A DNA stretch of 51,046 bases, taken from positions 1 to 51,046 of the forward strand of contig JAFUXI010000046.1 in NCBI GenBank assembly GCA_017470995.1, in the 5' to 3' direction. Positions 1-51,046 of the stretch are shown in pieces (the stretch's first letter is position 1; every line of letters begins with the position of its first letter). The DNA comes from Spirochaetales bacterium. GTDB taxonomy: Bacteria; Spirochaetota; Spirochaetia; Sphaerochaetales; Sphaerochaetaceae. A model generated the notes under the pieces. The model did not search any database and was not told where the DNA came from. It saw only the letters and a program-made list of their open reading frames with translations. Position numbers and translations under genes: made by a program.

Positions 1-1916
1 TCCCATGCACCGCCTGCATTGGACATGAAAACTGCCATCGCAAAACCGGATACGGAAACTCCTCCGAGCATTCCGACAACACCGGTTGGTCCGAGGACAA
101 AGCCTGTGGCTATGGGAACCACTATCGCAAGCGAGGCCGGAAGAATCATCTCATGCAGGGCACCCTGAGTGCAGAGGGAGACACATGCCGAGTAGTCCGG
201 CTCCGCCTTTCCCGAAAGCAATCCCTTGATCTCATGGAACTGTCTTCTGACCTCTTTCACGACAGATTTTGCCGCATTCTCGACAGCTCTCATGGTAAGG
301 GCTGAGAATACGAACGTGAGCATCACACCGATGAACATTCCTACCAGGACGTTTGGGCTGACAAGACTGAAATTGAGAACCTCGATGGTGTTTTCCTGAA
401 CGATGTTGACGTACGAAACAAGCAGTGCAAGCGATGTGAGCGATGCCGAGCCTATTGCAAATCCCTTGCCCGTGGCTGCTGTGGTGTTTCCGAGAGAATC
501 AAGGGCATCGGTGCGTTCACGGACCTTTTCCGGAAGTCCGCTCATCTCAGCAATACCGCCGGCGTTGTCTGCAACCGGGCCATAGGCATCGGTAGCAAGT
601 GTGATTCCCAAGGTCGAAAGCATGCCCACTCCGGCAATTCCTATTCCGTAAAGACCCTTGTTGAATGCAGCAGTGAAGATGCCGTTCGAATTGACGATGA
701 CGGAAGAGCCGCCTGCTGCATAATAGCTTATGATGATGGCAACTGCGACGATTATCACAGATGTCAGTGTGGAAGTCATTCCCAGCGACATTCCTCCGAT
801 GATCAGAGGAGCCTCTCCCGACATTGAAATCTCTGCCAGCTTCCTTGTCGGATTGTATGTATCCGAAGTGAAATACTCAGTGAAGTAACCGATAAGGACA
901 CCGCCGAGAAGACCGCAGAGAATGGATATGTAAACACCGTTGTCTCCGATGAGCCAGAACGTAAGCGGTGCTGCGACCACTGCGCTGAGTATTGCGGAAG
1001 TGTATGTTCCGGTCCTCAGACTTGCCAGAAGGTTTTTCTGTGTCGCATTCTCCTTTGTCCTCACCAGAAGGGACCCCAGGACGGAACATACAACGCCGCT
1101 GACACAAAGCAGAAGAGGAAGAAGCATCCCGCTGAAGCCGTAGCCGCCTATGGCGCTCAGGGCAAAGCATGCCAGAATGGATCCGACATATGATTCATAC
1201 AGGTCTGCGCCCATTCCGGCGACATCACCGACGTTGTCACCGACATTGTCAGCTATTGTTGCAGGGTTTCTGGGATCATCCTCCGGAATTCCCGCCTCAA
1301 CCTTTCCTACAAGATCAGCTCCGACATCAGCAGCCTTGGTGTAGATTCCTCCTCCTACTCTGGCAAACAGTGCCATGAACGAAGCGCCCATTCCGTTCAT
1401 GACCATAATGTTGCCCAGAGCCGTAGGATCCTGGACTCCGAAGAATTTGTAGAGAATGAAGAACCATAGGGTAATGTCAAGAAGTCCGAGAGCCACGACG
1501 GTGAAACCCATTACGGAACCTGCCGAGAAAGCAACCCTGAGGCCCCTGTTAAGACTTTCGGAAGCAGCCTGTGTTGTCCTTGCATTCGCATGGGTGGCGA
1601 TCTTCATGCCTATGAAGCCCGCAAGCATCGACCATACTCCACCTGTAAGGAAAGCAAAGGGCGTAAACTTGGAGAGAAGCCTTCCATGAGAAAAAACAGC
1701 TACGCATAAAATGATTACAAATACAATCGCGAACGCGATGAGCACTGTGGAATACTGGCGCTTGAGGTAGGCATTGGCTCCTGTCCTTATTGCACCGGCT
1801 ATTTTTCTCATCCGATCATTCCCTTCGCTGAAAGAGAAAACTTTCTTTACCTGGTATAAGGCGAACAATCCTGCAATTGCCGCCCCGATGAATCCTATTC
1901 CGAACAATTTCAGCAC
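1..1916 (-). CDS. hppA: K+-dependent membrane-bound pyrophosphatase, 3' end outside window
   Basis: Polytopic ion pump that hydrolyses PPi to export H+ or Na+ across the inner membrane. About 638 residues are visible; the C-terminus lies beyond base 1. The family-defining catalytic loops are present: DVGADLVGKVE near residue 200, a loop with DNVGDVAGMGADLYE just after it, and DNAGG plus GNTTAATGKG near residues 450-480. Ala rather than Lys after GNTT is the known mark of the K+-stimulated subclass; H+ versus Na+ specificity cannot be read here. The start is a GTG with an AGGAGG Shine-Dalgarno sequence at 1923-1928, six bases upstream, followed at once by transmembrane helix 1. A promoter flanked by LacI-type operators lies directly upstream. 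In a fermentative cell this pump would recover energy from biosynthetic PPi. Confidence 0.96.
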   Translation of the reverse strand, partial: MLKLFGIGFIGAAIAGLFALYQVKKVFSFSEGNDRMRKIAGAIRTGANAYLKRQYSTVLIAFAIVFVIILCVAVFSHGRLLSKFTPFAFLTGGVWSMLAGFIGMKIATHANARTTQAASESLNRGLRVAFSAGSVMGFTVVALGLLDITLWFFILYKFFGVQDPTALGNIMVMNGMGASFMALFARVGGGIYTKAADVGADLVGKVEAGIPEDDPRNPATIADNVGDNVGDVAGMGADLYESYVGSILACFALSAIGGYGFSGMLLPLLLCVSGVVCSVLGSLLVRTKENATQKNLLASLRTGTYTSAILSAVVAAPLTFWLIGDNGVYISILCGLLGGVLIGYFTEYFTSDTYNPTRKLAEISMSGEAPLIIGGMSLGMTSTLTSVIIVAVAIIISYYAAGGSSVIVNSNGIFTAAFNKGLYGIGIAGVGMLSTLGITLATDAYGPVADNAGGIAEMSGLPEKVRERTDALDSLGNTTAATGKGFAIGSASLTSLALLVSYVNIVQENTIEVLNFSLVSPNVLVGMFIGVMLTFVFSALTMRAVENAAKSVVKEVRRQFHEIKGLLSGKAEPDYSACVSLCTQGALHEMILPASLAIVVPIATGFVLGPTGVVGMLGGVSVSGFAMAVFMSNAGGAW

Positions 1917-1962
1917 TCAGAACCTCCTCTTTCGGACAAGTACGCCTTGTTTAGAATCGTTA

Positions 1963-2030
1963 CGCAAACGTTTGCGAAAGCCTGATACCTTACTTATACT
2001 ACACTTTCACCGGTAACGCAAACGTTTTCG
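1963..2030 (-). promoter_or_regulatory. hppA promoter with two LacI-family operators
   Basis: On the minus strand a -35 TTGCGT (2016-2021), a 17-bp spacer and a -10 TATAAG (1993-1998) precede hppA. A perfect 14-bp palindrome, CGCAAACGTTTGCG (1963-1976), sits just downstream of the -10. A near copy, CGCAAACGTTTTCG (2017-2030), overlaps the -35. The central AAACGTT core is typical of LacI/GalR/CcpA-family operators. Operator centres are about 54 bp apart, roughly five helical turns, which would suit looping or cooperative binding. No LacI-type regulator is encoded in the window. Confidence 0.8.
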
Positions 2031-2137
2031 TAAAAATTTGAAATCAGCTCTGAAACATCACCCGGAAAAGCACCTGCAATGTTGTGCTTCCCTGAAGATT
2101 CAATCTAATTTACCTGAGATGGGCGATTAGGCAGACT

Positions 2138-2254
2138 CTATCTTTTCAGGTGTTCAAAAACCCACTCATGAAAGCTTTCCTGAGATAGCACCCCGGAGGC
2201 TACATCCAATATCACTTCAATCAGTTCATCCTGTTCATACTCATCATTTAGCAA
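2138..2254 (-). CDS. Short ORF overlapping the antitoxin gene, unknown function
   Basis: A 38-codon reading frame overlaps the 3' end of the Phd/YefM antitoxin in another frame. It opens at a TTG (2252-2254) and ends with TAG at 2138-2140. The peptide is acidic, with an EYEQDELIEVILD stretch and a tail ending in WVFEHLKR, and is predicted helical. No ATG or GTG start and no clear Shine-Dalgarno are seen, so translation would need coupling to, or frameshifting from, the antitoxin. It is too short for a classical RelE or Doc toxin. It could be a toxin remnant, a former antitoxin C-terminus separated by a frameshift, or chance. I do not recognise it. Confidence 0.3.
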   Translation of the reverse strand: MLNDEYEQDELIEVILDVASGVLSQESFHEWVFEHLKR

Positions 2255-2486
2255 GTTCCTGATAGGCTTTTGAGTTCCGTTTCATCACCATGGAAGAAAC
2301 AGCAAACAGTTCAGCATCAGATGCTTCATTGCCGGAATTGGCACTGTTGAATTCAACGACAATGTATTTGGGTGTATTGTTCTTGAGTATAACGGCTGAG
2401 CCGTATTGCTCTACTATTCTGGCAACATTCGAGAAGCTCTTGTTTGCATCTGAAATTGAAACCATGGTGTTTGTGTCTATTGTCAT
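2244..2486 (-). CDS. Phd/YefM-family antitoxin
   Basis: 80-residue antitoxin-like DNA-binding protein. Residues 8-50 carry the Phd/YefM fold signature: a SISDANKSFSNVARIVEQYG segment, then AVILKNNTPKYIVVEF. In this family the N-terminal domain binds the operon's own operator and the C-terminus wraps the toxin. Length is normal. The start has an AGGAG about six bases upstream. An 18-bp perfect palindrome lies 46 bp upstream, fitting autoregulation. No RelE, ParE, YoeB or Doc toxin gene follows; only the 38-codon ORF described separately overlaps its end, so this is an orphan or decayed toxin-antitoxin unit. Confidence 0.8.
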   Translation of the reverse strand: MTIDTNTMVSISDANKSFSNVARIVEQYGSAVILKNNTPKYIVVEFNSANSGNEASDAELFAVSSMVMKRNSKAYQELAK

Positions 2487-2531
2487 TGTTGTACTCCTAA
2501 TGAAATCATAGACAAATTAGTATATAAATTC

Positions 2532-2549
2532 AACTATAAATTTATAGTT
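2532..2549 (-). promoter_or_regulatory. Palindromic operator upstream of the antitoxin
   Basis: AACTATAAATTTATAGTT is an 18-bp perfect palindrome. It lies upstream of a possible minus-strand -10 (TATACT) preceding the antitoxin gene, over the expected -35. This is the usual place for toxin-antitoxin autoregulation. Assignment to the antitoxin is inference. Confidence 0.55.
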
Positions 2550-2604
2550 CCATTTTGCGGTTTGGATTACCAGGAGAACAACGAACATCAGGAGCAGAAG
2601 GCTA

Positions 2605-2649
2605 ACTAAGTGACACTAAATTGCCCCGGAAGATACTAAGCGGTACTAA
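2605..2649. repeat. Phased ACTAA motifs after the rarA stop codon
   Basis: The pentamer ACTAA occurs at 2605, 2615, 2635 and 2645, with spacings of 10, 20 and 10 bp, so all copies lie on one face of the helix. The last copy is part of GTACTAACTT, which resembles the arms of the hairpins at 50394-50474. The block lies immediately 3' of rarA. Function unknown. Confidence 0.45.
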
Positions 2650-2650
2650 C

Positions 2651-4798
2651 TTATTTCAGATGAGCTATGATGCAGCTGGTGTTCCACCTCAGCGGGGCCG
2701 CGCAGAGTGTGCTGATCATTTCCTTCTCGATCTTCTGGGCTTCGGTTTCGGTGATGTCCTTGAGGGCCGGAAGGTAGCTGTTTGCAAACCAGCGTCTGAT
2801 ATCGTCCTCGCGGGCGGTTCTGGATTCGGTGAAGCGGTAGTCCTGGATCTCGACATTGCCGAAGGCTTCGTTGAGCCTGGAAAGGAGGTCGTCGCGGGAT
2901 TGAACCTTGGCGTAGATTTTCTTCTCGGCCTTGAGAAGAATGTCCTGAAGCGGTCCCATGTGGAAGAATTCTGACAATCTTGATGCTTCTGAGACCACTG
3001 TTTCGCACAGAACAGCATCGCCGTTCGGAGCCATTCTGGACTTTATTGCATCCAATGTTGCCTTGGAGTTCGGCCAGTCGGTCAGAAGGTTTCTGCCTAT
3101 TATGTGCTCGAAGAGAAGCCCCTTGTCCAGGCCTTTGACGGCTTTGATACAGTCGCTCTGGAGAACAACCTGGGGAGCGCTTACGCTGTCCAGGGTTGAG
3201 ATGTACTGGTTGAGATAGGCAAGGTCCTCCTTGCTTCGCACCTGCGCCACCACAAGGCCTTCCGGAGTGTGCCTGAAGGCTTCCCAGACAAGCAGTCCGT
3301 GACCGGCATTGAGAACAAGGACCCTGTCGGATCTGATGATGTCCATCTTGTCAAAGACCCTGCTTCTCATGCCCTCTAGGGCGGCGCTTCTTCCGCTCAT
3401 CGTACGTCTGAGCCAGATGTCCCTGGCCTTGTCGTCAGGGCTGAATGTCAGGTTCTCAGGAAATGCATTGATATCGACACTTTCAAGCTGGATCTCGCGG
3501 CGTCGGTTTACAAGATCGGCTATGGTCTTCTCGTAGCCGATGCTTCCCACATGGTAGAAGACCTTGCCCTGCAGCTCGTTGGGAAGATACTGCTGGGCGA
3601 CCCAGTGGTCCTGATAGGCATGGGGATACATGTAGCCCTCGCCATGGCCGAAGCCCTTGGCATCGCGGCTTGCATCGCGCAGGTGATTCGGAACCTCGGC
3701 AGCTGCGGATTCCTCTTCCACTGCCTTGAGCGCATCGAAGAAGCCCATCTCGCTGTTGCTCTTGGGAGCTGTGGCAAGATAGAGGGCGGCATGGGCCAGA
3801 TGGTATCGGCCTTCAGGCATACCGATGGCATTGAATGCCGCGGCATCGGACTGGACCACCACGATGGCGTTGGGATCCGCTAGTCCCACGTCCTCGCAGG
3901 CGCTGATCATCATGCGGCGGAAGATGAAACGCGGGTCCTCGCCGGCATAGACCATCTTGGCAAGCCAGTAGAGCGCTGCATCCGGATCGGAACCGCGAAG
4001 GCTCTTGATGAAGGCGCTGATGACATCGAAGTGATAGTCGCCCTCCTTGTCGTAGAGAACCGCCTTGCGCTGGATGCTCTCCTCGGCAGCTTCCTTGGTG
4101 ATGAAAACGGCATTGCCTTCGTGCGGGGATGTGACGACTGCAAGCTCGAGGGCATTGAGAAGGCTTCTGGCATCTCCGCTGGCAACATCCACCAGATGCT
4201 CGAGAGCTCCTTCCTCGAAGGAAACGTCAAGGTTCCCGTAGCCTCGCTCCTTGTCCCTGATGGCCTGCCAGGCGATCTTGGTGAGGTCGTCGGAGGTCAG
4301 GGGCTTGAGCTGGAAGATCCTCGAGCGGCTTACCAGAGCGGCATTGACCTCGAAGAACGGGTTCTCAGTGGTGGCGCCGATGAGTATGAACGTTCCGTTT
4401 TCTACCCACGGCAGAAGCGCATCCTGCTGGCTCTTGTTCCAGCGATGGACCTCGTCCACGAAGAGGATGGTCCTGCTTCCGTAGAGATCAAGGCGGCGCT
4501 TTGCGGCATCGATCTCCTCCCTGAGCTCCTTGACGCCGGAAAGAACTGCATTGATTGTCGAGAAGTGGCTTTTCGTCGTGTTTGCTATCACTCGGGCAAG
4601 AGTGGTCTTGCCGGTTCCCGGCGGGCCGTAGAAGATCACGGACGAGAGCTGGTCGGCCTGTATGGATCTGCGCAAAAGGCGTCCCGGACCCACGATGTGG
4701 TCCTGTCCGATGTACTCGTCCAGTGTGCGCGGGCGCATTCGGTAGGCCAGAGGCTGGCTCTTGGTATCTATTCTGCTGCTATCGAACAACTCTCCCAT
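2651..4798 (-). CDS. rarA: RarA/MgsA-type AAA+ ATPase with a C-terminal extension
   Basis: Replication-fork-associated clamp-loader-like ATPase (RarA/MgsA/WRNIP1 family) acting in recombination and restart. Walker A is GPPGTGKT (58-65) and Walker B ILFVDEVHR (111-119). The sensor-1 region GATTENPFF and the C-terminal helical and tetramerisation parts (including GEDPRFIFRRMMISACEDVG) are complete. RarA proteins are normally about 420-450 residues; this one has 715. From about residue 459 an extra 250 residues follow with a Rossmann-like pattern: VLVLNAGHGLL, then FEHIIGRNLL, then MAPNGDAVLCE. This recalls a degenerate SAM-methyltransferase fold. The gene lies 11 bp downstream of the lipoprotein gene and is probably cotranscribed with it. 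Confidence 0.9.
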   Translation of the reverse strand: MGELFDSSRIDTKSQPLAYRMRPRTLDEYIGQDHIVGPGRLLRRSIQADQLSSVIFYGPPGTGKTTLARVIANTTKSHFSTINAVLSGVKELREEIDAAKRRLDLYGSRTILFVDEVHRWNKSQQDALLPWVENGTFILIGATTENPFFEVNAALVSRSRIFQLKPLTSDDLTKIAWQAIRDKERGYGNLDVSFEEGALEHLVDVASGDARSLLNALELAVVTSPHEGNAVFITKEAAEESIQRKAVLYDKEGDYHFDVISAFIKSLRGSDPDAALYWLAKMVYAGEDPRFIFRRMMISACEDVGLADPNAIVVVQSDAAAFNAIGMPEGRYHLAHAALYLATAPKSNSEMGFFDALKAVEEESAAAEVPNHLRDASRDAKGFGHGEGYMYPHAYQDHWVAQQYLPNELQGKVFYHVGSIGYEKTIADLVNRRREIQLESVDINAFPENLTFSPDDKARDIWLRRTMSGRSAALEGMRSRVFDKMDIIRSDRVLVLNAGHGLLVWEAFRHTPEGLVVAQVRSKEDLAYLNQYISTLDSVSAPQVVLQSDCIKAVKGLDKGLLFEHIIGRNLLTDWPNSKATLDAIKSRMAPNGDAVLCETVVSEASRLSEFFHMGPLQDILLKAEKKIYAKVQSRDDLLSRLNEAFGNVEIQDYRFTESRTAREDDIRRWFANSYLPALKDITETEAQKIEKEMISTLCAAPLRWNTSCIIAHLK

Positions 4799-4809
4799 GC
4801 TGCCTCCGA

Positions 4810-5520
4810 TCAGACCAGTCCGAGAACCACTGCCAACACGGGATCCATAGCCGGATCCGGGGTGGTTCTGATCAATGCTTCTGCCGTGCCGAGATGCGTG
4901 AAGAACCTCTGTGCAAGATGAACGGAGAACATGCGGGCAAGCTTGTCCGCATCCGATGTTGACTCCAGGATGTCATTGTCCTCATCGTACAGCATGTTCC
5001 TTGTTGCAGCCCATGCATTGTACTGGATCACACACTGATTCCACACCGAGTAATCCCAGCCCCGGATCGATTCATAGAAGACCTCGACCATTTCATCCTG
5101 GAACAAGGAGCGGTAATAGAGGCTGATGGATTCGTCTCCGGACTCTGCCATGGTCCTGGGATCCTGAAAAGAAATCTGGGATTTGAGGGTCTCTACATAA
5201 TCGGAGAGCGAACCGAACAACTGCAGGACGGCAAGGCTCGATACCTCGTACCACTGCCGGACAAGATGCTCCAGCCCCGGCGCCCGGCCACTCAGTTCCA
5301 CGATTATGGAATACTGCTGCGGAACCATAGGCTCCTTGAATTCGTTCAGCTGCTTGAACAGCTCCGAGATTGCCTGTTCCTGGGCTTGGTCCAGAACAAG
5401 ATGAAGCGCGTAGTCGTACTGCTCATCGGTCAGATCCACACTGGAATCAACCGTCTTGCATGAAATGAGAAATACAGCTATCAGGATGGCTAGGACAACT
5501 GACCGGACAAGACGCTTCAT
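4810..5520 (-). CDS. Predicted lipoprotein of unknown function
   Basis: 236-residue protein with a lipoprotein signal peptide: basic MKRLVRS, a hydrophobic stretch and the lipobox LISC (Cys21). The mature part is mostly helical and acidic, without a motif I recognise. The gene sits between the rluA-like gene (22 bp upstream) and rarA (11 bp downstream) on the same strand, probably in one operon. No strong Shine-Dalgarno is present before the ATG; TATAGT touches the start codon. A role in envelope or peptidoglycan assembly would be a guess, and none is assigned. Confidence 0.75.
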   Translation of the reverse strand: MKRLVRSVVLAILIAVFLISCKTVDSSVDLTDEQYDYALHLVLDQAQEQAISELFKQLNEFKEPMVPQQYSIIVELSGRAPGLEHLVRQWYEVSSLAVLQLFGSLSDYVETLKSQISFQDPRTMAESGDESISLYYRSLFQDEMVEVFYESIRGWDYSVWNQCVIQYNAWAATRNMLYDEDNDILESTSDADKLARMFSVHLAQRFFTHLGTAEALIRTTPDPAMDPVLAVVLGLV

Positions 5521-5542
5521 ACTATACTACTTTAGCATTTGT

Positions 5543-6205
5543 TCAGTTCTTTGCAAAGGTGAAGAGCTTTCCGTCCGACATCGGAAAACGCACCTTGAAG
5601 CAGTCAAGCTCCAGCACATCAGAAGTTCCCGCGTTCCCATAGATCGCATCGCCTGCAATGGGGTGCCCTATCCACGCAAGATGAGCCCTGATCTGATGCC
5701 TGAAACCACGCGTTATCGTGCACACGAAACGGTCTTTTTCCTTGACGGCAATGGTCTTGTAGAGGACCGGGACATCTGCACGCTTGATATCCTGAGTCGG
5801 CCTCACCTCCTTGGAATTTCTGCCATATGAACGGAAATAGGATATGATTTTGATGGTTTTATTATCTTGGATATCCAGATCGATACCCTTGAGCCTGTCG
5901 CCTTCAACCGTCTGTGCGCGATAGGTCTTCTCCAGGAGGTCTTCCTTCTGTATCCGGCAGAGGTACCCGAACATCTCCTGCGTTCTGGCAAAGACAACCA
6001 GACCCGATGTGGCAGTGTCCAGCCGGTGCAGCGTTCCTCCTTCCCAGGGATTCTTCCCGACTATTTCCGAAACTTCCGGGTATTCCGCCGAAACAAGTCC
6101 GAGCAGTGTATTTGACCTGTCCTGCCCCTTGAGGGGAACGGTCGGTATGCCGTGCATCTTGTCGGCAATGAGGAAGTCCCTATGTTCGTACACTATCAGT
6201 GCCAT
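5543..6205 (-). CDS. RluA/RluD-family pseudouridine synthase
   Basis: Converts specific uridines in rRNA or tRNA to pseudouridine. With the ATG at 6205 the protein has 220 residues. The catalytic signature HRLDTATSG is at 60-68, with nucleophile Asp62, and the later conserved block TRGFRHQIRAHLAWIGHPI is present. No N-terminal S4 domain is seen, so it is a small RluA/RluC-like enzyme; the target base cannot be deduced. An in-frame TTG lies 12 codons upstream, but that TTG begins a consensus -35 (TTGACA, 6236-6241). The -10-like CAAACT (6212-6217) ends six bases before the chosen ATG and no Shine-Dalgarno is seen, so the mRNA may be leaderless. Confidence 0.88.
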   Translation of the reverse strand: MALIVYEHRDFLIADKMHGIPTVPLKGQDRSNTLLGLVSAEYPEVSEIVGKNPWEGGTLHRLDTATSGLVVFARTQEMFGYLCRIQKEDLLEKTYRAQTVEGDRLKGIDLDIQDNKTIKIISYFRSYGRNSKEVRPTQDIKRADVPVLYKTIAVKEKDRFVCTITRGFRHQIRAHLAWIGHPIAGDAIYGNAGTSDVLELDCFKVRFPMSDGKLFTFAKN

Positions 6206-6211
6206 GAACTC

Positions 6212-6287
6212 AGTTTGTGAACTAATGTGTTTTTTTGTCAAGCACGCTCATCATCTGCTTGACGGCTTGAAGAATATGGACGAAATT
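6212..6287. promoter_or_regulatory. Divergent promoters between the rluA-like gene and the BI-1 gene
   Basis: Minus strand: TTGACA (6236-6241), 18-bp spacer, CAAACT (6212-6217), then 6 bases to the ATG at 6205. Plus strand: TTGACG (6259-6264), 17-bp spacer, GAAATT (6282-6287), then 6 bases to the ATG at 6294. Both -35 boxes are strong and both -10 boxes weak. The identical 6-base gap to both start codons is what makes the pair notable. Confidence 0.45.
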
Positions 6288-6293
6288 AGAGCC

Positions 6294-6995
6294 ATGGATA
6301 GAGAAAACATCTTATCAACACCGCAAGCGAGATCCAACTCCCTGCTCAAGAACGTATACCTGTGGATGACTGCAGGACTTGCACTCACCACGGTCGTCGC
6401 CTATTTCATCGGCTCCAACCAGCAGCTTCTGTACAACATGTACAACTCCGGAGTCATGTTCATACTCATAATCGCCCAGATTGCAATAGTATTCATGCTC
6501 TCCATGAGGCTGCAGAAGATGAGCACCAAAAGCGCCATCATCTGGTTTGCAGCCTATTCGGTCTGTACCGGAGCAATGCTCAGTTCGGTCATCGCAGTTT
6601 ATGCGAAGGCAGTCATAGCCAGGGCATTTCTGACAACCGCGCTGATGTTCGGAGGCATGAGCATCTATGCCATGACAACCAAGCGCGACCTCTCACGGAT
6701 GGGAAACATCCTTGTGATGGCCCTGATCGGAATGCTTGTGGCATCACTTGTGAATCTGTTCCTCAAATCCGAGGCTATCTACTATGCGATGAGCTTCATC
6801 GGAGTAGCCCTTTTCTGCGGCCTTACCGCCTGGGACACACAGAAGATCATCAGGCTGAACAACCAGTACGGCTATGAAATCGATGAGGACTCCTTCGTGA
6901 AGCTGTCCATCATCTGCGCCCTCGAACTCTATCTGGATTTCATCAATATCTTCCTGTACCTGCTTCGCATCTTCGGCAGAGGCAACAGAAACTGA
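6294..6995 (+). CDS. Bax inhibitor-1/YccA-family membrane protein
   Basis: 233-residue integral membrane protein with seven predicted transmembrane helices. A short polar N-terminus containing RENILSTPQARSNSLLKNVY is followed by helix 1. Conserved family features are the TRA-like FLTTALMFGGMSIYA segment and the C-terminal ALELYLDFINIFLYLLRIFG. BI-1 (TMBIM) proteins are implicated in Ca2+/H+ leak in bacteria or in FtsH-linked quality control (YccA). The exact role is unknown. ATG at 6276 is an alternative start, six codons longer. 6294 is preferred because a TTGACG-17-GAAATT promoter ends six bases before it. A terminator follows. Confidence 0.88.
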   Translation: MDRENILSTPQARSNSLLKNVYLWMTAGLALTTVVAYFIGSNQQLLYNMYNSGVMFILIIAQIAIVFMLSMRLQKMSTKSAIIWFAAYSVCTGAMLSSVIAVYAKAVIARAFLTTALMFGGMSIYAMTTKRDLSRMGNILVMALIGMLVASLVNLFLKSEAIYYAMSFIGVALFCGLTAWDTQKIIRLNNQYGYEIDEDSFVKLSIICALELYLDFINIFLYLLRIFGRGNRN

Positions 6996-7014
6996 TTTGT
7001 AGAATTGCATTCAG

Positions 7015-7046
7015 AGTCCCATGGCTGATGTCATGGGACTTTTTTA
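7015..7046 (+). terminator. Rho-independent terminator of the BI-1 gene
   Basis: AGTCCCATG (7015-7023) pairs perfectly with CATGGGACT (7032-7040) around an 8-base loop and is followed by a run of T. The reverse strand lacks a T-run, so it serves the plus-strand gene; it lies between convergent genes. Confidence 0.92.
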
Positions 7047-9278
7047 TCATGTCATCTCGACGTATAGTGCCAGCTGAAGGTTTTTGTTGAAACCTGCTCC
7101 GAAGATTAGGTCTCCCACGGGAGTGCTGAATCCGTATCCTATTGAGGCTCCGATATCCCAATCCCACGGCTCAAGACTTGAGAACGGAACCATGGACTTG
7201 AAGTCCGGATTCAGGACGATCCAGTTCGCCCAGCCGTACTTTATGGACGACTTGATTCCCGCACGGACAACCAGGGCGATGAAGCTGGAAACGAAACCGG
7301 TATTCAGGTTCACCTGCACTCCCAGACCTCCGTTGATGAACTCTGCATAACGCGAACCGATGGCATAACCGGGAACTCCGTCCCAGCCGCCGTACTCCTC
7401 GAATGTTTCGCGCAGTATCGTCGAACCGCGTCCGCTGTATGCGGTGGCATCGGCCCAGATCGATACCTTGTCGCTGAGTTTCAGCGTATATTCTCCGGCA
7501 AGACCCAGGTTATAGAACCATTTGTTGGTCGTGGTATTGATTCCGCCCTTTGCCAGAAAATCAACTCTGGCACCGGACTTGGAGAAGAATCCGTTGTCGT
7601 AACCCGGATAGTACACTGCAGAGATCGTTAAGGAAGGAACGAATGCATATCTTCTTTTTGACTCTCCGCTTATGTCGTAGTCCCATCTGGTCGCTTCATC
7701 CCACGTGTTGTCCATTGTGAAGTAGAACTGAGCGGAGTGGTTTCTTTCGTTCGTGACCATCACGCCGAGATCAAGTCCGACAAGGCTCTCTATTATGTTA
7801 TCCCTTCTGGTTGCGCTCTTATCCGTGACAAACGACCTGGAACCGATTTCTCCTTTCAGCCTTGCAAGGGCAAAGGCCCTTTCACCCCTGTCATCGGTCA
7901 GGCGAAGGAGGTTGAGAAGATGGAACTGGGTTGTCTTGTTCAATGCAAGCTTGAGCCTGACATCGAAGCTGAAGCGGCTTTGGTTGAGATCCTTTATGAA
8001 GGCCCTCAGGCTCAATGTCGGGTAAAGGGCCCTTGTCGGAGGAGTCGGTTCCACATACTCCTCCTGTTTGAGGAAAAATCCGTAACCGCCGCTGCCGTAG
8101 AGACCGATGGAGACCCTGGTTCTGCCCATCAGATCTTCATGTCTCTTCTCTTTAGAGGCCTTGTGATCCTTTACGGGGCGCTCGGCAAACCTGACGTAGT
8201 ACTCTCCTATCCTATCCGGATCCTTGTACTCCTTCTGGTCCTCGGTAAACAGGGATGCAATCTCCTCGAGCTTGGCCTTCTGCTCCTCTACTTCGCGGTC
8301 TCCTCTTGCGAGGATTCCCTTCGCTTCGGCAAAACTGAGCGTTCCGTAGCCGCTGAGATCCGGAGAGAACCAGTAATCGGCCATCTCCACTTCTCCCTTG
8401 GAAACATTCTTGAGAACGGTCTGAAGCGTACTTCCAGCCGTTCCGGACAGCGTCTTGTAGTTTTCTGCAGTGAACTGGTTCTTGCCGTATGCATTGAGCG
8501 TGACCACGATGATGATGTCATAGCCCTCGGCCACTGCCTGATGGACGATGTAGTTGCTGACAATTCCTCCGTCCATGTACACTGAACCGTCCTCAAGGAT
8601 CACGGGCTCGAAGATAAGAGGGAGGCTCATGCTGGAACGCATGGCAGTAATCAGATTGCCCTTGGTGAACACATACTCATCGCCGGTCAGCATGTCAGCG
8701 GCATTGCATTCGAACGGAACAACGAGATCCGTGTCGAAATCGATGTTGTCGGGAACATTGCCTATGTATTTGTTGAAGAAGTTCAGAACAAGATAATCGT
8801 CTATGAAGCCATTGACACCGCCGATTCCCTGCCCGAGCGAGATTGACAGGACATTGTTCGTATTGAAGTCGAATGCATCCAGAACCTCGGTGTAGCCTTC
8901 GGAGTCGAATACCGTGAAGAGCTGCGTCAGATCGTTTCCAATGACGATATCCCTCATCTCTCCGGGGGACAGACCGGCTGCATAGAGACCTCCGATGAGA
9001 GCGCCCATACTGGTTCCGTACACCTTGTCGATAGGAATTCCGTAGCGCTCGAGGGCCTCGATGATCGGGATGTGGGCAATGCCCTTTGCTCCTCCCCCGG
9101 AGAGAACCAAGGCAACCGTCGGACGGGATTTGCCTTCATTGCCCTCTTCCGTTTCCGATTCGGAGATATCTTCCTGCAGGACGGTTTCGTTTTCGGATTC
9201 CCCTGTTTTCAGGTCTTCAGAAAAAACAGAGGCAAAACAGAGCAGCAAAATGAGCAGAAGGGCAATCGTTTTTTTCAT
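7047..9278 (-). CDS. Patatin-like phospholipase fused to an outer-membrane beta-barrel
   Basis: 743-residue secreted lipase of the PlpD/type Vd autotransporter design. Order of parts: signal peptide (1-20, ending FASVFSED), an acidic linker rich in E and S (21-50), a patatin domain and a C-terminal half rich in amphipathic beta-strands. The patatin domain shows the oxyanion loop GGGAKG (61-66), nucleophile elbow GTSMG (88-92, Ser90) and the catalytic Asp of DGG (236-238). From about residue 400 the alternating strands resemble a 16-strand Omp85/BamA-type barrel. It would act in the outer membrane or at the surface on phospholipids. The chosen ATG (9278) begins a typical signal peptide; ATG at 9293 would add MYNGR. 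No Shine-Dalgarno is visible. Confidence 0.9.
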
Positions 9279-9284
9279 GCGTCC

Positions 9285-9313
9285 ATTATACATATTGAAT
9301 TTGTTGCATTAAA
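9285..9313 (-). promoter_or_regulatory. Promoter of the patatin gene
   Basis: Perfect -10 TATAAT (9285-9290) with a weak -35 TTTAAT (9308-9313) at 17-bp spacing. The -10 ends six bases before the ATG at 9278, so the predicted transcript would start at or next to the start codon. Confidence 0.5.
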
Positions 9314-9359
9314 GCAGAAATGTTAACGATTCAATGTGTCCGGGATCTTCCGGGGCTTA

Positions 9360-9410
9360 TTGCTTTTATCAATTGTCATGAGTATATTCATAATTGTCAT
9401 GTACATGACA
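9360..9410 (+). promoter_or_regulatory. Promoter and operator of the NMT1/Tau-type ABC operon
   Basis: -35 TTGCTT (9360-9365), 17-bp spacer, -10 TATATT (9383-9388). A perfect 16-bp palindrome, TGTCATGTACATGACA (9395-9410), lies where transcription should begin. Its left part, AATTGTCATG, is repeated at 9371-9380 inside the spacer, 21 bp upstream (two helical turns). This arrangement suggests a repressor covering the promoter. The regulator is not in the window. Confidence 0.72.
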
Positions 9411-9424
9411 CAAGGAGTCGTAAA

Positions 9425-10396
9425 ATGAGACGTCACCACAGGATTTCAATCCTTATCGTTCTGGTTGCACTGGCAGCCATCATCCCCGTTTTTTCTACAC
9501 CGGTAGCAGAAACCCGTATCGGCGTTCTGAAAGGACCTACAGGCATCGGTGCCAGCTATCTCCTTTCCGAGAACGAACAGGGAAAGACAATCAACAAATA
9601 TACCGTCACAATCCTGGCTGAGGCATCCGATATGATCGGACAGCTGGCAGCTGGTCAGCTTGATATCGCGGCAATTCCCACCAATGCCGCAGTAAGCCTT
9701 TATAACAAGACAAACGGCGGAGTCAGGCTTGCCGCGCTGAACACCGCAGGCGTGCTCTACATCCTGGAGAACGGAAGCTCGGTTCAGTCGGTCTCCGACC
9801 TGAAGGGCAAGACGATCTATGCCGTAGGACAGGGCTCCAACCCAGAGTATGTATTGCGCTTCATCCTTTCTCAGAATGGAATCGATCCGGATAAGGATGT
9901 CGACATCCAGTTCCTCGACAGCGCAGAGCTCACAACCCGCGCCGCAACCGGAGAAATCGGCGTGTGCATGCTTCCTGTGCCGGCAGTGACCACGGTTCTG
10001 ATGAAGAATCCTTCAATGAGAATCGCTCTGGATCTTACGGAGCAGTGGGACAAGCTTGACGCAGGCAGCCAGCTGATTATGGGATGCGTCGTCGTCCGCA
10101 CTGATTACCTGAAGGAGAACCCGACTGCCGTAAGGACATTCCTGCGCGAGTACGAGAAGTCCATCGAGTTCGTGAAGAACAACCCCGCAGAGGCAGGCCA
10201 GATGTGTGCAAACTTCGGCATTGTGCCGGCCGCACCGATTGCAACCAAGGCAATTCCAGACTGCAACCTCATCTTCGTTTCAGGCGATCAGATCAGGAAG
10301 GATATCGAGGGCTACTTCCAGGTTCTTTTCGATGCCAATCCCAAGGCCATCGGCGGAAAGATGCCTCAGGATGACTTCTACACCCTGGAGTTCTGA
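9425..10396 (+). CDS. ABC transporter substrate-binding protein, NMT1/Tau type
   Basis: 323-residue periplasmic binding protein that would deliver a small solute to the permease encoded next. An N-terminal signal peptide runs through VALAAIIPVFSTPVAE. The lobe pattern fits the SsuA/TauA/NMT1 family: GVLKGPTGIGASYLL, then DLKGKTIYAVGQGSNPEYVLR, then the late YLKENPTAVRTFLREYEKS. In this family substrates include alkanesulfonates, taurine, nitrate and thiamine precursors; none can be assigned. ATG at 9425 has an AAGGAG nine bases upstream. It is first in a three-gene operon behind a promoter with a strong palindrome. Confidence 0.88.
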   Translation: MRRHHRISILIVLVALAAIIPVFSTPVAETRIGVLKGPTGIGASYLLSENEQGKTINKYTVTILAEASDMIGQLAAGQLDIAAIPTNAAVSLYNKTNGGVRLAALNTAGVLYILENGSSVQSVSDLKGKTIYAVGQGSNPEYVLRFILSQNGIDPDKDVDIQFLDSAELTTRAATGEIGVCMLPVPAVTTVLMKNPSMRIALDLTEQWDKLDAGSQLIMGCVVVRTDYLKENPTAVRTFLREYEKSIEFVKNNPAEAGQMCANFGIVPAAPIATKAIPDCNLIFVSGDQIRKDIEGYFQVLFDANPKAIGGKMPQDDFYTLEF

Positions 10397-10398
10397 AT

Positions 10399-11172
10399 TT
10401 GAACAAAGACCTCAAAACGGATAAGAACAGGACCGTACGCAGGCTGCTGGCGGCCCTGTTCTGGCTTGCCGTCTGGCAGCTGGCCTCGATGGCCGTGGGC
10501 AAGGATCTGATCCTTCCCGGTCCGTTTTCGGTTCTCAAAGCCCTGTGGCAGCTTGTGAGACAGGGCAGTTTCTGGCTGAGCATCCTTCTGACTATGTTCA
10601 GGATCATGCTAGGCTACTGTCTGGGTGTGGCTTTCGGCTGCATCCTTGCTCTTGCATGCTGCAGTTCCAGAACCCTGGACAGTCTGCTCTCCCCGATTGT
10701 CCGCATGGTCCGGGCCACTCCCGTAGCCTCTTTCATAATCCTTGCGATGCTGTGGATGAGCAAGGGCGGTGTTCCCGTCCTGATGTCCGCCCTGATGGTC
10801 ACCCCGGTCGTATGGGGGAATCTTGTGGAAGGATTCGCCAGCAGAGACATGACGCTTTCCGAAATGGCCCGGGCCTATCAGCTGGGCAGATGGAAGACGT
10901 TGCGCTTCGTTTACATCCCCGCCCTCATGCCTGCCCTCAAGGCATCATGCCTTACAGCCCTCGGCCTTGCCTGGAAGTCGGGCATTGCAGCCGAGGTCCT
11001 GAGCCAGCCCAAGCAGGCCATAGGCTCGAACATCTACTACTCCAAGGTATACCTGGAAACACCTGAACTGTTTGCCTGGACAGCATCTGTCATTGCTCTG
11101 AGCTTTGTCCTCGAAACGGTAGTGAAGAGACTTCTGGTCAAACAGAAATCAGAACAGGGAGGAGCAAAATGA
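10399..11172 (+). CDS. ABC transporter permease, SsuC/TauC type
   Basis: 257-residue inner-membrane permease with about six helices, pairing with the flanking binding protein and ATPase. The EAA-like coupling region EMARAYQLGRWKTLRFVYIP (residues about 155-174) is clear, as is the family's GLAWKSGIAAEVLS segment. The start is a TTG two bases after the upstream stop codon, with GGAG (10387-10390) eight bases before it. The 3' end overlaps the ATPase start by four bases (ATGA). Confidence 0.88.
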   Translation: MNKDLKTDKNRTVRRLLAALFWLAVWQLASMAVGKDLILPGPFSVLKALWQLVRQGSFWLSILLTMFRIMLGYCLGVAFGCILALACCSSRTLDSLLSPIVRMVRATPVASFIILAMLWMSKGGVPVLMSALMVTPVVWGNLVEGFASRDMTLSEMARAYQLGRWKTLRFVYIPALMPALKASCLTALGLAWKSGIAAEVLSQPKQAIGSNIYYSKVYLETPELFAWTASVIALSFVLETVVKRLLVKQKSEQGGAK

Positions 11173-11747
11173 AGATAGAAAACCTCAGCTTCTCCTTCAT
11201 GGACAAGGCAGTTGAGAAAAAGGTATTCGATGGTCTGAATCTGGAAAGTGACAGCAGAATAATCTGCATTATGGGCCATTCAGGCTGCGGAAAGACAACT
11301 CTGCTTCATATCCTTGCAGGTCTTCTGAAACCATCTTCGGGAACTGTCTCGGACTTTCCGGACAAGGTCTCCATCATGTTTCAGGAAGACCGCCTTCTCC
11401 CCTGGCTCAACGCATATGAGAACGTAGCGCTTGTCCAGGGCACCCCGTTTGAGCGCTGGAACGGTCAGGATGACAGATCCTCACGGATACTGAGAAGCCT
11501 GGACATCGATCCTGCGATGGATATCGGCAGCATGTCCGGCGGAATGAAGCGCCGTGTAGCCCTTGCCCGCGCGCTTGCGTTCGATTCAAAGGCCCTTCTT
11601 CTGGACGAGCCGTTCAAGGGCATGGATGAGGATCTCACCGCACGTGCGGCCGACCTGGTCAGAAAGCAGGACAAGCTGACAATAGTCTCCACGCATTCCG
11701 AAGCCGAGGCAGAAGCCCTCGGAGCGGAAATCCTGAGGCTGCACTGA
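11169..11747 (+). CDS. ABC transporter ATPase, SsuB/TauB type (short)
   Basis: 192-residue nucleotide-binding subunit of the importer. Walker A GHSGCGKT (36-43), Q-loop MFQEDRLLPWLN, signature MSGGMKRRVALARAL, Walker B ALLLDEPFKGMD and the H-loop STHSEAE are all present. It is shorter than the usual 240-260 residues of SsuB/TauB, lacking the C-terminal tail and several loops, but no catalytic motif is missing. Translation is coupled to the permease through an ATGA overlap. It ends 19 bp from the convergent M20 peptidase gene; no clear terminator lies between them. Confidence 0.9.
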   Translation: MKIENLSFSFMDKAVEKKVFDGLNLESDSRIICIMGHSGCGKTTLLHILAGLLKPSSGTVSDFPDKVSIMFQEDRLLPWLNAYENVALVQGTPFERWNGQDDRSSRILRSLDIDPAMDIGSMSGGMKRRVALARALAFDSKALLLDEPFKGMDEDLTARAADLVRKQDKLTIVSTHSEAEAEALGAEILRLH

Positions 11748-11766
11748 GTTTTCTTTCTATTTGTTT

Positions 11767-12894
11767 CTATTCAGCAAGCGTAATGATCTTGGCGATGAAA
11801 TCCGTGTCGGGTCCTATGGAATCCGTGCATAGGTACTCATCGACGGAATGGGCGCCGTTTCCCGCCGCTCCCATGCCGTCTATGCACACGGGGATCACGG
11901 GACTGATGAAATTGGATGCCGAAAGACCTCCGCGCTTTCTGACAACGAACTCCCGTCCTTCCGCAGATGCAAGGGCCTCGACCCAGTCGGTGAAGACCTC
12001 GGTCTCCCTGGAAGGCACCATCGGAGGCTCGAACCTGTCCAACGGCCTTTCGACCTTCACCCCGGTTTCGGCGGCATGGTCGTAGAGCTCCCGGATCAGG
12101 GCCTTGGCCTTCTCCGCCTCATCCAGTCTCTCAAAGCGAATCTCCCCCGTCATCTGTGCGTTCTGCGCAACCACGTTGGATGCCGTTCCGCCCGAGACAA
12201 GGCCGATGTTGGCAGTGGTCTCGGTCTCCCTGTTCACCAGACCCATTATCCTGTTGATCCAGTAACTCATCTCCGTGATGGCGGAAATCGAGCCGTTGGT
12301 CAGCATGAAGCCTGCATGGCCGGCCTTTCCGGTGAAGACGAAATTGAACTTGATCATTCCCTTGCGCTGGATGCAGTGAATCGGCTTGTCCTCTGCCTCG
12401 GCTGCCTCCATGACGATGCAGATGTCGCTCTTGGAAGCAACTTCCTGCAGGTACTTGCGTGAATACGGGGAGCCGATCTCCTCGTCTGGCTGGAAAACCA
12501 CGATGATGTTACGTCTTTCAAGGATCTCGGGACTTATGCTCCTGAGTGCATACAGCGTAGACAGAAGGCCCTGCTTCATGTCGCAGACCCCCGGCCCGTA
12601 TGCGCGGTTTCCCTCAACGCGGAAGGGGCGCTCTGCAGCCGTTCCCTTGGGGAAGACGGTATCCATGTGGCCTGTTATGAAAAAGTCATAATGGTCAGCC
12701 TTTACGTTCATCGCCGTGAAGCACGGGGCAACCGCACCTACTTCAGGCATGGAGGTTATCCATCCCATGAGCTTGAACTCCCTGTCGAAGAAGCGCCCTA
12801 TCTCCAGAATGCCTTCCGGACAGTCCTGGCCGCTGTCGGTGTTGACCAGCCTTTCCAGGTCCCTCAGATATTTCTCATAGACTGTCTGTTCCAT
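11767..12894 (-). CDS. M20-family metallopeptidase, glutamate carboxypeptidase-like
   Basis: 375-residue di-zinc exopeptidase of the CPG2/ArgE/DapE group that would hydrolyse peptides or N-acyl amino acids in the cytoplasm. Metal-site motifs: HMDTVFP (His and catalytic Asp), a GPGVCDMKQGLL block with the bridging Asp, catalytic DEEIGS, and HS near the C-terminus in GNGAHSVDEYL. The dimerisation domain contains AGHAGF. No signal peptide. It is the last gene of the peptide-transporter run, three bases after the upstream ATPase gene, so it probably processes the imported peptides. Confidence 0.88.
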   Translation of the reverse strand: MEQTVYEKYLRDLERLVNTDSGQDCPEGILEIGRFFDREFKLMGWITSMPEVGAVAPCFTAMNVKADHYDFFITGHMDTVFPKGTAAERPFRVEGNRAYGPGVCDMKQGLLSTLYALRSISPEILERRNIIVVFQPDEEIGSPYSRKYLQEVASKSDICIVMEAAEAEDKPIHCIQRKGMIKFNFVFTGKAGHAGFMLTNGSISAITEMSYWINRIMGLVNRETETTANIGLVSGGTASNVVAQNAQMTGEIRFERLDEAEKAKALIRELYDHAAETGVKVERPLDRFEPPMVPSRETEVFTDWVEALASAEGREFVVRKRGGLSASNFISPVIPVCIDGMGAAGNGAHSVDEYLCTDSIGPDTDFIAKIITLAE

Positions 12895-12897
12895 GGA

Positions 12898-13854
12898 TCA
12901 GACCTCCCCGACTCTTGCACATGCGACGAAATGACCGGGCGAAATCTCGCTGAGGGCGGGATTCTTCTCCCTGCACTTGTCACAGGCAAACATGCAGCGC
13001 TTTGCGAAGCGGCACTCGTCCTTGGGCTCTATCGGAGATGAGATTTCACCCTTGAGAAGGATCTGAGGACGCTCCTCGATGACCTCGGGAATGGGAATTG
13101 CGGAAAGCAGCGCCCTGGTATAGGGATGCACCGGGTTGTCGAATAGCTCCTCCGTGGGCGCCTTCTCTACAATCTGTCCGAGATACATGACTGCAATCTC
13201 GTCCGAGAAGTGGTTTACGACCGCAAGGTCATGGGTGATGAAGATGTAGGACAGACCCAGCTTTTCCTGGAGGTCCTCCAGAAGGTTCAGGATCTGAGCC
13301 TGAATCGAAACATCCAGAGCGGAGACAGGTTCGTCGCAGACGATGAACTTGGGCTCCATGGCAAGGGCACGGGCTATTCCGATTCTCTGGCGTCTTCCGC
13401 CGTCAAGCTCGTGCGGATAGGTATTGATCAGTCTCTCCGCAAGACCTACGGTCTCCATCAGCTCAAGGACCCTGTCCTCGATTGCCTTCTTGCCGGTAAC
13501 GATCTTGTTTATCCTCAGCGTCTCCGAAAGAGTCTGGTTGATGGTATATCTGGGATCCAGTGAGGAGAACGGATCCTGGAAGATTATCTGCATGTCCTTG
13601 CGGATTTCCTTCAGCTCGGTTCTGTTGAGCTTCATGATATCCTTTCCCTCGAACCTGATTTCACCGCTTGTAGGCTCCACCAACCTGAGAATGCATCTTC
13701 CGGTAGTCGTCTTTCCGCATCCGGATTCTCCGACTACTCCCAGAGTGTGGCCTTTTTCAATGGAAAAGCTGACGTCGTCGACGGCATGGAGCATTCCCCT
13801 GGCCGTCTTGAAGTATTTCTTGAGATTCCTTACTTCCAAAATGTTCTCAGCCAT
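12898..13854 (-). CDS. Peptide ABC transporter ATPase, DppF/OppF type
   Basis: 318-residue cytoplasmic ATPase of an oligopeptide or dipeptide importer. Walker A GESGCGKTT (around 41-49), Q-loop IIFQDPFSSLDPR, Walker B FIVCDEPVSALDVS and the C-terminal oligopeptide extension with four Cys (CRFAKRCMFACDKC) are present. That Cys cluster is typical of Dpp/Opp ATPases and may hold an Fe-S centre. The signature reads LDGGRRQR instead of LSGGQRQR. Fourth in the order dppB-dppC-dppD-dppF, followed by the M20 peptidase. Confidence 0.92.
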   Translation of the reverse strand: MAENILEVRNLKKYFKTARGMLHAVDDVSFSIEKGHTLGVVGESGCGKTTTGRCILRLVEPTSGEIRFEGKDIMKLNRTELKEIRKDMQIIFQDPFSSLDPRYTINQTLSETLRINKIVTGKKAIEDRVLELMETVGLAERLINTYPHELDGGRRQRIGIARALAMEPKFIVCDEPVSALDVSIQAQILNLLEDLQEKLGLSYIFITHDLAVVNHFSDEIAVMYLGQIVEKAPTEELFDNPVHPYTRALLSAIPIPEVIEERPQILLKGEISSPIEPKDECRFAKRCMFACDKCREKNPALSEISPGHFVACARVGEV

Positions 13855-13866
13855 AAATGCCTCTCA

Positions 13867-14886
13867 TCAGTCTTTCTCCGGACGGTCAATCCTGAAGTCC
13901 GGGTCATCATATGCCGTACAGGCAACCATGTGGGTATCGGAAACCATTCTGTCGGCCGGTCTTGCTGTGCGGCAGGCCTCGGTCGCATAGCGGCATCTGG
14001 GCGCGAATGCGCAGCCCTTGGGGAGGTTCGACGGATCCGGCATCAGTCCCGGTATGGGCTTGAGCCTCTCTGAGCGGTTGCGGATGTTGGGCAGAGAGTT
14101 GAACAGTCCCTCCGTGTACGGGTGCTTCGTGTGATTGAAGACATCCTTCAGGGTTCCGTATTCGACGATCCTTCCCGCATACATGATTGCAACCTCATCG
14201 CACACGTCTGCTATGATTCCCAGATCGTGGGTAATCATTATCATCGACATTCCGCGCTCGTCACGGAGCTTTTTCATCAGGGCCAGTACCTGGGCCTGGA
14301 TCGTAACATCCAGGGCCGTCGTAGGTTCATCGGCTATCAGGACTCCGGGATTGCACGCAAGGGCGATGGCTATGACAACACGCTGCTTCATGCCTCCGGA
14401 GAACTGGTGCGGATACTCGACCGCTCTCACGGCGGGGATTCCGACAAGCTCCAGCATCTTCTCTGCCTGCTTCATGGCATCTTCCTTCGTGGTCGGATTA
14501 TGAAGCATGATGGTATCCGCAATCTGCTGTCCCACGGTGAAAACCGGGTTGAGCGATGTCATCGGATCCTGGAATATCATGGCCAGATCCGAACCTCGGA
14601 ACTTCTCGAGCTCCTTGGATGTCATTTTCAGGACATCCTTTCCGTCGACCTTGAGAGAATCGCATTCGACCTTTCCGGGATGCGGAACAAGACGCAGCAG
14701 CGACAGGGCCGTGGTGGTCTTTCCGGCGCCGGTCTCTCCGGCCAATCCCAGCGTATGTCCTCTCTTCAGGGTTATGTCTATTCCGTTGACTGCTTCGACG
14801 GTCTCCCTCTCGAGAACGAACTTGACCCGCAGGTTCTTCAGCTCGAGGGCTATGTCGTCTTTTCTGATTTCAGTGTCTTTCTTCAT
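13867..14886 (-). CDS. Peptide ABC transporter ATPase, DppD/OppD type
   Basis: 339-residue partner ATPase of the same importer. Walker [11 protein letters not shown]-loop [13 protein letters not shown], signature [15 protein letters not shown], Walker [14 protein letters not shown] and the H-loop MITHDLG are intact. The C-terminal Dpp/Opp extension has Cys residues in [14 protein letters not shown]. It sits 12 bp upstream of dppF and 9 bp downstream of dppC on the same strand. Confidence 0.93.
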
Positions 14887-14895
14887 TCCGGCCCC

Positions 14896-15795
14896 CTATT
14901 TCCTAAGCTTCGGATCCAGTGCGTCGCGCAGTCCGTCGCCCAGGAGGTTGAATGCCAGAACCGTAATCAGGATTGCGATTCCGGGGAAGATAGTCAGGTA
15001 CGATGCGGTTCTGACATAGGACCTTCCGAGATTGAGCATGCTTCCCCATTCCGGAGCCGGGACGGGAACACCCAGGCCGAGGAAGCTCAGTGAGGAAGTG
15101 GCTATGATTGCCGATGCGATTCTGAGGGTGATCTGCACGATGATGGGAGACATGCAGTTCGGGATGATGTGGAAGGCGATTATCCTTGCCTCGGACATTC
15201 CCGTCGCCTTGAGGGCCTCGACATATTCCTGGTTGCGCACGGATAGGACAGCCGCACGCGTTATTCGGACGAACTGCGGCACGCTGGTGATTCCGATGGC
15301 CAGCATCAGGTTGAATGTGGACGCACCGAGGGCCGAGACTATGACTATTCCCATAAGGATCGAAGGAACGGCGGAAAGGATGTCGTTGAGCCTCATGATG
15401 ATATCTTCCGCAAGGCCGCAGTAGTATCCGGCGATGGCCCCGAACACGACTCCTATGGCCATTCCTATCATGGTAGCCGCAAATCCGACCCCCAAAGAGT
15501 ATCTGGCCCCGTAAAGGACCCGCTTGAATATGTCACGTCCGAGGTCGTCGGTTCCGAAGAGGTGTTCCTTGCACGGACGAATGAGTTTCTCGCTTATGTT
15601 CAGTCCTGCGATCTCCGTGTCGTAATCGAAGAGGACATCGGCGAAACAGGATACAAGGACAAGCAACGTTATGATGGCGAGGCCGATCATTGCGCCCTTG
15701 TTCTTCCTGAGGTTGTGGAGGATGATGCGGATCTGGCTCTGTCTTACGTATTTTCGGGATACCAGAAGCTCGGGAGTTTCATTCTTCTTGCTCAT
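14896..15795 (-). CDS. Peptide ABC transporter permease, DppC/OppC type
   Basis: 299-residue inner-membrane permease with an N-terminal cytoplasmic stretch and about six helices. The family entry region FGTDDLGRDIFKRVLYGARYSL and the coupling loop EYVEALKATGMSEARIIAFH are clear. Its ATG overlaps the dppB stop codon (15792-15795), showing translational coupling. It ends with the common C-terminal NLLGDGLRDALDPKLRK. Confidence 0.93.
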   Translation of the reverse strand: MSKKNETPELLVSRKYVRQSQIRIILHNLRKNKGAMIGLAIITLLVLVSCFADVLFDYDTEIAGLNISEKLIRPCKEHLFGTDDLGRDIFKRVLYGARYSLGVGFAATMIGMAIGVVFGAIAGYYCGLAEDIIMRLNDILSAVPSILMGIVIVSALGASTFNLMLAIGITSVPQFVRITRAAVLSVRNQEYVEALKATGMSEARIIAFHIIPNCMSPIIVQITLRIASAIIATSSLSFLGLGVPVPAPEWGSMLNLGRSYVRTASYLTIFPGIAILITVLAFNLLGDGLRDALDPKLRK

Positions 15796-16742
15796 TTTCT
15801 CCTCCTTCTACCTCTTGCATACATGGCTTTGATTCTCGGGTCGATTACCGCATAAAGAAGGTCGACGCAGAGAACGACCAGTCCTATGCTGAATGATTTC
15901 ATGATGATGCAGCCTACAACCATAGGCACATCTCTCGAGTTCACGCTGTCTATGATCAGACGCCCGACTCCGGGCCAGGCGAAGATCGTCTCCGTGAGGA
16001 CCGAACCTCCGAGACAGGCGGCGAACTGTCCTCCTGCGATTGTGATGATGGGAATGAGAGCGTTGACCAGTGCGTATCTCATGACTACGCGGAACTCGCT
16101 GTTTCCCTTTGCCCTCTCGGTCCTGAGATAGTCCTGGTTAAGGACATCCAGCATGGAGGATCTGGTCGTTCTGGCAAGAGTGGCCGTGAGGCCGGTTCCT
16201 ACCGTAATGGCGGGAAGGATGACGCTGGCAATGCCCCTGAATCCGCTTGTGGGGATCCATTTGACGTTCAGCGCTATTGTTATGATCAGCATGAGGCCGA
16301 GCCAGAAGTTGGGGATCGAAAGTCCCAGGAAGCTCAGGACCATGCAGGTATTGTCCTGGAAAGTGCCGCGTTTGATTGCGGAGTAGATTCCGAGCGGAAT
16401 CGATATTATGACGGAAACCAGAATGGATGCCGCCGCAAGAACTATGGTTGCCGGCAGCTTCTCAAGATAACTCTCGAGAACCGGTTTCCCTGTGATGTAG
16501 GATTTGCCCAGATCGCCCCTTACCAGACCTCCCATGTATTTGAAATATCGGGAAATCATGGAGCCGTTGAGATTGTACTGCTCCCTGAGCATTTCTGCTT
16601 CCTCATCGGTCATGTTCTCTTCGGCGATCTTGGTATCGATGATGTTGCCGGGAGCAAGGTCCATGATGAAGAAGATAAGGAATGATACTCCTATGATTAC
16701 GGGAATCATAAGGAGCAGACGCTTGATGGCATACCTCAGCAT
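15792..16742 (-). CDS. Peptide ABC transporter permease, DppB/OppB type
   Basis: 316-residue inner-membrane permease. The N-terminal pattern LRYAIKRLLLMIPVIIGVSFLIF and the ADP-like region MDLAPGN are typical of DppB. The coupling segment YLRTERAKGNSEFRVVMRYA and the GGSVLTETIFAWPGVGRL block are present. First permease after the binding-protein gene, from which it is separated by 71 bp. Confidence 0.93.
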   Translation of the reverse strand: MLRYAIKRLLLMIPVIIGVSFLIFFIMDLAPGNIIDTKIAEENMTDEEAEMLREQYNLNGSMISRYFKYMGGLVRGDLGKSYITGKPVLESYLEKLPATIVLAAASILVSVIISIPLGIYSAIKRGTFQDNTCMVLSFLGLSIPNFWLGLMLIITIALNVKWIPTSGFRGIASVILPAITVGTGLTATLARTTRSSMLDVLNQDYLRTERAKGNSEFRVVMRYALVNALIPIITIAGGQFAACLGGSVLTETIFAWPGVGRLIIDSVNSRDVPMVVGCIIMKSFSIGLVVLCVDLLYAVIDPRIKAMYARGRRRRK

Positions 16743-16813
16743 CTTTCATACCTCCGGAAATAAATAGGTCTGCCGCACCGCAGAGCGGCACGGCAGAACC
16801 GGATCGGACGGAA

Positions 16814-18367
16814 TTACTTCTCTACCTTAACCTGAGAATAGTCGAACTTTCCGGAACCGTTCCATACAGCACCGGAGACCTTCTTGGAGTAAGCCACGCC
16901 TGTTCCTGCGTAGTACAGAGGAATATACGGAGCTTCTTCGTGGATGATCAGCTGGATCTGCTTGTAGTAGTCCTTTCTCTTTGCCTCATCCTTCTCTACA
17001 CCTGCAAGCTTGAAGAGCTCGGTGACCTTCTCGTTGTTGTAGGTAGCTGTGTTGGCAGTGTTGCCGGCCGTGAAGAACTTGGCCATATCTCCGCCGGCAC
17101 CTGTAAGGGCTGCGGACTGGATGACGACCTCGTGCTCCTTGGCCTTTGTCATGCTGGTGAAACCTGCGCTGTCCAGCTGCTGGACCTCGACCGTGATGTT
17201 CAGAGCCTTGAGCTGAGCCTGGATGATCTGAAGTGCTCCGACCGTCCATGCGCTGTTACAGGTCATTCTGATCGTCAGACCGCCGTTGGGATAGTTGGAC
17301 TTTGCCAGATACTCCTTGGCCTTCTCGATGTTCTGGGGCTGATAGGAAGCAAGTCCAGCACCTGCCCAGTCATCGTAGTAACCGTAGGTGAAGAATCCCC
17401 ACATGCCGTCGGAAACGGATCCGACACCGGATGCTGCACCGTCGATGATCTCCTGGTCGTTGATTGCATAAGCAATTGCAAGGCGGAGGTTCGGGTCGTT
17501 GAGAGCCGGAACTTCGGAATTGAATGCGAGGAATGTAAGGTTCATTCCGGGGCAGACATAGAGGATCAGATCATCGTTTGCCCTGATGATGTTGTGCTCC
17601 GTGTTGTTCGGTCCCTGGCATACATCGATCTCACCTGCCTCGAGGGCTGCGAGTCTGGTTGTTGCATCGGAGATGAATCTGAACTCGAGGGTCTTGGTCG
17701 GCGGGAGCTCTCCCCAGTATTTCTCGTTGCGCTGGAGTGTGGTGTGATCGCTGACCACGAACTCATCGTTCATGTACGGACCTGTTCCGATTCCGGGGCC
17801 CTTGGCTGCATCGGCGGTTACTGCTTCCCTGTTGAGAACCGAGTAGCTCTCGTTCGAATAGGTGTACAGGAAGTCGATGTCACCGTTCTTCAGGGTGATT
17901 TCGACGGTTGTATCGTCGATGACCTTGATTGCCTCGATCTTGTTGTAAGTTGTCTTGACGGTGGCGTTCGTACTTCCGTCATCCTTTGCAAATTCCCATG
18001 TGAAGAGAACGTCATCCGCAGTGAACTTCTCTCCATTGTGGAAGTAGACATCGTCTCTGAGAACGAATGTCCAGACCTTGAAATCGTCACTTACGGTCCA
18101 GGACTTGGCAAGGCCCGGCTTCAAGCTGGAGGTTTCCTCGTCGTAATCCACCAGAGTGTCGTGTGTGAGGTTGAAGAACAACCTGTGCATGACGCTTGTC
18201 TGGGTAGGCGGGCTGATGCTGGAGGTCTTTGTCTGGAAACCGATGACGGCGGTATCCTTGTATTCAACCTGAGCAACAGGTGCTGCCTTTCCTTCCGAAG
18301 CACCGTTTGCAAAGCAGAATGAAACTGCAAGAGCAAGAACCAACAGTAGTGAAATCAGTTTTTTCAT
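16814..18367 (-). CDS. Peptide ABC transporter substrate-binding protein, DppA/OppA type
   Basis: 517-residue periplasmic binding protein (SBP_bac_5 family). A signal peptide ends near CFANGASEG. Family blocks include a KSWTVSDDFKVWTFVLRDDV segment, FHNGEKFTADDV, and NLRLAIAYAINDQEII. Substrate is a peptide or nickel-like ligand by family; the neighbouring M20 peptidase favours peptides. AAGGAGAGAG lies upstream of the ATG. Seven lysines or hydrophobics precede the cleavage site, and no lipobox Cys is present. The 56 bp to the aldolase gene upstream contain no clear terminator or promoter. Confidence 0.93.
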   Translation of the reverse strand: MKKLISLLLVLALAVSFCFANGASEGKAAPVAQVEYKDTAVIGFQTKTSSISPPTQTSVMHRLFFNLTHDTLVDYDEETSSLKPGLAKSWTVSDDFKVWTFVLRDDVYFHNGEKFTADDVLFTWEFAKDDGSTNATVKTTYNKIEAIKVIDDTTVEITLKNGDIDFLYTYSNESYSVLNREAVTADAAKGPGIGTGPYMNDEFVVSDHTTLQRNEKYWGELPPTKTLEFRFISDATTRLAALEAGEIDVCQGPNNTEHNIIRANDDLILYVCPGMNLTFLAFNSEVPALNDPNLRLAIAYAINDQEIIDGAASGVGSVSDGMWGFFTYGYYDDWAGAGLASYQPQNIEKAKEYLAKSNYPNGGLTIRMTCNSAWTVGALQIIQAQLKALNITVEVQQLDSAGFTSMTKAKEHEVVIQSAALTGAGGDMAKFFTAGNTANTATYNNEKVTELFKLAGVEKDEAKRKDYYKQIQLIIHEEAPYIPLYYAGTGVAYSKKVSGAVWNGSGKFDYSQVKVEK

Positions 18368-18423
18368 GTCTCTCTCTCCTTTTGATTTGTTTTTCTATCA
18401 TCCTTCCTATTCGGAAATGCGAA

Positions 18424-19296
18424 TCATTTCATGAACTTGGCGGTGAAGACCTGCCTTGCCGGCCATGCCTTGCCCGCGCATCCGCACACTTCGAACAGGT
18501 GTGCGACCTGCTTTCTGTAGCCTTCCTCGAGGACCGGCCAGAACTTGTAGGCCCTGTTGCCGTCCATTCCGTATGCCTCCAGGGCATCGTAGCTGGCCTT
18601 CATGAGCTCGTTGGCCACGTTAACCTTGGTGATTCCCATTCTGCAGGCCTTGGAGATGTTCTCGTCTCCGGTTCCGCTTCCTCCGTGCAGGACAAGCGGT
18701 ACGGGAACCTTTTCGGCAAGCTCCTTGAGAAGGTCGAATCTGATCTTGGGAACACCCTTGTATGCTCCATGTGCGGTTCCGATTGCAACTGCAAGGCAGT
18801 CACACTCCGTTTCCTTTACGAAGCTGACGGCCTCGGAAGGTATGGTCAGTGCGTTCTCGCTGTCTGCGCCCATATCCTCATCGGCTCCGCCGACATGTCC
18901 GATCTCAGCCTCGACATCGATATCGACGGCATGTGCGATGCGGACCAGTTCCTTTGTCTGGGCCACATTCTCGGCATATGGCAACGATGATCTGTCAACC
19001 ATGATCGACGGCATGCCTGCGCGGATTCCACGCACCGAGTGCTTGAAATCGGCAGAGTGGTCCCACATGGCGGTTACGGGAACACATGCAGCCTTCGAGA
19101 AATCCTCGATCAGCCTCGAGTAGTAGTTCACGGCATCCGTGAAATAGTAGCCTACAAGGACGATCAGCGGGGAATTGGCCTTCTCAGCCTCTTCGATTGC
19201 AGCACGCAGTGTCGTTTCATTTCCTGCGGATACCGCGGGAATTCCGTATCCTTCGGCCTTTGCCCGGCCGAGCATCTCCTTTATACTTACCAGCAT
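18424..19296 (-). CDS. Class II (zinc) ketose-bisphosphate aldolase, FbaA/GatY/KbaY family
   Basis: 290-residue TIM-barrel aldolase that cleaves or forms a ketose bisphosphate, giving dihydroxyacetone phosphate plus an aldehyde. Expected zinc ligands are visible: His in AMWDHSADFK, His in GTAHGAYKG and His in VLHGGSGTG; the last also contributes the phosphate-binding glycine loop. VEAEIGHVGG is the conserved Glu loop. Whether the substrate is fructose, tagatose or another ketose bisphosphate cannot be told. No sugar kinase is nearby. It follows the two dehydrogenase genes on the same strand and precedes dppA, so it could join a polyol-oxidation pathway. Confidence 0.88.
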   Translation of the reverse strand: MLVSIKEMLGRAKAEGYGIPAVSAGNETTLRAAIEEAEKANSPLIVLVGYYFTDAVNYYSRLIEDFSKAACVPVTAMWDHSADFKHSVRGIRAGMPSIMVDRSSLPYAENVAQTKELVRIAHAVDIDVEAEIGHVGGADEDMGADSENALTIPSEAVSFVKETECDCLAVAIGTAHGAYKGVPKIRFDLLKELAEKVPVPLVLHGGSGTGDENISKACRMGITKVNVANELMKASYDALEAYGMDGNRAYKFWPVLEEGYRKQVAHLFEVCGCAGKAWPARQVFTAKFMK

Positions 19297-19314
19297 TCCT
19301 TTTGACCTCCGTAA

Positions 19315-20490
19315 TCATTCAGCCAGTTTATAGATTTCCATGACTTCATCGCGGGTGAGAAGCGATACTCCTCCCACCCTTTCCGACCCTGCGGTCTGCA
19401 GGGCTCTGTCCGCAAGAACCGGGAACAGATCCGGCTTGATTCCTATTTCACTCAGCCTCACAGGCAGTCCCATCTCACGGAGAAACTCCTCCAAGGCATC
19501 GATTCCCTTGATTGCGGTCTGCTCGTCAGTGGCCTGCGGCGCAACGTCCATGACCCTTCTTGCGAAGTTCACGGCCTTTGGCAGGTCCCTTCCGTAGCAG
19601 TAGCGCATCCATGCAACCGAAATGATTGCAAGAGTGCTGCCGTGCAGATTGTGCGTCAGCGTGGTCACCGGGTTCTCCATGTAGTGGACTGCCCAGTCGC
19701 TGTCGCAGCCGATTCCAAGCAGCGTGCTGTTGGCAAGCGTGGAACCCATCTGCAGCTGCGCCCTTGTACCGTAATCGGCGGGGTTATCCTTCACCGCCCT
19801 CATGTTGGCCATGATGGAACTCATCACGGCCTCGCACATGCGGTCCTGCATGTCGTAGCCGCTTGGGCCGCAGAAATAATGCTCAATGACATGTGTGATA
19901 GCATCGAAGGCTCCCGCCATCGTGGTCCTCATGGGAAGCGTACATGTCAGGGACGGATCCATCACCGAGAACAGGAACCTGATGGATTCCTGGAACAGCG
20001 GATACTTTATTCCGGGCTCCTGCCTGTCATCGATTATCATGGCGGTGGCGGAAACCTCGCTTCCGGTTCCGCTCAGCGTCACGACGCTGGCGACCTTCCT
20101 GCATCTGGGACTGGACTTCCTGTACAGAACATACTCGGTCAGATCTCCGTCGTTCTCGCAGAAAAAGGCAATCGCCTTAGCGGTATCCATGACGGTTCCG
20201 CCACCCACTGCAAGGATGAAATCTATATCGTTCTTCCTGCAGAACCTCACACCCTCCATGACGATGGACAGCCGAGGGGAAACGGCCTTGTGCTCGATCT
20301 CAAACGCTTCAAGGCCCTCCCGTTCGATCGAGGATCTCACGCTGCGCAGAAGCTCCGTGAGATAGGAACCTCCGTCATCTACGATGAGAACCCTGTGTCC
20401 GCCGTATGCGGCAATTTGCTCTCCGACATGCGCGGGACTGTTCTTTCCCACGATGAAGCGTGTCGGAACGCAAAAGGAGAAGTCCTTCAT
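19315..20490 (-). CDS. Iron-containing alcohol dehydrogenase, butanol-dehydrogenase (BDH) type
   Basis: 391-residue NAD(P)H-dependent dehydrogenase of the group III (Fe-ADH) family. Cofactor loop AVGGGTVMDTAKAIA and the GTGSE motif in VVTLSGTGSEVSA are present. The metal ligands appear as Asp and His in AGAFDAITHVIEHYF, His in DWAVHYMEN and His in THNLHGSTLA. The DWAVHYMEN/THNLHG pair favours a BDH/YqhD-like enzyme acting on aldehydes or alcohols. The start is the ATG at 20490 rather than the TTG just before it, since GGAGGG lies directly upstream. Between the aldolase and the MDR dehydrogenase gene; 10 bp from the latter. Confidence 0.88.
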   Translation of the reverse strand: MKDFSFCVPTRFIVGKNSPAHVGEQIAAYGGHRVLIVDDGGSYLTELLRSVRSSIEREGLEAFEIEHKAVSPRLSIVMEGVRFCRKNDIDFILAVGGGTVMDTAKAIAFFCENDGDLTEYVLYRKSSPRCRKVASVVTLSGTGSEVSATAMIIDDRQEPGIKYPLFQESIRFLFSVMDPSLTCTLPMRTTMAGAFDAITHVIEHYFCGPSGYDMQDRMCEAVMSSIMANMRAVKDNPADYGTRAQLQMGSTLANSTLLGIGCDSDWAVHYMENPVTTLTHNLHGSTLAIISVAWMRYCYGRDLPKAVNFARRVMDVAPQATDEQTAIKGIDALEEFLREMGLPVRLSEIGIKPDLFPVLADRALQTAGSERVGGVSLLTRDEVMEIYKLAE

Positions 20491-20500
20491 CAACCCTCCG

Positions 20501-21544
20501 TCAGAACTTTATGATGACACGATAGGTATCGGGTCTGATCGATGTCTCGAATGCCTCGACCGCATCTTCCTTCGAGTATACCCCGTGGAGCAGCTTCCCA
20601 GGATCGATCAGGCCCTTGTTCAGAAGCCTTACGGCGGTGTCGAACGACTGGATCGACGGGCTGACAGAACCCGTGATAACCTTCTCGCTGCTGTGCAGTG
20701 CGTTGGCATCAAGCGGGATGGAATCGGCGGGAATGACCGACGAATACATGACGACGCGACCCATCTTTCCGGCCATGTCGATGGCCTGCGCTGCCACCGC
20801 AGGCAGAACGGTGGTGTCGAATACCACATCTGCTCCCCTGCCTTCGGTCAGTTCCCTGACATATGCAACGGCATCCTTCTCCTTGGGGGAGAACGTGATG
20901 TCGCATCCGAGCTCTTCGGCGAGCTTTCTTCTCGCCTCGTCTATCTCGCTCATGATTACCCTGGCGCCCTGAAGCTTGGCAACCATCATGTGGAACATAC
21001 CCATTATTCCGCCGCCGATGACGACTACGTCATCGCCGAGCTTGATGTCGGTCTTCCTGACGCTGTTGCAGACACAGGCCAGGGGCTCGGAGAAGGTTCC
21101 GTACTCCCAGGGAAGGTCATCCCTGAGCTTCCAGAGCTTGTTGGGCGGAACGACCTTGTATTCTGCGAATCCTCCGGGACCGTTCATTCCAAGGTCCTCG
21201 CTGAGGTTGGCATATGAATCGACACAGAGGTTCTCCTCGCCGCGCCTGCAGTAGTAACAGGTTCCGCAGGAATTGATTACGCTGACGGCAACACGGTCTC
21301 CGACCTTGTACTCGCGTGTGCGCACCTTGCTTCCCATCTCCACTACATGACCTACGACCTCGTGGCCGCCCAGGAACGGCATCTTGAATTTGCCGGTTGC
21401 ATAGACTCTCTGCTCCCATGTGCAGATTGCGGTACCGTCAATCTTCACAAGAACCTGGTCGGGACCGGGAACCGGGCGGTCGACCTCTACGATTTCAGGC
21501 TTCTTTGCGCCTGTGATTGCCAAAACCTTCATTTTCTCCGACAT
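20501..21544 (-). CDS. Zinc-dependent MDR alcohol/polyol dehydrogenase, paralogue 1
   Basis: 347-residue medium-chain dehydrogenase. Catalytic zinc ligands: Cys in TAICTWEQ, His-Glu in LGGHEVVG and Glu in FSEPLACV. The structural-zinc cluster CGTCYYCRRGEENLC is intact. The Rossmann loop VIGGGIMGM binds NAD(P). Oxidises a secondary alcohol, most likely a polyol or threonine-like substrate. ATG at 21544 has AGGAGG seven bases upstream; an upstream in-frame extension overlaps the terminator and is rejected. It is clearly paralogous to the gene at 23581-24633, sharing GGIMGM, YVRELT-GRGAD and LTGSVSP-like blocks. First gene of a minus-strand run reaching to the M20 peptidase. Confidence 0.88.
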   Translation of the reverse strand: MSEKMKVLAITGAKKPEIVEVDRPVPGPDQVLVKIDGTAICTWEQRVYATGKFKMPFLGGHEVVGHVVEMGSKVRTREYKVGDRVAVSVINSCGTCYYCRRGEENLCVDSYANLSEDLGMNGPGGFAEYKVVPPNKLWKLRDDLPWEYGTFSEPLACVCNSVRKTDIKLGDDVVVIGGGIMGMFHMMVAKLQGARVIMSEIDEARRKLAEELGCDITFSPKEKDAVAYVRELTEGRGADVVFDTTVLPAVAAQAIDMAGKMGRVVMYSSVIPADSIPLDANALHSSEKVITGSVSPSIQSFDTAVRLLNKGLIDPGKLLHGVYSKEDAVEAFETSIRPDTYRVIIKF

Positions 21545-21592
21545 GATTTCCTCCTTTTTTTCATCTCCGGAAAACCTCAGATTCCACCCTTT

Positions 21593-21630
21593 TAACAATA
21601 AAACCCCGACCGTAGTTAACACGATCAGGG
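21593..21630 (-). terminator. Terminator after ygjV
   Basis: Minus-strand CCCTGATCG pairs with CGGTCGGGG (nine pairs, two G-T) around a nine-base loop and is followed by TTTTATTGTT. It separates ygjV from the MDR gene downstream; no strong promoter is seen between this terminator and that gene. Confidence 0.82.
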
Positions 21631-21678
21631 CTTTCCTCTTGTCCCGGAAGGGACTCCAGGGTCATACAATCGATGGTT

Positions 21679-22236
21679 TCATGCTTCTCCGGAACCGACC
21701 GAATCTTGCCCGGCCTCTTCCTTCTCAGCACTTTTTTTCTTAATGTCAAAACGCCAGATTGCGATCAATGCGGATACGATGCAGAAAACATCGTTTCCGA
21801 TTCCGCCGTATGACTTATGCGCCACGTTGTAGGCGATGTACATAAACGGAAGAATCAGGAAAACCTTCCTCATCAGCCGCAGATTGGTGGAATAAAGGGT
21901 AACCGTCAGAAGCAGCGTTGCAGCGATGATCAGAAGATCGAGCCAACCGCTCCAGGTTATTATTCCGCCTACCAGCGCCACGGCTAGGAACAGATACAGC
22001 CAGAGGCGGCTTTTGCCCCATTTTGTATCGTTCTCCGAAAAAACAAAGGAACGGGCCACATTGACGGCGCACATCACGACCATCGTGTTTGCACCCAGAA
22101 GAAAGTAGCTCACGGCATACAGGGCATTGGACCCCAGCTGGAACCACAGCAACCTCTTCCGTTCCTTCTGCTGATATGAAAGCACCATTGCCAAAAGGGC
22201 AAGAATTCCAAGAACCTGTGCAGTCACATCCTTCAC
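21679..22236 (-). CDS. YgjV-family inner-membrane protein
   Basis: 185-residue protein with about six hydrophobic helices and a charged C-terminal tail rich in K, E and G. The pattern LSYQQKERKRLLWFQLGSNA, then NVARSFVFSE, matches the YgjV (Imp-YgjV) family of unknown function, distantly like small sugar-permeation proteins. GTG start at 22236 with GAGAGG upstream. It is transcribed separately: its own promoter (22276-22304) begins inside the end of the phosphodiesterase gene, and a terminator follows. Confidence 0.82.
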   Translation of the reverse strand: MKDVTAQVLGILALLAMVLSYQQKERKRLLWFQLGSNALYAVSYFLLGANTMVVMCAVNVARSFVFSENDTKWGKSRLWLYLFLAVALVGGIITWSGWLDLLIIAATLLLTVTLYSTNLRLMRKVFLILPFMYIAYNVAHKSYGGIGNDVFCIVSALIAIWRFDIKKKSAEKEEAGQDSVGSGEA

Positions 22237-22275
22237 TTAAAACCTCTCAATTTCAGTCTTCGGAATTCTGCGTAA

Positions 22276-22304
22276 ATTTTACCATCGGCAAAAATAGCCG
22301 TCAA
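22276..22304 (-). promoter_or_regulatory. ygjV promoter
   Basis: -35 TTGACG (22299-22304) and -10 TAAAAT (22276-22281) with exactly 17 bp between them. The -35 overlaps the last codons of the upstream phosphodiesterase gene. Confidence 0.75.
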
Positions 22305-23575
22305 GAAATATTTAGGAGAGCGGACATCGGGGCCCCTTCCGCATCGGGAAGCTCCAGGCCCAGAATCCTTGCATAGGTAGGTGCCTCGTCTATGATTTCT
22401 CCTTCGGAAAGGACAACTCCGCTTCTGAAGCTGGGCCCATATCCGAGGAAAACAGGCTGAGGACCGACAGCAGGATCATGGCCGTGGCTGGCCCTCACTG
22501 ATTCCGCAGGAGAGAACAGCGGCTCCGTCCACTTCGAGGAGAACAGCGTGGACTCGTCGCTTTCAAGCACAAAGGAGAAATCCCCGTAAAGGCCGTACCG
22601 AGTGCGGGCCTCCTGGGCAGTCATCACCCGTCCTATCCCCAGATCTCCGGCTTCGCATGCCTTCTTCAGAATGCAGTGGACCCTGTCCGAGAAAGCCTGG
22701 TCGGAAAGATAGACCTGGGCACAGAAATTGGCGCTCTTGGCCCAGGCCTTCCATTCGGTGATGTTTCCTTGCTCATCAGTCTTTATAAGACCCTCGCGCA
22801 CGAAGAGCAGGTTCAGGTTCATTCTCCGGCTGTAGTTGATCTGGCCGTGGTCGCTGCAGATCACGAAATCGGTATTCTCCAGTATCCCGGCATCACGGCA
22901 GGCGTCGAAGATCATCTGCATGTAGCGCTCGCTGCGCATGACGCCCTCTGCCACCTTTCCGTTGAACACTCCGTTCTTGTGCCTGAAGCTGTCGATCTGG
23001 CCGAGGTGTAGAGTCAGGATATGGGGTTTGTACCTGCGGATGATGCTGCAGGCCATCTCGGTCTTGCCGTCATCCGAGCTCGCAGGCTCCCATGAGGCCA
23101 TGATCTTCTCCACCGGCTTCACTATCTCATCATAGACCTCATCCGAGGTACCCGCCCTCTTGTATGCCTTTTCAAGAGTGTCTTCAGGACCCTGCGCCCA
23201 GTACTCTGCAATCAGGTAATCGATGCTCCCATGAGCCCCGGTGACGGGCCAGAAGACCGAGGCCGTTCTCAGGTCGGCCTTCTTGGCCGCATCGTGGATA
23301 TCGGGAATCCTGACCTTGTCATGGAACCAGTACCAATCGCACTTCAGATTGCCAGTTTCCGAAGGCTCATTGTTCACGATGCCGTGCTTTCCGCAGCGCG
23401 CGCCGGTAAGCATGCTTGTATGCGCCGGATAGGTCAGCGACGGATAGATTGTCCTGATCCTGTTCACTCTGGCTCCCTCGTTGAGGAATTTCGAGAAAAC
23501 AGGACCGTCTCTCAGCAGATCGAGGTCTTCGCAGACCATTGCATCGAATGAAACAATGACAAGATGTTTTTCCAT
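22301..23575 (-). CDS. Alkaline-phosphatase-superfamily phosphodiesterase (NPP type), paralogue 1
   Basis: 424-residue metal-dependent phosphodiesterase/pyrophosphatase-like hydrolase. First metal Asp11 in SFDAM and nucleophile Thr48 in YPSLTYPAHTSMLTG match nucleotide pyrophosphatase/phosphodiesterases. Further metal sites: Asp and His in HLGQIDSFRHKNG, Asp-His in ICSDHGQINYSR, and His in ASHGHDPAVGPQP. No signal peptide, so it is expected in the cytoplasm, unlike many secreted NPPs. It is paralogous to the protein at 28926-30230, with the first catalytic residues at identical positions. Last gene of the Ugp-type transporter run, five bases after the MDR gene. Likely substrate: an imported phosphodiester or phosphate ester. 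Confidence 0.9.
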   Translation of the reverse strand: MEKHLVIVSFDAMVCEDLDLLRDGPVFSKFLNEGARVNRIRTIYPSLTYPAHTSMLTGARCGKHGIVNNEPSETGNLKCDWYWFHDKVRIPDIHDAAKKADLRTASVFWPVTGAHGSIDYLIAEYWAQGPEDTLEKAYKRAGTSDEVYDEIVKPVEKIMASWEPASSDDGKTEMACSIIRRYKPHILTLHLGQIDSFRHKNGVFNGKVAEGVMRSERYMQMIFDACRDAGILENTDFVICSDHGQINYSRRMNLNLLFVREGLIKTDEQGNITEWKAWAKSANFCAQVYLSDQAFSDRVHCILKKACEAGDLGIGRVMTAQEARTRYGLYGDFSFVLESDESTLFSSKWTEPLFSPAESVRASHGHDPAVGPQPVFLGYGPSFRSGVVLSEGEIIDEAPTYARILGLELPDAEGAPMSALLNIS

Positions 23576-23580
23576 GGTTC

Positions 23581-24633
23581 TCAGTCGGTGATTATGCAGC
23601 GGAATGTGCCCGGAACGATTGACTGTTCGAAGGCGGCCTGCGCATCCTTAAACTCGAATGTCCCGAAAATGACGGGTTTCATATCTATAATCCTGTAGTT
23701 GATCAGCCTGTTGGCGGTATCGAAATCAAGGGCCGTCGGACTGACGGAGCCTGTGAGCACGACTTCGCTTGAATGGAGCATCTGAGGGCTCACCTCCACC
23801 GGTGCATCGGGATGCATCGAGGAGTACTGGACCATCTTTCCGGTCTTTCCGACCATGGCTATCGCCTGCGGGACAACCGAAGGAATTGCCGTGGTGTTGA
23901 ACACGCAGTCAGCTCCGCGTCCATCCGTAAGTTCCCTGACATAGGCAACGGGGTCTTTCTCAAGCGGATTGAAGGTGACATCGGCACCGAGCCTCGAGGC
24001 AAGCTCCCTTCTTGCGGGATCGACCTCGGAAAGAATCACCCTGCAGCCCCGCTTCTTGCAGAGCATGACATGGTTGATTCCCATGATTCCTCCGCCGATC
24101 ACCACAACGGTATCCGCAAACTGCAGATCGGCCTTGCGTACGCTGTGGACGCAGCAGGCCAGCGGCTCTGTGAGAGCGGCCTCCTCATATGATATTCCGT
24201 CTGCTATGTCGAAAAGGTCCTGGGATTTGACGATCACGTAATCGCAAAGCCCTCCGGGACCGGGAAGAAGGCCCTCCCTGACAGGCTTCTTCAGGGCTTT
24301 TGTACACAGATTGGTGCGTCCGGTCCTGCAGTAGTAGCATTCGCCGCAGTTGTAGAGCATCCTGACAGCCACGCGCTGACCGACAGCCCAGCGTCCGGCA
24401 TCGACGCCGGGACCGAGGGCTGCAATCTCTCCGGAAACCTCATGTCCGCCTGTACACGGAAGAGGCATTTTGACATCACGTCTGAATATCCTCTGCTCGA
24501 GGGTGCACAGGGCCACGGCATGGACCTTAACCAGAACTTCTCCGTACACGAGATCCGGGGTCTCGAGATCCAGGATTTCCGTCTTCTTCTCCCCTGTTAC
24601 GGCAATTGTTCGGATTTTTATCGGCATGCTCAC
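23581..24633 (-). CDS. Zinc-dependent MDR alcohol/polyol dehydrogenase, paralogue 2
   Basis: 350-residue medium-chain dehydrogenase. Catalytic zinc ligands: Cys in VALCTLEQ, His-Glu in TGGHEVSG, Glu in LTEPLACC. Structural zinc cluster CGECYYCRTGRTNLC. Nucleotide-binding loop VIGGGIMGI. Strongly similar to the dehydrogenase at 20501-21544 along its length. It lies between the sugar-binding protein gene and phosphodiesterase 1, with gaps of four and five bases, so it should act on the product of the imported compound. Substrate unknown. Confidence 0.88.
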   Translation of the reverse strand: MSMPIKIRTIAVTGEKKTEILDLETPDLVYGEVLVKVHAVALCTLEQRIFRRDVKMPLPCTGGHEVSGEIAALGPGVDAGRWAVGQRVAVRMLYNCGECYYCRTGRTNLCTKALKKPVREGLLPGPGGLCDYVIVKSQDLFDIADGISYEEAALTEPLACCVHSVRKADLQFADTVVVIGGGIMGINHVMLCKKRGCRVILSEVDPARRELASRLGADVTFNPLEKDPVAYVRELTDGRGADCVFNTTAIPSVVPQAIAMVGKTGKMVQYSSMHPDAPVEVSPQMLHSSEVVLTGSVSPTALDFDTANRLINYRIIDMKPVIFGTFEFKDAQAAFEQSIVPGTFRCIITD

Positions 24634-24637
24634 CTCT

Positions 24638-25981
24638 TCACGGATTTGTCCTGTGGTAGTTGTCGAGCAGAGCCTGAAGGTTATCGCCCATGCTCTTGAC
24701 TACATCATCGACGGCAAGGTTCTTGGACAGCATGTCCGAGACCTCGTTCTGGATTGCGTAGTAGAAATCGACGGACGGTCCGATGGTAATCGATCTCATC
24801 GAGGCGGGAGTCTTTGCAAGCTGATCTGCTGCGACTGCGAACTGCGGTGTAGCTGCAAGGAATTCCTTGTAGGCTGCGTTGTCGGAAGCGCTCTTGTATG
24901 CAGGTGTGTAGCCTGTGCCGATTGCGAAATCAACCTGGACGCCCTCTCCGGTCATGTACTTGATGAACTCCCAGGTTGCCGCCTTCTTGAGCGAATCGCC
25001 TGAATCGAACATGACAAGACATGATCCCGAGACGGTTGCGCCGTAGGAAGCGCTGTCGTTGACTCTCAGATATGTGCCTGCTCCGACCTCAAATGCTCCG
25101 TTGACCTTCGAGAGGATATTGCTGACGTTAGCCGATGAGTTCGTGAATACTGCAACCTCGCCTGCGATGAACTGGTTGGTCGAGAGGCTCTGGTTGACCA
25201 GCGCGCCTGCATCGTACATGGCCTTCCATTCCGTGAGGAAGGTCTTCAGGGCACCGTTGTCGATGCACTCGAGCTTTGTTGCGGATGCCTCGGAACCGTT
25301 CTTGTAGTTGACGATGTAGCTTCCGAGCTGTCCGATCCAGTTTGCAAGCGTCGGCGAGTTGGGAACCGTGCCGTATGCTGCGGCACTGATGCCTGCGGCC
25401 TTCATGTCGGCCGAAAGCTTGATGATGTCTGCAAAGGTATCGGGACAGTGATCCCATCCTGCCTTGGCCAGAAGGTCCTTGTTGTAGTATGTGACGGTTG
25501 TCGAAGTTGCGAACGGAAGTCCGAGCTGAGAGCCGCTGTACTCCCAGTTTCCGAGGGCGCCTTCAAGATAATCGCCCCTGATGCTCTGCCCGAAATAGGC
25601 CTCGGCATCATCGATCGTGAAGGCCTTTCCGGAATCGAAGAAGGCAACCTTTCCCGTGGCATCCAGCTGCATGATATCCGGAAGCTCGGAGTAGTTCTCT
25701 GCCGAAAGGATGGTCTTCATCAGGGTCGTGGCATCGGAATACTGGCCCTGGTAGATGGCATTGACGGTGATCTGATACTTGTTGGTCTCATTGAACTCCT
25801 TGATGTATTTGTCCATGAGAACGCCGGCATCGTCGGAAGCGCAGTGCCAGAAGGTGATTGTCACCGGGGCGGAACCCAATGCAACTTTGGTCTCTTCCTT
25901 TTTCTGCTCGGGAGCTCCGGATGCGAAAAGCATGGCTGCAGAAACAAGAACAACACAAATGACAAAAAGCAGTTTTTTCAT
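24638..25981 (-). CDS. Sugar ABC transporter substrate-binding protein, UgpB-like
   Basis: 447-residue periplasmic binding protein of the SBP_bac_1 family. A signal peptide ends near MLFASGAPEQ; no lipobox Cys. Family features include ITFWHCASDD at the start of the mature lobe, NWIGQLGSYIVNYKNG, and ATWEFIKYMTGEGVQVDFA. ATG at 25981 with GGAGG upstream is chosen; the open frame continues into the permease gene in the wrong frame and that part is not real. Partners are the two permeases and the ATPase encoded upstream. The context with two phosphodiesterases suggests glycerol-phosphate-like or phosphodiester ligands. Confidence 0.92.
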   Translation of the reverse strand: MKKLLFVICVVLVSAAMLFASGAPEQKKEETKVALGSAPVTITFWHCASDDAGVLMDKYIKEFNETNKYQITVNAIYQGQYSDATTLMKTILSAENYSELPDIMQLDATGKVAFFDSGKAFTIDDAEAYFGQSIRGDYLEGALGNWEYSGSQLGLPFATSTTVTYYNKDLLAKAGWDHCPDTFADIIKLSADMKAAGISAAAYGTVPNSPTLANWIGQLGSYIVNYKNGSEASATKLECIDNGALKTFLTEWKAMYDAGALVNQSLSTNQFIAGEVAVFTNSSANVSNILSKVNGAFEVGAGTYLRVNDSASYGATVSGSCLVMFDSGDSLKKAATWEFIKYMTGEGVQVDFAIGTGYTPAYKSASDNAAYKEFLAATPQFAVAADQLAKTPASMRSITIGPSVDFYYAIQNEVSDMLSKNLAVDDVVKSMGDNLQALLDNYHRTNP

Positions 25982-26025
25982 TTTTTCCTCCATTAATATC
26001 AGAACGGTTCCACGAACCGTAATAT

Positions 26026-26862
26026 TCAACCTACCAGGGATCCCTCCATGCCACCCTTCCTCATGTTCCTCCGCATGATGATGAAGAGTATCATCGATGG
26101 AATCAGCGAAATACACACTCCCGCGAGAACCAGCTGATAGTTCTCGTCCTCCCACGAATTGAGCTTGGTTATTCCGACCATGATGGTTCTCATGGCCGGC
26201 TTGCTTGCGGTTACGATCAGCGGCCAGAGATAGGCGTTCCACAGGTTGATGAAACTGTGGACGAACAGCGTCGTGATGACGGGCCTGCAGATCGGAATAA
26301 GAATCGTGATCAGGTAGCTCAGGTCTCCGTACCCGTCGATCTGGGCCGCTTCCCTCATGTCCCTCGGTACCGACATGAAGCGCTGGCGCAGCATGAACAT
26401 CTGCGATGCGCTCACGAAAGAGACCACCATGCATGCGAAATAAGTATTGAGCATGTGCAGTTTGGATATCGTGAGGTAGTTGGTGGCCAGAAGGACATCG
26501 CCCGGAATCATCATCGTTCCCAGAATCAGGAAGAACAGGACATTCTTGAACCTGAAATCGAAGTACGCGAAGGCATAGGCCGCCAGGATGGACAGCACCA
26601 TCCTGATCAGGGTTCCGAAGAAAGCCACGATGAAGGAGTTCCCGATGTAGCGCAGAAGGTCTCCCTTCCTGAGGGCATCGGAGAAGTTCTTCGTATAGCT
26701 GAAGCTTCCGGGGAGAAGATTGGGGGTAAGGAATTCGCTCTCCGTCTTGAAGGCGCCGCAGACGCAGTAGATTATCGGGAAGATGATGATCAGCCCGATT
26801 GCGATGGCAATGATCGAGACCACGGTATCTTTTATGGCGTTTTTGGTTTTCAGTCTCATCAT
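26026..26862 (-). CDS. Sugar ABC transporter permease, UgpE/MalG type
   Basis: 278-residue inner-membrane permease with six helices. The coupling EAA loop MREAAQIDGYGDLSYLITILIP is well conserved, as is the C-terminal GGMEGSLVG, near the usual MalG/UgpE ending. Start overlaps the stop codon of the partner permease gene by four bases (26859-26862). Confidence 0.92.
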   Translation of the reverse strand: MMRLKTKNAIKDTVVSIIAIAIGLIIIFPIIYCVCGAFKTESEFLTPNLLPGSFSYTKNFSDALRKGDLLRYIGNSFIVAFFGTLIRMVLSILAAYAFAYFDFRFKNVLFFLILGTMMIPGDVLLATNYLTISKLHMLNTYFACMVVSFVSASQMFMLRQRFMSVPRDMREAAQIDGYGDLSYLITILIPICRPVITTLFVHSFINLWNAYLWPLIVTASKPAMRTIMVGITKLNSWEDENYQLVLAGVCISLIPSMILFIIMRRNMRKGGMEGSLVG

Positions 26863-27728
26863 TGGTAATGCACCCTCTTTCTTTCGAACACGAACGACAG
26901 GATCGTGAATCCCAGGGTAAGCACAAAGGCCGTTATGCTCAGTACCGCGGCAAGTCCGTAATCGGAACTGGAGAAACCGCTCTGGTACATCATCGACATC
27001 AGGGTGTTGGTTGCGGACGATTCCGCGCTGACCCCCATGATTATTATCATCGGGGCGCTGGTCATCATGGCCAGCACGAAGTTCGTGCAGAACACATAGA
27101 AGATCGTGGGAGAGATAAGCGGGATCTGGACCCTGAAGATTCTCCTCAGCGGGCTGATTCCGTCTACACGGGTAGCCTCGATTATGTGGGAAGGGATTCC
27201 CCTGAGCGCGGAGAGCATCAGCAGGAAATCAAACCCGATTCCCATCCAGATAGTCAGGATCAGACAGGCCGCAAGCGCTGTCTCCTTGCTCTCGAACCAC
27301 CCAATCTTGAGGCCGAACACGTAGTTGATGATACCCACGCTGGGGCTGAACATGGACTTGAAGATCATACAGGCTGCCGACATGGAGACCGACATTGGCA
27401 TGGTGAACAGCGTTTCGTACAGGGGACTGAGCCTGCGCCGCTTGTTGGCAAGGAGCGCAAGAGATATCGTTATGATCAGCGTGGCAGGAACGTTGATCGC
27501 CGCAATTAAAAGAGTATGCTTCAGGGCCTGGGGAAAGTCCTTCCTTCCGTATGTGTATCTGTAGTTCTCCAGACCTGCAAAGCCCCTGATCTCGCCCTTT
27601 GCATTTACAAGGGAGAAGCTGTTGACGATGTTCCGTATGAAGGGATAGTAGACGAAAACAACCGCAAACAGCAGTATCGGGAGTAGGAAAAGGAGAACTT
27701 TAAGATTTTTCCTCGTCTTCATTTTCAT
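26859..27728 (-). CDS. Sugar ABC transporter permease, UgpA/MalF type
   Basis: 289-residue inner-membrane permease with six helices and a short N-terminus (KTRKNLKVLLFLLPILLF). The coupling loop IIEATRVDGISPLRRIFRVQIP is typical of UgpA-like proteins. It is translationally coupled to the second permease by an ATGA overlap and lies seven bases after the ATPase gene. Confidence 0.92.
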   Translation of the reverse strand: MKMKTRKNLKVLLFLLPILLFAVVFVYYPFIRNIVNSFSLVNAKGEIRGFAGLENYRYTYGRKDFPQALKHTLLIAAINVPATLIITISLALLANKRRRLSPLYETLFTMPMSVSMSAACMIFKSMFSPSVGIINYVFGLKIGWFESKETALAACLILTIWMGIGFDFLLMLSALRGIPSHIIEATRVDGISPLRRIFRVQIPLISPTIFYVFCTNFVLAMMTSAPMIIIMGVSAESSATNTLMSMMYQSGFSSSDYGLAAVLSITAFVLTLGFTILSFVFERKRVHYQ

Positions 27729-27735
27729 GCTGACG

Positions 27736-28923
27736 TCATACCTCCAGGTTCTTTCCCGTCTGTCTGTCGAAGAGATACATCGCTTCCCTGGCGAATCTGA
27801 AGCGCATTATGCTTCCCGGTTTATAGTCCATCTTCAGCTTTCCGTTCTCACCGAGAACCTGCGTGACCATTATCGCCTTCTTGCCGTTGTGCTCCAGATG
27901 GATATGCACAGAAGATCCCATCAGCTCCAGGACGCCAACGCGTGCGGAGAAAGAAACCTCGTCTTCGGTTTCTGTGATGCTTTCGGGTCTTACGCCGAGG
28001 ATGATATCCCCTCCTGTGACATTGTTGAATGCCAGTTTCCTTGCAGCCTCTTCACCGACATCGGCATGGAAATTGCCCATCCGGACAGTGTATCTCTGAC
28101 CGTCCCTCTCAAGGGAGGCATCGAAGAAATTCATCTGCGGGGTTCCGATGAAACCTGCGACGAATGTATTGGCCGGATTCTCGAAGACCTCCTGAGGTGT
28201 TCCCACCTGCTGGATGAATCCGTCCTTCATGATCACGATCCTGTCGCCGAGGGTCATGGCTTCCGTCTGATCGTGGGTGACATAGACGAATGTCGTGTCG
28301 ATCCTGTTTCTGAGGGTCAGAAGCTCTTCCCTCATCTGGTTTCTGAGCTTTGCATCTAGGTTGGAAAGCGGTTCGTCCATCAGCATGACCTTCGGATTGC
28401 GCACTATGGCACGCCCGATGGCCACTCTCTGTCTCTGGCCGCCGGAAAGGCTCTTGGGCTTGCGGTCCAGGTATTCGGTTATTCCGAGGATTTCAGCAGC
28501 CTCCCTGACCTTCCTGTCTATCTCCGCTTTCGATCTGATCCTTTTCTTCAAGGCGAATGCTATGTTGTTGTAGACCGTCATGTGGGGGTATAGCGCGTAG
28601 TTCTGGAAAACCATCGCGACATCCCTGTCCTTGGGCTCTATCTCATTGACAAGCCTGTCGTCTATGTAGAGTTCTCCCCCGCTTATCTCCTCAAGGCCGG
28701 CGATCATTCTAAGGGTCGTGCTTTTCCCGCATCCCGAGGGGCCTACCAGGACTATGAATTCCTTGTCCCTGATCTCCAGGCTGAAATCCGTGACCGCTGC
28801 AAAGCCTTTCTCGCTCAGCTGAGGAGATGCATTGAGGTCGGAAGCCTGGTCCTTCTTCCTTATCTTCGCCCACTCCGCAGGCGGATAGATCTTGCTGACG
28901 TTTTTGAGAACAACACTTGCCAT
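27736..28923 (-). CDS. Sugar ABC transporter ATPase, UgpC/MalK/MsmK type
   Basis: 395-residue ATPase of the CUT1 sugar-importer class. Walker A GPSGCGKST, signature LSGGQRQRVAIGRAI, Walker B VMLMDEPLSNLDAKLR, and the C-terminal regulatory OB/TOBE region with ILGVRPESI are complete. An insert of about 25 residues (IRKKDQASDLNASPQLSEKG region) near residues 16-45 lengthens the first strands relative to MalK. Directly follows phosphodiesterase 2 (two bases) and precedes the permeases. Confidence 0.93.
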   Translation of the reverse strand: MASVVLKNVSKIYPPAEWAKIRKKDQASDLNASPQLSEKGFAAVTDFSLEIRDKEFIVLVGPSGCGKSTTLRMIAGLEEISGGELYIDDRLVNEIEPKDRDVAMVFQNYALYPHMTVYNNIAFALKKRIRSKAEIDRKVREAAEILGITEYLDRKPKSLSGGQRQRVAIGRAIVRNPKVMLMDEPLSNLDAKLRNQMREELLTLRNRIDTTFVYVTHDQTEAMTLGDRIVIMKDGFIQQVGTPQEVFENPANTFVAGFIGTPQMNFFDASLERDGQRYTVRMGNFHADVGEEAARKLAFNNVTGGDIILGVRPESITETEDEVSFSARVGVLELMGSSVHIHLEHNGKKAIMVTQVLGENGKLKMDYKPGSIMRFRFAREAMYLFDRQTGKNLEV

Positions 28924-28925
28924 AC

Positions 28926-30230
28926 TCAGATCCCCCTGTCCTTCAATAACCCACGAATGGGATGCCCTTCAGCTTCCGGGAAATCCAGTCCCAGAATCGC
29001 CGCGAATGTCGGCGCCTCGTCTCTTATGTCCGCCCTCGGAATGACCGCCCCCTTCCTGATTGCAGGACCGTACGCCAGGAACACCGGCTGCGGCCCCACG
29101 TCGGGATCATGCCCGTGGGTGGCCCTCCCGTATCCCGGGACCTCAGGCGGACACTGCACCCAGACCGGATCCGACAGCTTGGAGCTGAAAACCGTTGTCT
29201 GGTCAGTCTCTATCACAAAGGAGAAATCGCCGTACAGGCCGAAATCGGATCTGGCCTCATCTGCAGTATAGACCTTGCCGATTCCGTATGTGTGATCGGC
29301 ACACCATGATCCGAGAAGCTTTTCCACCCTGTGGTAAAGGGCCTTGTCCGAAGGATCGTGCAGATAAACATGGGCAGAGAAACATGCGCTTTCCACGTAT
29401 GCATCCCAGCTTTTCAGAGTCCCGTCCGCATCCAACTCCAGCAGGCCTTCCTCCGCGAGGAGCCTGTTGAGGTTGACCTTTCTGGTATAGCAGAGCTGGC
29501 CGTGGTCGCTCGTGATGACGAAGTTCGTTTCATCGAAGGTTCCGGCTTCCCTGCAGGCCTCGAAGATCATCGAGAGGAAATCCTCGGTCTTGGCCGCGGC
29601 TTGCTCGACCTTGTCGTTGAACACCCCGTAGTCATGCCGCGTGCTGTCCACAAGAGTCAGATGCAGCGTCATGAGGTTTGGCTTGTATTTCCTGATGATA
29701 TCGCAGGCGATCTCAGTTGAAGCATAGTCGGTCACGGACGAATCGAAGGCCCTGAAACTGCCCTCTCTCTTTCTGACAACCGCCTCATAGAGTTCGTCCG
29801 AGCAGCCCGCCCTCTTGTAGGCTGCCTCAAGGGTATCGCCCTTGAACTGAGGCCAGTATTCGTCGATGAGATAATCGACGCTCTTATGGTTGCCGGTTAC
29901 GGGCCAGAAAAGCGAACATGTCGTCAGACCCGCCTTCTTTGCAACATCGTGGATGTCCCTGACGGCAACCCTGTCGTGGAACCAGAACCAGGGCCTCGGG
30001 CTCTGCCCCGGAAGGAAGGGCTCGTTGTTGATGACCGTATGTCTTCCCGAAGAAACTCCGGTGAGAATGCTTGTGTGTGCGGGGTAAGTCAGAGACGGAT
30101 AGACGGTGCGCACCCTATTGACCCTGGAACCTTCATTCCAGAACCTTGAGAAACACGGCAAGTGTTTGAAGTGGTCAAGATCCTCATAAACAAGAGCATC
30201 TATGGAAACAACGATAAGCCGTCCCGTCAT
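28926..30230 (-). CDS. Alkaline-phosphatase-superfamily phosphodiesterase (NPP type), paralogue 2
   Basis: 434-residue cytoplasmic hydrolase. First metal Asp11 in SIDAL, nucleophile Thr48 in YPSLTYPAHTSILTG, Asp and His in TLVDSTRHDYG, Asp-His in ITSDHGQLCYTR, His in THGHDPDVGPQP. It aligns end to end with paralogue 1. First gene of the transporter run. ATG at 30230 has GGGAGGG a few bases upstream; earlier in-frame starts fall in the divergent promoter region and are rejected. Two enzymes with the same chemistry bracketing one importer suggest either two bonds to cut or two related substrates. Confidence 0.9.
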   Translation of the reverse strand: MTGRLIVVSIDALVYEDLDHFKHLPCFSRFWNEGSRVNRVRTVYPSLTYPAHTSILTGVSSGRHTVINNEPFLPGQSPRPWFWFHDRVAVRDIHDVAKKAGLTTCSLFWPVTGNHKSVDYLIDEYWPQFKGDTLEAAYKRAGCSDELYEAVVRKREGSFRAFDSSVTDYASTEIACDIIRKYKPNLMTLHLTLVDSTRHDYGVFNDKVEQAAAKTEDFLSMIFEACREAGTFDETNFVITSDHGQLCYTRKVNLNRLLAEEGLLELDADGTLKSWDAYVESACFSAHVYLHDPSDKALYHRVEKLLGSWCADHTYGIGKVYTADEARSDFGLYGDFSFVIETDQTTVFSSKLSDPVWVQCPPEVPGYGRATHGHDPDVGPQPVFLAYGPAIRKGAVIPRADIRDEAPTFAAILGLDFPEAEGHPIRGLLKDRGI

Positions 30231-30295
30231 AACCCTCCCTTGTACAACACAATATATCATGTAAATTCCGTTTAATATACCCAAATCAAAAAAAG

Positions 30296-30324
30296 TTGAC
30301 GCCTCAAACACCATACCTTACACT
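30296..30324 (+). promoter_or_regulatory. Promoter of the hydrogenase-sensing module
   Basis: -35 TTGACG (30296-30301), 17-bp spacer, -10 TACACT (30319-30324), followed 38 bases later by the first DRTGG gene. It lies in the divergent region opposite phosphodiesterase 2. Confidence 0.7.
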
Positions 30325-30361
30325 AATTCAGAAATACTCAATATGAAATGAGGTGAAAACT

Positions 30362-30739
30362 TTGACTATCGCTGACATGGTTACTGTTTTGAATGCAAAG
30401 GTGCTCATCGGTGCCGACAAGCTTGACACGCCCGTCTATACGGCATGCTGTTCGGATCTGATGAGCGATGTTCTGGCTTTTGTTGACGAGAAGACCGTAC
30501 TGATCACGGGTCTTACCAATCCGCATGTGGTGCGCACCAGTGAGATGCTGGATCTCAAATGCCTTGTTTTCGCCAGAGGAAAGATTCCCACGGATGACAT
30601 ACTTGAAAGTGCGGACGAACAGGGTCTGGTCGTACTGGCCACGAAGCTGACAGCCTTCTCCGCCTGCGGAGTTCTCTATCAGATGGGACTGCGCGGAGTA
30701 CCTGTCCCCACCCAATGGGATCAGGAGGACAAGAAGTAA
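30362..30739 (+). CDS. DRTGG-domain protein 1
   Basis: 125-residue protein of the DRTGG family, a small domain of unknown biochemical function often found beside hydrogenases, CBS domains and phosphotransacetylases. The start is a TTG at 30362 with GAGGTGA six bases upstream. This start makes its first 13 residues align without gaps to DRTGG protein 2 (32507-32851). A GTG at 30353 is possible but has no Shine-Dalgarno. Conserved features are DVLAFVDEKTVLITGL and a KIPTDDILESADEQGLVVL segment. The stop overlaps the next ATG by one base (TAATG). Confidence 0.82.
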   Translation: MTIADMVTVLNAKVLIGADKLDTPVYTACCSDLMSDVLAFVDEKTVLITGLTNPHVVRTSEMLDLKCLVFARGKIPTDDILESADEQGLVVLATKLTAFSACGVLYQMGLRGVPVPTQWDQEDKK

Positions 30740-31164
30740 TGGAACCGCTGTACACCGGATCCTATCACGTAGCCAAGGACGACTATACCAGCGCCGGCCA
30801 CGCATCGGCCGACATCAAGCGCCAGCTGAAGCAGATCGGCGTAAGCGGTGATGTCCTCAGGCGCGTGGCGGTGGCCTCCTACGAAGTCGAGCTCAACCTT
30901 GTCATCCACTCCCTCGGCGGAGACTTGACGCTCAATGTCTATCCAGGTCTTGTTGAACTGATTTCTTCGGACATCGGCCCCGGCATCCCCGACCTCAAGA
31001 TGGCCATGAAGGAAGGCTATTCGACCGCAAGCGAGATGGCCCGGTCTTTGGGCTTCGGCGCCGGAATGGGACTGCCGAACATGAAGCGCAACGCCGACGA
31101 TTTCGACATCAAGAGCACCGTAGGCGTAGGAACGACTATTACGATGGGTTTCCACCTGGCCTGA
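30739..31164 (+). CDS. RsbW-like ATP-binding protein (anti-sigma or serine-kinase fold)
   Basis: 141-residue stand-alone HATPase domain of the GHKL/RsbW type. N-box VAVASYEVELNLVIHS, G1-like DIGPGIPDLKMA, and G2 GFGAGMGLPNMKRNAD are visible. Such proteins phosphorylate or sequester protein partners; without a HisKA domain it is not a classic sensor kinase. AGGAGG lies nine bases before the ATG. Between the DRTGG protein and the HydS-like hydrogenase, hence a likely output component of hydrogen sensing. Confidence 0.82.
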   Translation: MEPLYTGSYHVAKDDYTSAGHASADIKRQLKQIGVSGDVLRRVAVASYEVELNLVIHSLGGDLTLNVYPGLVELISSDIGPGIPDLKMAMKEGYSTASEMARSLGFGAGMGLPNMKRNADDFDIKSTVGVGTTITMGFHLA

Positions 31165-31187
31165 GAGCGGGCGGACCCGAGAGGATA

Positions 31188-32492
31188 ATGATGGAAGAAA
31201 GACCTTATCATTCCGTACGTCTTGCAAAGGAACTGTGCAAAGGCTGTACAAACTGTTTGAAACACTGCCCCACCGAGGCCATCCGTGTCCGCGGAGGCAG
31301 AGCCCATATCCTGGACACTCACTGCATCGACTGCGGTGAGTGCATACGCGTCTGCGAGAATCATGCAAAGATAGCAGAGACCGATCATTTCAGCATGATC
31401 AGGCAATTCAAGTATGCCATCGCCCTTCCCGCGCCTACCCTTTACGGGCAGTTCCGCGGGTTGCAGAACCCCGAGTATGTCATCGAGGCGCTGCGCTGCA
31501 TCGGTTTTGCGGATGTCTTCGAGGTTGCACGCGGCGCAGACGTCGTCACCCGCGCAATCCGCGAGAAACTCAAGCAGCCCGATCTTCCCAAACCGCTGAT
31601 CTCATCTGCTTGCCCGGCTGTAGTCCGTCTGATCCAGGTCCGCTTCCCGGATCTGCTTGACAACGTGGTGGATATCCGCCAGCCCATGGAGGTGGCGGCA
31701 AACATAGCCAAGACGGAGTTCATCAAGAAGAACAACTGCAAGCCCGAAGACGTGGGCTGCTTCTTCATCACGCCCTGTCCGGCCAAGATGACCGCAATCC
31801 GCCGCCCTCTGGGACAGAAGAAGTCCGATGTCGACGGAGCCATATCGATTCTCGAAATCTACGGACAGCTTCTCCCCTACGTGGAAAAGATGATGAACGA
31901 CCCCTCCTACCGTCCGGCGACGAAGTACGGCGTGGCCTGGTCCACATCCGACGGAGAAGCCAACGCGGTCTGCCCGGAGAACAGTCTCTCGGTCGACGGC
32001 ATCAACAACGTCATCAGGGTTCTCGAAGAGGTTGAGAACTACAAGCTGACGGACCTGACATACTTCGAAGGCAATGCATGTCTGGGCGGATGCGTCGGAG
32101 GCCCGCTGACATTCGAGAACAACTATGTCGCGAAGAATACCATCCGCCAGATGGTCAGCCGAATGCCGGAAATCCATCCGGACAAGGATATCCCGACATC
32201 CATCCTCAACAAATACCCCATGAAGAACGATGATGAGGTTCTGCCTCGTGATGCGATCAAACTGGATGACGACATGGCGGTTGCGATGAAGAAGATGACT
32301 ACCATGAACGAGATAATCGAGCGTCTTCCCGGCTACGACTGCGGCTCCTGCGGAAGCCCCACCTGCCGTACTTTTGCCGAGGACATAGTACGCGGCTACT
32401 GCACCGAAATGGACTGCATCCACATCGCCAGGGTCAAGATCAAGGACATGGCCAAGCAGATGCTTGAAATCGCACAGACCGAGCGCTCGTAA
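31188..32492 (+). CDS. HydS-like [FeFe]-hydrogenase, putative sensory subunit
   Basis: 434-residue iron-sulfur protein. Two 4Fe-4S motifs (CKGCTNCLKHCP at 17-28 and CIDCGECIRVC at 46-56), an H-cluster domain, and a C-terminal Cys motif GYDCGSCGSPTC (382-393) of the PF04060 Fe-S type. H-cluster loops are altered: L1 reads SSACPAV (139-145), with Ala141 where catalytic enzymes have the proton-relay Cys; L2 reads TPCPAKMTA (195-203), with Ala in place of the relay Glu; L3 ACLGGCVGG keeps both Cys. H-cluster ligands remain while the proton path is lost, as known for sensory HydS proteins (Thermotoga, Ruminococcus). No PAS domain. Sits in an operon with regulators upstream of hydABC. Confidence 0.9.
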   Translation: MMEERPYHSVRLAKELCKGCTNCLKHCPTEAIRVRGGRAHILDTHCIDCGECIRVCENHAKIAETDHFSMIRQFKYAIALPAPTLYGQFRGLQNPEYVIEALRCIGFADVFEVARGADVVTRAIREKLKQPDLPKPLISSACPAVVRLIQVRFPDLLDNVVDIRQPMEVAANIAKTEFIKKNNCKPEDVGCFFITPCPAKMTAIRRPLGQKKSDVDGAISILEIYGQLLPYVEKMMNDPSYRPATKYGVAWSTSDGEANAVCPENSLSVDGINNVIRVLEEVENYKLTDLTYFEGNACLGGCVGGPLTFENNYVAKNTIRQMVSRMPEIHPDKDIPTSILNKYPMKNDDEVLPRDAIKLDDDMAVAMKKMTTMNEIIERLPGYDCGSCGSPTCRTFAEDIVRGYCTEMDCIHIARVKIKDMAKQMLEIAQTERS

Positions 32493-32506
32493 TAGGAGGA
32501 ATTGCA

Positions 32507-32851
32507 ATGCTTGTATCAGAACTGATTCCGTTGATTGAAGCGAAGAACCTTACCCCGACCCTCTCCGAGGACCGTGAAGTGACATGCGGATATGTCTGCG
32601 ACCTCCTCAGCTGGGTCATGTCCCACGGAGACAGCGGCATGGCCTGGGTCACCGTACAGACACACATGAACGTCATTGCCGTCGCCGTACTGTCGGAAAT
32701 GGCATGCGTGATTCTGCCCGAGAGCATCGACATGGAAGAAGAAAGCCTTGCAAAGGCGGTCTCCGAGAACATGGTTGTCCTCCGGTCTCCCCTGACGGCC
32801 TTCGACATCTGCGGCAGAATGGCGGCAAAGGGCATTCCCGCCCAGAACTGA
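32507..32851 (+). CDS. DRTGG-domain protein 2
   Basis: 114-residue protein similar to the DRTGG protein at 30362-30739. Shared pattern: a short helix ending in IEAK, then a segment DLLSWVMSHGDSGMAWVTVQ, then a strand ending SPLTAFDICGRMAAKGI, matching TKLTAFSACGVLYQMGL in the partner. AGGAGG lies before the ATG. It follows the HydS-like gene by 14 bp and precedes the PHP gene by three. The paired copies could bind each other or a nucleotide; this is a guess. Confidence 0.85.
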   Translation: MLVSELIPLIEAKNLTPTLSEDREVTCGYVCDLLSWVMSHGDSGMAWVTVQTHMNVIAVAVLSEMACVILPESIDMEEESLAKAVSENMVVLRSPLTAFDICGRMAAKGIPAQN

Positions 32852-32854
32852 GGA

Positions 32855-33580
32855 ATGGTAGAACTGTTCTCGGATCTTCATATCCATTCATGCCTCTCCC
32901 CCTGTGCCAATGATGACATGACACCTGCAAACATCTGCGGAATGGCCGCTCTCAAGGGTCTGCAGATGATTGCTGTGACCGACCATAATTCGGCGCGCAA
33001 CCTTCCGGCGGTCAAGGCCTGCTGCGATGCCTATGGGCTGCTCATGATTCCGGGAATGGAAATCACCACCAGGGAGGAGGTCCATCTTCTCGGCTACTTC
33101 GAAACCGTCGAGCAGGCGCTTGATTTTTCCGAGTTCCTCCGTCCACACATGCCTCCGAAAAAGAACAAACCCCAGTTTTTCGGAAACCAGTATGTCATGG
33201 ACGAGGACGACAACATCATCGCGGAGGAAGACGAGCTGCTCATCGGAGCATCTGATCTCAGGCTTTCTGAGCTTACGAAAATCATCCGTGAACGCGGAGG
33301 CGTTCCGGTTCCCGCCCACATCAACCGCGGATCCAACGGACTGCTGATCAATCTCGGGATGATGCCAGAGGAGCTGAACTTCACCGCGGTCGAGGTCTGG
33401 CGAGGTCTGCCCTGCGCCCATACTCCACAGGCGGGAAAGGTGGTTCTCCATTCCTCAGACGCCCACCAGCTGGGCGACATCCTCGAGCCGGAAATCAAGA
33501 CAATCCTCCCCGAACCCTCGGTCAAGGCCTTCCTTGACATGCTTCGAAGCGGAGCTCCGGAAGACTCCGGCAGAGTGTGA
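32855..33580 (+). CDS. PHP-domain phosphoesterase
   Basis: 241-residue metal-dependent phosphoesterase of the PHP family (TrpH-like). Metal motifs: DLHIHSCLSPC (first HxH), VTDHNSARN, PGMEITTREEVHLLGYF and a late SSDAHQLGDI. A homologous gene sits in the same place next to HydS and hydABC in Thermotoga maritima, as far as I recall. Probable substrate: a nucleotide or nucleoside phosphate such as 3',5'-bisphosphate. It is the last gene of the sensing module; the next gene has its own promoter. Confidence 0.88.
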   Translation: MVELFSDLHIHSCLSPCANDDMTPANICGMAALKGLQMIAVTDHNSARNLPAVKACCDAYGLLMIPGMEITTREEVHLLGYFETVEQALDFSEFLRPHMPPKKNKPQFFGNQYVMDEDDNIIAEEDELLIGASDLRLSELTKIIRERGGVPVPAHINRGSNGLLINLGMMPEELNFTAVEVWRGLPCAHTPQAGKVVLHSSDAHQLGDILEPEIKTILPEPSVKAFLDMLRSGAPEDSGRV

Positions 33581-33596
33581 TTTTCCCTTCAATAAC

Positions 33597-33628
33597 TTGT
33601 GTACACATTGTTTTAAATAATATATAAT
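33597..33628 (+). promoter_or_regulatory. hydC promoter with an overlapping palindrome
   Basis: -10 TATAAT (33623-33628) with a -35 TGTACA (33600-33605) at 17 bp. The -35 is embedded in a 10-bp perfect palindrome, TGTGTACACA (33598-33607), a likely regulator site. The transcript leader is about 50 bases, ending with AAAAGGAG before the ATG. The remaining intergenic bases are AT-rich without other structure. Confidence 0.65.
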
Positions 33629-33684
33629 CGATAATGGTTGTTTACGGCCAATAGGTTAATTTTAGTGTTTAAAAGGAGAATCTC

Positions 33685-34164
33685 ATGGATCAGTCCAAGG
33701 AGAAATTCGCTCAGCTGCAGAAGCTCATCGATTCCCACAAGAACATGAAGGGTTCATTGATGCCTGTTTTGCAGGGAGCTCAGGAGATTTTTGGATGCGT
33801 TTCTGAAGATGTGCAGAAGTTCATCGCAGAAGGCCTGGGCGTCACGCTCAGCGAGGTCTACGGCGTAGCTACTTTCTATGCACAGTTTTCGCTGCATCCG
33901 AAGGGAAAGTACCTTATCAGCGTCTGTCTGGGTACTGCATGTTACGTCAAGGGAAGCCAGAATGTCCTCGATAAGCTCTCGGAAGTTCTGGAAATTCCTG
34001 TCGGAGGAACAACTCCGGACGGAAAGTTCACACTGGAAGCCACACGCTGCCTCGGTGCCTGCGGTCTTGCTCCGGTCATGATGATCAACGGAGAGGTCTA
34101 CGGACGTCTCACTCCTGATGTCATCCCCGGCATTATCGAGAAATACAGGGCCAAGGAAGACTGA
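33685..34164 (+). CDS. hydC: Bifurcating hydrogenase subunit HydC / HndA (NuoE-like)
   Basis: 159-residue thioredoxin-like [2Fe-2S] protein that passes electrons within the HydABC or HndABCD complex. Ligand Cys occur in VCLGTACYVKG and RCLGACG, spaced as in NuoE. The N-terminal helical part has LMPVLQGAQEIFG and LSEVYGVATFYAQF, typical of the family. AAAAGGAG is six bases before the ATG. First gene of hydC-HATPase-hndB-hydB-hydA. Confidence 0.93.
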   Translation: MDQSKEKFAQLQKLIDSHKNMKGSLMPVLQGAQEIFGCVSEDVQKFIAEGLGVTLSEVYGVATFYAQFSLHPKGKYLISVCLGTACYVKGSQNVLDKLSEVLEIPVGGTTPDGKFTLEATRCLGACGLAPVMMINGEVYGRLTPDVIPGIIEKYRAKED

Positions 34165-34172
34165 GGTAATAG

Positions 34173-34727
34173 ATGAAAGAGATTGCCCTGCATCTGCTTG
34201 ATATTGTGCAGAACAGTGTCAGAGCCGGTGCTTCGCATGTGGACATACGCTTTCTGCTGGGAACGGACGGCGTGCTGGAGATGGGCGTCAGGGATGACGG
34301 CTGCGGAATGTCAGCGGATCTCCTGGCCCGTGTCAGAAGCCCGTTTACAACAACCAGGACAACCCGGAAGGTCGGACTGGGAATTCCCCTTCTTATGCAG
34401 AATGCCATGCAGACCGGCGGTCATGTGGAAATAGAGAGCGAGGAAGGAAAAGGAACGGATATCGCCGCCTTTTTCGACACCTCCTCAATCGACTGTCTGC
34501 CGCTCGGTGATCTGGCTTCCACAATGGCTTCCATAATCATGGGCAGCCCTGACAAGCCGGAATTCGCCATACGCTGCGCTTCCCCCAATGGGGAGATGTC
34601 CTTCTCGACCGAGCAGATAAGGCCTGTTCTTGAAGGCGTATCTCTTGCGGAGCCGGGAGTCATACAGTGGATAAGGGAATCTCTTGCGGAAGAAATAGAA
34701 CCAATTTTGGGAGGAATCTTGAAATGA
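34173..34727 (+). CDS. Histidine-kinase-like ATP-binding protein in the hyd operon
   Basis: 184-residue GHKL ATPase. N-box DIVQNSVRAGAS (about 10-21), G1 DDGCGM, F-box PFTTTR, G2 KVGLGIPLL, G3 EEGKGTDIAAF are all present. No phospho-accepting His domain and no membrane segment. The C-terminal 70 residues are not assigned. It stands between hydC and the HndB-like gene, as in many trimeric hydrogenase operons, and may sense redox or NAD(H) state; function unproven. Stop overlaps the next start (ATGA). Confidence 0.88.
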   Translation: MKEIALHLLDIVQNSVRAGASHVDIRFLLGTDGVLEMGVRDDGCGMSADLLARVRSPFTTTRTTRKVGLGIPLLMQNAMQTGGHVEIESEEGKGTDIAAFFDTSSIDCLPLGDLASTMASIIMGSPDKPEFAIRCASPNGEMSFSTEQIRPVLEGVSLAEPGVIQWIRESLAEEIEPILGGILK

Positions 34728-35101
34728 AAACATTGGCAGAACTTGAAGCGATCCGCAAAGCGACGCTTTCACGCATCAATCTGCGTACAGATGAGAAAAG
34801 CGAGACTACACGTGTCGTGATCGGAATGGCTACCTGCGGAATTGCCGCCGGCGCCCGTCCTGTCATGCTGTCCTTCATGGATGAGGTCGAAAAGCGTCAG
34901 CTGGCTCATGTGCAGATTTCACAGACCGGCTGCATCGGAATGTGCCGCCTCGAGCCGATGGTAGATGTTATTCTGCCCGGCAAGGAAAAGGTCACATATG
35001 TCCACGTCAAGCCTGAGATGGTCCCGCGCATTGTGGCGGAGCATATCGTCAACGGACGCCCGGTAGAAGAGTACACCATCGGCGCAGCCGAGAAGAAATG
35101 A
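34724..35101 (+). CDS. HndB-like thioredoxin-fold ferredoxin
   Basis: 125-residue protein like HndB of NADP-reducing hydrogenases. The signature VVIGMATCGIAAGARPVM (Cys38) is followed by QTGCIGMCRLEP. Only three Cys are placed as [2Fe-2S] ligands; the second Cys of the first pair is absent, as in the HndB group, so cluster binding is uncertain. ATG at 34724 overlaps the upstream stop; GGAGG precedes it. Probably an accessory electron-transfer subunit. Confidence 0.88.
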   Translation: MKTLAELEAIRKATLSRINLRTDEKSETTRVVIGMATCGIAAGARPVMLSFMDEVEKRQLAHVQISQTGCIGMCRLEPMVDVILPGKEKVTYVHVKPEMVPRIVAEHIVNGRPVEEYTIGAAEKK

Positions 35102-35114
35102 GTCGGAGGATAGA

Positions 35115-36911
35115 ATGGATATTTATCGCGCACATGTATTGGTCTGCGGCGGTACCGGCTGTTCTTCTTCCGGTTCTGCAACGCTGATCGAGCGTTTCAA
35201 TGAAAAAATCGCAGAGGCAGGCCTTGAAAAAGAAGTCAAAGTCATCCGCACCGGATGCTTCGGACTCTGTGAGGCAGGTCCTGTCGTCATCGTCTATCCG
35301 GAAGGCACCTTCTACAGCCGCGTAAAGCCGGAGAACGTCGATGAAATCGTAACCGAGCATCTGCTCAAGGGCCGCAAGGTCGAGCATCTGGTCTATACCG
35401 ACCATGCCACACACGAGCAGGATGCCTCCAAGGCACTTGAGGATATCGGATTCTACAAGCACCAGATGCGTATCGCACTGCGCAACTGCGGCGTAATCGA
35501 TCCGGAGAATATCGACGAGTATCTGGCAATGGACGGATACAAGGCCCTCGAGAAGGTCCTCACCAAGATGACACGTGAAGAGGTCATCGAGGAAGTCCTC
35601 AAATCAGGTCTCCGCGGACGCGGCGGCGGAGGATTCCCCACCGGTCTCAAGTGGAAGTTCACATACAACAGCCAGGCAAAGCAGAAGTACGTTGCCTGTA
35701 ATGCCGACGAAGGCGACCCCGGTGCATTCATGGATCGTTCGATCCTGGAAGGCGACCCGCATGCAATTCTCGAAGCCATGGCAATCGCCGGTTATGCAAT
35801 CGGTGCAAGCGAAGGCTACATCTATGTCCGTGCAGAGTACCCGATTGCAGTCAAGCGTCTGACAATCGCAGCCAACCAGGCACGTGAGTACGGTCTTCTT
35901 GGCAAGAACATCTTCGGGACCGGATTTGACTTCGACATCAGCATCCGTCTCGGTGCAGGTGCATTCGTCTGCGGTGAGGAAACCGCTCTCATGCACTCCA
36001 TCGAAGGCAAGCGCGGTGAGCCGACCGTACGTCCGCCGTTCCCGGCAGTCAAGGGTCTGTTCGAAAAGCCGACCATGCTCAACAACGTCGAGACCTATGC
36101 AAACATCCCGCAGATAATCCTCAAGGGATCCGAGTGGTTCAGCTCTATCGGAACCGAGAAGTCCAAGGGAACCAAGGTCTTTGCTCTCGGCGGAAAGATC
36201 AACAACACCGGTCTTGTCGAGGTCCCGATGGGCACGACGCTGCGCACCATCATCTATGACATCGGCGGCGGCTGCCCCAACGGAAAGAAGTTCAAGGCTG
36301 TCCAGACCGGAGGACCTTCCGGCGGATGTCTCCCCGAGTCCCTGCTAGATACACCGGTTGACTATGACAACCTCATTGCTGCCGGCTCGATGATGGGCTC
36401 TGGCGGAATGATCGTAATGGATGAAGACAACTGTATGGTCGACATCGCCCGCTTCTATCTCGACTTCATCGTCGACGAGTCCTGCGGACAGTGCACACCT
36501 TGCCGTGTCGGAACCAAGCGCATGCTCGAGATCCTCAACCGCATCGTCGAGGGCAAGGGCAAGGAAGGCGATATCGAGAGACTCGAGGAGCTGGCACAGA
36601 CAATCAAGTCCACTTCCCTCTGCGCTCTCGGACAGACCGCACCTAACCCGATTCTCTCCACACTCAAGTTCTTCAGAGACGAGTACGAAGCACATATCAG
36701 AGACAAGAAGTGCCCGGCTCACCACTGCAAGGCTCTGCTTCAGTACTACATCACCGACAAGTGCCGCGGATGTACCGCTTGTGCACGTGTCTGTCCTGCA
36801 GGCGCTATCTCAGGTGAGATCAAGAAGCAGCATGTCATCGATCCGGACAAGTGCTTGAAGTGCGGCGCATGTATGGAAAAGTGTCGTTTCGGCGCCATCA
36901 TCAAGAAGTGA
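35115..36911 (+). CDS. hydB: Bifurcating hydrogenase subunit HydB / HndC (NuoF-like, FMN)
   Basis: 598-residue flavoprotein that oxidises or reduces NAD(P)H and is the expected bifurcation site. N-terminal thioredoxin-like [2Fe-2S] domain with Cys11, 16, 48 and 52. Then a NuoF domain: NAD/FMN loop GRGGGGFPTG (168-177), NADEGDPGAFMDR (197-209), and a 4Fe-4S motif SCGQCTPCR. C-terminal two-cluster ferredoxin: CRGCTACARVC (550-560) and CLKCGACMEKC (580-590). Sixteen bases separate it from hydA. Domain order is as in Thermotoga HydB. Confidence 0.96.
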   Translation: MDIYRAHVLVCGGTGCSSSGSATLIERFNEKIAEAGLEKEVKVIRTGCFGLCEAGPVVIVYPEGTFYSRVKPENVDEIVTEHLLKGRKVEHLVYTDHATHEQDASKALEDIGFYKHQMRIALRNCGVIDPENIDEYLAMDGYKALEKVLTKMTREEVIEEVLKSGLRGRGGGGFPTGLKWKFTYNSQAKQKYVACNADEGDPGAFMDRSILEGDPHAILEAMAIAGYAIGASEGYIYVRAEYPIAVKRLTIAANQAREYGLLGKNIFGTGFDFDISIRLGAGAFVCGEETALMHSIEGKRGEPTVRPPFPAVKGLFEKPTMLNNVETYANIPQIILKGSEWFSSIGTEKSKGTKVFALGGKINNTGLVEVPMGTTLRTIIYDIGGGCPNGKKFKAVQTGGPSGGCLPESLLDTPVDYDNLIAAGSMMGSGGMIVMDEDNCMVDIARFYLDFIVDESCGQCTPCRVGTKRMLEILNRIVEGKGKEGDIERLEELAQTIKSTSLCALGQTAPNPILSTLKFFRDEYEAHIRDKKCPAHHCKALLQYYITDKCRGCTACARVCPAGAISGEIKKQHVIDPDKCLKCGACMEKCRFGAIIKK

Positions 36912-36927
36912 GCGGAGGAAAGAAACA

Positions 36928-38676
36928 ATGAAGAAAATGATTAATCTTACAATTGACGGCATCAAGGTGCAGACACCCGAGGGATCAACCGTTCTGGAAG
37001 CTGCCCGCTCAGCCGGAATCCGCATCCCCACCCTGTGCTTCCTCAAGGACGTCAACAAGCTCGGCGTCTGCCGCATGTGTATAGTCAATGCCGGCGGCCG
37101 TGCCCTTCAGGCTGCATGTGTCCTCCCCGCAGCGGAAGGAATGAATGTAAAGACCAACACACCGGAGATTCAGGAATACCGCAAGAACATCCTCGAGCTG
37201 ACCCTTTCGACACACAAGAAAGAGTGCCTGAGCTGCATCCGTTCACAGAACTGCGAACTGCAGAAGCTCTGTCTGGAGCTCGGCGTTGAGTTCGGCGACA
37301 AGTACGAAGGTGTCAAGAACGAATACACGATCGACGACCTGTCCCCTTCAATCGTCCGCGACAACAACAAGTGCATTCTTTGCCGCCGTTGCGTCTCGGT
37401 CTGTGCCAAGGTTCAGAACGTCGGAGTCATCGGACCCGTCAACCGCGGATTCAAGACAGCAATCGAATCACCGTGGGGACTCAAGCTCAACCAGATGGCA
37501 TGTATCAACTGCGGTCAGTGTATCGTCAACTGCCCCGTCGGAGCCCTTCATGAAAAGGACGATACCAATGAGGTCTGGGCAGCACTCCAGGATCCCGACA
37601 AGTATGTCGTCGTCCAGCCCGCTCCGGCAGTGCGTGCGGCACTCGGCGAGGAATTCGGTTATCCGATGGGAACATCTGTCACCGGCAAGATGGCAGCTGC
37701 ACTCAGGAGACTGGGATTCGACAAGGTCTTCGATACAGACTGGGGTGCAGACCTCACCATCATGGAAGAGGCCAACGAGCTGGTCGAGAGAATCTCCAAG
37801 GGCGGAAAGCTTCCGATGATCACAAGCTGCTCACCGGGATGGATCAAGTTCTGCGAGACCTACTATCCCGATTTCACTGACAACCTCTCCACCTGCAAGT
37901 CACCGCATGAGATGGAAGGTGCAATGATCAAGAGCTACTTCGCAGAGAAGATGAACATCGATCCGCATAAGATCGTCGTTGTTTCGGTCATGCCCTGTAC
38001 GGCAAAGAAGTTCGAGGCAAAGCGCCCCGAGCTCGGACACGATGGAATGGCTGATGTCGATATCGTCATCACAACCCGAGAGCTTGCCAGAATGATCAAG
38101 AAGGCAAACATCGACTTCTGCGCCCTTCCCGACGAGGACTTCGACAGCATGCTCGGTGAGTCCACCGGTGCTGCAGTCATCTTCGGTGCAACCGGCGGTG
38201 TCATGGAAGCAGCTCTCAGAACTGCCTATGAGACAATCACCGGCAAGAAGCTTGAGAACGTTGATTTCAAGGCAGTCCGCGGAGTCAAGGGCATCAAGGA
38301 AGCTACGATCAACATCGGCGGAACAGACGTCAGCGTTGCAGTCGCAAGCGGAACAGGCAATGCCAGCACCCTGCTTGACAGCGTACGCTCCGGCAAGAAG
38401 AACTATGCCTTCATCGAAGTCATGGCCTGCCCGGGCGGATGTGTCAACGGCGGCGGACAGCCCATCGTTTCCTCTCAGGTCAAGATGGACAAGGATATCC
38501 GCGTAGAGCGTGCAAAGGCACTCTACAAGGAAGACAGGAACAAGGCACTGCGCAAGAGCCACGACAACACCGAGATCAAGACCCTCTACACAGAGTATCT
38601 TGGCAAGCCCGGCAGCCACAAGGCTCATGAGCTCCTGCATACCCACTATCAGAAGCGCGAGAAGTACAGCGACTGA
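36928..38676 (+). CDS. hydA: Bifurcating [FeFe]-hydrogenase catalytic subunit HydA / HndD
   Basis: 582-residue catalytic subunit. N-terminal [2Fe-2S] domain (Cys37, 48, 51, 64), His-ligated cluster HKKECLSCIRSQNC (96-109), two 4Fe-4S motifs CILCRRCVSVC (149-159) and CINCGQCIVNC (192-202), then the H-domain. L1 is TSCSPGW (299-305), L2 MPCTAKKFE (355-363) and L3 MACPGGCVNGGGQP near residue 495-510, so both proton-relay residues (first L1 Cys, L2 Glu) are kept. The second L1 position is Ser rather than Cys. Ends with the small C-terminal region holding the EYLGKPGSHKAHELLHTHY motif. Produces or consumes H2 with ferredoxin and NADH. Confidence 0.96.
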   Translation: MKKMINLTIDGIKVQTPEGSTVLEAARSAGIRIPTLCFLKDVNKLGVCRMCIVNAGGRALQAACVLPAAEGMNVKTNTPEIQEYRKNILELTLSTHKKECLSCIRSQNCELQKLCLELGVEFGDKYEGVKNEYTIDDLSPSIVRDNNKCILCRRCVSVCAKVQNVGVIGPVNRGFKTAIESPWGLKLNQMACINCGQCIVNCPVGALHEKDDTNEVWAALQDPDKYVVVQPAPAVRAALGEEFGYPMGTSVTGKMAAALRRLGFDKVFDTDWGADLTIMEEANELVERISKGGKLPMITSCSPGWIKFCETYYPDFTDNLSTCKSPHEMEGAMIKSYFAEKMNIDPHKIVVVSVMPCTAKKFEAKRPELGHDGMADVDIVITTRELARMIKKANIDFCALPDEDFDSMLGESTGAAVIFGATGGVMEAALRTAYETITGKKLENVDFKAVRGVKGIKEATINIGGTDVSVAVASGTGNASTLLDSVRSGKKNYAFIEVMACPGGCVNGGGQPIVSSQVKMDKDIRVERAKALYKEDRNKALRKSHDNTEIKTLYTEYLGKPGSHKAHELLHTHYQKREKYSD

Positions 38677-38695
38677 TTGCAATGAATCTGATTTA

Positions 38696-38727
38696 CCCGT
38701 CCGTTTAACAGCGGACGGGTTTTTTGT
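38696..38727 (+). terminator. Terminator of the hydrogenase operon
   Basis: CCCGTCCG (38696-38703) pairs with CGGACGGG (38712-38719) around an eight-base loop, followed by TTTTTTT. Very strong by eye. The reverse strand has no T-run. Confidence 0.96.
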
Positions 38728-38752
38728 TGCCTTGAGATTGCAAAAAAGATGC

Positions 38753-40105
38753 TCAGAGAGCTTTCCGCCTTCCGTCGAAGTATTTGAGGTCCTTGCCAAG
38801 AAACAGCGGCGTAGCCATTGCAAGGGCCCTGAAGGTGTTGTCTGCAAACATGCAGATCCAGATTTCGAACAGCGTCGCATTCAGGACATGGATGCAGATT
38901 ATGGTGGCAAGGATCCTGATACCCCAGGATCCGATGGTCTCCACGATGAAAGTGATCTTTGTCTGTCCCAGTCCGTAGTAGATGCCTTCTGAAACTATCA
39001 TCAGACCGAACAGCGGTTCTGAGACGGCAATCAGCTTAAGGACCTTGGTTCCCTGCCTGATAACTTCCTGATCCGGGGTGAAGATACCCATGATGGGGCG
39101 TGCGAACAGAAACAGCAGAAGACCGGTGAATGCCATCATCGCCATAGTCAGGATGATCGACTGTCTCTCCACCACCCTGAATTTGGCCTTGTCATCTTCT
39201 CCTACCGAGATTCCGATGAGTGTGGATGTGGCGCTTCGAAGGCCGTAGCCCGGCAGGTAGAACAGGGTCTCGGAAGAGAGGGCAATCGCATGGGCCGCAA
39301 ACACTGTGGTGCCCAGTGAGGAGACCAGCGAGGCAAACACGATATGCCCGAGGCAGCTCGTGACGCTGGTGGCAAGGGCCGGAAGCGAGATGTTGGATGC
39401 TTCCTTGAGCAATGCCCTGTCTATGCCCCTGCTCTTCTCAGGCGCCCTGAGCTGCTCCTTTCGCCTCATGAGGACATACATCAGAATTCCTGCAAGCGTC
39501 GAGGACAGGGCTGTTGCTATGGCTGCACCGGTGACTCCGAGACCTGCAGTATATATAAGTAGATAATTGAGAATCACGTTCAGCACATTGGCAGCAAGGT
39601 TGACCATCATAGGTGTGCGGGTGTCCTTGAGGGCCCTCATCGCGCTTGCGCAGATTACCGAAGATGCCCTGAAGACTATGGGAAGGGATATAATGCAGAA
39701 ATAGATGCTCGCCTGCTTCTGGATGGCCTTGTCCGCCTGCATCCAGATCGGAATAACCGGACTGAGACCTACCGCAAGGACCTCGACGAACAGCCCGACG
39801 GCAAGTATGTATTTCACTATCTGCGAGGAACAACGCCGGATCTTGCCGGTATCACCTGCACCCAGGGCGCTGGACATGATGGCCACCATAGCCACGCCTA
39901 CTGCACCGAAGCAACTGCCTATGAGCCAGTTGACCGAGGTCGTGAGGCTCACCGATGACGTGGCCTGCGCTCCGAGACGGCCGACCATGGCGGTATCGAC
40001 ATACTGCAACAGCGTCGTGAGTATCTCTTCGAGGATGACCGGGACGGCAAGTGTGATGAGGCTTCTGAAGATATTTCTGCGGCTCTGCCGGTCAAGTGTC
40101 TGCAT
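38753..40105 (-). CDS. MATE-family efflux protein 1
   Basis: 450-residue, 12-helix multidrug or metabolite exporter of the MATE (NorM/DinF-like) family. Two internally similar halves, with VPVILEEILTTLLQYVDTAMVG near the N-terminus and the matching SLPALATSVTSCLGHIVFASLV in the second half. Length is normal. Its neighbour is the hydrogenase operon (convergent, terminator between), and YitT lies upstream on the same strand, 48 bp away. Substrate unknown. Confidence 0.92.
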   Translation of the reverse strand: MQTLDRQSRRNIFRSLITLAVPVILEEILTTLLQYVDTAMVGRLGAQATSSVSLTTSVNWLIGSCFGAVGVAMVAIMSSALGAGDTGKIRRCSSQIVKYILAVGLFVEVLAVGLSPVIPIWMQADKAIQKQASIYFCIISLPIVFRASSVICASAMRALKDTRTPMMVNLAANVLNVILNYLLIYTAGLGVTGAAIATALSSTLAGILMYVLMRRKEQLRAPEKSRGIDRALLKEASNISLPALATSVTSCLGHIVFASLVSSLGTTVFAAHAIALSSETLFYLPGYGLRSATSTLIGISVGEDDKAKFRVVERQSIILTMAMMAFTGLLLFLFARPIMGIFTPDQEVIRQGTKVLKLIAVSEPLFGLMIVSEGIYYGLGQTKITFIVETIGSWGIRILATIICIHVLNATLFEIWICMFADNTFRALAMATPLFLGKDLKYFDGRRKAL

Positions 40106-40153
40106 GCGTGCTAAGGATACTTTTTCTCTTTATTATTTCTCAAGAACCCGAAT

Positions 40154-41023
40154 TCACTTGATATGCTTGAAATTTCCGTAGGTTCTGGCTACCGGGGACA
40201 TTATCACGAAGGTATCTTTGAACTCCTTGATAATTCTGCCGAACTCTGCAATCTGCCTGCGGTTGACTACGCAGATCAGGAGACTCTTATCCGTATGTGA
40301 ATACATTCCCTTGGCAGGAATAACAGTACATCCGTGGTGGAGCCTGGTCATCAGGGTCTGTGACAGCTCTTCGGGATGTGACGTTATGATCTCGAACTTG
40401 GAGGCGGACCTTGCGCCCTTGAGGATGAAATCCCCGACCCTTGAGGTGACGAAGCTGTAGATGATGCACAGGATGACCGGCACATAGTCCATGCCGTAGG
40501 CAAAGAACGAGAAGAATGCAACGGCCAGGTTTATTCCGAACACGACCCACATGAGGCTCAGCTCCGGATTCTTGTAGCTGACGATCGACCCTACTATATC
40601 CATTCCACCGGTACTTGCGCCCAGACGGATTGCCACGCTGTAGTTGAATCCGTTGAAGACCCCTGCAGCTACGGCAGCCATTATCCTCTCCCCTGCATCT
40701 TTTCCGTAGAAGGTAATGGACGAGATGTCAATCTCCCTGAACAGGATCGTTCCCGCCGAGAAGACAATGACGAAAATGAGGGTCTTGATGGCATAGCGCC
40801 CGTGGAGAATATGCTGAGCCACCAGCAGAAGCGGAAGGTTCAGAACCAGATACATCATACCGAAGTTGATTCCGAACACGTACCTGAGGATCGTCAGTAT
40901 GCCGTTGAGTCCCGATGGCGCAAAGTCATTGGGAAAGACAAAGACCTGATAGTTCAATGCCCCCAGTACGGCGATTACCACGATAACCGCATAATCCAAA
41001 ACATTTCTAGCGTTCTTGTTCAT
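40154..41023 (-). CDS. YitT-family membrane protein (DUF161 plus DUF2179)
   Basis: 289-residue protein: five or six transmembrane helices (N-terminal two thirds) and a C-terminal cytoplasmic DUF2179 domain. Markers include PNDFAPSGLNGILTI in the first half, RLGASTGGMDIVGSI, and CTVIPAKGMYSHTDKSLLICVV in the tail. The family's role is unresolved; the tail resembles nucleotide-binding domains. ATG at 41023 has only a weak GGGAA upstream. Lies next to the inverted 9-bp repeat arrays, upstream of its start. Confidence 0.85.
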   Translation of the reverse strand: MNKNARNVLDYAVIVVIAVLGALNYQVFVFPNDFAPSGLNGILTILRYVFGINFGMMYLVLNLPLLLVAQHILHGRYAIKTLIFVIVFSAGTILFREIDISSITFYGKDAGERIMAAVAAGVFNGFNYSVAIRLGASTGGMDIVGSIVSYKNPELSLMWVVFGINLAVAFFSFFAYGMDYVPVILCIIYSFVTSRVGDFILKGARSASKFEIITSHPEELSQTLMTRLHHGCTVIPAKGMYSHTDKSLLICVVNRRQIAEFGRIIKEFKDTFVIMSPVARTYGNFKHIK

Positions 41024-41077
41024 ATCAAAGGAATTCCCAAGTCAGCATCCTACATGGTTTTATGCTTTTTCTCAAGA

Positions 41078-41239
41078 TTAGCGGACACAGCTGGGAAAGC
41101 TGAATCAGCAGGTACAGCCAGCACAGCCAGGCCTGCCAACAACAGCCAATTACTCCTAACCTGCAATTCAGCTGTTGATGGCTATCTTCGCTATACCAGC
41201 CGTCTTGGCTGTCATAGCTGAACCAGCTGTATCAGCTAT
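41078..41239. repeat. Two mirror-image arrays of 9-bp units
   Basis: Left arm: AGC (once TGC) begins at 41080, 41089, 41098, 41107, 41116, 41125, 41134 and 41144. Right arm: GCT or GCC begins at 41171, 41181, 41190, 41199, 41208, 41217, 41226 and 41235. Each arm has a 9-bp period with one 10-bp step at the inner end. Every AGC has its complement at the mirror position (coordinates sum to 41317), so the arms form an imperfect inverted repeat about 70 bp long around a 23-bp centre. CAACAGC/GCTGTTG and ACAGCTGG pairs are exact. Read in frame, each arm would encode tripeptides with a central Ala. Not a CRISPR array: units are too short. Confidence 0.75.
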
Positions 41240-41276
41240 ATACAATACAAAAGGGGCCGCCGTAAAAAATGAATCG

Positions 41277-41403
41277 ACCCCCGTTTGTTGGAGCAAATCC
41301 AACATGGGGGTTTTGGACTTGCCCTCCGGCTCCCGGTTGTCCGCCTTTCGGGCCGGCCATGCTTCGGACACAGTGTGTCCTCATACCGCATGGCTTCAAG
41401 TCC
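41277..41403. other. Possible structured RNA between the repeat arrays and tRNA-Leu
   Basis: Hairpin A: ACCCCC (41277-41282) with GGGGGT (41306-41311), inner TGTTGGA (41286-41292) with TCCAACA (41298-41304). Then a three-way junction: closing helix GGACTTG (41315-41321) with CAAGTCC (41397-41403). Arm one has CCGG (41326-41329)/CCGG (41353-41356) plus CCCG (41332-41335)/CGGG (41349-41352). Arm two has CCATGC (41357-41362)/GCATGG (41388-41393), capped by GGACACA (41366-41372)/TGTGTCC (41374-41380). No family recognised; strand not resolved. No credible protein-coding frame was found in 41024-41451. Confidence 0.5.
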
Positions 41404-41416
41404 CACTGATTCCATC

Positions 41417-41452
41417 AAAAGAAAACAGCCCCTTGCGGAGCTGCTTTCTTTT
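41417..41452 (-). terminator. Terminator of tRNA-Leu
   Basis: A 16-bp stem (41417-41432 with 41437-41452, two G-T pairs) around a GCAA tetraloop on the minus strand, whose 3' arm ends in TTTTCTTTT. It begins at the discriminator base of tRNA-Leu. Confidence 0.88.
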
Positions 41453-41531
41453 GCGAGGAAAGGGACTTGAACCCTCACTCTTGCGAATAGGAACCTAAAT
41501 CCTACGTGTCTGCCAGTTCCACCATCCTCGC
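41452..41531 (-). tRNA. tRNA-Leu, anticodon UAG
   Basis: 80-nt type II tRNA. Acceptor GCGAGGA pairs with TCCTCGC, followed by discriminator A. D-arm contains GGCAGAC, the anticodon stem-loop is TAGGA-TTTAGGT-TCCTA with anticodon TAG, the variable arm is short (CGC-AAGA-GTG) and the T-arm is AGGGTTCAAGTCCCT. CCA is not encoded. Reads CUA and probably other CUN codons. Confidence 0.95.
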
Positions 41532-41540
41532 GCTCTATCG

Positions 41541-41570
41541 AGAATACCATAAACAAGGTAAGGACTTCAA
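41541..41570 (-). promoter_or_regulatory. tRNA-Leu promoter
   Basis: -10 TATTCT (41541-41546) preceded by TGG (extended -10), and -35 TTGAAG (41565-41570) 18 bp upstream, on the minus strand. Confidence 0.65.
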
Positions 41571-41602
41571 TTGAATGGACATAAAAGATTGTCCGACAGG
41601 TA

Positions 41603-41631
41603 TTGCACAATAAATAAAAAAATGTTATACA
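41603..41631 (+). promoter_or_regulatory. tRNA-Lys promoter
   Basis: -35 TTGCAC (41603-41608), 17-bp A-rich spacer, -10 TATACA (41626-41631) with an extended TG upstream. tRNA-Lys begins 13 bases downstream. Confidence 0.75.
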
Positions 41632-41643
41632 TTACTTCGCGTC

Positions 41644-41716
41644 GGGCGGATAGCTCAGCTGGTAGAGCAGCAGACTCTTAATCTGCGGGTCCAGGGTTCG
41701 ATCCCCTGTCCGCTCA
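41644..41716 (+). tRNA. tRNA-Lys, anticodon CUU
   Basis: 73-nt tRNA. Acceptor GGGCGGA pairs with TCCGCTC (one G-T), discriminator A. D-arm AGCTCAGCTGGTAGAGC, anticodon arm GCAGA-CTCTTAA-TCTGC with anticodon CTT, T-arm CAGGGTTCGATCCCCTG. CCA is not encoded. Divergent from tRNA-Leu, 112 bp away. Confidence 0.97.
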
Positions 41717-41722
41717 AAGCAA

Positions 41723-41756
41723 AAACGGTCACCTAAGGGTGGCCGTTTCGTTTTAT
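41723..41756. terminator. Bidirectional terminator between tRNA-Lys and a binding-protein gene
   Basis: AAACGGTCACC (41723-41733) pairs with GGTGGCCGTTT (41738-41748), 11 pairs with one G-T, loop TAAG. T-rich on both strands (TTTCGTTTT forward, GTTTTTG reverse), so it can serve both convergent transcripts. Confidence 0.88.
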
Positions 41757-41758
41757 GT

Positions 41759-43075
41759 CTATTGTATTGATCCGTAGGCCGCTACGACTTCGTCCACGGT
41801 CATATTCCCTGCGGCAACCTGCCAGCCTGCCTTGCTGACCTGGGAAGAGGCCTTGTCCTCAAGCCCGAGGTCCGACAGGTTTATGGAGCGCTCTCCGCCC
41901 ACACTCTGGAACGGAGCATACACGCTGTCAAGGGACATCTCGACACATGGAGTTACCATCCGTTTTGCCATGGCCATCAGGTTCAGCTCCTGTGTATTGA
42001 CCAGAAACCGCATGAACTCATTGGCCATCGCAAGGTTCTTGCTGTTCTTGTTGACGCCGAAACCTACAGAGATGGTATTGATGAAGTATCCGCCCTCATC
42101 CGTGGAAGGAACCGGATGGAAGCTGTATCTGAACGGATGGGCGGTGAAGGCCTCTGACTTGGCTTCCCTCTTCTCAGTACCCGATACCGTATTGCCGGAA
42201 GCCAGCATCATCGGGACATCTCCTTCGAAGAACCTCAGGATCACTGCCTCATAGTTGTTGGCAAGCTTGTTGCACTCCTGCAGGTTGATGAAACCCCGTC
42301 CGATGAAGTCCGCTGTCAGTTCCATTGCGCTTCTCATGTATTCCCCTGCCCCGGGCTTCATTCCGTTCAGATCCTCCAGGGCTTTTTCGTTTCCCTTTAT
42401 CTGCGCGCAGAAATAAGGATAGAAGAGCGGATAAAGAAGATCGGAACCCTTGCTGTAGCACATGATCGGATTGTCATAACCGGCTTTCTTCAGCGCCTCA
42501 CAGGCGGAAACCAGCTCGCTGTAGCTCTTGGGAACGGCAATTTTCTCCTTCTCGAAGATCGCTTCGTTGACAAGCATGCCATATGTCGTGGTGTAGACTG
42601 GAATGCTGAGGATGTTTCCGCTCTGGTCCTTGCTCAGCAGAGCCGGTCTGATGCAGGAAAGGTCAAGACCCAGCGCCGGGTCAGCCAGGTTTTCAGATGC
42701 TGCAGATATCTCCTTGCCGTCAACCCAGTCATACATATACGGATAAGTGAAGAAGATGTCCGGAGCTTCGCTGCCGGCAAGTGCGGTGGACAGGATTCTG
42801 CTTCCGCTCTTGCTGTATCCGTCCATATAGATATATGTCATCTTGACGTTCGGATAGTACTGGGAGAAGCGGTTGAACTCAGCCTCCAGTGCCTCGAAGT
42901 TGCTGTAATGCCCTGCAACCGTGATCGAACAGCTGGTATTCGGATCGAGTTTGGGAACGTAACCGGCGGCACTTTCCTGGGTCTTGGCAGTTTCCTTCTT
43001 GCTGCATGCAACAAGACAAAGCGACAGCACAAGCAAGACGACCAGCAGAATACATGAAGTTCTCTTTCCGATCAT
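41759..43075 (-). CDS. Sugar-binding lipoprotein coupled to the sensor kinase gene
   Basis: 438-residue extracytoplasmic binding protein (SBP_bac_1-like). The signal peptide ends in lipobox LVAC (Cys about 22), followed by SKKETAK. The fold markers are SITVAGHYSNFEALEAEFNR, GSEAPDIFFTYPYMYDWV and NEFMRFLVNTQELN. The ATG overlaps the TGA of the hybrid kinase gene (43072-43075), so translation is coupled. No permease or ATPase genes adjoin, so a role as ligand presenter to the kinase is more likely than transport, although a shared transporter elsewhere is possible. The next gene downstream is tRNA-Lys, convergent. Confidence 0.88.
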   Translation of the reverse strand: MIGKRTSCILLVVLLVLSLCLVACSKKETAKTQESAAGYVPKLDPNTSCSITVAGHYSNFEALEAEFNRFSQYYPNVKMTYIYMDGYSKSGSRILSTALAGSEAPDIFFTYPYMYDWVDGKEISAASENLADPALGLDLSCIRPALLSKDQSGNILSIPVYTTTYGMLVNEAIFEKEKIAVPKSYSELVSACEALKKAGYDNPIMCYSKGSDLLYPLFYPYFCAQIKGNEKALEDLNGMKPGAGEYMRSAMELTADFIGRGFINLQECNKLANNYEAVILRFFEGDVPMMLASGNTVSGTEKREAKSEAFTAHPFRYSFHPVPSTDEGGYFINTISVGFGVNKNSKNLAMANEFMRFLVNTQELNLMAMAKRMVTPCVEMSLDSVYAPFQSVGGERSINLSDLGLEDKASSQVSKAGWQVAAGNMTVDEVVAAYGSIQ

Positions 43076-45600
43076 AGTCTCTCCTCCTTGATTTTCTTGA
43101 TTTCCTTGATGACAAGTTTCATATCCACGGGTTTGGCTATATGTCCGTTCATTCCGGCGGCCAGGCATTCCGAGACATTTTCGGAGAATGCGTCCGCGGT
43201 CATGGCGATAATGGGTATTCCGGACTGCCAGGGCTTGGATAGGCTGCGGATCCTTTTGGTTGCCTCAATGCCGTTCATGACCGGCATCTGGATATCCATG
43301 AAGACCAGATTGAATTCGCCCTCCTTTGAGTCGGCGATACGATCGACCGCAATCTTGCCGTTCTCCGCCCTTTCTGCCTCGACGCCATGCATCTGAAGCA
43401 TCATGGAAATGATCTCCCAGTTGATGTCGTTGTCCTCGGCCACCAGAATCCTTACTCCGGCTATATCGGCATCGTCCTCCTGATCCGTGCGGGTGCTTTC
43501 ATTGCCGATGACCTCGCTCAGCTTATCGTAGAGCGTTGACCTGAACAGCGGCTTGGTGATGAATCCGTTCACCCCGGCCTTCGTCGCGGCTTCCTCTATG
43601 TCGGTCCTGTCGTAGGCCGATATCAGAAGGATGGGCACGCCCTCGCCCACAATTTCGCGGATTCTGCGTGCAGCCTCTATTCCGTCCATGTCGGGCATCT
43701 TCCAATCCAGAATCACTATCTTGTAATCATGCTGCGATGATACCCTGTCCAGCGCCTGTGCTCCGCTTTGGACCAGATCCGCCTCTATGCCGAGGGAGTG
43801 CAGCGTTTCACCTGCGGTTTCACGAATCACGGGGTCATCATCTGCCAGAAGCACCTTCATTGCGGGAAGCTTTATGTCATCCATCTGCCTGTCGGCGATG
43901 GGCAGTTCGAGCGTTATCGTGAAGGTGGTCCCCTTTCCTACCTCGCTCTCGCAATCAATGCTTCCGTTCATCATCTCGACCATCTGCTTGGTTATTGCAA
44001 GACCCAGGCCGGTGCCCTGGATGGTGTTTACGCGGCTGTCAGTCTGTCTGGAGAAAGGCTGGTACATCCTGGCCATGAATTCCGGCGTCATGCCCATGCC
44101 GGTATCGGAAACTATGTAAGTAAGACGGATGGTCCTGTCGGAGGAAGCGGACTCTTCCTTCATCTCTACGTTCACCTGACCGCCGGGCTCCGTGTATTTG
44201 ATGGCATTGGACAGAATATTGATGAATATCTGGTTCAGCCTCAGCTGATCGGCATGGAGATACTCGTGCTCGAAACGGCTGACGCGGAAATTGAAGTCGA
44301 TGTTCTTTTCCTTGACCATCGGCTGTGAGATGTTCACAAGGTTCTCGGCGCACTCTACTATCGAGAAGTTGACCGGATTCAGATTCAGCTTTCCGCTTTC
44401 TACCTTGGAGATGTCGAGGATGTCATTTATAAGTGTCAGAAGATGATTGCCGGCAAGGTTGATCTTGCGAAGGTTCTCACGCACGATATCGGGATCATCT
44501 ATCTTCTTTCCGGTGATCGTAGTCAGGCCTATGATTGCATTCATCGGAGTACGGATATCATGTGACATAGTCGACAGGAAATCGGTTTTTGCCTGATTCG
44601 CGCTGTCGGCAGCGGTAACCGCCACCTTGAGCTGGCGATTGAACGAAAGCAGCAGGAACAGGTTGAATGTAAGGATTATCAGCAGTCCGGCGGTAACTAT
44701 ACCTATCAGCGTCCAGTTTGTCTCGATGTGGCCGAGTTCCGTCATGGGTATCATGGAGAGGATTATCCAGTCATCGGTGGAAGATACGCGGGCATGGGCG
44801 ACAAGGCTCTGCTTTCCTGTGGAGTCTTTGATTTCAACGACTCCGGGATTTCCTACTATGTTTCCCCTAAGTTCCTCCATGACGGAGGAACTGGGACTGT
44901 TATAGGACTGGAAGAACTCGAAGAAATTGGAGTTCTTGAAGGAATGCCCCTTTATGATGTAGTCACCTGCGGAATCGATCAATGCAATCTCGGCATTCTT
45001 GTACTCCTCTGTCGGAAATGCCCATTTCTTCTCGAAGGAGGATACGGGGATGACTCTCAGGAGCACGGCAGGCAGAGCTGCTCCGGACTTGGCATCTTTG
45101 AGCGTGATCGGATTGCAGAATGCTATCGACTGTATGGCATTGATGGGATTGGTATAGATCCTGGTCACATTGACCGTGGCCTCTTCTCTCAGAAGCTCGT
45201 CGAAACCCTGACTGTAAAGGGAGACGTTTTCATAGGAAACGGAATAATCATCCGGGTTCTGCGGACGTGCTTTGGTGGACAGGCCCGATACCTTCTGACC
45301 GTCAGAGACGAGGATATGGGCCATGATCTCCGCGGAGGTGATGGAATCGCGGACAAAGCCTATGGCCTCCTCCGCCGTCATGTTCCTGGAGTTGATGTAG
45401 TTTGCCCATGTGTTGCAGACCTGCTGTTCTCCGACCAGATAGTTCGTGGTCACGTTCTCCATGGCGACGGTCATGCTCTCGAATGATTCCGTCTGGGATG
45501 CGAGAATCCTCTTCTGCTCGGCATCAATGTATACCGAGACAAAGATAAGGATGACCGTTACTATCAGCACATTCCCAAGAATCATCAGTATTTTCTTCAT
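43072..45600 (-). CDS. Hybrid sensor histidine kinase with two receiver domains
   Basis: 842-residue membrane kinase. TM1 (about 7-25), extracytoplasmic sensor region of about 265 residues, TM2 (296-318), HisKA with His347 in TMSHDIRTPMNAI, HATPase with DTGMGM and GTGLGLAI, then REC1 (581-700, acidic DDD and phospho-Asp632 in LDWKMPDMDG) and REC2 (716-842, phospho-Asp769 in MDIQMPVMNG). The sensor region looks like a Cache/PAS-like fold. No Hpt or DNA-binding output domain is present, so the downstream partner is elsewhere. GGAG precedes the ATG within a tandem copy of GAACTGACCG. Coupled to a sugar-binding lipoprotein gene. Confidence 0.93.
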   Translation of the reverse strand: MKKILMILGNVLIVTVILIFVSVYIDAEQKRILASQTESFESMTVAMENVTTNYLVGEQQVCNTWANYINSRNMTAEEAIGFVRDSITSAEIMAHILVSDGQKVSGLSTKARPQNPDDYSVSYENVSLYSQGFDELLREEATVNVTRIYTNPINAIQSIAFCNPITLKDAKSGAALPAVLLRVIPVSSFEKKWAFPTEEYKNAEIALIDSAGDYIIKGHSFKNSNFFEFFQSYNSPSSSVMEELRGNIVGNPGVVEIKDSTGKQSLVAHARVSSTDDWIILSMIPMTELGHIETNWTLIGIVTAGLLIILTFNLFLLLSFNRQLKVAVTAADSANQAKTDFLSTMSHDIRTPMNAIIGLTTITGKKIDDPDIVRENLRKINLAGNHLLTLINDILDISKVESGKLNLNPVNFSIVECAENLVNISQPMVKEKNIDFNFRVSRFEHEYLHADQLRLNQIFINILSNAIKYTEPGGQVNVEMKEESASSDRTIRLTYIVSDTGMGMTPEFMARMYQPFSRQTDSRVNTIQGTGLGLAITKQMVEMMNGSIDCESEVGKGTTFTITLELPIADRQMDDIKLPAMKVLLADDDPVIRETAGETLHSLGIEADLVQSGAQALDRVSSQHDYKIVILDWKMPDMDGIEAARRIREIVGEGVPILLISAYDRTDIEEAATKAGVNGFITKPLFRSTLYDKLSEVIGNESTRTDQEDDADIAGVRILVAEDNDINWEIISMMLQMHGVEAERAENGKIAVDRIADSKEGEFNLVFMDIQMPVMNGIEATKRIRSLSKPWQSGIPIIAMTADAFSENVSECLAAGMNGHIAKPVDMKLVIKEIKKIKEERL

Positions 45601-45678
45601 CGGTCAGTTCTCCGGTCAGTTCATCATGTCTGCAAGGGCCTTGTTCCTTACAATCGAACATTCGCCCCTATTGTAGTA

Positions 45679-45687
45679 ACTATACCA
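45679..45687 (-). promoter_or_regulatory. Extended -10 promoter of the hybrid kinase operon
   Basis: TGGTATAGT on the minus strand (TG-n-TATAGT), about 80 bases before the kinase start. No good -35 at 16-18 bp; TTGCTA lies at 19 bp. Confidence 0.5.
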
Positions 45688-45857
45688 TAAAAATACTCTG
45701 TTTTAGCAACTAAATGAGGTTGTCGGAACAAAAACAAAACTGCCCGTTTTTTGCCGATCTTTTTTCAGAGAACCGAAAGAGCTTCGGTCTTCATTCGAAT
45801 AAATTCACATTATCGTTTTTCAGGGCAAAGCAGGAAACAAACCTCTTATAGGTGCAA

Positions 45858-45871
45858 TGTAAACGTTTGCA
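45858..45871. promoter_or_regulatory. LacI-type operator upstream of MATE 2
   Basis: TGTAAACGTTTGCA is palindromic except for one pair and shares the AAACGTTTGC core with the hppA operators. It lies about 110 bp before the MATE 2 start. The rest of the 45688-45979 gap is AT-rich with a TATAAT at about 45918 but no convincing -35, and a small ACCGAA/TTCGGT hairpin near 45772-45788. Confidence 0.6.
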
Positions 45872-45979
45872 ATGCCGTTTTTTCCATAAGAAAAATTTAT
45901 GATTATATGAAAATATATAATTTGGTTTTTGCCTGATCATCAAATATGATGGATGGGTCATACAAAAAAGGAGTTATCA

Positions 45980-47446
45980 ATGACCATTGCCAAGAAGGAT
46001 CTGTTTGAAGACACCCCGATTATCGATGCAGTGATGAAGCTTGCAGTACCGACAGTCATCGGGCAGATTATACTCGTCATCTACAACATGGCAGATACCT
46101 TCTTCATAGGTCTGACGGATAATAATGCCAAAATCACTGCAGTAACCATCTGCATGCCTGCTTTCATGTTTCTGAGTGCTGTCGCCAACCTTTTCGGAGT
46201 CGGAGGTTCAAGCGTTATATCAAAGGCATTGGGAAAGAGCAACATGGATAGAGGAAGCTGGGCAAGCGCATTCTCATTCTGGGGATGCCTGCTTCTTACC
46301 CTCGTATACAGTTTGCTTGCCTACCTTCTCAGAAATCCGTTCGTCAACTTCCTAGGTGGTTTGCATGCCGATGTACATGCGTATGCCGTTCAGTATCTCA
46401 TCATCACGGTAGTGCTCGGTGGACTGTTCACTGCCATGAATAACCTGATGTCGCATCTTGTCAGATCCGAAGGCCGTTCTCTCCATGCTTCATTGGGTGT
46501 CGCGATGGGCGGAATACTCAACATTGCCCTGGACCCTCTCTTCATGTTCGTGATACTGCCTCCCGGAAACGAGGTTGTAGGCGCCGCCATGGCCACAGCG
46601 CTTTCCAACGTGATATCCTGTATCTACTTCATGATTCTCCTTATTGTATCAAAGAAGAACGATACTACGATAATCAGCATCAGGCTCACGCGGCACTCAT
46701 TCGAATGGAAGATACCGCAGAAGATTCTCGGAGCAGGTGCACCTGCGGCCGTAATGACTTTCGCCGAGAACATCTCTTATGCAATTCTGGACAAACTGCT
46801 TTCAGGTTACAGGATTCTTGCAGTACAGTCGGGTGTGGGAGTTGCAAAGAAAATCAACATGCTTACACATTCGATCGTAAGAGGAATAACCCAAGGTGCG
46901 CTCCCTCTTCTGGGATACAACTACTCCGCAGGAAAGAGAGAAAAGACCAAGCAGATAGTCAGGGTTGTTGCGACCTTCGCTTTCTGTTCGGCGATGTTCT
47001 GCGCCGTGCTGATGTTCATCTTCGCAAGACCGCTTGTCGGAATATTCCTTGATGCAAATGCAGGTGCCGAACTCGAAGAGGCCCTCAACTACGGAGTTGT
47101 CTTCCTCAGGATATTCTGCATCGGCGGACCATTCTCGGCCATAGCCTACGCTTACATTTCCTTCTTCCAAGCTGTCGGGCATGGAAAGGAATCCTTCATT
47201 CTCGCTCTTCTCAGGAAGGGAATTCTGGATATTCCCCTCATGTTCATCCTCAGAGGACTTGCCTCAATCGTTCTCAGTCCCATGCAGTCCATGTTCGGCA
47301 TTGTATCCGCAACTCCAATGGCGGACATCATATGCTTCATCGTTTCCCTGATACTCTTCAGCAGATTTGCGTCCAGTCATCTGGCAAAAGACAAGCGGCG
47401 AAAGCGCTACAATCCCGAAACACAGACATACGAGTATGTGGAATAG
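45980..47446 (+). CDS. MATE-family efflux protein 2
   Basis: 488-residue, 12-helix exporter of the MATE family. Family pattern: TPIIDAVMKLAVPTVIGQIILVIYNMADTFFIG (first 20 bases of the motif already diagnostic), GGSSVISKALGKSN, and the second-half AVMTFAENISYAILDKLL. Only distantly like MATE 1. The ATG at 45980 with AAGGAG eight bases upstream is preferred over an ATG nine codons earlier. Positively charged C-terminal tail. A LacI-type operator lies upstream; lysR follows on the same strand, 19 bases later. Confidence 0.92.
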   Translation: MTIAKKDLFEDTPIIDAVMKLAVPTVIGQIILVIYNMADTFFIGLTDNNAKITAVTICMPAFMFLSAVANLFGVGGSSVISKALGKSNMDRGSWASAFSFWGCLLLTLVYSLLAYLLRNPFVNFLGGLHADVHAYAVQYLIITVVLGGLFTAMNNLMSHLVRSEGRSLHASLGVAMGGILNIALDPLFMFVILPPGNEVVGAAMATALSNVISCIYFMILLIVSKKNDTTIISIRLTRHSFEWKIPQKILGAGAPAAVMTFAENISYAILDKLLSGYRILAVQSGVGVAKKINMLTHSIVRGITQGALPLLGYNYSAGKREKTKQIVRVVATFAFCSAMFCAVLMFIFARPLVGIFLDANAGAELEEALNYGVVFLRIFCIGGPFSAIAYAYISFFQAVGHGKESFILALLRKGILDIPLMFILRGLASIVLSPMQSMFGIVSATPMADIICFIVSLILFSRFASSHLAKDKRRKRYNPETQTYEYVE

Positions 47447-47448
47447 TG

Positions 47449-47457
47449 TGCTATAAT
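47449..47457 (+). promoter_or_regulatory. Extended -10 promoter of the lysR gene
   Basis: TGCTATAAT: TATAAT (47452-47457) with a TG one base upstream. It ends eight bases before the ATG at 47466. No clear -35. No Shine-Dalgarno lies between it and the ATG, so a leaderless transcript is predicted. Confidence 0.55.
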
Positions 47458-47465
47458 GGATTTGT

Positions 47466-48356
47466 ATGGCACTAATTGATCAGAGGGCTCTTACGGTACT
47501 CAGGATAGATGAACTCGGAAGCTTCACAAAAGCCGCCGATGCCTTATGCCTCACCCAACCTGCTGTGAGCCAGCATGTGAAGTCCCTTGAAGAGGAACTG
47601 GGAATAAGGATTTTCGACCGCGAGCAGAAAACAATCAAACTCACGAGAGACGGAGAGATTGCCCTAAAGTACATCAAGCGGCTCAATTCAATATCCAACA
47701 ATATGAAACAGGCCATCAAAGATGAGAAAATGAAGATTACATCCCTTTCCGTCGGGATAACACATACAGTCGAGAGCAGCACAATCATAGAAGCCATAGC
47801 GGAATATACCCGTGAACAGCAGGGTATTTCATTCAAAATCGTCTCCGACACAGCTGAGAACCTTCACAGAATGCTCGTCAATGACGAGTTGGATTTTCTC
47901 ATTATCGAAGGGTTGCTGGACGATAGGAGCCTCAGGATCACAAAGCTCGGAACAGATAGTCTTGTCCTGGCAACTAGCCCGACCCATAGGCTTGCAAATA
48001 AGAAAACGGTAACGATCGAAGAACTGAAGAACGAGAACCTGATACTCAGGCTGCCCAACTCCAATACACGCTATACATTCGAGGAAGCTCTCAGAAAATG
48101 CAGCATGAAGGTGGAAGACTTCAACGTGATTCTGGAGATAGACAACATAGCCACCATAAAGGACCTGATCAGAAGAGATTTCGGGGTGTCGGTTCTGGCA
48201 AAGAGCACCTGCATGGATGAATTGAAGAAAGGAAAGATAGCGGTTCAGGACATCGAGAATCTGGGTATGACCAGAGAGATAAACATAGTCCATACCAGGG
48301 AATTCGTGCACACCGAAATAATCGACGGCATCATCTCACATTTCAAGGAGCTTTGA
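47466..48356 (+). CDS. LysR-family transcriptional regulator
   Basis: 296-residue regulator. Winged helix at the N-terminus: FTKAADALCLTQPAVSQHVK (about 20-39), then EEELGIRIFDREQKTIKLT. The C-terminal effector domain begins near residue 90 (SLSVGITHTVESSTI). Length is standard. Targets are unknown; divergent arrangement is absent, which is unusual for LysR genes. It ends inside the convergent aspartate kinase gene, overlapping by 14 bp. Confidence 0.92.
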   Translation: MALIDQRALTVLRIDELGSFTKAADALCLTQPAVSQHVKSLEEELGIRIFDREQKTIKLTRDGEIALKYIKRLNSISNNMKQAIKDEKMKITSLSVGITHTVESSTIIEAIAEYTREQQGISFKIVSDTAENLHRMLVNDELDFLIIEGLLDDRSLRITKLGTDSLVLATSPTHRLANKKTVTIEELKNENLILRLPNSNTRYTFEEALRKCSMKVEDFNVILEIDNIATIKDLIRRDFGVSVLAKSTCMDELKKGKIAVQDIENLGMTREINIVHTREFVHTEIIDGIISHFKEL

Positions 48357-49668
48357 AGAAGGTATCATATAGAGCATTCAGAGCCTTCTCATAGTCTGCC
48401 TCGTCAACACCGACAATGATATTGATCTCACTGGAACCCTGGTCGATCATCCTGATGTTAACATCGGCGCGTGCAAGGGCGGAGAACAGCTTAGCTGCAA
48501 CTCCCTTGCGGTAGACCATTCCCAGTCCTACTACCGCAATCAGGGCAATAGAGGTATCCACGATCAGGGCATCCGGGGAAAGCGAATCCTGAACATCCTC
48601 CAGTATCCTGCTTCTTTGGGCACGGAAATCCTCGCTGTCCACAATCACGCTCATCGTGTCGATACCGGATGGAACATGCTCGAATGAGACTCCCGCGCTG
48701 GCGATTATGTCCAGAAGCCTTGCGGCAAAGCCGACCTCGTTGTTGAGCATGGCTTTCTCGACGCGGATGGAGCTGAAGCCCTTCTTTCCGGCAATTCCCG
48801 TCACTACCCTGCCGTCGTCTGCAGTGCTCTTTCTGTGAGGCACAATCCAGGTTCCCGAGTCCTCAGGCCTGTTGGTATTGCGGATGTTGATCGGAATGCC
48901 GGCCTGTCTGACCGGGAAGACCGCATCCTCGTGCATCACAGATGCTCCCATGTAGGAAAGCTCCCGAAGTTCCTTATAGCTGATTTCGGATATGGGCTCG
49001 GGATTGGTGACGATTCTGGGGTCTGCGCTGAGCATGCCCGAGACATCGGTCCAGTTCTCGTAGACATCGGCCTTCGCAGCCCTGGCCACTATGGCTCCGG
49101 TGACATCCGAGCCGCCCCTGGAGAAGGTCCTGACGTTTCCGTCGGCACCCGTGCCGTAGAAACCTGCAACCACCGCCCTCTTCTTTCCCTTCAGGATGGC
49201 ACCCAGAGCGGTATTGGTTCTCTCCGCATCCAGATTGCCTTCCTCGTTGAAGAAGATGCAACTTGCGGGATCGATGAAGTCAAAACCCAGAAATGCAGCC
49301 AGGAGCTTGGAGTTCAGGTATTCGCCGCGGCTTGCCATGTAATCGCGCTGAGGGCCGTCCTGAAGGTGCTTTCCGATGACGGAGAACTCGCTCTTGAGGT
49401 CAAACTTTATTCCGAGCTCGTCTGAAATGGAGCTGAAACGCAATTCTATTTTTCCGAGGGCCTCTCTGAAATCCTGCCCGGAGGCGGCAAGGTCATAGCA
49501 AGCATAGAGCATGTCGGTAACCTTGGTATCGTCCTTGCTCCTCTTTCCGGGTGCCGATGCCACTACGAACAGCCTTCCTTCATGGGAAAGGATGATGTCT
49601 GCTGCTTTTCTGAACTGGTTGGCGTCTGCCAGGGAGCTTCCGCCGAACTTGAGGGCTGTTGTATTCAT
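48343..49668 (-). CDS. lysC: Aspartate kinase
   Basis: 441-residue enzyme phosphorylating L-aspartate at the start of lysine, threonine and methionine synthesis. N-terminal kinase motif ALKFGGSSLA (about 4-13), catalytic FSRGGSDVTGA, and YENWTDVSGMLSADPRIV are clear. Two C-terminal ACT domains follow (IRVEKAMLNNEVGFAARLLD and IALIAVVGLGMVYRKGVAAKLF), so allosteric amino-acid control is expected. Start at 49668 has GAGGAG nine bases upstream. No riboswitch is seen. The HAD hydrolase gene lies ten bases upstream. Confidence 0.95.
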   Translation of the reverse strand: MNTTALKFGGSSLADANQFRKAADIILSHEGRLFVVASAPGKRSKDDTKVTDMLYACYDLAASGQDFREALGKIELRFSSISDELGIKFDLKSEFSVIGKHLQDGPQRDYMASRGEYLNSKLLAAFLGFDFIDPASCIFFNEEGNLDAERTNTALGAILKGKKRAVVAGFYGTGADGNVRTFSRGGSDVTGAIVARAAKADVYENWTDVSGMLSADPRIVTNPEPISEISYKELRELSYMGASVMHEDAVFPVRQAGIPINIRNTNRPEDSGTWIVPHRKSTADDGRVVTGIAGKKGFSSIRVEKAMLNNEVGFAARLLDIIASAGVSFEHVPSGIDTMSVIVDSEDFRAQRSRILEDVQDSLSPDALIVDTSIALIAVVGLGMVYRKGVAAKLFSALARADVNIRMIDQGSSEINIIVGVDEADYEKALNALYDTFFKAP

Positions 49669-49678
49669 CTGGATCTCC

Positions 49679-50272
49679 TCAATGAAGGTATGGTGCAAGG
49701 AAGGTTCTGAACTCTTCGTTGTTGCCGGTATATCGGAATGTCGTCATCCCGAGTCTTGAAGCGGTCTGTAGGTTCACTGCCGAATCATCCGTGAAGAAGG
49801 AATCCTCGGGCCTGAAGCCCTCCTCCTTCATTATGTACAGATAGAACTCCTCGTCGGGCTTGGTGTAGTGGATTTCATGCGAGGCATAGAGCTTGTCGAA
49901 GCATGCAAGCGGATGGCTGTCCATGGTCTTGCAGAACTCCCAGTGACCGGCATACGTATTGGAGCCTGATACGACCCTGTGCCCGCTTGCATTCAGCTCG
50001 TTGATTATGTCGATCATCGGCTGATTGGCCACGGGATGGTAGTAAGTCATCATAACGTCATCGTCCGACAGGTCCAGGTTGTACTTGCGCTCGAACATCC
50101 TGTACATGATCTCCGGTCCGCAGAACCCGTCCATGAAAGGCTTGCTGTAGGAAGCCCAGTCTGCACTCACCTTGGCGATGTCCAGGCCGTAGCGCTTGCA
50201 GAACCCATCCAGGACCGAGGGATGGAAGACCACCACCCCGCCTACGTCAAACACGAAAAGCTTTCTATCCAT
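49679..50272 (-). CDS. HAD-superfamily hydrolase
   Basis: 197-residue phosphatase-like protein of the HAD IA group. Motif I is FDVGGVV, with Asp then Gly in the DxD position, as in YihX-like enzymes. Motif II is SGSNTYAG, motif III the Lys in YTKPDEEFY, and motif IV FFTDDSAVN. Substrate unknown, likely a small phosphorylated metabolite. ATG at 50272 is chosen because a TTCACA-17-CATGAT promoter ends seven bases before it; an ATG at 50284 is also open. No Shine-Dalgarno precedes either. Confidence 0.85.
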   Translation of the reverse strand: MDRKLFVFDVGGVVVFHPSVLDGFCKRYGLDIAKVSADWASYSKPFMDGFCGPEIMYRMFERKYNLDLSDDDVMMTYYHPVANQPMIDIINELNASGHRVVSGSNTYAGHWEFCKTMDSHPLACFDKLYASHEIHYTKPDEEFYLYIMKEEGFRPEDSFFTDDSAVNLQTASRLGMTTFRYTGNNEEFRTFLAPYLH

Positions 50273-50279
50273 GTAGACA

Positions 50280-50308
50280 ATCATGACACATTATCAATTC
50301 TTTGTGAA
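50280..50308 (-). promoter_or_regulatory. Promoter of the HAD-lysC operon
   Basis: -35 TTCACA (50303-50308), 17-bp spacer, -10 CATGAT (50280-50285), then seven bases to the ATG. Confidence 0.5.
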
Positions 50309-50393
50309 TTGCCGGTAAAGGCAGCTCCTGGAAATCCAAATTTCCATCATTTTGCATCGTTCATTGTTCTGATGGAAGCGCCAGTGAAAAAAG

Positions 50394-50474
50394 TTAGTAC
50401 AAATGGCTTTGGATATGGCTTCTGTACTAATAAGTTAGTACAAACAGCCTTCAGAACTGCTTTCATACTAACTT
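50394..50474. repeat. Tandem pair of hairpin-forming units, 41-bp period
   Basis: Two imperfect copies, at 50394 and 50435, each start TTAGTACAAA. Unit 1 folds as TTAGTACA (50394-50401) with TGTACTAA (50423-50430). Unit 2 folds as AAGTTAGTA (50432-50440) with TACTAACTT (50466-50474). On the minus strand the element ends in TTTTTT, so it may also terminate nrdG. The remainder of 50285-50504 shows nothing else. Confidence 0.6.
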
Positions 50475-50504
50475 TTCCAGAACGAATCCGCCATACTAGC
50501 AGTT

Positions 50505-51046
50505 CTATCTGATATAAGCATTCCTCAATTCCAGAGAGGAGATAATATCTTCCAGTTCCTCCTTGGAATAGGAGCTTACGTCGTTATATGCCGGATCCAG
50601 GGTCTTGGCAGGATTGAAGGTCTGAAGGTACCACTCAGAGGTTCCCACTAGCTCTGCCATCTTTTCGAAATCGCCTTCCTCAAAGAATCCCTTGGGGCAT
50701 GTGGTGCGGAATTCATGGCCTATATTTGATATCTTTAATAATTTTATTGATTCTTCAATTGCTTTTGGGTTATCGAATCCGACCTTATGATACTTCTCGA
50801 GCGGGGCCTTGAGATCCATGGCAACGTAATCCAGAAGGCCTTCGTCAATCATGCTTTTGAGCACTTCGGGTCTGCTGCCGTTGCTGTCCAGCTTGATCCT
50901 GAGGCCCATGGCCTTCACCTTGAGCAGAAACGGAGCAAGGTCATTATGAAGCGTAGGCTCGCCGCCTGAGACGACCAGGGCATCAAGAAAGCCCTTGCGC
51001 TTCTGCAGGTGCTGAAGAATCTCCTCTTCCGTATAGATCTCGCCGA
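50505..51046 (-). CDS. nrdG: Anaerobic ribonucleotide-reductase activating protein (NrdG-type radical SAM), 5' end outside window
   Basis: About 180 C-terminal residues are visible, from the right window edge to a TAA-type stop near 50505. Downstream radical-SAM features: VVSGGEPTLHND, a motif contacting SAM, then IKLDSNGSRP and DYVAMDLKAPLEKYHKVG, typical of the NrdG/PflA-like family and of the longer NrdG2 form. The CxxxCxxC cluster motif lies outside the window. A GTG inside (50918) opens a shorter frame, but the family alignment clearly continues upstream. The neighbour outside is expected to be nrdD. Confidence 0.88.
   Translation of the reverse strand, partial: GEIYTEEEILQHLQKRKGFLDALVVSGGEPTLHNDLAPFLLKVKAMGLRIKLDSNGSRPEVLKSMIDEGLLDYVAMDLKAPLEKYHKVGFDNPKAIEESIKLLKISNIGHEFRTTCPKGFFEEGDFEKMAELVGTSEWYLQTFNPAKTLDPAYNDVSSYSKEELEDIISSLELRNAYIR

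Follow-up and report, generated by a model that had tools for sequence, protein, structure and literature searches.

Results

Structure of the inverted arrays

The element studied here lies in a 51,046-nucleotide stretch of DNA from a Spirochaetales bacterium (contig JAFUXI010000046.1), referred to in full as the window, and is followed on its right by a tRNA-Leu gene on the minus strand and a tRNA-Lys gene on the plus strand. Between window positions 41080 and 41237, an exact AGC or GCT triplet occupies 14 of 16 slots arranged in mirror order, with 9-bp steps and a single 10-bp step in each arm. The two core anchors are AGC at 41144 and, opposite to it, GCT at 41171; moving outward from each, the 10-bp step comes first and is followed by the 9-bp steps. 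The left anchors are found at 41134, 41125, 41116, 41107, 41098, 41089 and 41080, all of them AGC except the first, which is TGC. The right anchors are found at 41181, 41190, 41199, 41208, 41217, 41226 and 41235, all of them GCT except the third, which is GCC. Both inexact slots still retain GC. The preliminary description of this DNA had reported sixteen phased anchors, each with its complement at the exact mirror position; the 9-bp phasing and the single 10-bp step per arm stand as described, whereas two of the sixteen anchors are inexact and exact complementarity holds for six of the eight pairs and fails for two.

The mirror score of the element (14) is well separated from the best score elsewhere in the window (5) and from the maximum obtained in 40 simulated first-order Markov windows of equal length (6). 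The inverted minisatellite proposed in the preliminary description is thus real and precisely phased. The mirror symmetry stems from two oppositely oriented arrays of one directional unit. Because the arms are degenerate outside the anchors, repeat finders of the ordinary kind report little at this locus. In the window copy, the cores CAACAGC and GCTGTTG form a perfect inverted pair of 7 bp.

A dispersed family of copies

Using the element as a query against its own genome, we identified a second copy on contig C52 with 69% identity. Pattern and profile searches revealed further full copies on contigs C24 and C2 of the same genome and on contigs C30, C24 and C5 of G005, a sister species in the same genus (record CAKJZO01, ‘Spirochaetes bacterium isolate MAG-R016’), in which the C30 copy is the ortholog of the window copy. 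A search of the genome and its relatives had been suggested at the outset; besides the window copy, it shows the layout three times in the own genome and three times in the sister species. The features of the window copy are collected in Table 1.

Table 1. Parts of the inverted-array element and their positions in the window
Feature	Position	Strand	Basis
5′ arm, seven inward-pointing 9-bp units, consensus RRNAYARCB	41078..41137	+	sequence, anchor table, unit profile over 16 arms
Left core AACAACAGC, after the single 10-bp step	41138..41146	+	CAACAGC identical in six full copies
Spacer between the cores, 24 bp	41147..41170	.	comparison of copies
Right core GCTGTTGAT, in opposite orientation to the left core	41171..41179	-	comparison of copies
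3′ arm, seven inverted 9-bp units	41180..41242	-	anchor table, comparison with the G005 ortholog

None of the other 137 family genomes searched contains the exact core pattern. A similar core occurs in at least 118 stretches of GTDB genomes and in 22 viral contigs; among those listed, phased arms are confined to the sister-species records, and the phased-arm scores of the others do not exceed 3, against 7–12. The arms of the family can be aligned without gaps, and a C is invariant at all five of the five aligned units in each of 16 arms (80 of 80 units). The spacer between the cores is 23–24 bp long in six copies and 36 bp long in the C2 copy, and its conservation among the AGC-type copies is limited to SAA close to its left edge and TT close to its right one. 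In addition to the inverted doublets, one-sided arrays are present in G005, G009, G010 and within the beta-galactosidase gene of the own genome. Copy number is low, at about five loci per genome, and the gene context varies from locus to locus: copies lie in the gap of a convergent or a divergent gene pair, upstream of genes, or within a gene. The feature in the window is therefore a member of a dispersed family and not a singleton. We also considered, and rejected, the possibility that the arrays encode protein: most arms do have an open inward frame, solely through the composition of the units, but no single frame runs through all copies.

The comparison of copies also bears on the possibility that the mirror layout is a long hairpin or cruciform, in DNA or in RNA, maintained by selection on base pairing, as the preliminary description had offered as one of its two readings. 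Although the single strand folds better than shuffled sequences (z = −2.76) and the 7-bp cores are perfectly complementary, the two arms of one copy pair at 25.0 of the 47 positions outside the core, compared with 25.2 when the arms are taken from different copies. The proportion of standard pairs in the mirror structure is 68.9%, against 70.1% with shuffled partners, and covariation is below the shuffled mean. Among the 16 single arms there is likewise no conserved fold or pair, and the only Rfam matches in the window at the gathering score are the two tRNAs, which speaks against an RNA element. Since the arms pair no better with their own partner than with those of other copies, they are not kept as a hairpin, and we regard selection for such a structure as extremely improbable.

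Arrays and transposase genes

At the comF locus of G005, the gene directly following a one-sided array encodes a Y1 transposase. A homolog of this gene in G009 is flanked by two inverted arrays, and the pieces recovered from G010 are compatible with the same arrangement. We then scored arrays by a lag-9 identity of at least 24 of 36 positions within 300 bp of the gene, a threshold passed by 0.98% of control windows. Among 15 non-redundant transposase loci in the genus, 13 are bordered by arrays, 12 with a 9-bp and one with a 10-bp period. In a second genus of the family, the more distant homologs have 9-bp arrays in three cases and 10-bp arrays in three. Clear arrays are absent by the lag test from two loci of the first genus (L433 and L434) and two of the second (L447 and L448), and no clear array with a period of 7, 8, 11 or 12 bp was found. 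The upstream array matches the inverted downstream array of its own locus at 30.7 of 36 positions on average, compared with 21.8 between loci and 21.5 in the direct orientation. It is also evident that the units are locus specific (e.g., GGGGTCATC, GAGGAGGAT, GCAACTAGA, CTTGCAAAT, GTCTGGTGC and GATGACAAT); in G004, which has several transposase copies, each copy is associated with a different unit.

Dispersed arrays in turn resemble the arrays beside transposase genes. Those of G001, G010 and G034 each have their best match in the transposase-side array of their own genome, and for that of G009 the transposase arrays of G009 and of its sister G010 tie. For the copies in the window and on C52 and C24, the best match is the G005 transposase array, with a narrow margin in the case of the window copy (26 of 36 positions, the runner-up having 25). 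Unit similarity is correlated with transposase identity (Mantel r = 0.34, 6/5000), but this value is probably raised by the flanks shared at one locus and gives no more than a hint that the unit tracks the transposase.

The encoded proteins are about 230 amino acids long. An alignment of 18 homologs shows an invariant H-T-H motif (H80-T81-H82) and an invariant tyrosine (Y144), and PF01797 scored above its cut-off in eight of the 10 proteins scanned; at E = 0.1, Pfam detected no helix-turn-helix (HTH) family in the same 10 proteins. The structural model, with a mean pLDDT of 90.8, has extra C-terminal helices. Its best match in the PDB is the REP-bound RAYT 4er8 (Z = 12.6 over 145 residues), ahead of IS608 (Z = 9.9); VIA-align also returned tRNA(His) guanylyltransferases at Z < 8, which we take to reflect a shared ferredoxin-like arrangement. 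At two loci (L431 1507-2328 and L438 1507-2319), the transposase reading frame enters its own downstream array and ends as a (Q-T-H)n tail. Relatives of the transposase borne by plasmids or phages were not found by tblastn.

The own genome, whose assembly is about 81% complete, yielded no cognate transposase. The one Y1 protein found in it is a distant one, encoded on contig C50 without a 9-bp array, and its comF site has neither the array nor the transposase gene that G005 has there. The own-genome transposase may be missing from the incomplete assembly or may have been lost.

A different relation between arrays and transposases is conceivable, in which a host protein that polymerizes head to tail, as BldC and excisionases do, binds the 9-bp units as operator-like sites for chromosome organization or regulation, the arrays being non-mobile and the transposase merely sharing or exploiting the sites. 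A protein filament would suit both the invariant C in each unit and a period of 9 or 10 bp, which is close to one turn of the helix, and BldC is described in PMC5859096 as binding direct repeats of DNA as cooperative multimers. However, a single host protein fails to explain why the unit differs from copy to copy, with several units in one genome as in G004, and the difference in gene context at every locus also argues against it. We consider this explanation unlikely.

Turnover of units, spacers and loci

The arrays differ between species at orthologous sites. The G005 ortholog differs from the window copy by the absence of exactly one 9-bp unit from the 5′ arm and by one substitution. At the tsaD locus, the outer units and flanks (about 100 bp) are identical in the own genome and G005, whereas 12 of the 23 spacer positions differ (L002 266-302 vs L062). 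The 23–24-bp spacers are non-homologous among copies, and such divergence, seen even between the tsaD orthologs, is not predicted for a simple deletion derivative. At the nifJ/NAGK locus, the element is present in the own genome and only a partial, unit-like remnant is found in G005. We considered the G005 site as an empty site and rejected it as such, since the remnant persists and insertion and loss are indistinguishable there. No clean target-site duplication was seen.

Arrays are also present in some species and absent from others in the beta-galactosidase gene. In the own genome (C18, L264 1477-1560), a one-sided array with a core adds 63 bp in frame, equal to 21 codons, and lengthens the protein by TGTTEPTGSTKTTRSTETTGT. 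This insertion is absent from eight other species of the genus. At the same place in G001, the sequence SGSNSSNGSNSSNSSNS is encoded by another 9-bp unit, and in G002 the contig terminates within a third 9-bp array. The C2 and beta-galactosidase arrays of the own genome share 87% identity over 46 bp, which suggests that array sequence has probably been copied between the two loci.

Some of these observations would also be expected if the feature were a plain minisatellite, that is, a short inverted repeat whose 9-bp units are expanded and contracted by slippage, with no function or mobility. Slippage could well account for a difference of exactly one unit between the orthologous window copies, for the presence in G001 of another 9-bp array at the beta-galactosidase site, and for an unrelated collagen-like array of 9-bp units such as that on contig C37 of the own genome. 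Local slippage does not, however, give rise to cores that are shared, to arrays in inverted pairs, or to a position beside members of a single gene family. One and the same unit and core are found at loci of one genome that are not linked, dispersed arrays resemble the array beside the transposase gene, and the co-occurrence of arrays and transposases (13 of 15 loci) weighs further against it. We therefore assign a very low probability to slippage as the whole explanation.

Several other features of these genomes were noticed along the way. The C37 array just mentioned (L413 11637-11732) differs from the others in having GG at each 9-bp step and fills the whole gap between two convergent genes; if read past the stop codon of an XRE-type gene, it would encode collagen-like Gly-X-X repeats. 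An mtnA-like gene lies in forward orientation directly after comF in the own genome (L263 2298-5500), and in G005 it is inverted and located between the transposase gene and a mirror element (L274 2164-3977); an inversion between arrays is possible. At the tRNA-Leu gene near the window element, and at another locus at a tRNA gene read as tRNA-Thr, the 3′-terminal bases of the tRNA gene recur about 130–150 bp away, with a hairpin-rich stretch between the two occurrences (window 41320-41460; L014 1690-1860; L062 1610-1770). The Leu site of G005 has an extra partial copy. These tRNA 3′-end repeats look as if a small element had been inserted there.

Discussion

Our results suggest that the feature in the window is quite probably a non-autonomous element of the MITE or REPIN kind, whose inverted arrays are its ends, where a single-domain Y1 (HUH) transposase of the IS200/RAYT type probably binds. 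In an autonomous element, the transposase gene would lie between an array and its inverted counterpart, whereas the window copy has the two arrays alone, 24 bp apart. The occurrence of arrays with periods of 9 or 10 bp, without clear arrays of 7, 8, 11 or 12 bp, suggests binding on duplex DNA, with several transposase protomers sitting side by side on successive units about one helical turn apart. The conserved core CCAWCAACANCSAA would mark the inner boundary, where the transposase probably acts, and the HUH and tyrosine residues of the enzyme would cut and rejoin one strand, so that copies such as that in the window could be mobilized in trans. Whole 9-bp units would be gained or lost, making unit number variable, and the unit sequence would change along with the transposase lineage, so that each lineage has a private unit. 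Tentatively, and with slightly more doubt than belief, we further propose that these transposons form a branch of the HUH (Y1) transposons in which the ends are read through tandem 9- or 10-bp duplex units instead of a single-strand hairpin, each lineage having its private unit, and that the window element is a non-autonomous satellite of this branch.

RAYT-type transposases and their repeats have long been studied as domesticated transposases of unclear benefit. If their ends can indeed be minisatellites, hairpins would not be the sole recognition signal for RAYT-type enzymes. More than a dozen natural pairs of transposase and unit in one bacterial genus would then be at hand for work on specificity, from which a recognition code might be read. 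The same reading would account for hypervariable 9-bp arrays that might otherwise be dismissed as junk minisatellites, among them the in-frame array that makes an enzyme longer.

Several known systems share parts of this organization. The Foldback (FB) elements of Drosophila have inverted ends that are long, composed of short repeats in tandem, and separated by a small loop; they are eukaryotic, with an unrelated transposase and longer, different units, and the likeness to the window element is anatomical only. The IS200/IS605 elements share the Y1 HUH transposase fold, but their ends are subterminal hairpins, whereas the transposases studied here are larger (about 230 amino acids) and lie between arrays. 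REPINs and BIMEs are more similar, being inverted pairs of transposase-linked repeats around a short, weakly conserved spacer (PMC3116915, PMC2817692), with singlets beside doublets, intergenic positions and one repeat type per transposase. In contrast, REPs are hairpins of 20–40 nt with a GTAG-type tag, whereas the arms described here have no conserved hairpin and a variable count of 9-bp units. REPINs also show compensatory changes at paired positions, whereas covariation in the inverted doublet does not exceed that in shuffles, and REPIN copies number in the hundreds, compared with about five here.

The closest likeness is to the TIRtrons. In the text of PMC3733652, Di Nocera and colleagues describe TIRtrons as RAYT-like genes with terminal inverted repeats on either side and give a motif, GGGGWSAS, common to some of them, and according to the text of Quentin and colleagues (PMC6006769) most TIRtron transposases belong to TnpA_Y1 subclass 2.1, with no REP hairpins nearby. 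As described there, a TIRtron or TIRYT has a RAYT-related Y1/HUH gene between terminal inverted repeats in place of REP hairpins, and some are accompanied by families of dispersed repeats, all of which resembles the system reported here. The first seven bases of the GGGGWSAS motif as given in that text also resemble the units GGGGTCATC and GGGGACAAC of G009 and G010 and of the C2 and C18 arrays of the own genome. It follows that the earlier statement that no described element is like this one was too strong, the nearest kinds being the TIRtron/TIRYT branch (PMC3733652) and the REPINs (PMC3116915). Subclass 2.1 is described in PMC6006769 as having an HTH extension; Pfam detected none in the 10 proteins scanned here, and the predicted structure does have extra C-terminal helices. 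The inverted repeats also differ, being tandem arrays of 9 or 10 bp in which the unit varies with the transposase copy; the text passages of PMC3733652 and PMC6006769 considered here make no mention of tandem units in TIRs, which the published TIRs may nevertheless contain. Taken together, the system described here is most likely a relative of the TIRtrons or TIRYTs, and, relative to the text of those two papers, what appears to be new is the build of its inverted repeats as tandem arrays whose unit is specific to the lineage.
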